Source: a virus
DNA length: 37,295 nucleotides
Reading direction: 5' to 3' (one strand)
Virus record (IMG/VR): IMGVR_UViG_3300033049_000022
Coordinates: 1-37,295 of that record
Program-made: the position numbers and the translations under genes
Shown here: piece by piece, positions 1 to 37,295 of the stretch
Position numbering within the stretch: the first letter of the stretch is position 1
Layout of the letters: each line of letters begins with the position of its first letter
Notes under the pieces: generated by a model
What the model was told of the DNA's origin: nothing
The model's input: the letters and a program-made list of their open reading frames with translations, nothing else
Database searches by the model: none

Positions 1-71
1 CCCGTGTTCCTGTTGCCCGTGTTCCAGTCGCACGTGTTCCAGTAGCCCGTGTTCTCTTTCTTGTCTGTCAT
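1..71 (-). CDS. NTG-type pentapeptide-repeat protein, N-terminal part (partial)
   Basis: The gene starts at ATG 71 and reads off the left edge. The ribosome site is AAAGGAGAG, and a strong promoter lies at 98-125. The start reads MTDKKENTGYWNT, followed by five-residue units GYWNT, CDWNT and GNRNT, and it breaks inside another repeat. The same units in the same frame come in from the right edge (36744-37295), so both pieces are one gene cut by the end of the assembly. The repeats resemble the N-x-G (Pentapeptide_2, PF01469) kind rather than the A(D/N)Lxx quinolone-resistance kind. The function is unknown. Placement directly behind a near-consensus promoter suggests strong early expression. 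Confidence 0.85.
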   Translation of the reverse strand, partial: MTDKKENTGYWNTCDWNTGNRNT

Positions 72-97
72 CTCATCTCTCCTTTGTTTGTGTCACC

Positions 98-125
98 AGT
101 ATATATCATGTTTATACTATGTCAA
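98..125 (-). promoter_or_regulatory. Strong sigma70-type promoter for the pentapeptide gene
   Basis: On the minus strand a perfect -35 TTGACA (120-125) is followed after 16 bases by TATACT (98-103). Transcription would start near 91, about 20 bases ahead of ATG 71, leaving room only for the ribosome site. The spacer holds a dyad, GTATA and TATAC nine bases apart, and the string TAAACAT, which also occurs in the two other promoters called here. This is the best promoter match in the window. Confidence 0.75.
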
Positions 126-128
126 CAG

Positions 129-380
129 CTATTCATCACAACAACTATATTTCTTCCCCGGCCGCTTCGGATCACTGTCGTCAATAACCCCCTGTAAATA
201 TTCCTTGTTAGCCGCCGTCTCTGTGGTCGCTGTGCTTGGCGTAGGCTTGCGCTGTACCTCGCATATGATGTGTGCCACATTAGAACCCTGCCGTTAGTTC
301 TCGGCCCCGGTGCTGCCTGCCATACCTTTGACGCCTCCATGTTGGGGTTTATCTTTTGGCGGTGGCAATATGCGCGGCAT
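129..380 (-). pseudogene. Small ORF split by an in-frame TAA
   Basis: From ATG 380 a 28-codon ORF begins MPRILPPPKDKPQHGG and ends GSTGAEN at a TAA (294-296). The same frame then stays open for 55 codons. That part contains GSNVAHIICEVQRKP and ends KKYSCCDE before TAG at 129-131. Both halves have ordinary protein-like composition and lie between two real genes, so a single TAC/TAT to TAA change could have split one 83-residue protein. A GTG at 278 with GGCAGGG upstream could restart translation. No product is recognised. A different frame (122-442) is also open here, but its C-terminal half is arginine-rich and looks antisense-like. Confidence 0.5.
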
Positions 381-398
381 TGCTGCTCAAGGGTCATG

Positions 399-632
399 TT
401 AGAATAGTCTCCAGAAATTTGTGAACCAGCTTTCCTTTTCATATGCCGCCCAAGAAAGAATTACAACGTCTGTGAATCCTTGGTCTTCCTCAATATAATC
501 TTTGAGCGCCTTTACAGATCCGCTATCGGTGAATTTGCATCTTGTGCTTGTGTCCATACTGCCAGTGCCGCCTTTATTTCCATCACGAAACGCATAAACA
601 ATATGATATTTATATTTCAATTCCTCACTCAT
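399..632 (-). CDS. Hypothetical protein, 77 aa
   Basis: A small acidic/aromatic protein beginning MSEELKYKYHIVYAF and ending in a Trp/Phe-rich tail (SWFTNFWRLF). It starts 8 bases inside the end of the preceding gene (625-807), with GGAGAGAG as ribosome site, so translation is probably coupled. The pattern of a strand-like start (YHIVYAF), a helix containing VKALKDYI and a second strand (DVVILSW) suggests a small alpha/beta fold. No family is recognised. It belongs to the run of small early genes leading to the pentapeptide gene. Confidence 0.75.
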   Translation of the reverse strand: MSEELKYKYHIVYAFRDGNKGGTGSMDTSTRCKFTDSGSVKALKDYIEEDQGFTDVVILSWAAYEKESWFTNFWRLF

Positions 633-807
633 CTTCTCTCTCCTTGGCTAAATTGCGGTGTTTAATTGCCTCATGCGCTAACATCATTAAAAAATCGGCA
701 TCGGTTACAGAAAATATTACATCACCGCCATACTCATGTCTTACCTCTACTTCCATAGATAAAACTGCTAATCTTCTCCGATCATCTTGCAATTGTTTCT
801 CTGTCAT
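625..807 (-). CDS. Hypothetical protein, 60 aa
   Basis: Sixty residues beginning MTEKQLQDDRRRLAVL, with a charged N-terminus and a helix DADFLMMLAHEAIKH near the C-terminus. The ribosome site AAAGGAGAGACAG precedes ATG 807. Its stop overlaps the next gene's start. There are no cysteines, membrane segments or recognised domain. It is one of a set of under-80-residue genes sharing the same ribosome-binding cassette, which suggests modular early accessory genes. Confidence 0.75.
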   Translation of the reverse strand: MTEKQLQDDRRRLAVLSMEVEVRHEYGGDVIFSVTDADFLMMLAHEAIKHRNLAKEREDE

Positions 808-818
808 CTGTCTCTCCT

Positions 819-1034
819 TTAATTATCCTGCACGTCCTGCCATACACCTGAGATAAGCACAAACGCTATCAGCTCACTCCTGGAAATGTATGAGCCGTTG
901 AAGTGAAATCCATCATCACCTGTCAGCATAACCATATCAACATTTTTACCTTTGACGCCCTCTATGTTTCCATCAGGTACTATGTATTCAAAATCTACCG
1001 GCTCTGGTGGTGTGAATTTAATTACGTTGGTCAT
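819..1034 (-). CDS. Hypothetical protein, 71 aa
   Basis: Begins MTNVIKFTPPEPVDFEYIVPDG and is strongly acidic with mostly strand-like segments (VDMVMLTGDDGFHFNGSYI). Its ATG (1034) overlaps the TGA of the upstream gene as ATGA, so it is translationally coupled. The opening IKFTPPEPVDFEY is seen in small phage proteins of unknown role. No function can be assigned. Confidence 0.75.
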   Translation of the reverse strand: MTNVIKFTPPEPVDFEYIVPDGNIEGVKGKNVDMVMLTGDDGFHFNGSYISRSELIAFVLISGVWQDVQDN

Positions 1035-1216
1035 TTTATATTCTCCTGAATTGAAACTTTAACAACGCTATACCCTTGCTTCTGTATAGTAGGCCAGAGC
1101 CGACCCTTCTTATTTTGCATGACCTGCTTGGCCAGCCTTCGTGTTGGCCGGATGCAGTCTGTCAATATTAGGTCAAACTTCTTTATGGCCCATGCCTCAG
1201 TTTTTGTCGCACTCAT
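1031..1216 (-). CDS. Hypothetical basic protein, 61 aa
   Basis: ATG 1216 is chosen over a longer in-frame start at 1273 because AAAGGAGAGAGAAG lies directly before it and the longer version would run through the upstream gene. The product begins MSATKTEAWAIKKFDLI and contains CIRPTRRLAKQVMQNKK. It is lysine- and arginine-rich, so nucleic-acid binding is possible, but no domain is recognised. It overlaps the upstream gene by 20 bases and the downstream one by ATGA. Confidence 0.7.
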   Translation of the reverse strand: MSATKTEAWAIKKFDLILTDCIRPTRRLAKQVMQNKKGRLWPTIQKQGYSVVKVSIQENIK

Positions 1217-1355
1217 CTTCTCTCTCCTTTGATTTCCATTTTTCAATTCTATCAAGAACTTTATCGGATTCATCTTGTGTTAAAAATTCATTATCCTTCA
1301 AAACACGTAAGGCACGGTGAGCAGAAGCCCTTAATGCTGCATCGCTTATCTTCAT
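1197..1355 (-). CDS. Hypothetical protein, 52 aa
   Basis: ATG 1355 is preceded by ATAGGAGAGACAG, a strong ribosome site of the local kind. The 52-residue product begins MKISDAALRASAHRAL and is almost wholly helical and charged (DKVLDRIEKWKSKERED). The end of the gene carries the ribosome site of the next one, so the 20-base overlap is explained by coupling. No family is recognised. Confidence 0.65.
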   Translation of the reverse strand: MKISDAALRASAHRALRVLKDNEFLTQDESDKVLDRIEKWKSKEREDECDKN

Positions 1356-1364
1356 CTGTCTCTC

Positions 1365-1580
1365 CTATGTGCAATATTCTGCAATGTATCTCTTGTCGGC
1401 TTCCGTCCGCTCGGCATGGATCACCTTGTTTTTATAATCCCACCGTATCGGCTTACCACAACATGGCGCATCGTGATCCGTGCCTAGTTCCGGGTCCCAA
1501 CCTTCGGCATCTGATCCGCACCAAGGGCAGGCTGTATTGAAGCTGAATTCTTCCGGTTCGGGTAATGGCGGTATCTTCAT
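1365..1580 (-). CDS. Small zinc-ribbon-like protein, 71 aa
   Basis: The product contains CPWCG near residue 18 and, about 20 residues later, a CC pair in APCCGKPIRW. That arrangement suits a small zinc ribbon. The N-terminus MKIPPLPEPEEF is proline-rich. The ribosome site ATAGGAGAGAGAC precedes ATG 1580. Such phage mini-ribbons often bind nucleic acid or a host enzyme, but no partner can be named. The neighbours are the DnaC-like loader upstream and small unknowns downstream. Confidence 0.7.
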   Translation of the reverse strand: MKIPPLPEPEEFSFNTACPWCGSDAEGWDPELGTDHDAPCCGKPIRWDYKNKVIHAERTEADKRYIAEYCT

Positions 1581-1606
1581 GTCTCTCTCCTATGATTGCT
1601 CAATTA

Positions 1607-2122
1607 TTAAAAACGCTTACTTTTACCCGTTAGCGTTATCATGGATATATTCTCTTTCAGGCGGTCAGCCAAGGCAGGGCCGATTGAATCTATTACGCCT
1701 TTTAGGTCGGTATTGCCTATGATAATAACAGGCATTAGATTTTCATACCGATAGTTTATAATATCAAAAAACCTATTTCTCTCAGCTTTGGTTTCATAAG
1801 TTCGCGTGATCTCATCAATAATTAAAAGACCGTGCTTGTTAAAAAAATGTGCGCTTCTATCTTCCATAACGCGCTCACTCATAGACATTGCTGTAGTATA
1901 AATTGCATTACCATTTTTGGAAAATTCTTTAGCCAAAGCCGCCGCTAAATGGGTTTTCCCCGTTCCCACATTACCCAACATTATCAAGCTACGCCAACCA
2001 TCGCCATCAATGAACTCTTTGGCTGCTACGCTCGTTTGCTCATCAAAGTCAGACAACACCGACCCCCGAAACCTCTTTGCGATATCTGCATATGAAAATC
2101 TCATCTCCTGCAATCTATCCAT
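1607..2122 (-). CDS. DnaC-like helicase loader ATPase
   Basis: A 171-residue AAA+ protein with Walker A GNVGTGKT (residues 50-57) and Walker B LLIIDE (about 99-104), plus a sensor-1-like Asn in IIIGNTD. This matches phage DnaC/IstB-type loaders, which deliver the replicative helicase to the origin. It overlaps the end of the DUF1376 gene by 8 bases, the usual phage initiator-loader pair (compare lambda O and P). ATG 2122 is chosen because GGAGATGTT lies before it. An in-frame start at 2155 exists but sits deep in the upstream gene. The protein is shorter than cellular DnaC, with a reduced N-terminal interaction region. Confidence 0.85.
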   Translation of the reverse strand: MDRLQEMRFSYADIAKRFRGSVLSDFDEQTSVAAKEFIDGDGWRSLIMLGNVGTGKTHLAAALAKEFSKNGNAIYTTAMSMSERVMEDRSAHFFNKHGLLIIDEITRTYETKAERNRFFDIINYRYENLMPVIIIGNTDLKGVIDSIGPALADRLKENISMITLTGKSKRF

Positions 2123-2912
2123 TACCCAACATCTCCATAATTTGTTTCTGGTCATAGTGCGTAGCCACGACTTCTTCCGTTTCTTCTACGCCAAAGTCTA
2201 AGGCAGATTCCAAGTGCTGTTTAGTTGGCAAGATATAATCGTCCTCCCACCTTGATTGATTTAACCATGTAATTGCCTGCGCTATAAATTTACGGTCGGT
2301 ATTTTCTGCTTCCTGCAAAGCATACTTTTTAGCACCAGATATAATCTCATCAGGATTAATGGCTTTGCATATGGATATAAATTTTGTTTTAGCGTTTGAT
2401 TTTGGGTTGCCTCCTAATCGTCTAGGGTATTCTTTCCAGAACTCATTGAATTTTATTTCAAGCCCATGCTTATCAGGGGTAATTACTTCAGGGGTTTTAT
2501 ACTTATCTTTAGATAAGTCTTTTACTTCACTCTTCACTTTCACTTTCAGCATTGCCACGGCATCGCCTGTTTTGTTTTCTTTCAATGACTTAGACCATCT
2601 TTTATCGGCTTTTAGCTTGTTTTTAGTTGAGATAGAGTTGATCTTTAGTAGCTCTTTAGATGCTCTATAGTTGAAGTAAAGACCGTCTTTAATGGTGATT
2701 AACTCACTTTTAAGCAGTGCTTTTTTAAGACGGTTATGCTGCCTACGGTTACAGGGCATAGCCTTGCATATTAATAAATCATCGTCTGGCAAGCATCCAT
2801 CATAGAGATATATCAGGCTCAGTATTTCATCGAAATAGCCTTTCTCCTCAAAAGAAAGCATTAATGTTGCTTCCTTCCAGTCTTTGATATCTCTCATGTA
2901 AAATTCGGCCAT
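2115..2912 (-). CDS. DUF1376-family replication initiator-like protein
   Basis: The first 90 residues fit the DUF1376 (YdaU-like) winged-helix domain, with DWKEATLMLSFEEKGYFDEI and LSLIYLYDGCLPDD. A charged linker follows, then a C-terminal part with FWKEYPRR and AITWLNQSRWEDD, as in phage initiators that bring the loader to origin DNA. The start at 2912 has AGGAAAGTT before it and lies 90 bases downstream of the predicted start from the 3009-3036 promoter. The origin itself was not identified; O-type proteins sometimes carry it inside their own gene. Confidence 0.8.
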   Translation of the reverse strand: MAEFYMRDIKDWKEATLMLSFEEKGYFDEILSLIYLYDGCLPDDDLLICKAMPCNRRQHNRLKKALLKSELITIKDGLYFNYRASKELLKINSISTKNKLKADKRWSKSLKENKTGDAVAMLKVKVKSEVKDLSKDKYKTPEVITPDKHGLEIKFNEFWKEYPRRLGGNPKSNAKTKFISICKAINPDEIISGAKKYALQEAENTDRKFIAQAITWLNQSRWEDDYILPTKQHLESALDFGVEETEEVVATHYDQKQIMEMLGNG

Positions 2913-3008
2913 AACTTTCCTGCTTTACTTTCCTTGGTTGTGGTGTGGCGGGTCGGAAAGCGAAAACCTCATAAAGAGCAACCAATATGATTTTTGCGCC
3001 ACAGTCCT

Positions 3009-3036
3009 ATTATACATATGTTTATGGGTTAATCAA
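3009..3036 (-). promoter_or_regulatory. Promoter for the replication genes
   Basis: Minus-strand TTGATT (3031-3036), 16 bases of spacer, then a perfect TATAAT (3009-3014). The predicted start is near 3002, leaving a leader of about 90 bases before ATG 2912. The spacer contains TAAACAT, shared with the promoter at 98-125. The surrounding 2913-3045 is otherwise non-coding. Confidence 0.65.
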
Positions 3037-3045
3037 GGGTGATGT

Positions 3046-3249
3046 TCACCAGCCCATAATATGTTCCTGAGTCTTCATAACCATAAATAACGCCTCCTGC
3101 TTTGTCATCACAGACGATCTGATAAATAACTCAACATCCTGATTATATGCCAAGATCATAACATCTTGAAAATTCTCCCGGCGGCATTGTTCTAACGCTT
3201 CGCCTACTGTCATTTTATTATGTGCAGTGAGTTGATGGATATTTGTCAT
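3046..3249 (-). CDS. Hypothetical protein, 67 aa
   Basis: Begins MTNIHQLTAHNKMTVGEALEQC and continues with ENFQDVMILAYNQDVELFI, then a helical C-terminus TKQEALFMVMKTQEHIMG. The layout matches a small alpha/beta phage protein commonly found next to XRE regulators. The ribosome site GAAAGGAACGAAA before ATG 3249 is identical to that of the regulator at 3511-3714. No biochemical function is known to me. Confidence 0.75.
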   Translation of the reverse strand: MTNIHQLTAHNKMTVGEALEQCRRENFQDVMILAYNQDVELFIRSSVMTKQEALFMVMKTQEHIMGW

Positions 3250-3281
3250 TTTCGTTCCTTTCAGGTTTAGCCATATCGTGT

Positions 3282-3509
3282 TTAAATAGTATCTGTGTTC
3301 TTCAGTAACTCTTTTTCATAAACAAGCTCTAAAAGCGTCACATCAAAAGCCTTGCAGAAACCTAACAACGTACTCAATGTAGGGTTTGTCGAGTTGCCTT
3401 GTTCAAGATCAAATACCTGAGTTTTAGAAATACCAGCCAAAGAGGCAAGAGCCATTAAAGACCACCCCCTTGCTTTACGTAGTCGATTTATATTTGATTG
3501 TAATTCCAT
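3282..3509 (-). CDS. XRE-family HTH regulator, 75 aa
   Basis: A Cro/C1-type helix-turn-helix: INRLRKARGWSLMALASLAG, ISKTQVFDLEQG, then NPTLSTLLGFCKAFDVTLLEL. It is DNA-binding domain only, with no cleavable or multimerising C-terminal domain. ATG 3509 is preferred because GGAG lies nine bases before it; an ATG at 3524 sits inside the end of the upstream regulator gene. It is placed just after a second XRE gene, so the two may act as opposing regulators. The operator is not known. Confidence 0.8.
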   Translation of the reverse strand: MELQSNINRLRKARGWSLMALASLAGISKTQVFDLEQGNSTNPTLSTLLGFCKAFDVTLLELVYEKELLKNTDTI

Positions 3510-3510
3510 G

Positions 3511-3714
3511 TTATGTAGCTCCATGCGTTAAAAAGTCATTATAATGAAGGTCTAATTCTGCCATGATGCAGATCAGTCTTTTGCCGCTGGGAATGCGGTT
3601 ATTAGTTTCATAGTGAGAAATCCATGATTCGCTTTGATTGACTACAAGACCTAATTGCCGCTGTGTTAACCCCCGTTTTTTCCTGTGTTCTTTTATTGTA
3701 CGACCTATATCCAT
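3511..3714 (-). CDS. XRE-family HTH regulator, 67 aa
   Basis: Begins MDIGRTIKEHRKKRGLTQRQ, with the second helix and turn in LGLVVNQSESWISHYETN. This is a minimal Cro/C1-type DNA-binding protein. ATG 3714 follows GAAAGGAACGAAA. An earlier TTG (3768) has AAGGAG only one base away and is less likely. It ends two bases before the next regulator starts. No integrase accompanies the pair, so a role in early-gene timing is at least as likely as lysogeny control. Confidence 0.8.
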   Translation of the reverse strand: MDIGRTIKEHRKKRGLTQRQLGLVVNQSESWISHYETNNRIPSGKRLICIMAELDLHYNDFLTHGAT

Positions 3715-3810
3715 TTTCGTTCCTTTCAAATTAAACTTGCGTATCGCCAGAAGAGTGCTATACTGCAATCTCCTTGTTAGAATACTTTTTTACTAGTTCT
3801 CTCTCTTCCC

Positions 3811-3840
3811 GCCCACCGCTTGTTGCTTATCGCGGTGGGC
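3811..3840 (-). terminator. Perfect 9-bp hairpin without U-tract
   Basis: GCCCACCGC (3811-3819) and GCGGTGGGC (3832-3840) pair perfectly around a 12-base loop, ten bases after the stop of the 3850-4365 gene. Neither side has a run of U, so it is at best a weak or factor-dependent terminator. It could also be an RNA processing or stability element between two gene groups. Confidence 0.45.
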
Positions 3841-3849
3841 GTTCCTCGT

Positions 3850-4365
3850 TTATAACGCTGCGGCCATAGCCTGAACAGCCTCATAGCCATTCACAATTAA
3901 TCTATCACCGATGATATACCGATCCGTTAAATTAATTCCCGGGCCTTTCCGTGCCGGGGTGTTCTCGGCATACACCGGACTAAAGTGGCGCCGTATGATG
4001 TTTAACGTGAGGTCCATTTCGTTCGGTCCGGCCTCAATCGCCTTGGCGCAATTGCTTTTGTAACTCTCCCTACCCCTGAACATTGGGACGCACCGTATGC
4101 CATGCTTTTGGGTGTATGAGTATATCTTTTCACGCGATATTCCTAATTCACTGGCCATCTGCATGGGCGTCTTTGTCTTTGCCAGCTCAACAATACGGGC
4201 ATGGTGCTGCTCTATATAGCGTTGCGCGGGTTGGCACTTAATCCCTGATCGGGCGGCAATATTACGGACCCTTTGCGTCTGGCAGTTGCTTAATCTCGCT
4301 ATCTGCACCGCCGTGTGGGTTTGATGAAGGTCTATAATCCGCGCCCTTAGTTCTGTTGTGTTCAT
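3850..4365 (-). CDS. HTH DNA-binding protein with two tandem HTH-like segments, 171 aa
   Basis: Two similar N-terminal segments, LRARIIDLHQTHTAVQIARL and ARIVELAKTKTPMQMASELG, each followed by a recognition-helix-like stretch (NCQTQRVRNIAARSG; ISREKIYSYTQKHG). These are repeats of a homeodomain/HTH_23-like unit. The C-terminal part (IIRRHFSPVYAEN...GYEAVQAMAAAL) lacks a recognised domain. Its ATG overlaps the stop of the VRR-NUC gene (ATGA). A role in transcription or DNA organisation is inferred. Confidence 0.7.
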   Translation of the reverse strand: MNTTELRARIIDLHQTHTAVQIARLSNCQTQRVRNIAARSGIKCQPAQRYIEQHHARIVELAKTKTPMQMASELGISREKIYSYTQKHGIRCVPMFRGRESYKSNCAKAIEAGPNEMDLTLNIIRRHFSPVYAENTPARKGPGINLTDRYIIGDRLIVNGYEAVQAMAAAL

Positions 4366-4763
4366 TTTATTGTCCTTACTAGGTTATATAGGTTCATTAG
4401 GGATATGAAGGCGTTAAGGTTGTCTATCAGGTGGTATGTGGCTCCTACGGCCTCTACATCGGCCTGGAACTCTCTTTGGCTATCAGACTGCACTCCTGCG
4501 CTCTTGTCTTGGATCATATTGCCACGTTTGCCCATCTTGTATGTGGTGGGGCGTTTAAATTCTACATACAGGTTTCTTAATTGCCCATCATTCCAGCAAA
4601 ACGATAGATCAGCAACGCCGGATTTCATGCCCATAAGCTTCAATGCTGCCATATGTTGAGGTTTGGCCTTGCGCTCGTTGGCTGTCGCCCAGTAGATAAC
4701 GCCTGATTTAATGGCATATTCACACCATTTGATGCAGTCTTTTTGCACTGTGGACTCTTTCAT
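4362..4763 (-). CDS. VRR-NUC domain nuclease, 133 aa
   Basis: Starting at ATG 4763 the protein opens MKESTVQKDCIKWCEYAIKS and carries GVADL (49-53) and YVEFK (66-70), the D...ExK core of VRR-NUC (PD-(D/E)xK) nucleases. In phages these standalone domains are thought to act on branched DNA in replication or repair. The domain begins right at this start, and the start overlaps the stop of a small upstream ORF as ATGA. A longer TTG start at 4880 has no ribosome site and would read through that ORF. Confidence 0.8.
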   Translation of the reverse strand: MKESTVQKDCIKWCEYAIKSGVIYWATANERKAKPQHMAALKLMGMKSGVADLSFCWNDGQLRNLYVEFKRPTTYKMGKRGNMIQDKSAGVQSDSQREFQADVEAVGATYHLIDNLNAFISLMNLYNLVRTIK

Positions 4764-4867
4764 ACCACCATGCCCCACAAGTATATCACAAACCATATCA
4801 CTAATCCGGCTGATACCAGAAATATGCCAAGGCTGTACCAATTGTTTCGTATTTGTGTCTGTGTCAT
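4760..4867 (-). CDS. Small single-pass membrane peptide, 35 aa
   Basis: ATG 4867 has GGAG nine bases before it. The peptide is MTQTQIRNNWYSLG followed by a hydrophobic stretch (IFLVSAGLVIWFVIYLWG) and MVV. The stop overlaps the nuclease start (ATGA). The single membrane helix with positive N-side would place the C-terminus outside the cytoplasm. The role is unknown; it may be an early membrane-active peptide. Its presence explains the 5-prime end of the nuclease gene. Confidence 0.55.
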   Translation of the reverse strand: MTQTQIRNNWYSLGIFLVSAGLVIWFVIYLWGMVV

Positions 4868-4885
4868 TCGTTCTCTCCAAAATAT

Positions 4886-4920
4886 GCGGGTGAGTTGTCC
4901 GCTAAGATTCCCCCACCCGC
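4886..4920 (-). terminator. Possible attenuator hairpin
   Basis: GCGGGTG (4886-4892) and CACCCGC (4914-4920) can pair around a 21-base loop. On the minus strand the stem is followed by ATATTTT, a weak U-rich tail, then the ribosome site of the 35-residue membrane ORF. It could reduce read-through inside the operon. Confidence 0.3.
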
Positions 4921-4923
4921 CAG

Positions 4924-4977
4924 TTAATCACGACCAGGGGAAGCCGTGACATCGCTCGTTTGATTTGTGTCAGTCAT
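4924..4977 (-). CDS. Very small ORF, 17 aa
   Basis: ATG 4977 is preceded by GGAGGATTGCA, one of the best ribosome sites in this block. The peptide is MTDTNQTSDVTASPGRD. It starts inside the end of the 4970-5146 gene. It is polar and has no membrane segment. It may be a translated leader for what follows rather than a functional protein. Confidence 0.35.
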   Translation of the reverse strand: MTDTNQTSDVTASPGRD

Positions 4978-5146
4978 TGCAATCCTCCACGATTTCTTTT
5001 TTAACTATTTCTAAAACACCAAGCGCTAAAGCTAGTGGCATCTCTTCATCATATTCATGTATAACTTCCTTAACCCGGTTACACATTTCTTCTGCTTTAT
5101 AGCAAGCTCTTTTGCTGGCTAGATGTGAAACATCAAACGGTTTCAT
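4970..5146 (-). CDS. Hypothetical protein, 58 aa
   Basis: The product begins MKPFDVSHLASKRACYKAEE and is mostly helical (VKEVIHEYDEEMPLALALG, LEIVKKEIVED). ATG 5146 overlaps the stop of the upstream gene as ATGA, so it depends on coupling. No family is recognised. Its end carries the strong ribosome site of the 17-residue ORF. Confidence 0.65.
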   Translation of the reverse strand: MKPFDVSHLASKRACYKAEEMCNRVKEVIHEYDEEMPLALALGVLEIVKKEIVEDCND

Positions 5147-5337
5147 AATAAATCCAATTCTTTTAATGTTCTTTCATATACCTCTATGACCTGACTGGCC
5201 AAAAATTGGGGGACAAACTCTGTTCTTTTTGAAACCTCCACACCGATATTATCAAAGTCCTGCTTGCACAATAAATCTTGCATCTTTATTGAAGCGGCAA
5301 AAATCGCCTTATCTCTGTTGGTATATTCGCTTGTCAT
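5143..5337 (-). CDS. Hypothetical protein, 64 aa
   Basis: Begins MTSEYTNRDKAIFAASIKMQ and ends VIEVYERTLKELDLL; it is helical and acidic. Both ends overlap neighbours by ATGA. It lacks cysteine pairs, membrane segments and known motifs. It is one of ten tightly coupled leftward genes between 4362 and 6734. Confidence 0.7.
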   Translation of the reverse strand: MTSEYTNRDKAIFAASIKMQDLLCKQDFDNIGVEVSKRTEFVPQFLASQVIEVYERTLKELDLL

Positions 5338-5540
5338 AATATTTCACTTTCATTTAATGCTCTGACAATTTTCTCACCAAAAACTTTATAGGGGTCTGTT
5401 TTGTCTCTGCGATGTTCATCAAAAGGTTTTTCATCAGCCGCATAAGCGCAGAGGGTCAAGACCAGATTGCCGTTGCCATTTCTAATCATTCCCCAGTCAT
5501 CATACTCACGAGGCGAATAAGAAAAAGGTTTCATGCTCAT
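5334..5540 (-). CDS. Hypothetical protein, 68 aa
   Basis: The product begins MSMKPFSYSPREYDDWGMIR and has NGNLVLTLCAYA, then a charged C-terminus ending VFGEKIVRALNESEIL. Both ends overlap by ATGA. The WGMIRN...LV pattern resembles a small beta-rich phage protein of unknown role seen in early operons. No function is assigned. Confidence 0.7.
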   Translation of the reverse strand: MSMKPFSYSPREYDDWGMIRNGNGNLVLTLCAYAADEKPFDEHRRDKTDPYKVFGEKIVRALNESEIL

Positions 5541-5866
5541 TTGTTTTGTCCTTCTAGTTCTGTTAATTTCATTGGGTCAACATATCCAGGAAATGGCGCT
5601 ATACTCCCCACATCAGGATCATACTGTGCCATAAGTTCGGCCATAGTTACGCTGTTGCCATCCCGATTTTTAATAATAATGTGACCACCCCGAGTGTCGA
5701 TACGAATATCAACATATTTAAATTGACAGTTCCGGCCCCACTCCCATTCTCCTGATTTTACCGCATCAAAGAACGGCTTTAAATCGTCAAAGGCATACCA
5801 AGGGTTAATGTTCAATGTTTGCCGTTTCTGGCCCCATTTATCGCTCGTCTCTGTTGACTGTGCCAT
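5537..5866 (-). CDS. Hypothetical protein, 109 aa
   Basis: Contains DLKPFFDAVKSGEWEWGRNC in the first half and strand-like segments (KYVDIRIDTRGGHIIIKNRDG) in the middle. The end is proline- and glycine-rich (DVGSIAPFPGYVDP). Start and stop overlap neighbours (TAATG, ATGA). The fold is probably alpha/beta. I do not recognise a family. Confidence 0.7.
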   Translation of the reverse strand: MAQSTETSDKWGQKRQTLNINPWYAFDDLKPFFDAVKSGEWEWGRNCQFKYVDIRIDTRGGHIIIKNRDGNSVTMAELMAQYDPDVGSIAPFPGYVDPMKLTELEGQNK

Positions 5867-6186
5867 TATGAAATCTCCTGCTTTGGCATTACTGAAAGAT
5901 CGACAAAACCAATATCACCTAATAAAAGCGTATAGGCTAATCGTCCGTGTGGTTTTAGTGTTCCCTCTTTGGTTGATCTAAGTCCCATTCTTTCGCAAAG
6001 CTCTTTTACTAGATGCTTTGGGGTTCTGGCATTTTTTACCCATGGAATAGCAACCACATCTAAATCGCGCATCATTGAACCGTGAAGAGCTATTGCATAC
6101 CCATTCGCTTTAGCAATGGCTTGAAGCTCGTGCACACGGTGAGCATACATAGTGGGTCTAAGGTTTGCTGCTGGCTTGTCACTCAT
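5866..6186 (-). CDS. Nucleotidyltransferase-like phage protein, 106 aa
   Basis: The segment YAIALHGSMMRDLDVVAIPW holds a Gly-Ser followed shortly by D-L-D, a compressed form of the nucleotidyltransferase motif (hG[GS]...Dh[DE]). A later GDIGFVDLSV supplies another strand with Asp. Phage homologues with this HGS..RDLD..A.PW signature are common small early proteins without a proven activity. The spacing between GS and DxD is shorter than in active enzymes, so catalysis is uncertain. It is the second gene of the leftward operon, coupled by ATGA to the resolvase-like gene. Confidence 0.6.
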   Translation of the reverse strand: MSDKPAANLRPTMYAHRVHELQAIAKANGYAIALHGSMMRDLDVVAIPWVKNARTPKHLVKELCERMGLRSTKEGTLKPHGRLAYTLLLGDIGFVDLSVMPKQEIS

Positions 6187-6734
6187 TGTGGGTATTTCTC
6201 CTCATCTCTAGTTTTTGTGAAGTAGGTTCCATTCATAATCTTGCTAACCTGTGTGGTACTGACCTTGTATTTCTCAGCCGCCTTAAGTTGACTATTACCT
6301 TGGACTTGGCAGAAGTTGATAATCTTTTTACCAAGCACACTTGATATGCCCTTCTTGCGTCCATGCTTCCGGCCTAGCATCGCATTACGGAGGTTAAGGT
6401 CTTTCTTCCCATCTATATAGGCAAGGCTCCCCACGGCGTTTACAGTTAGCTTATCAGCGCGAATAACAATCAGGTTGGCTTTGTTCTTGGCTAATGCCGC
6501 AATGATGCGGTCATATTCCCTGACGGTGCCAAAAACGGTAGCAGAGTAAACAACCAGATCATGGTTCTCGCCGCAAAACCTAATAGCCTCATCAATCCCG
6601 TTTTCATTATTTAGGATATTTGAAGGATTAACCCCGTATGCTGTTAACTCCTCCTCCTGGTCGCGTATAGTCATAAAGTTGGGACGTGGCGCGACATAAC
6701 CATAAGGGTTCTTTTTATGTACTTCTTTCTGCAT
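6183..6734 (-). CDS. Resolvase-fold DNA-binding protein without catalytic residues, 183 aa
   Basis: The N-terminal 100 residues follow the serine-recombinase pattern: YGYVAPRPNFMTIRDQEEEL, a helix with DEAIRFC, HDLVVYSATVFG, then IIAALAKNKANLIVI. A C-terminal resolvase-type HTH follows (GRKKGISS...AAEKYKVSTTQVSKIMNG). The ARVS motif is replaced by VAPR, removing the catalytic serine, and the LDRLGR arginines are replaced by SATVFG. It should therefore bind DNA without cutting. ATG 6734 is chosen because the promoter at 6775-6803 would start transcription downstream of the longer TTG start (6785). It may regulate the divergent promoters. Confidence 0.65.
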   Translation of the reverse strand: MQKEVHKKNPYGYVAPRPNFMTIRDQEEELTAYGVNPSNILNNENGIDEAIRFCGENHDLVVYSATVFGTVREYDRIIAALAKNKANLIVIRADKLTVNAVGSLAYIDGKKDLNLRNAMLGRKHGRKKGISSVLGKKIINFCQVQGNSQLKAAEKYKVSTTQVSKIMNGTYFTKTRDEEKYPQ

Positions 6735-6774
6735 ATTTAGTAACTTTCTGAAATTAGCTATTGCAATTGGGCTT

Positions 6775-6803
6775 ATCTTATGCAATATTGTTTAGGAAGT
6801 CAA
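6775..6803 (-). promoter_or_regulatory. Leftward early promoter at the divergent junction
   Basis: Minus-strand TTGACT (6798-6803), 17-base spacer, TAAGAT (6775-6780). The start would be near 6768, 34 bases before ATG 6734. The spacer contains TAAACAATATTG, similar to spacers of the other leftward promoters. A rightward promoter must lie in or near the same 110 bases, but no convincing plus-strand pair was found. Confidence 0.6.
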
Positions 6804-6842
6804 TAACTAATTTGAAATATTAAAACGCCCGAAGGAACGGAT

Positions 6843-7061
6843 ATGGCTAAAAGAAGAGTATATGTTCAAACCGAATATGAGGACCGTAGTATTGCTATTT
6901 ATGGAAGCGCGTGGAAATGTATAAGAGAAACATACCCGCCTAACACACCTATTGAAGAATTGAGGGAGGCACATAAGAATTTGGTATCAGGAAGCCCTGT
7001 CATTGTGAATGACCAATTTGGTGATGCTTGGGGTGACATTGCTATGGAATTAATTTATTAA
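6843..7061 (+). CDS. Hypothetical protein, 72 aa
   Basis: First gene of the rightward early block. It begins MAKRRVYVQTEYEDRSIAIY and ends GDAWGDIAMELIY. The ribosome site GAAGGAACGG belongs to the recurring module. Its composition is mixed, with strand-like N-terminal half. No family is recognised. Position right after the divergent junction suggests it is among the first proteins made. Confidence 0.7.
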   Translation: MAKRRVYVQTEYEDRSIAIYGSAWKCIRETYPPNTPIEELREAHKNLVSGSPVIVNDQFGDAWGDIAMELIY

Positions 7062-7080
7062 CACTAACGCCCAAGGAAAT

Positions 7081-7740
7081 ATGATGGATATAAGAAATGA
7101 ATATTATTTTTTTAATAAAGAGTGCAGAGCACTGGCTGTTGAACTTAAAGTTAGCCATGATTATGAAGGGGCTTTCGGATTACATCTAGCCTTCCCCTTT
7201 GTCTTTAGTTGGTTTTTGTCTTTGGATTTTGACACTGGTGAGCGGCTTTTAAAGTGGTGCGGTAAATATAGAGAACGCGCCTATGGGTTTAGTATATGCA
7301 ATCAATATATTTTCCTTAAATGCCACTATGATTGGATGGATAGCATGGGCGGTGGATGGTCTTTCATAAAGGAATGGGAGGATTTATTAAAGGGTTCTCA
7401 CAATTATGACAGTGAGGAAATAGGCCGATGGGATGAAGTTAAATATATGGTTCCTGCTGCTGGTGATTATCCAGAAAAAGAACAAGTTTTTGATGTTATC
7501 TGTAATCGTGTCACCTTAACCTATCCAAGATGGTTTACAAAAATAGGCCATAGGTGGGAAGTGGAATGTAAAGATGGGGTTAAGCACCAAGGCAAAGGAA
7601 CTGCCGCTCATAATTGCGGTGAGGATGCTTGTTACAGCACTACATTTGCAATGGACAGTCCAGAAATTAATACGAAAGAAACTGCAATTGAGGGATTCAT
7701 AAAAGGCGTTAATAAGAACCGCCAGAATTACCCACTTTAA
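7081..7740 (+). CDS. Conserved phage protein of unknown function, 219 aa
   Basis: Features include FPFVFSWFLSLDFD near residue 38, a tryptophan-rich middle (HYDWMDSMGGGWSFI), AGDYPEKEQVFDVICN, YPRWFTK and GKGTAAHNCGEDACYSTTFA near 170-190. The series GDYP ... RPRW ... GKG...WDCGEDAxY is characteristic of a family of phage and prophage proteins without known role that I recognise from general knowledge. No catalytic motif or membrane segment is obvious. It is the largest unknown of the rightward early block. Confidence 0.75.
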   Translation: MMDIRNEYYFFNKECRALAVELKVSHDYEGAFGLHLAFPFVFSWFLSLDFDTGERLLKWCGKYRERAYGFSICNQYIFLKCHYDWMDSMGGGWSFIKEWEDLLKGSHNYDSEEIGRWDEVKYMVPAAGDYPEKEQVFDVICNRVTLTYPRWFTKIGHRWEVECKDGVKHQGKGTAAHNCGEDACYSTTFAMDSPEINTKETAIEGFIKGVNKNRQNYPL

Positions 7741-7770
7741 TTTACACACTAACGCCCGAAAGGAACGGCA

Positions 7771-7962
7771 ATGAGTACACCACAAGAAGGTTCAACTGCG
7801 AAAGAGGAAATCATACATGCTATGTCGTCATTAAACATGTACCCAAGCACTACAAGTTTAGATGTGGATAAATACATTTCTGAGCAGTTATATCATGTTC
7901 AACATGCAATGGAACATTTGACCGCCGCGCTGGATAGGTTGTCCGGTAAAAATAATATTTAA
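7771..7962 (+). CDS. Hypothetical helical protein, 63 aa
   Basis: Begins MSTPQEGSTAKEEIIHAMSS and ends AMEHLTAALDRLSGKNNI, with a helix of heptad character in EQLYHVQHAMEHLTAALDRL. The ribosome module GAAAGGAACGGCA precedes the ATG. Its TAA merges with the next copy of the module, which starts the structured non-coding segment. No function is known. Confidence 0.65.
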   Translation: MSTPQEGSTAKEEIIHAMSSLNMYPSTTSLDVDKYISEQLYHVQHAMEHLTAALDRLSGKNNI

Positions 7963-8160
7963 ACGCCCGAAAGGGCTAAGAGGCTCCCTCGGGCCTACGG
8001 GTGGGGGACAATAGCGGGATGATAGTCCGTGTGTAGAAACGAAAAAAGGCTACACAAATAGCGTCAGTTGGTGGATCGGGTGATTATCCTATACAGGGTT
8101 CATGTCCTGTAGATTGAAATCGGATTATAGTAGCGAAAGCTGTTCCACCAACTCTATTAA
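7963..8160 (+). ncRNA. Candidate structured RNA in a 223-base non-coding gap
   Basis: Between 7962 and 8186 no gene fits, but several helices do. They are GCCC-GAAA-GGGC (7965-7976), AGGC/GCCT (7981-7996), GGAC/GTCC (8006-8028) and TGTGTAG/CTACACA (8030-8056). A 9-bp helix GTTGGTGGA (8067-8075) / TCCACCAAC (8144-8152) encloses TACAGG/CCTGTA (8092-8111) and AGC-GAAA-GCT (8132-8141). Two GAAA tetraloops occur only when the plus strand is read, which supports that orientation. It does not fit tRNA, tmRNA, group I intron or hammerhead. It could be a small phage RNA or a long structured leader of the next gene. Confidence 0.5.
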
Positions 8161-8185
8161 TTTTAAACGCCCGGAGGAGGTAACG

Positions 8186-8389
8186 ATGAGCAAGAATGAA
8201 AGAAACTTTTGGATCAAAGTGTCCGTATGCTTCATCTTGATTATTTCACTGTGCATTTGGGGCGCATTTGAAGATGCGAAAAGTAAAAGCAAAAGACACA
8301 AAGCATTTATGACTGAATGCTCGAAACAAGACCCGGAATACAAATGCAAGGTATTGTGGGTACAGCTCAATAATGGTAATTATTTTTAA
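8186..8389 (+). CDS. Small membrane-anchored protein, 67 aa
   Basis: One N-terminal membrane helix (VSVCFILIISLCIWGAF) is followed by a basic linker and a short domain with FMTECSKQDPEYKCKVLW. The EC...YKC...LW pattern is found in many tiny phage membrane proteins of unknown role. ATG 8186 has the excellent ribosome site GGAGGAGGT. An earlier in-frame ATG (8102) would translate through the structured segment and is rejected. The C-terminal domain would lie in the periplasm, where its two cysteines could pair. Confidence 0.7.
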   Translation: MSKNERNFWIKVSVCFILIISLCIWGAFEDAKSKSKRHKAFMTECSKQDPEYKCKVLWVQLNNGNYF

Positions 8390-8459
8390 GCGCCCAAATC
8401 TATACACGTCACGAAACCATGTATAGAAAACGGCAAAACTTATACAATAGGAGAGAGAC

Positions 8460-8753
8460 ATGGAATACTGGATTAACATTTTCGAGAATAAATCATTAGT
8501 CAGCAGCCTAGAGGAAGACCCGCACACAGAGCTTGATGAAGCTATTGACCATGTGTCGGATTATTCCCGGCAAACAAGCATGGTTGCTAAAAAATACACA
8601 AGCCCCTGGACCTATACCCACACCATCCATCATAAAGATGGCAAGGTTGAGATTATGGACCTGCTGCCCCTGCTTGATGAGCTTAACCAGAACCGGAGAT
8701 TTGATCGTGCACACAACCGCGCTGTAGCTGCTGGATTGAGGACGATGCAATGA
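8460..8753 (+). CDS. Hypothetical protein, 97 aa
   Basis: Begins MEYWINIFENKSLVSSLEED and contains TELDEAIDHVSD and WTYTHTIHHKDGKVEIMDLL. Ribosome site AGGAGAGAGAC. The stop overlaps the next start as ATGA. No cysteines or membrane helix. No family is recognised. Confidence 0.7.
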   Translation: MEYWINIFENKSLVSSLEEDPHTELDEAIDHVSDYSRQTSMVAKKYTSPWTYTHTIHHKDGKVEIMDLLPLLDELNQNRRFDRAHNRAVAAGLRTMQ

Positions 8754-8941
8754 TCTACCGTGGATTTGACATAGCGCGGAAACCAAAGCCAGTAGGGAAT
8801 AGAGCCTGGGATTGGGAGTTCTGCCCCGTTGACAATGACGGTGATCCAGAAACAAACGGGACCGGCAGGAGTGAAACACATTGTCAGGTACAGATTGATA
8901 TCATGTTAGAGGAGAGAGAAGATGAAAATTCACGGTGTTAA
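8750..8941 (+). CDS. Hypothetical protein, 63 aa
   Basis: Begins MIYRGFDIARKPKPVGNRAW and continues DWEFCPVDNDGDPETNGTG, then a helix QVQIDIMLEEREDE. The opening YRGFDI followed by aromatic strands resembles small DUF-type phage proteins that fold as a beta sheet with one helix. Coupled to both neighbours: ATGA at the start, and its end carries GGAGAGAGAAG for the next gene. Confidence 0.7.
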   Translation: MIYRGFDIARKPKPVGNRAWDWEFCPVDNDGDPETNGTGRSETHCQVQIDIMLEEREDENSRC

Positions 8942-9047
8942 ATTCGGCATTCAGGATGTATTAGGCTGGTTTATGGTTGCGGCGGCGGTGATGATTCCAT
9001 TTATTGTAGTGGCTGGTTATCTGAAAAAGTATGTGGTGATGCCATGA
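8922..9047 (+). CDS. Small single-pass membrane protein, 41 aa
   Basis: ATG 8922 follows GGAGAGAGAAG. The product has MKIHGVKFGIQDVLG, a hydrophobic helix (WFMVAAAVMIPFIVVAGY) and a short basic end LKKYVVMP. It overlaps the previous gene by 20 bases and the next by ATGA. The length and helix are typical of small phage membrane peptides. The target is unknown. Confidence 0.65.
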   Translation: MKIHGVKFGIQDVLGWFMVAAAVMIPFIVVAGYLKKYVVMP

Positions 9048-9217
9048 CTGACACGCAATGGGACATAAACAACAACATACAGGCGATACGGTGCGCACTG
9101 AATGACCTTGTGGGGCATTCTGAACCACTTGCCCCAGAGGACATAATGGAGCTGTGCAGGCTGTCTAACCAGCTTGACGCCTTTTTAATTAAAATTACGG
9201 AGAGAAAAGATGACTGA
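9044..9217 (+). CDS. Hypothetical protein, 57 aa
   Basis: Begins MTDTQWDINNNIQAIRCALN and is fully helical with leucine-rich turns (IMELCRLSNQLDAFLIKITE). It starts by ATGA on the membrane peptide gene and overlaps the Erf gene by 8 bases, supplying GGAGAGAAAAG as the Erf ribosome site. No function is known; the location suggests a partner of the recombination genes. Confidence 0.6.
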   Translation: MTDTQWDINNNIQAIRCALNDLVGHSEPLAPEDIMELCRLSNQLDAFLIKITERKDD

Positions 9218-9908
9218 TTTAGCGAAAATAGCCCAAACTGAAATCACCCCCGCACAAATTACCCCTATGGACCTACTGCAAAAGGCCACAGAATCCGGTG
9301 CTGATCTGGATAAACTAGAAAAGCTGATGGACTTGCAGGAGCGGTGGGAAAAGCGCGAATCTCATAAAGCATATATTTCAGCAAAAACAACCTTCCTTGC
9401 AGGGTGTCCGCCTATAGAGAAGACAAAGAAAGGGCATAATTCAAAATATTCTCCGCTTGCCGACACTATTAAAATAGTGAGGCCTTTACTTACTGATTGT
9501 GGATTTTCTTACGATTGGAAGATAAAACAAAATGAAGGAAAAATAGAAGTAACCTGTGTTTTGTCTCATATAGATGGGCATAGTGAAGAATGCCCATTAG
9601 AAGCTGACGCCGATTCTACTGGTAGTAAAAACGCCGTTCAGGCATTAGGATCAACGGTGCAGTATTTAAAACGGTATAGCTTTGAGGCTATTCTAGGTAT
9701 TTCATCACAAGATGAAGACGACGACGGCAAAGGTGCGGTTCAATACATCACCCCCGACCAGGTGGCGAAACTTCAAGAAATAAACTCAGAACGGGGCAAT
9801 AATAGCCAAGACCTGTGCACGTATTTACAAGTTTCATCACTATCCGCTTTGCCAAAATCTCGCTTTAATGAGGCAATGCAAGCCGTAAAATCAAAGGTGA
9901 AAAAATGA
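9210..9908 (+). CDS. erf: Erf-family single-strand annealing protein
   Basis: This 232-residue protein has the Erf core: HNSKYSPLADTIKIVRPLL, GFSYDWKI, then SKNAVQALGSTVQYLKRYSF and the acidic DEDDDGKG. Erf-type proteins form rings on single-stranded DNA and anneal complementary strands, letting phage DNA recombine or circularise without RecA. The C-terminal region (about 175-232) is a separate helical part, as in P22 Erf. The next gene is an exonuclease overlapping by 4 bases, giving a complete two-component recombination pair. Confidence 0.88.
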   Translation: MTDLAKIAQTEITPAQITPMDLLQKATESGADLDKLEKLMDLQERWEKRESHKAYISAKTTFLAGCPPIEKTKKGHNSKYSPLADTIKIVRPLLTDCGFSYDWKIKQNEGKIEVTCVLSHIDGHSEECPLEADADSTGSKNAVQALGSTVQYLKRYSFEAILGISSQDEDDDGKGAVQYITPDQVAKLQEINSERGNNSQDLCTYLQVSSLSALPKSRFNEAMQAVKSKVKK

Positions 9909-10525
9909 TTATCCATGATATAGAGCAGCGTTCAGATGAGTGGTTTAAACTACGGGCAGGGATGCCCACCTCATCAATGTTTTCCAAGCTGATAACGAGC
10001 AAGGGCGACCCATCAAAATCATTAAAGGAATACGCCATCACACTAGCGGGGGCAAAGTATGCAGGGAAAGACCTTGACCCGTTTGAGGGTAATTCCTGGA
10101 CTGAGCGGGGTACTGAAATGGAAGACGCCGCCCGCTCACTTTATGAGTTTGCTAATGATTGTAAAGTTGAGGAGGTCGGTTTCGTTACCGATGACAAGCA
10201 ATTAATGGGCTGTTCCCCAGACGGGTTAGTTGATGAATTGGGCTTAGTTGAGTTTAAGTGCTTAAAGGCTGAGAACCATATCAAAGCCTTAATGGATTAT
10301 AAAAAATCAGGCAAGGTTCCTGTTAAATACACGCCACAAGTTCAAGGGCAAATGCTAGTAACGGGCCGTAAATGGTGCGACTTGGTACTATATCACCCAG
10401 AACTGCCGTTGCTGGTCATGCGTGTTAATATAGACACGGGGTTTTGTAGTAAATTAACTGACCAGCTTGTAATAGTCATAGCGGAGCGTGATGAAATACT
10501 TGAAATATTAAGGAGTGACCAATGA
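9905..10525 (+). CDS. YqaJ/lambda-Exo-type exonuclease
   Basis: A 206-residue PD-(D/E)xK exonuclease. SDEWFKLRAGMPTSS opens the YqaJ domain, GCSPDG (102-107) carries the metal-binding Asp, EFKC (116-119) the E-x-K, and QVQGQM (145-150) the conserved glutamines. It should digest one strand of a duplex end and feed single strands to the Erf partner encoded just upstream. Its length is normal for the family, and all core residues are present. Confidence 0.9.
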   Translation: MIIHDIEQRSDEWFKLRAGMPTSSMFSKLITSKGDPSKSLKEYAITLAGAKYAGKDLDPFEGNSWTERGTEMEDAARSLYEFANDCKVEEVGFVTDDKQLMGCSPDGLVDELGLVEFKCLKAENHIKALMDYKKSGKVPVKYTPQVQGQMLVTGRKWCDLVLYHPELPLLVMRVNIDTGFCSKLTDQLVIVIAERDEILEILRSDQ

Positions 10526-10833
10526 TTAACACAACAACAACAGCAATCATTGCAGGCGGTGCGGCGATTAGCCCAGTCGTCATAGTCTTCATTGGCGGCG
10601 TTATCTGTACGGCCTTAGGCGCTCCCGCTATGTATTGGCCAGCATATCGGCGGGGCTACAAAGTCGCCGATGCTAAGGGTGATAAGTTCTGGGCTATGCA
10701 GCAGGAGATTAAGGCGAAGAATGCCCTTGAGGCGTGGCATAAGGCTTCTAAGGCTTCATACAAGGGCCATGAGACCCGCCGTGCTGCCCGTAAGCTTATT
10801 GAGCCGTTAACAGGAACGGAGGGAAGGAGATGA
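10522..10833 (+). CDS. Membrane-anchored helical protein, 103 aa
   Basis: The N-terminus contains one or two hydrophobic helices (AIIAGGAAISPVVIVFIGG and VICTALGAPAMYWPAY). The second half is a basic helix (WAMQQEIKAKNALEAWHKAS and ETRRAARKLIEP). It starts on the exonuclease stop by ATGA. Placement in a recombination operon is unusual for a membrane protein. A host-membrane or superinfection role is possible but not supported further. Confidence 0.65.
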   Translation: MINTTTTAIIAGGAAISPVVIVFIGGVICTALGAPAMYWPAYRRGYKVADAKGDKFWAMQQEIKAKNALEAWHKASKASYKGHETRRAARKLIEPLTGTEGRR

Positions 10834-11003
10834 GCGATTTATGCCACACGGTCAGTGTTGGCCCATCAGACGATTTTAAAACAACTGTGAATGGTGATGT
10901 TTACGCCTGGAACTTTGAGACTCACCCTGAAGGTCCACAGGAAAACACCGTATATGATTTAGATAGTGGCGGATGGGAATTAATTAATGACCGCAAGCCC
11001 TAA
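10830..11003 (+). CDS. Hypothetical acidic protein, 57 aa
   Basis: ATG 10830 follows GGAAGGAG and overlaps the preceding stop as ATGA. The product begins MSDLCHTVSVGPSDDF and contains VNGDVYAWNFETHPEG and YDLDSGGWEL, all suggestive of beta strands. It overlaps the next gene by 17 bases. No family is recognised. Confidence 0.6.
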   Translation: MSDLCHTVSVGPSDDFKTTVNGDVYAWNFETHPEGPQENTVYDLDSGGWELINDRKP

Positions 11004-11298
11004 ATACGGCCCCCGCTTCAAATGCAAAAAACATCTTGTGTTCGTGGCAACCCATCCCTGTTGCGTCTGTAACAGCTACCCGACACAGGCGCACCATCCG
11101 TTGTCTACCAAGTCACGGCAGAAGCTAGGAAAATCTCATGATTGGGAAGCGATTCCGCTTTGTTTCAGCCATCATTCGGAATTGCATGACAGGACGGGTA
11201 AAGAGGTGGCGTTTATGAAGAACTACAATATTGAATTTAAGGATGTATGGACCCGGCTTTGTGCTGTGTCGCCATCTAAGGAAGTGAGAGAGAAATGA
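10987..11298 (+). CDS. DUF968-like HNH nuclease, 103 aa
   Basis: The CCVC (25-28), AHH (35-37) and C59-x2-HH-x3-H67 arrangement in HPCCVCN...QAHH...IPLCFSHHSELHD matches the zinc-bound HNH fold of DUF968 proteins near phage recombination genes. Such proteins are thought to replace or assist junction nucleases such as RusA or NinG. A start at 10987 is used, overlapping the upstream gene. Position between the exonuclease and NinB supports a recombination role. Confidence 0.75.
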   Translation: MTASPKYGPRFKCKKHLVFVATHPCCVCNSYPTQAHHPLSTKSRQKLGKSHDWEAIPLCFSHHSELHDRTGKEVAFMKNYNIEFKDVWTRLCAVSPSKEVREK

Positions 11299-11693
11299 CT
11301 GACCACATAATATTCAACCATGAATCAAAGGCCACACCCATTAAGGCGATCAACCAGCTATCACCAGACAAGAAGTGGGTTATATCAATCAATCCGGTAA
11401 AGAAGAAGCGCACCAACTCACAGAACGCGCTATACTGGATGTGGGTTGATAATATCGCCAAAGGTTGCGGCGACTCCGTGGGTTATACCAAGGATGAGAT
11501 GGCCACCATATTCAAACAGAAGTTTCTCGCGCCCATTGAGGTCAGTTATGGCGGTGAGGTCTATGCCGTGTATTCGACCAAGGGACTGAGCAAGAAAGAG
11601 ATGTCCGAGTATATGGATCATATCAGCCGGTTTGCGGCGGAGGAGTTCGGGGTTTATGTTCCGATTCCTGAAGAATTACAAAGGAATGGATGA
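11295..11693 (+). CDS. ninB: NinB family recombination mediator
   Basis: The 132-residue sequence contains RTNSQNALYWMWVDNIA and YTKDEMATIFKQKFLAP, the central NinB signature, then STKGLSKKEMSEYMDHI and the YVPIPEE ending. In lambda, NinB (Orf) binds single-stranded DNA and SSB and loads strand-exchange proteins, substituting for RecFOR. It overlaps the HNH gene by ATGA and follows Erf and exonuclease, so the block forms a full recombination module. Confidence 0.85.
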   Translation: MTDHIIFNHESKATPIKAINQLSPDKKWVISINPVKKKRTNSQNALYWMWVDNIAKGCGDSVGYTKDEMATIFKQKFLAPIEVSYGGEVYAVYSTKGLSKKEMSEYMDHISRFAAEEFGVYVPIPEELQRNG

Positions 11694-11905
11694 TGAATGA
11701 CTGGCAAGATATTAAAACAGCACCTATGGACGGAACGGTCATTGAAATACTTACCGAGCATGGGTTCAATCTTGAGGCTTCAAGAGAAGTCATAGATGAT
11801 TGCGGCGCTTGGTGCGCAATCTCAATTATACACCCTGAGTGTTGGGAAGAGGGTGTTTGTTGGGATAGCTCAGATCAACCAAAAACATGGAGACAACGAA
11901 GATGA
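11690..11905 (+). CDS. DUF551-type protein, 71 aa
   Basis: Begins MMNDWQDIKTAPMDGTVIEI, the W.DI.TAP.DGT signature of DUF551-like proteins, common small phage proteins of unknown activity. The end WDSSDQPKTWRQ matches the usual W..P.TW.P-type close. Coupled to NinB by ATGATGA; either of two adjacent ATGs could be the start. Confidence 0.75.
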   Translation: MMNDWQDIKTAPMDGTVIEILTEHGFNLEASREVIDDCGAWCAISIIHPECWEEGVCWDSSDQPKTWRQRR

Positions 11906-12114
11906 GTGACGCAAGAGATAGTTTAATAGCAAGCCAGCAACTAGAAATAGTTGGGCAGAAAAAACACATTATGCGCTGTGAGCAGGCTTTAGATAAAATC
12001 CGCAATAGCATTATCTGTATAGGAGGACCGCTTAATGATAATCGCGGACGATATGATTTCAAACAAAGAAAGATATTTCATAAATTTATGGAAGAGATTG
12101 AGGCAATATTATGA
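11902..12114 (+). CDS. Hypothetical protein, 70 aa
   Basis: ATG 11902 is preferred over 11887 because GGAG lies ten bases before it. The product begins MSDARDSLIASQQLEIVGQK, with a coiled-coil-like N-terminal helix, then CIGGPLNDNRGRYDF and a C-terminal helix. It overlaps both neighbours by ATGA. No family is recognised. Confidence 0.6.
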   Translation: MSDARDSLIASQQLEIVGQKKHIMRCEQALDKIRNSIICIGGPLNDNRGRYDFKQRKIFHKFMEEIEAIL

Positions 12115-12281
12115 CAAGCGCATTATCATGGGAAGATGAAGTATTCCTGCAACGCCTATCAAATCTTCTAATTGATGAAGGCATAGAATTAATCGGGCCT
12201 GACGGGTCGTCACTTGAAAGGCCAGAGCGTTTTTTCTTTAAAATATTGGACATTGTAAAATTACGGGAACAGAACAAATGA
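12111..12281 (+). CDS. Hypothetical protein, 56 aa
   Basis: Begins MTSALSWEDEVFLQRLSNLL and ends KILDIVKLREQNK; it is helical with a central IELIGPDG turn. Start and stop overlap neighbours by ATGA. It has no cysteines or membrane segment and is not recognised. Confidence 0.6.
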   Translation: MTSALSWEDEVFLQRLSNLLIDEGIELIGPDGSSLERPERFFFKILDIVKLREQNK

Positions 12282-12556
12282 GCGCCCCCTCTGAGCCATT
12301 AAGCGACGAAACCTTAAAGCAGGCGCAATGCCAAGGGAAGCATAGGCTCAATTCATTTCAACATGCAAAGAAGGGGATTAACCGGAAAGGTATGAGGCCG
12401 TATAGCTGTAGGTTTCTTTTTAGTTGGTTTGTCTTTCGGGGCGGAAGCCATTATCTTTATCCTGTTGTTTATAAATTTCAATTGCGTTGTAAAGTGAGTT
12501 TATCACACTTAAAAGATGTTCTCTATATATTTCACCAATCTTGCTATCTTCGATAG
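12278..12556 (+). CDS. Last rightward ORF, zinc-finger-like start with antisense tail
   Basis: The first 45 residues (KHRLNSFQHAKKGINRKGM then RPYSCRF) resemble small phage zinc-finger proteins of the type K.....A......R....Y.C..C...H.G, but the second Cys and the His are absent. After CRFLFSW the frame continues for 50 residues through sequence that is antisense to the outer spanin gene (12420-12866). The tail is hydrophobic and Cys/Tyr-rich and has little coding character. The gene probably lost its natural end at the convergent junction. ATG 12278 overlaps the upstream stop as ATGA. Confidence 0.45.
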   Translation: MSAPSEPLSDETLKQAQCQGKHRLNSFQHAKKGINRKGMRPYSCRFLFSWFVFRGGSHYLYPVVYKFQLRCKVSLSHLKDVLYIFHQSCYLR

Positions 12557-12866
12557 TCCGGCATACCATCGCAACATTGCAGAAGTCGGGGTTTTGCGTG
12601 TCGTCGCATATTTCCTGGTATATCTCGAAAGTCTCAGTTGTCGCTATTATCGTTTGAATTGTTATCGGCTTCGGCATTGTCAGGACTTGCGGGTGATACA
12701 GTGTCTTCTCCACTATCTGTGGCACCGGGACAATCCTCTCTATAATAGAGCCGGCACATCCACTGACGATAACGAGCGTTGATAGCATCGCCAGTTTCAA
12801 AAGGCTTTTTAACGGCCCGGTCAAACAAGAATTTATTCTGCTTCCGTAGTTCGGCAATTCTATCAT
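12420..12866 (-). CDS. Outer-membrane lipoprotein spanin (o-spanin)
   Basis: A basic and hydrophobic signal (LKSLLKLAMLSTLVIVSGC) ends in a lipobox VSGC, followed by a proline-containing periplasmic region with IVPVPQIVEKTLY. The gene begins inside the i-spanin gene in another frame and runs past its end, the overlapping design of Rz/Rz1 pairs. ATG 12866 has AGGTGA five bases ahead; a GTG three codons earlier or a TTG nearer the signal are alternatives. At 148 residues it is long for an Rz1. The C-terminus (YNAIEIYKQQDKDNG) is free of the overlap. It should join the inner spanin to fuse the membranes at lysis. Confidence 0.75.
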   Translation of the reverse strand: MIELPNYGSRINSCLTGPLKSLLKLAMLSTLVIVSGCAGSIIERIVPVPQIVEKTLYHPQVLTMPKPITIQTIIATTETFEIYQEICDDTQNPDFCNVAMVCRTIEDSKIGEIYREHLLSVINSLYNAIEIYKQQDKDNGFRPERQTN

Positions 12867-13134
12867 CGCGTTCACCTAATTCATCCTTAATGTTTTCAAC
12901 ATCATCTGCATGTAGTTTGTCTTTTTTTGCATTGTCGGCCTGTAGTTCTTTAATGGTGGCCTGAGACGATACGTTGATTACTTCCATTTTGCCAAGGCTT
13001 GTACGGAGTTCAATAACGGTTCTCTTCTCAATGTCCCACATCCACCAGAGATAGCCACACAGCGCAGCCGCACCGAGCATTAAAGCACCCCTTATGCCTA
13101 GCTTTGCAAGTAAAGTACCGGCTAATCCTAGCAT
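12634..13134 (-). CDS. Inner-membrane spanin (i-spanin, Rz-like)
   Basis: An N-terminal membrane helix (ALMLGAAALCGYLWWMWDI) is followed by a long coiled coil (residues about 40-110: IKELQADNAKKDKLHAD, ELGERDDRIAELRKQNK). CRLYYREDC and an acidic, Asn-rich tail come next. This is the Rz topology: N-in anchor, periplasmic coiled coil that contacts the o-spanin. The start overlaps the holin-like stop by one base. The o-spanin is nested within its 3-prime half. Confidence 0.8.
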   Translation of the reverse strand: MLGLAGTLLAKLGIRGALMLGAAALCGYLWWMWDIEKRTVIELRTSLGKMEVINVSSQATIKELQADNAKKDKLHADDVENIKDELGERDDRIAELRKQNKFLFDRAVKKPFETGDAINARYRQWMCRLYYREDCPGATDSGEDTVSPASPDNAEADNNSNDNSDN

Positions 13135-13337
13135 TATTTCTCATCCAGGGGTTTGCTCGTGACAAAGCGCAAGGCAATAATAACCATTGATAACACGAAT
13201 GTTACCAAGCCATAGGTCTTAGGGTCCATAATTGCTGATAGATCAATCATGTTGGCCTGTGCGGCTGATAAGATAACCAGCACACTGCCAACCCATACCG
13301 TGCGTGATTTCCATGCGTTTTTAAGTTTCTGTAACAT
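13134..13337 (-). CDS. Holin-like small membrane protein, 67 aa
   Basis: Two membrane helices (TVWVGSVLVILSAAQANM and YGLVTFVLSMVIIALRFV) sit between a basic N-terminus MLQKLKNAWKSR and charged end TSKPLDEK. Size, topology and place between endolysin and spanins fit a class II holin, which times lysis by permeabilising the inner membrane. The other candidate is the 13762-14034 product. Confidence 0.7.
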   Translation of the reverse strand: MLQKLKNAWKSRTVWVGSVLVILSAAQANMIDLSAIMDPKTYGLVTFVLSMVIIALRFVTSKPLDEK

Positions 13338-13339
13338 AG

Positions 13340-13765
13340 TCAGTCCTTTATATCAAATGCTTGTTGTCTGTTTCCTGTCCTGCGGTATGAACAATGCACC
13401 CAACCGCTGTTAGGTTCTCCCGGCTTGTAAAACTCCAGGATTAATTGATCGAATTCAAGGTTATCGTGGATCCAGTCAAACAAGTGCTTATTATCAATCC
13501 CGGCTATCTCAAAGTCAACAGCCTCCCCCTTCGGGTGCTGGCTGGTATCCTTGGACCCTATCCGGCGGTTAAGAGACAGTGATCTAAACCCGCTTGACGG
13601 ATATATAGGCTGGTGGAAATTAGCCCGAACCGGCTCAAGTATTTTTTCAGCCACGAGCTTTAGGTTCTCAATCTGTGCAGCGTTTGGCGTGTTGTCTATT
13701 CCATGCCGCGCCGCTGTGCTGGACTTTGTAAGCTCGTATAAGAAAAAGTTATTCGATAATTTCAT
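13340..13765 (-). CDS. M15-family peptidase endolysin
   Basis: The 141-residue protein has the M15A D-Ala-D-Ala carboxypeptidase-like core: SSGFRSLSLNRRIG, the zinc motif SQHPKGEAVDFE (His and Asp) and WVHCSYR (second His). Phage proteins of this kind cut peptide cross-links in peptidoglycan and serve as endolysins. No secretion signal is present, so a holin must release it. It overlaps the upstream membrane gene by ATGA and lies three bases from the holin-like gene. Confidence 0.85.
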   Translation of the reverse strand: MKLSNNFFLYELTKSSTAARHGIDNTPNAAQIENLKLVAEKILEPVRANFHQPIYPSSGFRSLSLNRRIGSKDTSQHPKGEAVDFEIAGIDNKHLFDWIHDNLEFDQLILEFYKPGEPNSGWVHCSYRRTGNRQQAFDIKD

Positions 13766-14034
13766 AATGCTAAATATCCTAAACCCACAATTAACGGAGA
13801 AACAAAATCTAAAATCTCAAACTCTTTGGGTGGATAAGGTCCGTTGCCATATTCACGGCAACCATACCACCCAATGCCCGTTAATGCACCAACGTACCCA
13901 ATACCCATAAAATGACACGATGCCACCCACGCCGCCATTACGCTGGCATGGTGTAAGCCTAAAGCCTTAAGCAAGCCCTTTTGCTCAAGCTTGAAAACGA
14001 ACTTCGGTAATTTTATGCGTGAAAAGTCTATCAT
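13762..14034 (-). CDS. Membrane protein of the lysis region, 90 aa
   Basis: A basic start MIDFSRIKLPKFVFKLEQKG precedes a hydrophobic hairpin region (VMAAWVASCHFMGIGYVGAL, TGIGWYGCREY) and a C-terminal hydrophobic helix (FVSPLIVGLGYLAL). The gene overlaps the tailspike stop and the endolysin start by ATGA. It may be a second holin, an antiholin or a pinholin-like regulator. Phage membrane proteins with GWY.xREY motifs occur in similar positions. Confidence 0.65.
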   Translation of the reverse strand: MIDFSRIKLPKFVFKLEQKGLLKALGLHHASVMAAWVASCHFMGIGYVGALTGIGWYGCREYGNGPYPPKEFEILDFVSPLIVGLGYLAL

Positions 14035-15866
14035 GCTTTAAGCCTTTGGATTTCCCGGCGTAAATATGCTGCCTCCACAACCGCGCATTCCCCATATCTC
14101 AGACCCATCAGGAATTTGCCTGAAAATTCTTCAACTTCGTACTCTTCTTGTATCTCTTCCATAACAGGGTGATCTTGCATAATTGGACGCATTTCAACGA
14201 AGCCTTTTCCAGCAACTTCTTGTAGATATTCACTGCCGTCTTCATTATAAACCTTATGTTGTTCGGTCATTGGGGTTTTGTTGGTTTCAGTAATAACTTT
14301 ACGGATTAATTTGCCATCAACATTCTTCTCAAAAATCACAACCTTAGTTTCAACCATCTCTGTTTTCTGTTGGATGATAATCCGGGTTTTCGTAACTTTA
14401 TGAGTTAGCTCGTCTTTACACAACAAAGCGTATCTGAAGCCGTCCAAGCCCTTTGCTTCAAGAGCGGCCTGAACTTGCTGGGCAATATAACCAGAATGAA
14501 GCCGTGCCTTGGCCGCTCCCTTCAGTTTTACAGCGTCCTTAAATTGAAAAATAATAGCTTGGACATCTTCCCATGCGTCTAAGAGAGCGTCATCAATTGG
14601 TAGTATGTTAGTTTTTGTCGTTTCGTCAGACGTGTTAATAACCGCATTATCCGCGAATATCTCTAACCATTTATGGGTAGCGTCTCCTAGATTTAAATTG
14701 CTGTCGGTTACGGGAATTAATCTATCTGAAAGCAATCTTAATTCAGCCGCGTTACTAACCCCAAATTCAAGTATTCCGCTATGAACATTTGTTAGGCTCG
14801 TTAATGAAGCAGTCGAATTAAGTTTTGCAAGCTGAGTACCCGCCACGCTATTCATGCTGTATGTGGCATCTGCATTAGACACAAAAGCCGCATTCTGCCA
14901 AATATCACCCGCACAGCCAATGCCGCCAAGTGTAAAAATCAAAGCCCCTGTTGTTTTTGATGTTGAGGCCGTGTTCTGCCTATTAACAATAGGACCCTCA
15001 CAGTCAATTACAGCCGCCCCGCTGGTTAGTGTAGCTCCTGCGTCTGTTGAGCCTGCCGCAAAATGCGCCGACCGTGGATTACTCCCGTGTCGAATGGTTG
15101 TTGCAATACCTATTTGATTATTAACAACTGACGCAGGGTTAAAACCAGAAACGCCGAACCCTGGAGTATCCCTAACCCCTAGCATATCAATAGCACCAAA
15201 ACAGGTCTGGGCAGACACCGTGCCGGATACCATTACATCTTGCGCAATGAATGCTCTATGGGTTGACAGGGTAGCAGTGTTTAAATCAATCTTATTGGTG
15301 CTTTGAAATGAATTTACATGGTTTAATACTTCGGTGCTTTGTGTGCCATCCCCAATCTGGACATCAGAACCGAAAGGATTTAAAGCAAGCAAATCTTCGG
15401 CAAAAAAATCAGCTACGATTACGCCTTGCGAACTGGCACTAGTCCCGGCTATATCACGAATAACTTGAATAGCAACATTAGTTTGTGGATTGCCTTTAAC
15501 ACCATTGCCAACCTGTACGGCGTTGTTATCACGCACCCAGCGGCCTGATCCAGAAGCGGGAGCGACTACGTTAAAACCGTCATCTGTGGCTGTGCTTGCC
15601 AAGACATACTTAAACGACCCGCCTAAAGCATCACCATTAGTTGCGCTTTCAGATACCGTTGCTCTGTTGCCATCTGAAACTTTTGTAACATCAACCAATC
15701 TGAGTAGCGCGATTGTATCTATAGTTAAAGCAACTCCATCCTTGACGTCTGCCATAACTTGACGCTGAACGTCATTGACCGCTGCCGCCGCCATTCCTTC
15801 CGGCGCACCATTAGGGGGGGCTGCGTTGTTATTCGCGGGGGTTGTTGAATAATCTTTTAAAGCCAT
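14031..15866 (-). CDS. Tailspike or tail fibre with S74 chaperone domain, 611 aa
   Basis: The N-terminal part (MALKDYSTTPANNNAAPPNG, GMAAAAVNDVQRQVMADV) resembles fibre attachment domains. The middle is Ala/Thr/Gly/Asn-rich and probably beta-helical. From about residue 410, SDETTKTNILPIDDALLDAW and HSGYIAQQVQAALEAKGLDG match the S74 intramolecular chaperone. That domain trimerises the fibre and cuts itself off at the Ser-Asp. The last 100 residues add an unusual charged region (VVIFEKNVDGKLIRKVITET; EEIQEEYEVEEF) before a final helix. It probably sets host recognition. Confidence 0.8.
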   Translation of the reverse strand: MALKDYSTTPANNNAAPPNGAPEGMAAAAVNDVQRQVMADVKDGVALTIDTIALLRLVDVTKVSDGNRATVSESATNGDALGGSFKYVLASTATDDGFNVVAPASGSGRWVRDNNAVQVGNGVKGNPQTNVAIQVIRDIAGTSASSQGVIVADFFAEDLLALNPFGSDVQIGDGTQSTEVLNHVNSFQSTNKIDLNTATLSTHRAFIAQDVMVSGTVSAQTCFGAIDMLGVRDTPGFGVSGFNPASVVNNQIGIATTIRHGSNPRSAHFAAGSTDAGATLTSGAAVIDCEGPIVNRQNTASTSKTTGALIFTLGGIGCAGDIWQNAAFVSNADATYSMNSVAGTQLAKLNSTASLTSLTNVHSGILEFGVSNAAELRLLSDRLIPVTDSNLNLGDATHKWLEIFADNAVINTSDETTKTNILPIDDALLDAWEDVQAIIFQFKDAVKLKGAAKARLHSGYIAQQVQAALEAKGLDGFRYALLCKDELTHKVTKTRIIIQQKTEMVETKVVIFEKNVDGKLIRKVITETNKTPMTEQHKVYNEDGSEYLQEVAGKGFVEMRPIMQDHPVMEEIQEEYEVEEFSGKFLMGLRYGECAVVEAAYLRREIQRLKA

Positions 15867-15927
15867 TATTGATTCCTAACCAAATATTACTACTGCAAAA
15901 TAAAGTATGCAGAATATTAAAATAAAT
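15867..15927 (-). other. AT-rich hairpin between ejection and tailspike genes
   Basis: CTGCA and TGCAG pair around TACTTTATTT, flanked by AATATT copies. The minus strand ahead of ATG 15866 has AGGAATCAATA as a weak ribosome site. This is one of the few real gaps in the late operon. It could hold a weak promoter or mark RNA processing, but no clear -35/-10 pair is seen. Confidence 0.3.
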
Positions 15928-17430
15928 TTATCTTTGCTGACCGGCAACGCCTGCACCCCTTACTATGGTTTGGAAGACCTTCTGGTTATCCCCAGCCTTT
16001 TCTAATGCTTTTGCAACGCCTCTTATTTGGCCTTCTGATTTCCCAGCCCTAATCATTGCGCCAAGAACCCGCGCATTTCTAGCTTGCAGCGCCTTACTCG
16101 TCACTCTTGCCCCTGCTGAAGCTGCTTGGCCCAATACGATGCCAGGGACACCACCAGCGGCACCAGCGGCACCAACACCAATCGCGCCACCAACTACATT
16201 AGGAATAGCCCTGTTCACACTAAATCCAAGCTTACCAATAGCTCTCAATGCGTTTGAGGTATTTGTACCGTTAACGATCCGTTTCATTGCGTTGATTTCA
16301 GGTTTAGAAAACCCCCGTGCCTTTTTTGGGTTGGTGATAATCTTCCGAAGTTCAACACGCAGACCTTGGTCAATTCCTGAGACATTAGCCTTTGCGCGCT
16401 CAATAGCACCTGCAACTAATTCATCTCGGCGAACTCTCCCCCATAACTTGCGGGCTTCTTTGGCTGTCGCTCCTAATGTCGCGCTGCCTTCTTCAATAAA
16501 GTCATCTATAGAATCAATTATCAGTGACCCCAAACGCCTTTCGGCTGGTTCGTTGGCTCCTGCCGCAATAGCCGCTATCCTGCGTAATTCGTCCATTGTC
16601 TGAAAATCCGGCCTTGTACCTTTGACCGCGTTGATCTCTCTCAGAACGGCAACCGTTTTATCTGTCAAGCCACTTCTCGCACCTTCACCCCTCATTCTTT
16701 CGGTTAGGCCATCCGCGAAATCAGAAAACGCAGATTCCTTAAATTTAACGCCTGCCTTTCTAGCTCGGTTATATAATGATGTAGTCTTTTCCCTTAGCTG
16801 TGTAAGCGTAGGAGATTTTGCTAATAGATTAGCCCCCCTTGCAAAGTCTGCAACTCCACCGGCGACGCTTTGAATTCCTTTAGCTAAAACCCTACCAACA
16901 GTACCGAGGGCCGCGCCTTCGATTGCGCTCTGCAAAATATCACGGCCTTCACCAATGGCAAACCCTGTACCAATGACTGCGCCCTCTGCGCCAGCCGCTG
17001 TAAGTTGTCCGGTTGCTGTCTTGCCACCGAACCGAGTTAATGTAGCTCCAGGGGCTGCAAATAAAGTTGCTAAACTTCCACCTATCTCTGCGGTTGCTGC
17101 GGTGACTGGCTGTTGCTCCCGGAAAGCCTCATTTTGCGCTCTTTCTGCTGCCAAGGCTTCATCAAATCGCTCTTCAAATGTTCCTTCAAAGTCGCCTATA
17201 TCAAACAACCCACCCCCCGGTTTTCGACCCACTAAAGCAGATTCCCCGGCAGTAAGCAAAGGACCAATACCAAATACTGCCCCCTTAGTGAAGGCATCAA
17301 TAGCACCAGAAACAACCCCTTGTTCTTGTTGTTCAGGGGCTTGAAATGCGGTCATTTCTGTCTCAGTCAGCGGCCTTTCTGACCCCTGAAATGAAGTCAA
17401 CTCTTCTGGTGTTAAAGGTCTATCTACCAT
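15928..17430 (-). CDS. Probable internal virion (ejection) protein, 500 aa
   Basis: A long Ala/Gly-rich helical protein with hydrophobic glycine-rich segments (VVGGAIGVGAAGAAGGVPGI and SAIEGAALGTVGRVLAKG) typical of podovirus ejection proteins that insert into the host envelope with the DNA. The N-terminus repeats a short unit: RPLTPEELTSFQ then RPLTETEMTAFQ. It overlaps the upstream gene by one base (TAATG). Assigned from composition, size and position between nozzle-region genes and tailspike; no specific family is named. Confidence 0.65.
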   Translation of the reverse strand: MVDRPLTPEELTSFQGSERPLTETEMTAFQAPEQQEQGVVSGAIDAFTKGAVFGIGPLLTAGESALVGRKPGGGLFDIGDFEGTFEERFDEALAAERAQNEAFREQQPVTAATAEIGGSLATLFAAPGATLTRFGGKTATGQLTAAGAEGAVIGTGFAIGEGRDILQSAIEGAALGTVGRVLAKGIQSVAGGVADFARGANLLAKSPTLTQLREKTTSLYNRARKAGVKFKESAFSDFADGLTERMRGEGARSGLTDKTVAVLREINAVKGTRPDFQTMDELRRIAAIAAGANEPAERRLGSLIIDSIDDFIEEGSATLGATAKEARKLWGRVRRDELVAGAIERAKANVSGIDQGLRVELRKIITNPKKARGFSKPEINAMKRIVNGTNTSNALRAIGKLGFSVNRAIPNVVGGAIGVGAAGAAGGVPGIVLGQAASAGARVTSKALQARNARVLGAMIRAGKSEGQIRGVAKALEKAGDNQKVFQTIVRGAGVAGQQR

Positions 17431-18653
17431 TATTCTCTCACCACTAATGAACCGTCAGCTTTTTTAAATATCTTACCGCCCGTTGCTGTAACTCGGCCTG
17501 TATCAACAGCCTCACCCGCAATATCCTCTTGCGCTGGGTCTGTGGATAATTCGTCAGTCGATTCCTCTGCGTCACCTTTTTGACTAGCAGTAAATTCTGC
17601 AACCGACCCGCCGCCATCAAGAAATTCTATTTGATCCCTATAGTAATCCCTAAGTTTTTCTTGCGATGATTTTTTACGAGTAAGGAAATCCGTTAAATCA
17701 GCAGGGTTTAGTCCTACAGGTAATGCAGTACTGAGGGCTAAATCTAACTCACCCTTGGAAAGTGCGCCAAATGTAACCGCGCCGATAATATCAAGTCCAA
17801 GCTCTTTCTGAATTTGGCCCAATTCTACTGATGCCTTGGTTATATTAGGCAAAAACCTTTCAATGGCGCCCGTTTTGGCGCCCCTGCTCAACGCACCCAA
17901 TGCTCTATCAATATTACGAATATTTGCATTGATATTACCTATGGCGGCAAACCCTTTATCTATCACCTTATTAGACAACACCACACGGCCCTTTTTACGG
18001 GCTTCGGTTGCGGCTATAGTCCCTTTCGCCTCTCCGACTGTCTCAGCAGTGACAGTCTTACCTTTTACCTTGGCCTGTATAAATTCTTTAGCAACAGGGT
18101 CAAATATGTGCGGTACACCGCCAATCAATACAGTTTTAGCAGCAGCACCAACGGCGCGGGGATCAAGTCCTAGCTTAACCCTTGTGGCCTTTTCTGCTTC
18201 TTCAGGAGATAAACCCTTTAATAATGATTGAAATTCTCGTTCTCCTGCGCTTGCTTCATGTAATTTAGGTTGTTGTCCTGGGATAACGTCTTTTCCGGTT
18301 TCTGCGAAGAAACTTCTACCTTGCGGACCTTTCACTATTTCTCCACCCCGCCCCGCCAATGTTAGTTTAGCTTCGCGCTCGAATATCTGATCTTCAAGTT
18401 CCCGTCTACGAGTTGACCTTCTACGGTTTGCAATCTCTTGCGTACTTTGACCAAATGCCAATGACAGAGAATTAAGCAGAGACGGACCTGTCAGGCCAAT
18501 ACGCTCTACAAAGTTCCTAAAGCCGCTTGCGCGTTCTTCCGGCAATGCATCAGCGGGGCTACCTATAGTCTGTTGCTGTGGTGCGTCCAAAGCTAAAGGC
18601 TGGTTTAATGTGCTTCCGATAGAGGCATCAAATGATAATGGATCATGTGGCAT
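17430..18653 (-). CDS. Probable internal virion protein, 407 aa
   Basis: The product is Ala/Lys/Glu-rich and mainly helical (RRRSTRRRELEDQIFEREAK; SLLKGLSPEEAEKATRVK), with a C-terminal KIFKKADGSLVVRE. It lies between two other probable ejection proteins in a row of three (18657, 17430, 15928), the arrangement of P22 gp7/gp20/gp16-like sets. No catalytic motif is visible. Confidence 0.6.
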   Translation of the reverse strand: MPHDPLSFDASIGSTLNQPLALDAPQQQTIGSPADALPEERASGFRNFVERIGLTGPSLLNSLSLAFGQSTQEIANRRRSTRRRELEDQIFEREAKLTLAGRGGEIVKGPQGRSFFAETGKDVIPGQQPKLHEASAGEREFQSLLKGLSPEEAEKATRVKLGLDPRAVGAAAKTVLIGGVPHIFDPVAKEFIQAKVKGKTVTAETVGEAKGTIAATEARKKGRVVLSNKVIDKGFAAIGNINANIRNIDRALGALSRGAKTGAIERFLPNITKASVELGQIQKELGLDIIGAVTFGALSKGELDLALSTALPVGLNPADLTDFLTRKKSSQEKLRDYYRDQIEFLDGGGSVAEFTASQKGDAEESTDELSTDPAQEDIAGEAVDTGRVTATGGKIFKKADGSLVVRE

Positions 18654-18656
18654 TAA

Positions 18657-19370
18657 TTAACCTCCTGGCTTCGGTGTTGGAGCCGCAATGTTTATACCGA
18701 ACCCAATCTGTGACCCGGTGCCTTTAAAACTACTAGGTGCCTGACCAGCGGCAGGAGTAATAATACCTGAAATCAAGCCTAACCGTCTAAATGGTTCTTC
18801 AAGTTTCGCCCTTGCCTGAGCGTCAATCAAACCATTAGCCTCTAATTGTGCAATCTGGCCTTGGAACTCTGCTAGATCAGATTGAGACTGTAAGTTAGCT
18901 AATCCAAATGCAGATGCAATCCGTGTAGCTCTATCCTGATCCTGCCTTCTTAGTTCGCTTTGTTCAAACTGGAACTCAAGTGGCGCAACCGCACCCGCTA
19001 CGCCCTCTGCAATTGCCTTGGCCTCTGCGGGGCTTCCTGTGCGACCACCAGAGGTAAACACGTCACCTACCTGTGTAGCGGCGCGTTCCGCTGCAAATCC
19101 CGTTGCCCGTTCAAGGGACTCTCTACCACCGGGGGTGAAGTCACCCTGAATCTCACCCAAGATGGCTTGTAAGGCTGTTTGATCAATACCGCCAAGCCCT
19201 GTACCTATCGTTTCGATAGCCCCTAACGTCCCTGGGGATAGGTCGGGGGTCAACGGCGCACCGCCCAAAGCCTGCGCCTGATTAATAAGGAAATCCAGCC
19301 CCCCCTTTGCAGTCGGGTCGAGAGTTTCCTCTTGTGTCGATTTAGACTTACTGCCACCTATTTTAATCAT
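18657..19370 (-). CDS. Probable internal virion protein, 237 aa
   Basis: Begins MIKIGGSKSKSTQEETLDPT, continues with Gly/Ala-rich helices (ERATGFAAERAATQVGDVFT and GSPAEAKAIAEGVAGAVAPL), and ends in a low-complexity tail (NIAAPTPKPGG). This pattern is common in small ejection proteins of podoviruses, which often start with a K/S-rich segment. It overlaps the GNAT-like gene by ATGA. Confidence 0.6.
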   Translation of the reverse strand: MIKIGGSKSKSTQEETLDPTAKGGLDFLINQAQALGGAPLTPDLSPGTLGAIETIGTGLGGIDQTALQAILGEIQGDFTPGGRESLERATGFAAERAATQVGDVFTSGGRTGSPAEAKAIAEGVAGAVAPLEFQFEQSELRRQDQDRATRIASAFGLANLQSQSDLAEFQGQIAQLEANGLIDAQARAKLEEPFRRLGLISGIITPAAGQAPSSFKGTGSQIGFGINIAAPTPKPGG

Positions 19371-19753
19371 AACGCTTTCACCATTGTTACTGTCTTAGCC
19401 GTGTACTCTGTTAATATCTTCTGCCAGCCAAGACGCCCCGTTAATATCATCCTGTCACATCCCACGCGCTTGGCCCATCCTTCTATCTCTTCAAGTTCAC
19501 CAATCCACTCGTCCATGTAATCGCCGCCGATCATTACTATATCACACTGTTTACCCTTATGGTACTCTGATACCTCTAAAATAATAGCTGCCTTACCGCT
19601 TCGAACGATCCAAAGTATATAGTGGCCAATCTCGCAATCAATTTTAACATCTATTATATCCCAACCGCCTTCACCTTTATCTATGGCCTTTTTTAAAAGA
19701 GGCTCGGCCATTGGCCATAATTGTTCAAGGTTCTCTACAGGAACTCCTGGCAT
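19367..19753 (-). CDS. GNAT-like virion-region protein, 128 aa
   Basis: The part CDIVMIGGDYMDEWIGELEE plus IEGWAKRVGCDRMILTGRLG looks like the C-terminal half of a GNAT fold: strand, helix, then WA+..GC..+...GR.GW. Phage homologues sit among tail genes. No substrate is evident and acetyl-CoA binding loop residues (R/QxxGxG/A) are not seen, so it may be structural. Overlaps neighbours on both ends. Confidence 0.55.
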   Translation of the reverse strand: MPGVPVENLEQLWPMAEPLLKKAIDKGEGGWDIIDVKIDCEIGHYILWIVRSGKAAIILEVSEYHKGKQCDIVMIGGDYMDEWIGELEEIEGWAKRVGCDRMILTGRLGWQKILTEYTAKTVTMVKAL

Positions 19754-20139
19754 TATGTTTTTATAACCACTGTAAAGGGCGACTTAACCGCCGTGTCTAA
19801 AGAAAACGTTGTCCCTGTCGTGTTATCTACAATAAACGCCTGCAAATCAGGTAATACAAAAGTATCTGATATCACGCCGGGAAATAGAAACCTCTGCAAG
19901 GCAGGGAATGATATTGTTGACTTAGTGCTGCCATCTGCTGCCAGCCAATCAGTCGGAACATCATCAGCCCCCAAAATCTTCATATCGCCTACATTCGTGA
20001 CAGAATTAGCCGCGTTCTTCTGTATCTCCTCAGATACCTTATAAATCCAATCCCACATTCTCTGCGGGTCGCTCTCAAACTCCTCGAAGGTATTGTAAAC
20101 AATACGGGGGATTTTGCTTGTTGTTAACTCAGCGACCAC
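19753..20139 (-). CDS. Tail collar-like protein, 128 aa
   Basis: VGDMKILGADDVPTDWLAAD followed by a PALQRFLFPG and FVLPDL segment fits the phage tail collar motif (GD......P.GWL..dG......P.L......FxLPDL). Such domains make small knob-like tips on fibres. The N-terminal helix (FEEFESDPQRMWDWIYKVSE) could attach it to the tail. Overlaps the nozzle gene by 11 bases. Confidence 0.65.
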   Translation of the reverse strand: MVAELTTSKIPRIVYNTFEEFESDPQRMWDWIYKVSEEIQKNAANSVTNVGDMKILGADDVPTDWLAADGSTKSTISFPALQRFLFPGVISDTFVLPDLQAFIVDNTTGTTFSLDTAVKSPFTVVIKT

Positions 20140-21589
20140 CTTTTGTCACCCTCTCGAAATCTATCCCTTGTGCAAAATTCCAACTAGCAGCACTAAGGGT
20201 GTTCATCTGGAAGCTCTGGTATCTATCATTCGTCCGTGGAGAGACGGAACCATCATTCTCAGGGGTTATTGGCCCCTCTGTTGTTGTGGCAACCTGTAGT
20301 TTTTCCCGGTGAAGAACAGAAATCGTGTGTGTTCCGTCTATAGCCCCACGCAAGCCCCGCGTCCAGACCTTCTTACCGTCACTAACCAGCGTCCCGGTAT
20401 TACTAAAGATAAACTCACCCATTTTTAAAGTAGCGGCTAGGGCATCGCCGTTAAGCGTCATCATCTGGTTGGAGGTGTTAAATGCCGCTAAACGCCTGCG
20501 CCCGCCTAAAAGCAATGGATCGTCCAAACTTGTAACTGTAGGAAAGCCAGTTAAAGGCACGTCATCAATAGAACCTGCAATATCATCGATGCTAATCGTC
20601 TCGTCACGGGTAGATAATAGAACCTGAACCGTCAATTCAATATCAGAAAACTGGTTTTGCCCTACGTTGTAAATCAACAGCCGATTAACCACGCTACCCC
20701 CAGACGGATAGGCCCAAATAACCAACCGTCTTTCAGGATCAATTGTGGCAGTTACTAAATCAAGATTATCAAAGTCCAGCCGATTGAATAAAGTCTGGTT
20801 AACCTTACCCTCTCCGATATTACGCCCGCCAGTACCAGTAAAGGCTTCAATGCCCTCTTCTGACCAATAATATGTAATTGCCCCCAACTGGACAATAGAA
20901 CCCGATACAAAGCACCCTCTAGCACTCTCGATAATATCAAATGAGAATACCAAATCCCCGCCAACAAAGTTCATCCTGGTAACAGAGGTTTCCTGTAATA
21001 TGGTCCCAAAGTCGCCACCCGTAATACCTTTAAGCGGCCCACCTTCGATAAGGGCCTGAATGCCGGAACTATTAAGGGTAGGCGTCCAGCTATCAACATC
21101 ATTCCGCGCCGACCATTGGATAAATCTATCACTCCCAACGGTAACAGGGCCAACAACCACAAAATCCCGTACAATAGCAATAAACTGACTTATAGGTGAG
21201 GCGTCTATCTCTTCAAATCCAGTTGCCGCCCCGGCCCGTATCTTCTGAATCTTATCGGAACCGTTAACAGCCAAGATCAAAGACCCGAACTGTGCATATT
21301 TCCATTGGTTGAACGGTAAAACATTATAGACCTTGGAACTTGCATCAGTCCAAAGCCCGTTACTCAGTAAGTAAAGTTTGGTTGCATCCCCGGCGAATAC
21401 ATAGCTAGTCCCGTCCGTCTGCTTAAACGATGCCGCGCCCTGACACCTAGCGTCAAGCGCATCAGTAACCACGACACCAGCCTGAAACGGCGCATAGCCA
21501 CCAGCAGTAGGAACAACATTCAGCGCAATGGTCGTGCCTGGGTTCTCTAAAGATGGTCTATCTGGGAGCCATTCGCCGAAAGGTATCAT
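20129..21589 (-). CDS. Tail nozzle / stabilisation protein (P22 gp10-like), 486 aa
   Basis: Begins MIPFGEWLPDRPSLENPGTT, and the P.ADWLPD.P.....L.NV.P...GY.P pattern is typical of podovirus nozzle proteins with a beta-propeller. Later ITYYWSEEGIEAFTGTG and VIWAYPSGGSVVNRLLIYNV are propeller blades. In P22-like virions gp10 closes the portal-adaptor channel and holds the tailspikes. It overlaps the adaptor gene by ATGA, as expected for gp4/gp10 partners. Confidence 0.8.
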   Translation of the reverse strand: MIPFGEWLPDRPSLENPGTTIALNVVPTAGGYAPFQAGVVVTDALDARCQGAASFKQTDGTSYVFAGDATKLYLLSNGLWTDASSKVYNVLPFNQWKYAQFGSLILAVNGSDKIQKIRAGAATGFEEIDASPISQFIAIVRDFVVVGPVTVGSDRFIQWSARNDVDSWTPTLNSSGIQALIEGGPLKGITGGDFGTILQETSVTRMNFVGGDLVFSFDIIESARGCFVSGSIVQLGAITYYWSEEGIEAFTGTGGRNIGEGKVNQTLFNRLDFDNLDLVTATIDPERRLVIWAYPSGGSVVNRLLIYNVGQNQFSDIELTVQVLLSTRDETISIDDIAGSIDDVPLTGFPTVTSLDDPLLLGGRRRLAAFNTSNQMMTLNGDALAATLKMGEFIFSNTGTLVSDGKKVWTRGLRGAIDGTHTISVLHREKLQVATTTEGPITPENDGSVSPRTNDRYQSFQMNTLSAASWNFAQGIDFERVTKGGR

Positions 21590-22215
21590 CCTAACCTCGC
21601 TACTACGGGGTTAACACCGATCTGCTTAACCTGTCCTGCCCATTTTCGCCTTGCGTCTTGGCTTTTCATGTCAAAAATCCAACCGTCAACAATGGCGATA
21701 TGTTGCGCCGCATCCACATCATCACGTAAAAACTTTTGTGCAACCGCCAAAGTAGCAGACAGGTAAACATCAGGGAAATCTAGGATTAGGTAATTGGTGG
21801 GCGAACCAGTGGACAGGCTGATCAATTTACGGAAATAAATAACCTCAACCTCATCTCCCTCTATATCAGGGGAAAATTTAAACTGACCATCAACAATGGA
21901 GATAAACCAGGGATTGCCTGTCAAACTGCCGTAACTTGTCATCTGTGCCGGGGTAATGAACGTCAGGGGCTTGTCAGGGTTTCCAATAACATACGCCTGC
22001 CTAAGACCATTAAAACCATCAGGCAACGCAATAAACGCCCCTGCTGGTACAGTGGCCCTAGAACGCTCCTCATTGTCCAAGGTGGCAAGATCACGCCGGA
22101 ACTTAGACTCAGCTAATTGAATAAATCCCTTAACCGTGTCGTCGGTAGTGTTGGAATTATTAAGCCAAAGCTTAACCTCTGCTATCAATGTTGTGAAGTC
22201 TGTTATAAGTGCCAT
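21586..22215 (-). CDS. Head-to-tail adaptor protein (gp4/gp11-like), 209 aa
   Basis: Opens ALITDFTTLIAEVKLWLNNS, then FIQLAESKFRRDLATLDNEE and later YLILDFPDVYLSATLAVAQK, the helix order of podovirus adaptor proteins (F...AE..+.R.L......R......LP.D......). It forms a ring of twelve under the portal and connects to the nozzle. The gene lies directly before the nozzle gene and is coupled by ATGA. Confidence 0.75.
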   Translation of the reverse strand: MALITDFTTLIAEVKLWLNNSNTTDDTVKGFIQLAESKFRRDLATLDNEERSRATVPAGAFIALPDGFNGLRQAYVIGNPDKPLTFITPAQMTSYGSLTGNPWFISIVDGQFKFSPDIEGDEVEVIYFRKLISLSTGSPTNYLILDFPDVYLSATLAVAQKFLRDDVDAAQHIAIVDGWIFDMKSQDARRKWAGQVKQIGVNPVVARLG

Positions 22216-22526
22216 TATAAAACCAATTCACTTGTTCTTAGGTATCTATATTCATTTGAATTAAGCTTACGTTTAAGACGTTCGGCATGGTCGGGGTTAT
22301 AAATATTCAACCCCTCTTCTTGCAACCATTTAACCTGAAGGATAGCCGGGATGGAGGCAACATGATTGTATGCGTCACTGTATATCCGCTTGCCAATCTC
22401 AGTTGCTTTGGCTTTGTTAAAATTCAGATGGCCGCCGATTTCCTGACTTTTGGAGATGTTGAATGTATCACCCTTAATCTCCATCGTGGTTTTAATACCG
22501 TTTCTGTCAGAAATTACACGCTTCAT
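22215..22526 (-). CDS. Hypothetical structural-region protein, 103 aa
   Basis: The product begins MKRVISDRNGIKTTMEIKGD and has a helix NKAKATEIGKRIYSDAYNHV followed by IPAILQVKWLQEEGLNIYNP and basic ERLKRKLNSNEYRYLRT. It resembles small conserved proteins between capsid and adaptor genes in podoviruses with DUF5309 capsids. It may assist head completion. Coupled to neighbours by ATGA and TAATG. Confidence 0.65.
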   Translation of the reverse strand: MKRVISDRNGIKTTMEIKGDTFNISKSQEIGGHLNFNKAKATEIGKRIYSDAYNHVASIPAILQVKWLQEEGLNIYNPDHAERLKRKLNSNEYRYLRTSELVL

Positions 22527-22738
22527 AGAATTTTAACCTGGCCGTTATTTTCCATAAGTACAGCATTAGCATGGCTAACCTGTGCAACATCGCCATCAAC
22601 CCAATTGCCGTGCTGGTTTTGTGTCGCTGTCAATTTCTTGCCGCCGCCCAAATGGACATTAGAACAAATACATTTAATAGTTACTAATTCTTGTTCTTGT
22701 TCTTTAGGCTTAGGGCCGGGTTTCTTTTTGTCAGTCAT
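22523..22738 (-). CDS. Hypothetical structural-region protein, 71 aa
   Basis: A lysine/proline-rich start (MTDKKKPGPKPKEQEQE) is followed by VTIKCICSNVHLGGGKKL and a beta-rich end. The pattern of ...G...L..G....V....A..L...G.v... is like small capsid-adjacent proteins. A zinc site is possible but only two cysteines are present. Stop and next start overlap by ATGA. Confidence 0.6.
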   Translation of the reverse strand: MTDKKKPGPKPKEQEQELVTIKCICSNVHLGGGKKLTATQNQHGNWVDGDVAQVSHANAVLMENNGQVKIL

Positions 22739-22757
22739 AATATTTCCTTAAGTTGGT

Positions 22758-22777
22758 GGGGCGACCTAAGCCGCCCC
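22758..22777 (-). terminator. Hairpin downstream of the capsid gene
   Basis: GGGGCG (22758-22763) and CGCCCC (22772-22777) pair around an 8-base loop, eight bases after the capsid stop. The minus-strand side is followed by ACCAACTTAAGG, not a U-run, so full termination is unlikely. Such hairpins often lower transcription after the most abundant late product or protect its mRNA. Confidence 0.4.
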
Positions 22778-22784
22778 GGTTAGA

Positions 22785-23750
22785 TTATACTGCAACGTCT
22801 GCCACAACAAAGTGAGCAGCTTCATTCTTAACTTCAAGGGTATATTCCTCGTTGATAAGACGTTTCTCAGCATCACCAGTTTTGGCAAGTTCCATGCTGG
22901 CCATTGGGCGAAGCACCGATTTAGCAACCATGTTGGGATCAACCCCGATAACATCACGGTCGGTCATGCCATACGGATGAGGAACAGCGGTCAGTGTACC
23001 GAAGTCACCGACATATACATCAGCCGCCCCGATAATGGAGGTCATGGCCTTGGAATCTACCGTGGTATTAACGCGAGTTGCGGAAATCCCAGCGAAACCA
23101 CTAAAGACCTGTTTCAATGGCCCGTCCATGAACAACATAGTAGGCTTACCCCCGCTGGTAAAGGCAGAGGCTTGGGCAGCCTTCAACAGTGTTTCCGTAA
23201 AGGTCCGAAGCGTCCCAGGGGAAGCAGCGGCAACGATACCAGAAGAGAAACCACCATCAGAACCACCAAGACCACGTTCTGTATTAGTTTCCAACCATGC
23301 CAGAATACCGGCAGATTGACGGGCAGTGGTAGACACGCCAGCAACGGAAGCCTTATTAGATAGCATCTGTTTTTCAATGTCGCGCTTCAATTCAATGCCA
23401 CGCGTAACCAACTGGAAAGCCATTTCATCAGAACGACCGGCCTGGATAACAGCCTGGTTGGTGCCTGATACAATCGCGTCTTTATCTGAAATTTGCGTTC
23501 TGTTGCCCACTCGTACAGTACGAGAAGCAGCCGCAAAAGTGGTATCATCACCTTCAAGCTGTGCGTTGGTATCAACAGCAGCAGCCAGATCGTGAGTCTG
23601 CCACTCATGGAAAGTCTGAGTTGCCTTAGTGCTTCCGATATTGGAAGTAAATGGGGTGTCTTCTGGGGTGATTTGATAGATAGTATCAGAGAGGTCTTCC
23701 CGGATACCGATTGTATCAAAGGTTAGGTTGGTATTTGCTACGATAGCCAT
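22785..23750 (-). CDS. Major capsid protein (DUF5309/SU10 type), 321 aa
   Basis: The start TFDTIGIREDLSDTIYQITP with TPFTSNIGSTKATQTFHEWQ is the recognisable opening of the SU10/DUF5309 capsid family (HK97 fold). Further features are AATSRTVRVGN-like NRTQISDKDAIVSGTNQ and the C-terminal TLEVKNEAAHFVVADV. It follows the scaffold-like gene by four bases, is preceded by a purine-rich ribosome site, and is followed by a hairpin. It forms the icosahedral shell. Confidence 0.88.
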   Translation of the reverse strand: MAIVANTNLTFDTIGIREDLSDTIYQITPEDTPFTSNIGSTKATQTFHEWQTHDLAAAVDTNAQLEGDDTTFAAASRTVRVGNRTQISDKDAIVSGTNQAVIQAGRSDEMAFQLVTRGIELKRDIEKQMLSNKASVAGVSTTARQSAGILAWLETNTERGLGGSDGGFSSGIVAAASPGTLRTFTETLLKAAQASAFTSGGKPTMLFMDGPLKQVFSGFAGISATRVNTTVDSKAMTSIIGAADVYVGDFGTLTAVPHPYGMTDRDVIGVDPNMVAKSVLRPMASMELAKTGDAEKRLINEEYTLEVKNEAAHFVVADVAV

Positions 23751-23754
23751 TGTC

Positions 23755-24651
23755 TTAGCCTTTATTAAGACCTAGTAAGGCTCCTGCTGACGCGGGGCTT
23801 AGGTCTTTATTAAATTTAGCAATAGCAGACTTAAGATCGGCTTTCTGTGCAGGTTGTGGATTAGAGCTACCACCAGATAATGATTTAGGTTTAGGCGTTT
23901 GCTTGGCTGCTTTGCCTCGCGCCACCGCCTCTCTATATTTCATAGATTCATAGAGTATAATCATTTGGTTTGCCGGGGTTGTTGGGAAAGCCTGCGCGGC
24001 TTGCTCCATCGTAATACCCTGAACTTTGACTGCATGTTCCGCCAATTTCTGGCGAAGTGCTGGCCCTTTCTCATTATCCACAAATTCCGGTAACACCTCT
24101 TGATATACCTTGATCTCATTTTCTTGCCATATTTTCCGCTTCTCAGCGTCTTCAAGGCTTAAGTCATCATCTAACTTTTTAGCCTCCTCCAAACCCTTTT
24201 CATACTTTGAATTAGCAAGATGATAAGCATCTGAATCGAATGACTCGTGTTCTGGATCAAGCATATCGGTTGAAGGTTTACGGGAACCTGACTTTAACCG
24301 ATCAGATAATTCTACTTTCTGCTGATTAACACCCTCACGCTCTTTATCAAGTTCTTTGCGTTGGAGTGCGGTTTCGTCCTGACCTTTTCGGATATTCAAA
24401 TCTCTTTCACGTTCGCGTAAGGCTAAACTAACCTGGATATCGCGGGGGAGTGTAGAGAAAGATTCTTTTTCAGTCTTGGACCATGAGTTAGGCGCGTCAA
24501 TTGCGGGACTTTCATCCGTTTCTATCACCTGGGTAGTATCTTCAATTTCTATTTCTGGTGTGGAAACTTCCACTTCGGCTACTTCTTGTTCAGGGGAGGC
24601 TTGAGCCTTAACGGCGGATACAGCGTCCTGAACGGCTTGAGCATTAGCCAT
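23755..24651 (-). CDS. Scaffolding-like protein, 298 aa
   Basis: Acidic N-terminus (AEVEVSTPEIEIEDTTQVIE), then NSWSKTEKESFSTLPRDIQV and long charged coiled-coil segments (LREREERD-like RKELDKEREGVNQQKVELSD), and a basic C-terminus (KQTPKPKSLSGGS...LLGLNKG). This is the usual make-up of phage scaffolds, whose basic C-terminal helix binds the capsid protein. Position immediately before the capsid gene supports this. Confidence 0.7.
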   Translation of the reverse strand: MANAQAVQDAVSAVKAQASPEQEVAEVEVSTPEIEIEDTTQVIETDESPAIDAPNSWSKTEKESFSTLPRDIQVSLALRERERDLNIRKGQDETALQRKELDKEREGVNQQKVELSDRLKSGSRKPSTDMLDPEHESFDSDAYHLANSKYEKGLEEAKKLDDDLSLEDAEKRKIWQENEIKVYQEVLPEFVDNEKGPALRQKLAEHAVKVQGITMEQAAQAFPTTPANQMIILYESMKYREAVARGKAAKQTPKPKSLSGGSSNPQPAQKADLKSAIAKFNKDLSPASAGALLGLNKG

Positions 24652-24663
24652 ACTTTAAACTCC

Positions 24664-24960
24664 TTAGGGCATAACCCGTTCTAACAAAGTGGGCTTTCCA
24701 ACCCGTTTAATCTGGTCTAACGTTTCCATAGCGTGTTTGCCGTTGTTGATGTCAGACAATAGGTATTCTAATACCCTATCGGCAATTTTGCAAGCTATTG
24801 CTAAATTACGCCTACCGTCATTGTCGCTGATCTTTAATTCAAGTATTGCTTTAATGGATTCAGCCTTGAACTCTGCAATCTTCTTTTCCACTAAAGTCAG
24901 GTCTTGATAAGCATCCCGGCCACGGGCTATAATCTTTGCATAATCTACGTTATCCCGCAA
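24664..24960 (-). CDS. Hypothetical helical protein, 98 aa
   Basis: Entirely helical by composition (LTLVEKKIAEFKAESIKAIL; DRVLEYLLSDINNG), beginning MRDNVDYAKIIARGRDAYQD. It overlaps the portal stop by 11 bases and precedes the scaffold. Small helical proteins in this spot are common in podoviruses with 700-residue portals, but no role is established. Confidence 0.65.
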   Translation of the reverse strand: MRDNVDYAKIIARGRDAYQDLTLVEKKIAEFKAESIKAILELKISDNDGRRNLAIACKIADRVLEYLLSDINNGKHAMETLDQIKRVGKPTLLERVMP

Positions 24961-27151
24961 TGTCGCCTCCTATATTCACGCCTGACCCGATGTTGTTGGC
25001 ACGTTCTGCGAAGTCAACGCCCATCTTTGTTCCTTCTGCAACTGCGTTAATTTCTATCTGCTTGTCCTTTAATTGCAATTCAGCTTGGGCAACGGCGGTT
25101 TTGAAGTCAAACTCTAGGCCAAGTTCACGGGCTTTTAACTGTAGCTCTTGCGTGATCTGGAATATCTTAACCTGCCGGTCCTGTTCATTGTCGTTCTGTG
25201 TAATCTGAGCATTCATTACATTCTTCTGTTGCTCAACCTGTAATTTTTCACGGGCTATCTGTGCGTCTGATTCAATCTTAACCAGTGCAGGATCAGGGGC
25301 GGGGGCTGGTGGCTCTGTTCTACTCTCATCGTCAATCACATTAAAGAATGCGTCAGTCGATTTAAAGCCTTGCAGTATGGTAATTCGGTTTAATGTATAT
25401 CTGATCTGTGACAGCTTGACCAAATCCCCGTCTTGGAAGCCCTGTAGCTGAAACGCTTCTTTCTGCTGTACAAGTATCTGGCCCAACTGCCCGATCTGTT
25501 CCGCCTTGGTGCCAGTGCCTAAACCCACATTAATCTGCATGTCAGTCCGGTTAATCCAAGACCTCGGGTCAACATCGGTAAAGGTGCCGTTCAGTCTCAG
25601 AGACAAAGGCTTATCACCGGAATGAGATTTAAGCGCATGATGGATATTAATCATCAAGTCCTTTAACCCTGTCTCGGCAAAGATACGAGCAATCAATTTA
25701 GTAGATTTAAGCATATCCGCCCGTGTGCCTGAAAACTCTGTAGCAGACATATCTTTCCGTATTGCATCAGGGTCCATAGACTGCCCGAACCGCTGCACAC
25801 CCGTCCGTTCCGTTCTCACTGTGTCGAAATACTGAGTGAGGGAAACCATATCACCGGCAATGCTGTTATTCTCCGCATATGTAAACGCCTGTCGAACGTC
25901 ACCACGGACCATAATAGGAGAGCCGGGACGATTCATCAGCACGTCATCAACAGTACTTTCAGCAGCCCCACTCTCACTGATAATAGGCCGCTGGTTGTTC
26001 ATCGCCGCCGCATTATCCAGAGCCGCCCGAACCAAGAAAGTTCTAATCCGTTGCAGGTCCATCACCAAATCAGCAATGGATATGCCGAATATCTGGTGTG
26101 GCTCGATAATTGGGGTCATGGTGGAGATAGGAACACGGGTAATTCTGGTTTTATCCAGCAGGACGGTATCATCTGATCCGGTCATGACATGCCACAACTC
26201 AGCCTTGCCATTCTCGTTCACATCAATACGAATGTAATTGTCGGCAACGTCAACTTTCTGCATAGCCCGGTTATTCGTTACCGTGGTTCGATCATCCTGG
26301 AATAACGTATCTCTGGCAAGATCTTCTTCTGTCTGTGTGCTGCCAACTGTAATCAGTGCCGCGACTAAGGCCCGACTAATACCCATTTCAAGCAATGAAC
26401 CCCGCGTAACATGCTTTGGAACATGGCGCACAAGGGCTGCGGTTTGTAGGCTTAGAGCATTACGGCTGATTGCCACCTCATCAGGGGGGATAGCCTGAAC
26501 ACGAACTTGAGAGGCATCCTTAGAGCGTTTGGTCGTGACGTCGTGAGTTGTCAGGATGATTTCTTTCTCTGGCCCCGCTGTCGGTAGTCCATCCTCACCC
26601 ACAATAATCGAAGGGGCAAACTCTCCGGTCTTCTCTGTCAGTGTCTCAACATCGGTAATCTCAATAGCATCATCATCTTGCAATGTGGCAAAGACTTCTT
26701 CATCAATGCCGAAATATTCCTCAACCTCATCAGTTACCCGATCTTCCCATGAAACCTTGGTAAAGCCGTTCTTGACCATCAGAGCATCTTTGATAAACGT
26801 ATACAATACCAAGAACCCCGCGTTCTGCTGATAGAATACATGATTTACAACATCGGTTTCCTGTTGGGCTTTCTCAACATCGTCTTCATCCTCAGGCATG
26901 AACTCCATAATGTCTTCGGATGATGCGAATATCTCAAGCAAATCAGGTAGGATAGATTCAACGGTTTCAAACACATCCCGCATTGTGACTTTGGACCATC
27001 CAGGGAGAGGCGGAAAATCATCCATCTTGCCATGAAAGTAATCTATGGCCGCTGCACGTTGTTTGCCTAACTCGCTGTCAACGTCTGAGGTCCCTATTGT
27101 GTTGGCGGCTTCTGCTTTGACTGCTTCTAAAATTTGTTTATCTGATAACAT
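24950..27151 (-). CDS. Portal protein, 733 aa
   Basis: Features of large podovirus portals: AAAIDYFHGKMDDFPPLPGW, then WSKVTMRDVFETVESILPDL, FASSEDIMEFMPEDEDDVEK, an ITRVPISTMTPIIEPHQIFG strand region, ALDNAAAMNNQRPIIS, RTERTGVQRFGQSMDPDAIR and a long C-terminal coiled-coil barrel (SDAQIAREKLQVEQQKNVMN). It shares one base with the terminase stop (TAATG). The portal forms the twelve-fold DNA gateway and docks the packaging motor. Confidence 0.88.
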   Translation of the reverse strand: MLSDKQILEAVKAEAANTIGTSDVDSELGKQRAAAIDYFHGKMDDFPPLPGWSKVTMRDVFETVESILPDLLEIFASSEDIMEFMPEDEDDVEKAQQETDVVNHVFYQQNAGFLVLYTFIKDALMVKNGFTKVSWEDRVTDEVEEYFGIDEEVFATLQDDDAIEITDVETLTEKTGEFAPSIIVGEDGLPTAGPEKEIILTTHDVTTKRSKDASQVRVQAIPPDEVAISRNALSLQTAALVRHVPKHVTRGSLLEMGISRALVAALITVGSTQTEEDLARDTLFQDDRTTVTNNRAMQKVDVADNYIRIDVNENGKAELWHVMTGSDDTVLLDKTRITRVPISTMTPIIEPHQIFGISIADLVMDLQRIRTFLVRAALDNAAAMNNQRPIISESGAAESTVDDVLMNRPGSPIMVRGDVRQAFTYAENNSIAGDMVSLTQYFDTVRTERTGVQRFGQSMDPDAIRKDMSATEFSGTRADMLKSTKLIARIFAETGLKDLMINIHHALKSHSGDKPLSLRLNGTFTDVDPRSWINRTDMQINVGLGTGTKAEQIGQLGQILVQQKEAFQLQGFQDGDLVKLSQIRYTLNRITILQGFKSTDAFFNVIDDESRTEPPAPAPDPALVKIESDAQIAREKLQVEQQKNVMNAQITQNDNEQDRQVKIFQITQELQLKARELGLEFDFKTAVAQAELQLKDKQIEINAVAEGTKMGVDFAERANNIGSGVNIGGDIAG

Positions 27152-28437
27152 TATGGCATACTAACCTGTTGATAATTGCGCCGGGGCCTCTTAACTCTGC
27201 CCATTACTGTGTGTGCTACCGCCAATAATCCAAAAGCATCAGCCCCGTGACTTGACCAATCATGCTTAGGGCCTAAACCAATTTGACGAGTTTCGTCTAT
27301 GTTTTCGTGATACCATCCTAACGCATCCAACCCAGCTTCGCAAGTTTCTTCATTAAACCAGATAGATGGGAACAGCCGCCTAGCAGCATCAACACGGGCC
27401 ATTACAGCCCCCTTGCCTTGATTGGGTATCACAACAACTTCAAAACCAGCCTGACGCAATGCGCTTTCGTAGCTCACATCAAAGACCTTATCATTAGTTG
27501 ACCCATCGTGGGGAAGAACACAATGAACCTTTTCATAACCATGCTCTTTCAACCAATTAATGTGGGTGGCTAAGTCCTGCCCTTGAGCCTCGTAATAATC
27601 CAAGACCCTGACTTCTTTGCCGATGAATTGTGCTATCCAAATTGACACGGCATCAGCTTTCGCTCCTGTCCCGCCAATATCCCAAAAGGCGCGAGTGGTC
27701 ATAAGAGGATCAGCGGCAACCCTTCCTATTCGCCCGTCGTTCCGCGCCTCTGTTAATCGTGAAGCATAATAAGCCCCCGCGTTGACGGTAGCATATTTAC
27801 CTTCCCAGATATGGGGGTATTGGTCGGGGTCGTTTTCTTTGTCGAATAGCCGTTCAGCATCCAGCACGTTGGGAAAAAACGGGTTGTCACTATAATTAGC
27901 TTCTACGATAATACTGTCAGGGGGGAGAATGTCGCCACGTAGCAACTTATCAACTGGATCATTCTTGTGTTGGGGGTTCCATGAAAACCAAAGCTCCGAA
28001 CCTTCTGCCCGGATTGTGGGACGTAACAAGCTTAAAGACCGCGATGATAGGGCTTGCGCTTCTTCTACCCAGGCTATCATAAACCCTTCAAGAGATTTAA
28101 TGCTGTCCGCGTTTTGATCCTTCAAGCCGTTAAAGATAATCAACCCGCCGCCTGGTGCTTCTATCCTATCCGCCAATATGCGGAAACCAGCATGGGGAAA
28201 GTGTCGCCGTATCATATCTTCAATGATCAGTTTGGCGGAATCCTTCAAAGACTTCTGGACTTCGCGCAAGCAAACTGCCCGGGTTCCAGGGTGCAGGACG
28301 CAATACTCAACCAATAGCGCGGCAAAGAAAAAGGATTTCCCGCTTCCCCTACCGCCGTATGAGCCTTTGTACCGGCTTGGCTGTAGGAGAGGCAGGAATA
28401 CCCTAGGTGTTTGTATCTCTACTGTGTCTGCTTTCAA
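27151..28437 (-). CDS. terL: Terminase large subunit, 428 aa
   Basis: Walker A GGRGSGKS (28-35), Walker B MIAWVEEA (119-126), a coupling SWNPQHKNDPVD segment and an RNase H-like nuclease half (FWDIGGTGAKADAVSIW; VLPHDGSTND; SSHGADAFGLL) with the expected Asp residues. This is a PBSX/Terminase_3-like packaging ATPase and nuclease. The start is TTG at 28437 with AGGA six bases before it; no nearby ATG fits the conserved N-terminus. Confidence 0.9.
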   Translation of the reverse strand: MKADTVEIQTPRVFLPLLQPSRYKGSYGGRGSGKSFFFAALLVEYCVLHPGTRAVCLREVQKSLKDSAKLIIEDMIRRHFPHAGFRILADRIEAPGGGLIIFNGLKDQNADSIKSLEGFMIAWVEEAQALSSRSLSLLRPTIRAEGSELWFSWNPQHKNDPVDKLLRGDILPPDSIIVEANYSDNPFFPNVLDAERLFDKENDPDQYPHIWEGKYATVNAGAYYASRLTEARNDGRIGRVAADPLMTTRAFWDIGGTGAKADAVSIWIAQFIGKEVRVLDYYEAQGQDLATHINWLKEHGYEKVHCVLPHDGSTNDKVFDVSYESALRQAGFEVVVIPNQGKGAVMARVDAARRLFPSIWFNEETCEAGLDALGWYHENIDETRQIGLGPKHDWSSHGADAFGLLAVAHTVMGRVKRPRRNYQQVSMP

Positions 28438-28445
28438 AAAGCTTC

Positions 28446-28901
28446 CTATGCGTTGGTCAGTGCACTTGACATAACATAATTACCATTCGGTAGCTTAACA
28501 CCAAGAAACGCAACTTCTGATCCCAAATCAAGCCAGTCAAGGTCAAGAATGCCCGTTGCCTCAGTGGTGCATTTAAAGACCTTCTTGGCCACGACAATCA
28601 ATATTGCGCCATCACCAGCGGCACCAAGGGTAATGCCTGTTGAACCACCCGTTACAACATACGCCGTGCGAGCAGCATTCAAGAATACAGTAACTTCAAC
28701 CTCTTCTACATAGTCGATTGCTACGCCTTCGGAATCGGTGAGTGTTACAACAATATCCCGCGTGTTGGCGGTTGTTGCACCTTCTGCGCTCACTGTGATT
28801 GTCGCGCCAACTGCTGGCTGTGTAATGTCGATATCCCTGGACTGTAGCTGGTTGTTGTCGCCTACTTGCAGGATGCGGCCTATAATTGATTTCTGTGACA
28901 T
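28446..28901 (-). CDS. Hypothetical beta-rich structural protein, 151 aa
   Basis: A Thr/Val/Gly-rich product with Ig-like strand pattern (TITVSAEGATTANTRDIVVT; VEVTVFLNAARTAYVVTGG; GDGAILIVVAKKVF) and conserved-looking WLDLGSEVAFLGVKLPNG. It may be a head decoration or fibre-associated protein. It sits just upstream of the large terminase, where podoviruses with this portal type often encode a similar protein. AAAGGACT serves as ribosome site. Confidence 0.6.
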   Translation of the reverse strand: MSQKSIIGRILQVGDNNQLQSRDIDITQPAVGATITVSAEGATTANTRDIVVTLTDSEGVAIDYVEEVEVTVFLNAARTAYVVTGGSTGITLGAAGDGAILIVVAKKVFKCTTEATGILDLDWLDLGSEVAFLGVKLPNGNYVMSSALTNA

Positions 28902-28992
28902 GTGTAGTCCTTTTGCTTAATTGCTTTTGCTGGGCAGGTTTGCCGGGAGCAGTTTACCATATACCTCTACCAAATGATAGCGACACCCTCAA

Positions 28993-29160
28993 TCATGTTA
29001 TCTTCACCAGCCTTATGCTTGTTACCTCGGGATTATGCAAGAGTTCAAGTACGGCGCGGCTGATCTCTTTATGCCCTACACATTTACCACAATTCTTGAC
29101 AATCTTTCGGCCATCCTTACCTATGACTTTAGCAATACATGGGCTACCTGGTATCATCAT
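28993..29160 (-). CDS. Small cysteine-containing protein, 55 aa
   Basis: Begins MMIPGSPCIAKVIGKDGRKI and contains KNCGKCVGHKEI, then a helix SRAVLELLHNPEVTSIRLV. ATG 29160 overlaps the upstream stop (ATGA); 29157 is an alternative. The CxxC-like pair with a nearby Cys and His could hold zinc. It resembles the last strand-helix-strand of a small phage protein, but no family is recognised. The 91 bases after it are non-coding. Confidence 0.6.
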   Translation of the reverse strand: MMIPGSPCIAKVIGKDGRKIVKNCGKCVGHKEISRAVLELLHNPEVTSIRLVKIT

Positions 29161-29633
29161 TGTTTTAGCTCCTTCATTCCATAAGTTTCTTCAATCATCA
29201 ATCCGCTAGTTTTAATCCCCAGCCCATTAGCCACACCAAGCCAGTATGCTGCCGAGGGCCTTTGCCCGTGGTATTCGTCACACATCCCCACACCAAGCAA
29301 TGATATCTCATCAACACCCTCATAGATCGCCTGTGCAAGCATGTATGATATTGTGGACCCGAACGACCTGAAATATCTCTTTGCCATCTCCTCGGTCTGT
29401 ATTGGCGTTGCTGTGGGGTATATGTGGGCTAAATGCTCAGGGACATAGAACGGCACCCAGGGATCATCTATGAACATCTTCAGTACGCTGGATTCACCTA
29501 TCTGCTCGTGGCATTCAAATGCTCTGTCATACCGCTTGAAATGGCTGAGGTATAGCGCAATGATCCATATCTCATGGCCGTCGGGGATTGTGTCGGTGAA
29601 GTCTGCCATTCCTACGATACAGACCTTTCTCAT
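29157..29633 (-). CDS. Rossmann-like conserved phage protein, 158 aa
   Basis: Begins MRKVCIVGMADFTDTIPDGH, a strand and turn like the start of a nucleotide-binding fold, then WIIALYLSHFKRYDRAFECH, and later AIYEGVDEISLLGVGMCDEY. The order of IVG, W..N/AL, R.D..FE.H and I.LLG..M recalls DUF115-like or motility-accessory-type proteins found on phage genomes. Enzymatic activity is not established. Coupled to neighbours on both sides by ATGA. Confidence 0.6.
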   Translation of the reverse strand: MRKVCIVGMADFTDTIPDGHEIWIIALYLSHFKRYDRAFECHEQIGESSVLKMFIDDPWVPFYVPEHLAHIYPTATPIQTEEMAKRYFRSFGSTISYMLAQAIYEGVDEISLLGVGMCDEYHGQRPSAAYWLGVANGLGIKTSGLMIEETYGMKELKQ

Positions 29634-29833
29634 TGCTTTGGCTCTTCATCTTTTGACGTGTCGGGTCGGGCATATTCAGGGTACTCATTCCTTACTTTAC
29701 ATAAACAATCCAATATGGTGTCTTCATGCTCGCGGCGTTTTGCGTGTATCCTCATTAAATCACAAGCTAGACTAAATCCTCTAGCTGTGGCTTCATCTAC
29801 CAATTCATTTATCAAACTATCCGTTTTACTCAT
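29630..29833 (-). CDS. Hypothetical protein, 67 aa
   Basis: Begins MSKTDSLINELVDEATARGF and contains ACDLMRIHAKRREHEDTILD; acidic, mostly helical, ending ARPDTSKDEEPKQ. The ribosome site is AAAGGAGAGAGAA, the cassette of the leftward early genes, here in the late region. No family is recognised. Confidence 0.65.
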   Translation of the reverse strand: MSKTDSLINELVDEATARGFSLACDLMRIHAKRREHEDTILDCLCKVRNEYPEYARPDTSKDEEPKQ

Positions 29834-29848
29834 TTCTCTCTCCTTTGA

Positions 29849-30091
29849 TCACACGAGTCTATATTCATAAACTTTATCTTCAATGTGTGTTTGTGCTAGA
29901 CTCCATTCAACCGCCTTGCCGTTCTTTGTCCTGGTTACACAATGAGGTGAGTGAACATGCTTATTCCGTCTTTGGATAAACCACAGCCACGCATATTGAT
30001 CCTTCCCAACCTTTCGGGGGATAAGCGCGAAATGACCATGCCACTCGTTACGGTCCTCGAAGGTTTTTACATGCCAGTTAAATTTCATCAT
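29849..30091 (-). CDS. Hypothetical protein, 80 aa
   Basis: The sequence MMKFNWHVKTFEDRNEWHGH then FALIPRKVGKDQYAWLWFIQ and a basic middle suggest a small beta sheet. The ribosome site CAAAGGAACGG is the second recurring cassette. Two adjacent ATGs (30091, 30088) are possible starts. It overlaps the HTH gene by 14 bases. The role is unknown. Confidence 0.65.
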   Translation of the reverse strand: MMKFNWHVKTFEDRNEWHGHFALIPRKVGKDQYAWLWFIQRRNKHVHSPHCVTRTKNGKAVEWSLAQTHIEDKVYEYRLV

Positions 30092-30248
30092 CCGTTCCTT
30101 TGCTCACACACCCCAGCACGATAATCTCAAACAGGTCGAAGTTGTTGTGATACCATCTATGCAGCAGTTGCCGGGTTATGTTCGCCTTTCCAGCCACGTA
30201 AACCAAACTAGGCAGGCCCTGTGTTTTTATATACCTTGAGGCACTCAT
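30078..30248 (-). CDS. Small Cro-like HTH protein, 56 aa
   Basis: LPSLVYVAGKANITRQLLHR plus WYHNNFDLFEIIVLGC follows the pattern of tiny phage HTH proteins (xSLxxVAxxTGVSRQTLxNWxxNKPxLFExVLxGC). ATG 30248 overlaps the HNH stop as ATGA, with GAGG upstream. It is probably a DNA-binding regulator or a mobile companion of the HNH gene. Confidence 0.65.
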   Translation of the reverse strand: MSASRYIKTQGLPSLVYVAGKANITRQLLHRWYHNNFDLFEIIVLGCVSKGTDDEI

Positions 30249-30763
30249 GACGGAACCTCGTTCAAATAACAAAATTCACTATCTACTTCTTTAGCTTTAG
30301 CGTTGTAAGCTCGGGCGGCATCATGTCTGCAATCAAACAACCCCAGTTCGATATATTCGCCGCCAACACTAATCCCCGCCGCCCACTTTTTAGGTAGCCC
30401 CCTCCAGTGTACGCATTTATAACCCGACTTATTTTTGTTCGATGTTGCTGTGTTTCTACTGTTTTGCTGAGCAGTACACTCTCGGAGATTGCTAAATCTG
30501 TTATCACTCTTAATGCGGTTGATATGGTCAATTTGATCTTTAGGCCATTCCCCGGTCATATAAAGCCACGCAATTCTGTGTGCATTGTACGGCTTTCCAG
30601 ATAGGCTTATCATAATATAATTATCGCGCAACCTCTTACTACCCGCTACATAACCAACACAATTCCTTGAACCTGTCTTTTTTATGCGCGTGAAATATCC
30701 TGTGTCTGGGTCATAGACATAATTTTTAGCCAAGTCTTTAAGTATCAATTGTTTGTCGATCAT
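30245..30763 (-). CDS. HNH homing endonuclease with AP2 domain, 172 aa
   Basis: The first half has the HNH core: AHRIAWLYMTGEWPKDQIDH, then INRIKSDNRFSNLRE and AQQNSRN. The second half matches the AP2 DNA-binding domain: KSGYKCVHWRGLPKKWAAGI then LGLFDCRHDAARAYNAKAKE. Such genes are free-standing homing endonucleases of phages. ATG 30763 has GGA before it; a longer ATG at 30802 lies within a 14-base direct repeat. It stands between small terminase and the rest of the late genes, next to a second homing-type gene. Confidence 0.85.
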   Translation of the reverse strand: MIDKQLILKDLAKNYVYDPDTGYFTRIKKTGSRNCVGYVAGSKRLRDNYIMISLSGKPYNAHRIAWLYMTGEWPKDQIDHINRIKSDNRFSNLRECTAQQNSRNTATSNKNKSGYKCVHWRGLPKKWAAGISVGGEYIELGLFDCRHDAARAYNAKAKEVDSEFCYLNEVPS

Positions 30764-30785
30764 GTGTAATTCCAATGTGTTCTGT

Positions 30786-30833
30786 ATTATATTATTACAC
30801 ATTGGCTAAAAGCGCAAGCTATTATTACACATT
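30786..30833. repeat. Two 14-bp direct repeats with a possible promoter
   Basis: TATTATTACACATT occurs at 30790-30803 and 30820-30833, exactly 30 bases apart, in the gap between small terminase and the HNH gene. A minus-strand TATAAT (30786-30791) abuts the first copy, without a good -35 at normal spacing. The repeats could be operators for a regulator, the scar of the HNH insertion, or a target of that enzyme. Confidence 0.5.
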
Positions 30834-30852
30834 CGGCATTTATCGGGGGGAT

Positions 30853-31299
30853 TTAGTCTTTAGGATCAATAATCGTCCTGGTAACCGTGGTAATAGCTAT
30901 GTCACCAGAATGTTCTTGCTCGCTCTTATCCTGCCAGGCTGCTCTATTCTTTAGCCATATGAATGCTGCGCCTGTATCTGGCGGGTAGTGCTTAATAGTA
31001 TCTGTCTTGGTTATCTTACCTTGGTAGTTAGAGATATGCACCTCATCATGGCTGTATCCCTTGGCTCTGTGGTATAACGCCTCTGCTATATCAGCGTCTG
31101 CAATATACTTACCCTTTTTAATGGACTCAAGAAACTCGGGTTGTTTTTTCTTCCACGCGTTAATGGTTTGCTCACTTACGTCAAAGAACTCAGACAGCCT
31201 TTTATCCGTAGCACCAAGTAAACAGTACTTATATGCTAGCCCTGCATACTCATCTTTGTAATCAGTAGGCCGACCGCCTGGGTGTTTTGTATTTGTCAT
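30853..31299 (-). CDS. terS: Terminase small subunit, 148 aa
   Basis: GGRPTDYKDEYAGLAYKYCL opens the protein, followed by an HTH (GATDKRLSEFFDVSEQTINA, WKKKQPEFLESIKKGK) and DADIAEALYHRAKGYSH with a C-terminal FIWLKNRAAWQDKSEQE, all features of small terminases that bind the packaging site. It overlaps the upstream GIY-YIG gene by TGATG. It is separated from the large subunit by seven genes, which is unusual. Confidence 0.85.
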   Translation of the reverse strand: MTNTKHPGGRPTDYKDEYAGLAYKYCLLGATDKRLSEFFDVSEQTINAWKKKQPEFLESIKKGKYIADADIAEALYHRAKGYSHDEVHISNYQGKITKTDTIKHYPPDTGAAFIWLKNRAAWQDKSEQEHSGDIAITTVTRTIIDPKD

Positions 31300-31829
31300 C
31301 AGTTACTTCCAAACCTCGCATGAACTCTTTGATAAAAGCCTTCCATCTCTAATGGTCCTTTCAGTCTTATCTTTTGGACTTTTTTTGTTAAGTCGTCGAA
31401 CTTCTTCTGGTGTTGTTCTGCGTCAAGGTGCTTATCATTTTTCCGTAGCCACGTAATATGTCTAGACATTGAAGCCCTAACCGACCGATATGTTTTAAAA
31501 GCATTAGATATTCCCTTTGTGCTAGTCTTATTGGATTCCCCGCCATTTTCAATATTTAACATATCTCTAGTTTCTCGGGCCAGTTTGATATATTTCCTTT
31601 CTGCCTCTTCCCAATCATCTACCCAACATATTACACGCATCTTAGGCTTAACACCCTGGTCATGTAGTTTATTGCACCATCTAATAATTGGCGTGGTTCT
31701 TGTGCGGGTGTAGCATGTGTACGATCTATAGCGCACCTTAGGCTTATTGCTCTTGCCTATATATCTAATCTTACAATCTCGTGGGTCGACTAAGGCATAT
31801 ATGGCAGTTAGTCCCTTAGGCGCGGTCAC
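31299..31829 (-). CDS. GIY-YIG endonuclease-like protein, 176 aa
   Basis: The N-terminal AIYALVDPRDCKIRYIGKSN with the following Arg in KVRYRSY is a GIY-YIG core (GIY replaced by IYA, YIG intact). The rest is a basic region (KTYRSVRASMSRHITWLRKN) that may bind DNA. The start is GTG 31829 with GGAG nine bases ahead. It lies just upstream of small terminase, while an HNH gene lies just downstream. It is probably a selfish homing nuclease; a repair role is less likely. Confidence 0.75.
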   Translation of the reverse strand: MTAPKGLTAIYALVDPRDCKIRYIGKSNKPKVRYRSYTCYTRTRTTPIIRWCNKLHDQGVKPKMRVICWVDDWEEAERKYIKLARETRDMLNIENGGESNKTSTKGISNAFKTYRSVRASMSRHITWLRKNDKHLDAEQHQKKFDDLTKKVQKIRLKGPLEMEGFYQRVHARFGSN

Positions 31830-31908
31830 GGGTCATTCTCCATACTTGCTCACCACAGGGTAACTTGCCCTTGGCTTTGCAGTCCTTTACGTATTCTTGA
31901 TAGGTCAT
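31816..31908 (-). CDS. Very small ORF, 30 aa
   Basis: ATG 31908 overlaps the upstream stop as ATGA. The peptide MTYQEYVKDCKAKGKL PCGEQVWRMTRDRA is basic with two Cys. It bridges the gap between two genes and carries the ribosome site for the GIY-YIG gene. A role as a coupling leader is as likely as a function of its own. Confidence 0.4.
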   Translation of the reverse strand: MTYQEYVKDCKAKGKLPCGEQVWRMTRDRA

Positions 31909-32045
31909 CTCTTGCGCCTCACCCGCTTGCTCACAGTGCTGATTGCTTGGGCTATGGCCTGTTTGCGGGGCTTGCCCTCACCACGTAGCTTGCTGACCTT
32001 GCGGCTTACTCGCTTGTTGCGCTCTGATTTGGTATGATCTGGCAT
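31905..32045 (-). CDS. Small very basic protein, 46 aa
   Basis: Begins MPDHTKSERNKRVSRKVSKL and continues with RGEGKPRKQAIAQAISTVSK. This SKLRxEGxPxKQAxAIAxS pattern is typical of tiny basic phage proteins near structural or packaging genes (DUF6496-like). Nucleic-acid binding is likely from charge. ATG 32045 lies one base from the preceding stop with a poor ribosome site, so translation is probably coupled. Confidence 0.65.
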   Translation of the reverse strand: MPDHTKSERNKRVSRKVSKLRGEGKPRKQAIAQAISTVSKRVRRKR

Positions 32046-32315
32046 TTAACTATCCTCTGCTTGTTTCACCCATATTGTACCATCTTTCGCCTGTGTCGCA
32101 TAGCTGGTCGTGTCTGGTGCCTGTACGTTGTAGCTTGTCGTGTCCGGGGCTTGTGTTACCCACTTCTGCGGTAATATGGCGAGTATACCTGAATATAAAT
32201 CAGATATCGTTTGCCGGTCGCCTTGGTCTATTGCCCCATCAGGAATCATAAACAGGTTAGCGACAAAATTAACCCCCATCGCGGACGCTCGTTTTGAGGC
32301 GGTATCAATTGCCAT
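32046..32315 (-). CDS. Virion-region protein with internal repeats, 89 aa
   Basis: An N-terminal helical part (GVNFVANLFMIPDGAIDQGD) is followed by three similar segments: WVTQAPDTTSY, NVQAPDTTSY and ATQAKDGTIWVKQA. The repeated units suggest a short beta structure, perhaps a fibre tip. It overlaps the large adhesin-like gene by TAATG. No family is known to me. Confidence 0.6.
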   Translation of the reverse strand: MAIDTASKRASAMGVNFVANLFMIPDGAIDQGDRQTISDLYSGILAILPQKWVTQAPDTTSYNVQAPDTTSYATQAKDGTIWVKQAEDS

Positions 32316-33844
32316 TAGGAATCTTCACCCTTGGTAAAGGTCGTCCCATCGTCTGACACGGCTGATGTTGCTATGTCACCGCTATCCGCATCGTTCCTTA
32401 CAGTGAATGTTGTTGCCGTTTGAGTGGTCTTGTTGCGTGTCTTGGCTGCAATATAACCAATCTTATCTTTAAGGCTGGCAGTCGCAGCAGGCACACCAGA
32501 AGGCTCGGCAAAGGTATCTGTGACCATCACGTCAAGAACTTCCGCGTTAACCTGTACCGCCGATATGTCGTTTAGACCAGATATTGCCGCCGGTATGGTT
32601 GTCCCCGTATCGACCAAGATCGCCGCCGTATCCACTTTAACCGCGTCAACCTTGCCGTCTATAATATCCTGCTTGGCTTCTGTGGCAAGGCCGGATTGTA
32701 TTTGGGATACTGGATGGACGTGATCAGTTTTAATTATGAAAGCATCGCCATTACCTGGTGCGCTTGTTAGTGCTTCTTCAAGAGTGATTTCCTTAGTTGT
32801 GCCGTTATATGACAACACAGGTCGAGATTGCCCCGCCAATATGCCGTCAATAAATACTAACGAAACATCAACATAAAAATCATTCACCGCCGATGATAAT
32901 GCCGTCACAAATACTGTTGCTGTTGCGCTAGCGTCGTTAACTGTACTTTCTGCCGATACCGTGCCTTCTTTGACTTGACGGAAGCCCTTCCCAAAGCTCC
33001 CTCCTACATTGTGTCCAGATTCAGCCTCATCATAAAAATCATCAACCAATTTGGGAGATGTAGCTGTTGCCGCAAGCAATACCCCGTCCGTTCCTGTATC
33101 AAGCAGTATCGCCTCTGAGGCGGCTAAAGTATCCGTAACATTCTGTGCAACGTCATCTGTCGTGATTGTCACACCGCCTGTATTCGTCACTTTCCAGTTG
33201 CCGCGCTGGTTAACTGCGCCGCTGGAAGATGCTGCGTAAATAATCTGACCCTTACCGCTTATGCTGAATAAATCAGTTCCCAAAGTGTTTAGATTTCTAA
33301 TCTCTATACCTTGGGCGTAATCCGGCATCGTTAAATTGACGTTGGCCACTGCCGCGCCTGTGTCAATAACTGGCGTTGATGGCCCCGCAATATCAGAATG
33401 ACTTCCTGATATAGTGTAATCCCCAGCGGCGGGGAACGTATCGCCCGATAATCCCGTTCCATCATACTGAAGCTCTAGGTTGTCTGCTGCTATACTGTCG
33501 CCGCTAATTGCTGTGACGTTTGCTGAAGCTCGCCCAATACTAAATTCACCGACTACCTCACCGACTACCGACACACCGCCAACCGTTCCTGTGGTCACAA
33601 CCAGGCTGTAATCCTTGCCAGTTTCAAAACCATTAGCCGCCGTTGCCGCAATCGTCAGGTTGTTTAAACCTGTAACCGTGTCAAAATCCGCCGACAGGGT
33701 TATGCCTGCCGTGATTTGTGTTGTGCCATCATCCTCATAAGCCGATACAACTGGCGTACCTGATAGCGTGGTAGGCCCACCCGTTGAAAATGATCGTGTC
33801 GAGAATTTCTGATATATTGTGTCTTCTAATGTATAATCTGTCAT
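32315..33844 (-). CDS. Large adhesin or fibre-like structural protein, 509 aa
   Basis: Thr/Ser/Gly/Ala-rich beta protein. The first 120 residues look like Ig-type domains (GTPVVSAYEDDGTTQITAGI; NLTIAATAANGFETGKDYSL). The middle has VFIDGILAGQSRPVLSYNG and repeated VDTAAILVDTGTTIPAAIS stretches. The end (VPAATASLKDKIGYIAAKTR and FTVRNDADSGDIATS) matches a conserved phage C-terminal region found in several fibre-associated proteins. It probably contacts the host surface. Coupled by ATGA to the upstream gene. Confidence 0.65.
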   Translation of the reverse strand: MTDYTLEDTIYQKFSTRSFSTGGPTTLSGTPVVSAYEDDGTTQITAGITLSADFDTVTGLNNLTIAATAANGFETGKDYSLVVTTGTVGGVSVVGEVVGEFSIGRASANVTAISGDSIAADNLELQYDGTGLSGDTFPAAGDYTISGSHSDIAGPSTPVIDTGAAVANVNLTMPDYAQGIEIRNLNTLGTDLFSISGKGQIIYAASSSGAVNQRGNWKVTNTGGVTITTDDVAQNVTDTLAASEAILLDTGTDGVLLAATATSPKLVDDFYDEAESGHNVGGSFGKGFRQVKEGTVSAESTVNDASATATVFVTALSSAVNDFYVDVSLVFIDGILAGQSRPVLSYNGTTKEITLEEALTSAPGNGDAFIIKTDHVHPVSQIQSGLATEAKQDIIDGKVDAVKVDTAAILVDTGTTIPAAISGLNDISAVQVNAEVLDVMVTDTFAEPSGVPAATASLKDKIGYIAAKTRNKTTQTATTFTVRNDADSGDIATSAVSDDGTTFTKGEDS

Positions 33845-34617
33845 CGTCCGGCCAATCCTCCGCCTCTACCTGCTAAACCACCATGATAAGCTAATCCGCC
33901 TGAACCCGCAAGGCTTGACATAATACGGCCACCGCCTGCTACAGACCCGTTTAGTTCTATGCCGATTGCGACCGTGTCAGGGGTCTGTCCATCATCTGAG
34001 TACGTCATAGCTGCGGTTAAAGCGCCAGTCGCGGCGTTGGTTCCCGTTGCAAAGGTAAACCCTACGTTGAACGCGCCGATAGTTCCAGGTATGTCCAGAG
34101 TTCCGTTGGACCATCCAATTGTGGCGGGATTAGATGAGTTTCTACATGCCCCAAAGGCGAATGTACTTTCGCTGTCCGTAGTCAGGCCAACTTGCGCACC
34201 CGTTCCGCCAGTCGCGTTAAGTAGTTCCGCAGTGTCGGTAGTTCCGACAGGTGTCGTCTGGTCTACCCCATCCCATTGCTGCCCTATGACAGTAAAGTCG
34301 TTACCCGATCCACCAGCATAAGTTACACTAACAGCGTTTGTACCTATGGCCGGTGCCACCAAACTAAAGCAGGCCATACTTTCTCTGGTAGAAACGCCAG
34401 TGGTCGTTAATATCTCCTCATCCTTGACCATCGACACGCCGTTATAAGTGACGCCCGTGATGGACCGTTCTGTCGCTGTTCTTTCGTGAAAAACCCAGAT
34501 CACGAGGAGTCTATTTGTTCCCGCCGCAATGGCAAAATTACCCGCACTTAACGGCGATGCGGGGGCCACTTCGTTGTTAAATACAACGGCGGATGATATT
34601 AGCGATGGTTTGGCCAC
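33841..34617 (-). CDS. Beta-rich virion protein, 258 aa
   Basis: GTG 34617 starts MAKPSLISSAVVFNNEVAPA. The region RLLVIWVFHERTATERSITG and VTYAGGSGNDFTVIGQQWDG follow the pattern of jelly-roll or Ig-like phage surface proteins (NRLLVVxVxxE...VTYxGxxM). The end is a Gly/Ala-rich tail (GGLAYHGGLAGRGGGLAGR). It is the first gene after the terminator at 34621-34679, so it may be the first gene of the late operon. Confidence 0.6.
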   Translation of the reverse strand: MAKPSLISSAVVFNNEVAPASPLSAGNFAIAAGTNRLLVIWVFHERTATERSITGVTYNGVSMVKDEEILTTTGVSTRESMACFSLVAPAIGTNAVSVTYAGGSGNDFTVIGQQWDGVDQTTPVGTTDTAELLNATGGTGAQVGLTTDSESTFAFGACRNSSNPATIGWSNGTLDIPGTIGAFNVGFTFATGTNAATGALTAAMTYSDDGQTPDTVAIGIELNGSVAGGGRIMSSLAGSGGLAYHGGLAGRGGGLAGR

Positions 34618-34620
34618 GTC

Positions 34621-34679
34621 ATACCCTAAATAAGAGAAAACCCCGCCAATTTCAAAGAGACGGGCGGGGCATTGGGTAT
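34621..34679 (-). terminator. Intrinsic terminator of the early leftward block
   Basis: On the minus strand CCCCGCC, a 15-base loop, GGCGGGG, then TTTTCTCTTATTT. The inner stem lies at 34641-34647 / 34663-34669, and an outer ATACCC/GGGTAT can extend it. It lies 12 bases after the stop of the HTH gene (34691-35068) and ends the block that includes the pentapeptide and methyltransferase genes. A weak TTGAAA within the loop might serve a late promoter. Confidence 0.8.
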
Positions 34680-34690
34680 AGTTTACGGCC

Positions 34691-35068
34691 TTATAGGCGG
34701 CCTGTCAACCTCTCCATGAGGGTGGCTACGTTCTCCATAATACAAGCAACGTTGTCCGGTATCGGGCTGCGGCCCTTCACCCAATGGTTGACGTTCTGTC
34801 TTGTGCACCCGGACATCCTAGCAACGGTTGACTGTTTCCACCTAGCTGACCATATAATGTCATTTAGCTCCGTTGGCGTCATTTCACTTGTCGGCACCTT
34901 CAGTATTATATCATAACCCGATTTTCTAATGGCTTTCAGGGCTAATTCCGCAAGCGGCGCGTATGCCTCATGGTTTTTTTGCCTCGGGTCATCCAAATTC
35001 AGGCCATCAGGGTCTTCTTTATTATGCCCACAAATCTGTCGGGCTATCTTCTCTACCATCTTACTCAT
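34691..35068 (-). CDS. Putative HTH regulator, 125 aa
   Basis: The C-terminal half has WKQSTVARMSGCTRQNVNHW and VKGRSPIPDNVACIMENVAT, an XRE-like HTH pattern. The N-terminal half (ARQICGHNKEDPDGLNLDDP) resembles the short helical domain of small phage proteins with a C.... WxxY-like core. It is the last gene before the strong terminator. A control of late genes downstream is a natural guess, without direct evidence. Confidence 0.6.
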   Translation of the reverse strand: MSKMVEKIARQICGHNKEDPDGLNLDDPRQKNHEAYAPLAELALKAIRKSGYDIILKVPTSEMTPTELNDIIWSARWKQSTVARMSGCTRQNVNHWVKGRSPIPDNVACIMENVATLMERLTGRL

Positions 35069-35386
35069 CTATTCGCCCTCCGCTGCTTTGAGCAATATAG
35101 CCCGTTGCCCCATTTTATCTTTCAGGACTTTCACGCTGTCCCTCTTAAAATCGATTGCCGGTGTTTCTGAGTTATCCTGCATCTCCCCATCATCCAGATA
35201 GGGCATGTCATCGCAATAGTACATGCATAGCAAAAACCTTAGTTGCCTGACTTCATCGGCATCTACTATGGCATAGCCTGCCTCTTTAAGCCGCACGACA
35301 ACTGTGTCGCCGTAATTGAACTGGTTGCGGCCCTCAAAGAACTCGTTTAATACCTGTGCCGGCGTCTTCTCTATCAGGTCACTCAT
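35069..35386 (-). CDS. Hypothetical acidic protein, 105 aa
   Basis: Begins MSDLIEKTPAQVLNEFFEGR, then YGDTVVVRLKEAGYAIVDAD and a Cys/Tyr-rich LLCMYYCDDMPYLDDGEMQD. It ends one base before the HTH gene starts and overlaps the methyltransferase stop by 8 bases, carrying GGAGAGAGGC as ribosome site. No family is recognised. Confidence 0.65.
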   Translation of the reverse strand: MSDLIEKTPAQVLNEFFEGRNQFNYGDTVVVRLKEAGYAIVDADEVRQLRFLLCMYYCDDMPYLDDGEMQDNSETPAIDFKRDSVKVLKDKMGQRAILLKAAEGE

Positions 35387-36257
35387 GCCTCTCTCCTATG
35401 TTTTTGAAATTATTTACAATCGTGTCGATATTCCACCCATTGCCGAGCATCTTATACCTCTGGGTATTACTGACGTGACCAGTGTAGCCATCAGGGACAG
35501 TCTGCGCCCGTTCACACTCTAGAAGGCTGATATAGCGTAGGCCATGAATATCTTTAATTCCGAAGTATCTTTGACTTGAATAATTCTTATACATAGTTGC
35601 CTCTAGCATTTGACACTTTCCATTATTCGGCCAAACATTAAGAACTTTATTTTTCCTCTCTCCATGTCTTTTAATCCAGGCTAAAGCCTTTTCACTGTAA
35701 TAATGACACGCCGGCGCATCGTGCTCCCTAATGTCTCCCCAAGTCACCCCTTTATCTTCCGGTTGTTCTATATTCCAATTAGCCCAATACAGCCTATTTC
35801 TATTCTGTGCAGAAACAAGATTGCTGTTAATTTCAACAGGATCAACACCCAAATATTCAGTAATAATTGTCTCACTCACTTTTTTCATCTTTACGTTTTC
35901 AAGTAAGAATTTTACATATGGATTGAATTTTTTGATGTGGTTTAATATATCGACAAAAACAAAGAACAATTTGCTTCTAGGGTCGCTAAACGCTAATTGC
36001 TTACCGGCGAAGCTGAACCCTTGGCATGGGGAGCCTGCTATAACCAGCCTAATACCAGACCAATCTATATCCCAATTAGCCCAGTTCTCTATATCGCCTA
36101 ACTGGATTGTATTGGGATAATTGGCCTGAGTTACCTTAATGGCCCAAGGGTCAATTTCAGACGCATAATATTTATTTACTTTAATCCCCGACCTGTCAAG
36201 GGCTATCTGGCCACAAGACATACCGTCGAACAATGCTAGGACATTTATACTATTCAT
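35379..36257 (-). CDS. DNA cytosine-C5 methyltransferase, 292 aa
   Basis: All core motifs are present: ALFDGMSCGQIAL (I), PCQ (77-79) in GSPCQGFSFAGKQ (IV), ENV (120-122, VI), QNRNR (151-155, VIII), and RYKMLGNGWNIDTIVNNF (X). The target-recognition region is short, as in many phage orphan enzymes. It should transfer methyl groups to cytosine in phage DNA, probably to evade host restriction. No partner restriction enzyme is encoded nearby. Coupled to the upstream gene by ATGA. Confidence 0.88.
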   Translation of the reverse strand: MNSINVLALFDGMSCGQIALDRSGIKVNKYYASEIDPWAIKVTQANYPNTIQLGDIENWANWDIDWSGIRLVIAGSPCQGFSFAGKQLAFSDPRSKLFFVFVDILNHIKKFNPYVKFLLENVKMKKVSETIITEYLGVDPVEINSNLVSAQNRNRLYWANWNIEQPEDKGVTWGDIREHDAPACHYYSEKALAWIKRHGERKNKVLNVWPNNGKCQMLEATMYKNYSSQRYFGIKDIHGLRYISLLECERAQTVPDGYTGHVSNTQRYKMLGNGWNIDTIVNNFKNIGERHE

Positions 36258-36607
36258 TTAAAAATCTCCAATTCAATTCCTAGAAGCTTTGCAGCAGCCA
36301 GAATATCACGCACCCCTACTCCACGGTTAGGACTATAGCCCATCTTTACCTTCAGATTTCTTTGATAGAACTTGGCTTCATTCTCTGCCCGATAGTCATC
36401 CTCAGAATTATATATTTCACCTGGGGAACTATACTCACCGCCATCAATGAGTTTGGTCTTTCGGCAGAATCTCCTTTCGCGCCATCCTTCACCACATGTT
36501 ACCCATTTGCGGCCAACTTTTGTTATTGTCTCATACCCGCTGTTAGGTTCTTTTTGGTTAAGAACGATCACAACAAAGACCTTCTGCCCAACCTTCCATT
36601 TATCCAT
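36254..36607 (-). CDS. Hypothetical pseudo-beta-barrel-type protein, 117 aa
   Basis: ATG 36607 is chosen because CAAAGGAGAGAGAG lies before it; an in-frame GTG at 36691 lacks a site. The product opens MDKWKVGQKVFVVIVLN, then ETITKVGRKWVTCGEGWRER and a helical end (VGVRDILAAAKLLGIELEIF). The KVG...V......V.KVGRKW pattern is found in small phage beta-barrel proteins of unknown activity. It directly precedes the methyltransferase. The 136 bases upstream (36608-36743) hold no supported gene. Confidence 0.65.
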   Translation of the reverse strand: MDKWKVGQKVFVVIVLNQKEPNSGYETITKVGRKWVTCGEGWRERRFCRKTKLIDGGEYSSPGEIYNSEDDYRAENEAKFYQRNLKVKMGYSPNRGVGVRDILAAAKLLGIELEIFK

Positions 36608-36743
36608 CTCTCTCTCCTTTGTTAAATGAGGCGCGGGTAACGGTCTAAGCGTTCTCACCCTGCTCGGCTCTCTGGTATCGTGTTCGAACACTTGCCAGTC
36701 TCCTCCTTCGGCATTGCTGCCACGCCAACCCGTTGCCGGGATG

Positions 36744-37295
36744 TTAAATATTACCGAGTGACTTTTTCAACGCGGAAAAGCTATCTTCTGAAATTTCAAT
36801 CGTTTCACCATCAATTATAATTGTGTGTTTCTTTTTGCGCGGGTTAAATCCGAATATTTCCTCAAAGACTGTAGCGTCAAAATTAGGTAGCTGAAATGTT
36901 TTTTCTCTGTCTTCTTCATCTGCCTTTTCCCATGCCTCAATATATGCATGGTGTGGTGATGTATAGGACTTCAGGTATCCACCAGTAGTGACATATGTCG
37001 GGAATGCTTCTTTTTCTTTATCAGACATTGACCCTTCTGAAATCCACTCTATGATTCTTGCATATATCCAACTTGGTTTATCCGCGTTATTCCATTCATC
37101 GAACGTGCACGGCTTGTTAAATACAAGGCAGTCTTTCGGGGTAGTGGTGTTGCAGTAGCCCGTGTTCCTGTCGCCCGTGTTCCAGTCGCCCGTGTTCCAG
37201 TCGCCCGTGTTCCTGTCGCCGGTGTTCCAGTAGCCCGTGTTCCAGTCGCCCGTGTCCCAGTCGCCCGTGTTGCAGTAGCCCGTGTTCCTGTCGCC
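36744..37295 (-). CDS. NTG-type pentapeptide-repeat protein, repeats and C-terminal domain (partial)
   Basis: The frame enters at the right edge and holds ten tandem units (GDRNT, GYCNT, GDWDT, GDWNT, GYWNT and so on, 37146-37295). A C-terminal domain of about 130 residues follows, with DCLVFNKPCTFDEWNNADKP, WIYARIIEWISEGSMSDKEK, FPTYVTTGGYLK and LPNFDATVFEEIFGFNPRKK. The order NTG repeats, VFNKPC..., MTDEEK...P.Y.TTGGYLK, LPNFDADVF.EI is a family I recognise from phages and gut bacteria, function unknown. The N-terminus is at 1-71. Total length depends on the true repeat number. Confidence 0.85.
   Translation of the reverse strand, partial: GDRNTGYCNTGDWDTGDWNTGYWNTGDRNTGDWNTGDWNTGDRNTGYCNTTTPKDCLVFNKPCTFDEWNNADKPSWIYARIIEWISEGSMSDKEKEAFPTYVTTGGYLKSYTSPHHAYIEAWEKADEEDREKTFQLPNFDATVFEEIFGFNPRKKKHTIIIDGETIEISEDSFSALKKSLGNI
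37146..37295 (-). repeat. 15-bp tandem repeat array continuing at positions 1-56
   Basis: Ten in-frame 15-base units with consensus GGCGACTGGAACACG on the minus strand at this end, and at least three and a half more at 1-56. Units differ almost only in the second codon (GAC/TAC/AAC), third codon (TGG/AGG/TGC) and once in the fourth. The array ends at both window edges, so it broke the assembly. Overlapping the edges by CC restores both period and frame. Confidence 0.9.

Follow-up and report, generated by a model that had tools for sequence, protein, structure and literature searches.

Position and coding status of the gap

The window, the whole 37,295-nt stretch analysed here, is a virus record of 37.3 kb. 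Its genes include those for an Erf-like annealing protein, an exonuclease, a NinB-like protein, a portal and tail proteins. Within the early operon, which runs rightward, a gene-free gap lies between two small early genes, about 1 kb upstream of erf; it extends from a stop codon at 7960-7962 to a start codon at 8186. Stops are found in all three plus-strand frames across 7963-8165, the 203-nt non-coding stretch of the plus strand that was folded, confirming that the gap picked out in a sequence-only reading of this DNA is real and non-coding. The same reading described a genome whose genes otherwise overlap. This is only partly correct, as other ORF-free stretches exist when judged against the listed ORFs of at least 60 aa, for example 10834-10986 and 31830-32045. 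The features discussed below are collected in Table 1.

Table 1. Features of the gap and of the phage RNAs compared with it (coordinates refer to the window unless a locus is named).
Feature	Coordinates	Strand	Description
Upstream gene	7771-7962	+	63 aa, no family
Leader motif copy	7958-7976	+	TTTAAACGCCCG; hairpin GCCC (7965-7968)-GAAA-GGGC (7973-7976); overlaps the upstream gene's stop codon
G+C-rich 5' module	7977-8028	+	Alternative pairings; alone no better than shuffles (z -1.09)
Helix-20-like stretch	8007-8031	+	GACAATAGCGGGATGATAGTCCGTG; profile score 19.05; rejected by covariance model
7-bp hairpin TGTGTAG/CTACACA	8030-8056	+	A-rich 13-nt loop; z about -2.4
3' module	8066-8153	+	10-bp closing stem; z about -2.8 to -2.9; at most 1% of shuffles
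Next leader copy	8162-8185	+	TTTAAACGCCCG, then strong Shine-Dalgarno (GGAGGAGG) of gene 8186
Downstream gene	8186-8389	+	67 aa, one hydrophobic segment, no family
Second L002 cassette	L176:12585-12790	-	Non-coding, structured (z -2.1), no Rfam match
Pseudomonas phage Phabio mimic	L243:3251-3303 (=L245:843-895)	- (L243)	Helices 18-20, 41.4 bits (R2)
RVTF4 mimic	L246:799-852		Jumbo Pseudomonas phage, 40.4 bits (R2)
D6 mimic	L247:849-901		Jumbo Pseudomonas phage, 34.8 bits (R2)
L242 mimic	L242:15-68	+	Best score, 72.6 bits (R2); edge of a 3.2-kb viral contig

Searches of the gap for promoter or terminator consensus sequences found none, so that the gap, if transcribed, would most simply be part of the early message. 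The operon starts about 1.1 kb upstream of the gap, which lies ahead of the recombination genes (erf, exonuclease), and sites of the put and nut types occur ahead of recombination genes in the early operons of lambdoid phages. A put-like or nut-like antitermination RNA, by which the polymerase reads through the early operon, would fit this order of genes, but we consider it extremely unlikely at such a distance from the operon start and not beside the promoter.

Copies of a leader motif, (TTTAA)ACGCCC, are present at 6824, 7067, 7751, 7962 and 8166 of the window, and many are present in its nearest relative, IMGVR_UViG_3300023443_001045 (L002/L176; Erf 51%, exonuclease 63%). ACGCCC followed by a purine-rich stretch opens the gap and stands before four genes (6843, 7081, 7771 and 8186). 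The copy at 7958 is a direct repeat of those at 6820, 7751 and 8162, and the window has two copies of the 12-mer TTTAAACGCCCG, which flank the gap at 7958 and 8162. As is required of a leader-punctuated cassette of this phage lineage, the (TTTAA)ACGCCC leader of the gap comes directly after the previous stop codon. In L002/L176, the leader often forms a small CGCCC-NNNN-GGGC hairpin, whose loop is GCTT, GATT or GGAT, and it stands ahead of many small genes. The 5' GAAA hairpin of the gap is one copy of this recurring gene leader rather than an element of a unique RNA. Because leader copies bound the gap on both sides, its format is that of an operon cassette with an RNA in the place of a gene.

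To our knowledge, the start-associated sequences (SAS/ESAS) are the nearest published parallel for such leader motifs. They are repeated motifs near gene starts in cluster K mycobacteriophages (PMC3203893) and resemble the leader in being short, in lying just upstream of many gene starts and in sometimes carrying an inverted repeat, whereas their sequence is unrelated and their hosts and phages are different. Unlike SAS/ESAS, one leader copy here opens a putative RNA cassette with no start codon behind it.

Folding of the gap and searches for relatives

The helices named in the sequence-only reading are largely present. The 7-bp stem is formed by TGTGTAG (8030-8036) and CTACACA (8050-8056) as described, and the two plus-strand GAAA loops (7969-7972 and 8135-8138) are each closed by at least 3 bp. 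The closing stem of the 3' module also exists, but it is 10 bp long and not 9, pairing AGTTGGTGGA (8066-8075) with TCCACCAACT (8144-8153), and it encloses the hairpins TACAGG/CCTGTA (8092-8097/8106-8111) and AGC-GAAA-GCT (8132-8141). In the 5' part, GCCCGA (7965-7970) can alternatively pair with TCGGGC (7989-7994), as had been suggested, and CGCCCG can pair with CGGGTG (7998-8003).

Such alternative pairings would suit an element that acts in cis within the polycistronic mRNA and governs its translation or decay around the 67-aa gene at 8186, and the gap lies directly ahead of this gene with its strong Shine-Dalgarno. The identical CGCCCG leaders at 7964-7969 and 8168-8173 could compete for the G-rich partners at 7989-7994 and 7998-8003, and an upstream TCCGG can pair with CCGGA beside the Shine-Dalgarno of gene 8186. 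However, the stable 3' domain closes at 8153 and does not include this Shine-Dalgarno, and the same leader motif also stands ahead of genes without any such RNA; we regard a cis element as a real possibility, if not a likely one.

A thousand dinucleotide shuffles of the gap served as the chance baseline for its folding. The minimum free energy of the 203-nt gap is -64.9 kcal/mol, compared with -54.7 +/- 4.3 in the shuffles (z -2.35; 1.6% as good), and a perfect stem of at least 10 bp and two or more GNRA hairpins arise in 1.1% and 0.5% of the shuffles, respectively. The four stems of at least 6 bp are ordinary and are matched by 18% of the shuffles, which does not support the unusual density of helices that had been claimed. 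The 3' module (8064-8155) has a z of about -2.8 to -2.9, and the 5' module alone a z of about -1.1. In a scan of the whole window with 200-nt segments on both strands, the best segment overlapping the gap (7901, plus strand; z -2.74) ranks 12th among 742 segments, and the gap folds better on the plus than on the minus strand. The evidence for structure in the gap is moderate, not striking.

These values also bear on the alternative that the gap is a spacer or a recombination remnant between leader motifs, with no RNA function and with stems that arose by chance. Each measure is only 1-2% significant and several measures were looked at, other segments of the window score better, and no conservation is shown for the gap, of which no homologue was found; yet the free energy, the longest stem and the GNRA hairpins all point one way, the plus strand folds better, and the relative L002 carries a convincing RNA of the same format. 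On balance, we consider a functionless spacer unlikely, but like the cis element it is a serious rival to an RNA cassette.

More unusual folds than that of the gap are found in the window at 3701-3900 (minus strand; z -4.0) and 30701-30900 (plus strand; z -4.4). In the former, CGCCCACCGC and GCGGTGGGCG form a strong hairpin within the gap that precedes a minus-strand gene.

With Rfam release 15, the gap shows no match at any gathering threshold and only chance matches up to E 10 (suhB, 17.4 bits versus 41; mir-379, 16.4 bits versus 56), in line with the earlier statement that it fits no nameable RNA class. ARAGORN detects no tRNA or tmRNA in the window. No homologues of the gap were found in phage records, IMG/VR or GTDB genomes, no DNA similarity to phages was found for the gap or for the first 24 kb of the window, and the gap has no DNA similarity to the fetched IMG/VR loci. 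Searches for relatives of the 67-, 63- and 219-aa proteins in IMG/VR and of the exonuclease in GTDB genomes were likewise negative. Pattern scans were no more productive: an exact-pattern scan with CAGTTGGTGGATCGGG returned 28 sites, all unrelated and close to the chance expectation in number, the pattern of the 10-bp stem matched once, by chance and with no further similarity, the helix-20-like pattern had no match in GTDB genomes, and the AGGGTGATAGTCCC pattern gave chance matches in IMG/VR, L002 excepted.

A mimic of 23S rRNA domain I in L002 and in giant phages

The small-gene operon of L002/L176 carries two non-coding RNA cassettes. One of them is a gene-free stretch at about 264-430 of L002 (plus strand) that folds with a z of -3.7, and cmscan assigns part of it to LSU_rRNA_bacteria (RF02541) at positions 330-384 (25.5 bits, E 4.8e-6). 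A covariance model of helices 18-20 built from nine bacterial 23S sequences only (R2) gives 50.8 bits for L002 and also detects L242 and the jumbo Pseudomonas phages Phabio, RVTF4 and D6 (Table 1); nothing else in the 1.08 Mb searched scores above 13.4 bits, compared with 34.8-72.6 bits for the five phage mimics. When the phage sequences are added to the alignment, two-sided changes are seen in 10 of the 12 pairs, and 89% of the cells are still paired. On these pairings and scores, the core of the L002:264-430 cassette (304-356), which is closed by a long stem of its own, is clearly a mimic of helices 18-20 of 23S domain I.

In Phabio, RVTF4 and D6, the mimic is situated within a long non-coding region that adjoins tRNA genes or lies between them, and the related region of Psa21 contains no mimic detectable with R2. 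In L242, the sequence after helix 18 is, by eye, not continued as 23S rRNA. The Phabio mimic falls within PHABIO_450, a gene annotated as hypothetical that may be spurious.

Other 23S-like matches were set aside. The match in Paenibacillus phage Pd_22F is a host 23S gene in the record, and those in several short 'phage' records are likewise host rRNA. The motif AGGGTGATAGCCCC is an isolated look-alike of helix 20 and is not counted as a mimic, since its scores are not significant either with a covariance model that includes the phage mimics (R1; 14.0 bits, E 0.59) or with the rRNA-only R2 (13.4 bits, E 1.5). It is present in L026:5700-6280 (minus strand), a long, gene-poor stretch of another Erf phage, and in L028.

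The helix 18-20 region of 23S domain I is a binding region of ribosomal proteins L4 and L24. In one study, 23S domain I was reported to be a strong competitor for L4 (PMC7186457). We found no reports of such phage 23S-mimic RNAs in the open-access literature, which does not in itself show that there are none.

We compared the gap with this mimic. Both the rRNA-only model and a mixed model of rRNA and phage mimics give 3.7 bits in the gap (with the rRNA-only model, E is 0.56 over 231 bases and several pairs are broken), and searches with the Rfam LSU model find no match there. The gap thus fails the covariance test as a mimic of 23S helices 18-20, at 3.7 bits against 34.8-72.6 for the true mimics. 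The 25-nt stretch 8007-8031 faintly resembles helix 20 and its flank, with a score of 19.05 that is reached in 2 of 1500 shuffles, against a profile of the stretch after helix 19 from nine rRNAs and three phage mimics; helix 20 reads GGUGAYAGYCC, and the gap reads GGGaUGAUAGUCC, with one extra base. Because the comparison came after looking at L002 and required indels, this resemblance is only a hint. The likeness to domain I (RF02541) covers these 25 nt; helices 18 and 19 cannot be cleanly drawn in the gap with standard pairs.

One alternative is that the gap is a diverged phage-borne mimic of 23S domain I that catches L4 or L24, with 8007-8031 as helix 20 and the 5' hairpin as helix 19. The shuffle result, the best covariance-model placement, which falls exactly at 8007-8031 with the helices in the right order, and the true mimic in L002 are in line with it, but the low bit score with its broken pairs and the negative result with the Rfam LSU model are not, and an AUAGUCC stretch is also present in non-mimic segments of D6 and Psa21, indicating that the motif arises elsewhere. 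A diverged mimic is therefore very unlikely.

We also compared the gap with the second L002 cassette. In a full-length collinear alignment, 23 of 400 and 38 of 400 shuffles score as well, which is marginal, and a local alignment with strict scoring does no better than chance. A shared hairpin, 8029-8056 in the gap and GTATGAGG..CTACATAA in L002, with one compensatory change, was dropped because it was seen by eye on a single alignment and MAFFT aligned the pair differently; the fold of the second cassette region alone does not favour this hairpin. The L002/L176 cassettes resemble the gap in being non-coding and about 165-210 nt long, in having the same kind of leader within a small-gene operon and in folding better than shuffles, but they have no significant sequence similarity to it, and one of them is a 23S mimic while the gap is not.

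The gap as a candidate RNA cassette

Because the gap is non-coding, has no Rfam match, is bounded by leaders and has a relative with a well-supported RNA cassette, a structured RNA of no catalogued class is a fair reading of it. An unclassified RNA cassette with a putative function is plausible. Among the readings considered, the most likely one, which we hold tentatively, takes the gap for a non-coding RNA cassette of the early operon whose folded RNA binds protein. Such a cassette would belong to the rightward early operon of a podovirus-like phage, and its RNA would be made within the early transcript, where the plus strand is predicted to form an A-rich hairpin and a 3' domain with a 10-bp closing stem. 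The RNA may bind a protein, whose role in the host would probably be in transcription or translation. This suggestion is drawn from the leader-punctuated operon of L002 with its two RNA cassettes, one of them a clear mimic of 23S domain I. The gap is linked to the L002 RNAs by operon format rather than by significant sequence similarity. A more specific version, in which the gap RNA belongs to a new class of ribosome-imitating phage RNA cassettes that capture a ribosomal protein during infection, is decidedly unlikely; the part of the host ribosome imitated would be 23S domain I, in much diverged form, or a different site.

Descriptions of phage non-coding RNAs are few, with 21 counted in a Grad-seq study of phiKZ (PMC8545117). 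The phiKZ RNAs described there resemble the gap RNA in being short, structured, intergenic or untranslated and co-transcribed with mRNA (the last presumed for the gap), although they come from a different phage and the likeness is one of description. By itself, the RNA of the window is one more unproven candidate, and its context matters more: compact copies of 23S helices 18-20, with their base pairs kept, occur outside rRNA genes in L002 and in giant Pseudomonas phages, and the giant phages that bear them are unrelated to the L002 lineage. We found no report of a phage handle acting through L4 or L24; if the mimics capture either protein, they would give the phage such a means of influencing ribosome assembly, the S10 operon, which L4 controls, or RNase E.

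Downstream of the gap, a further hairpin is found at 8399-8430 (plus strand), between the next two genes and behind a GCGCCC variant of the leader; its arms are TCTATACA and TGTATAGA, with a 13-nt loop.
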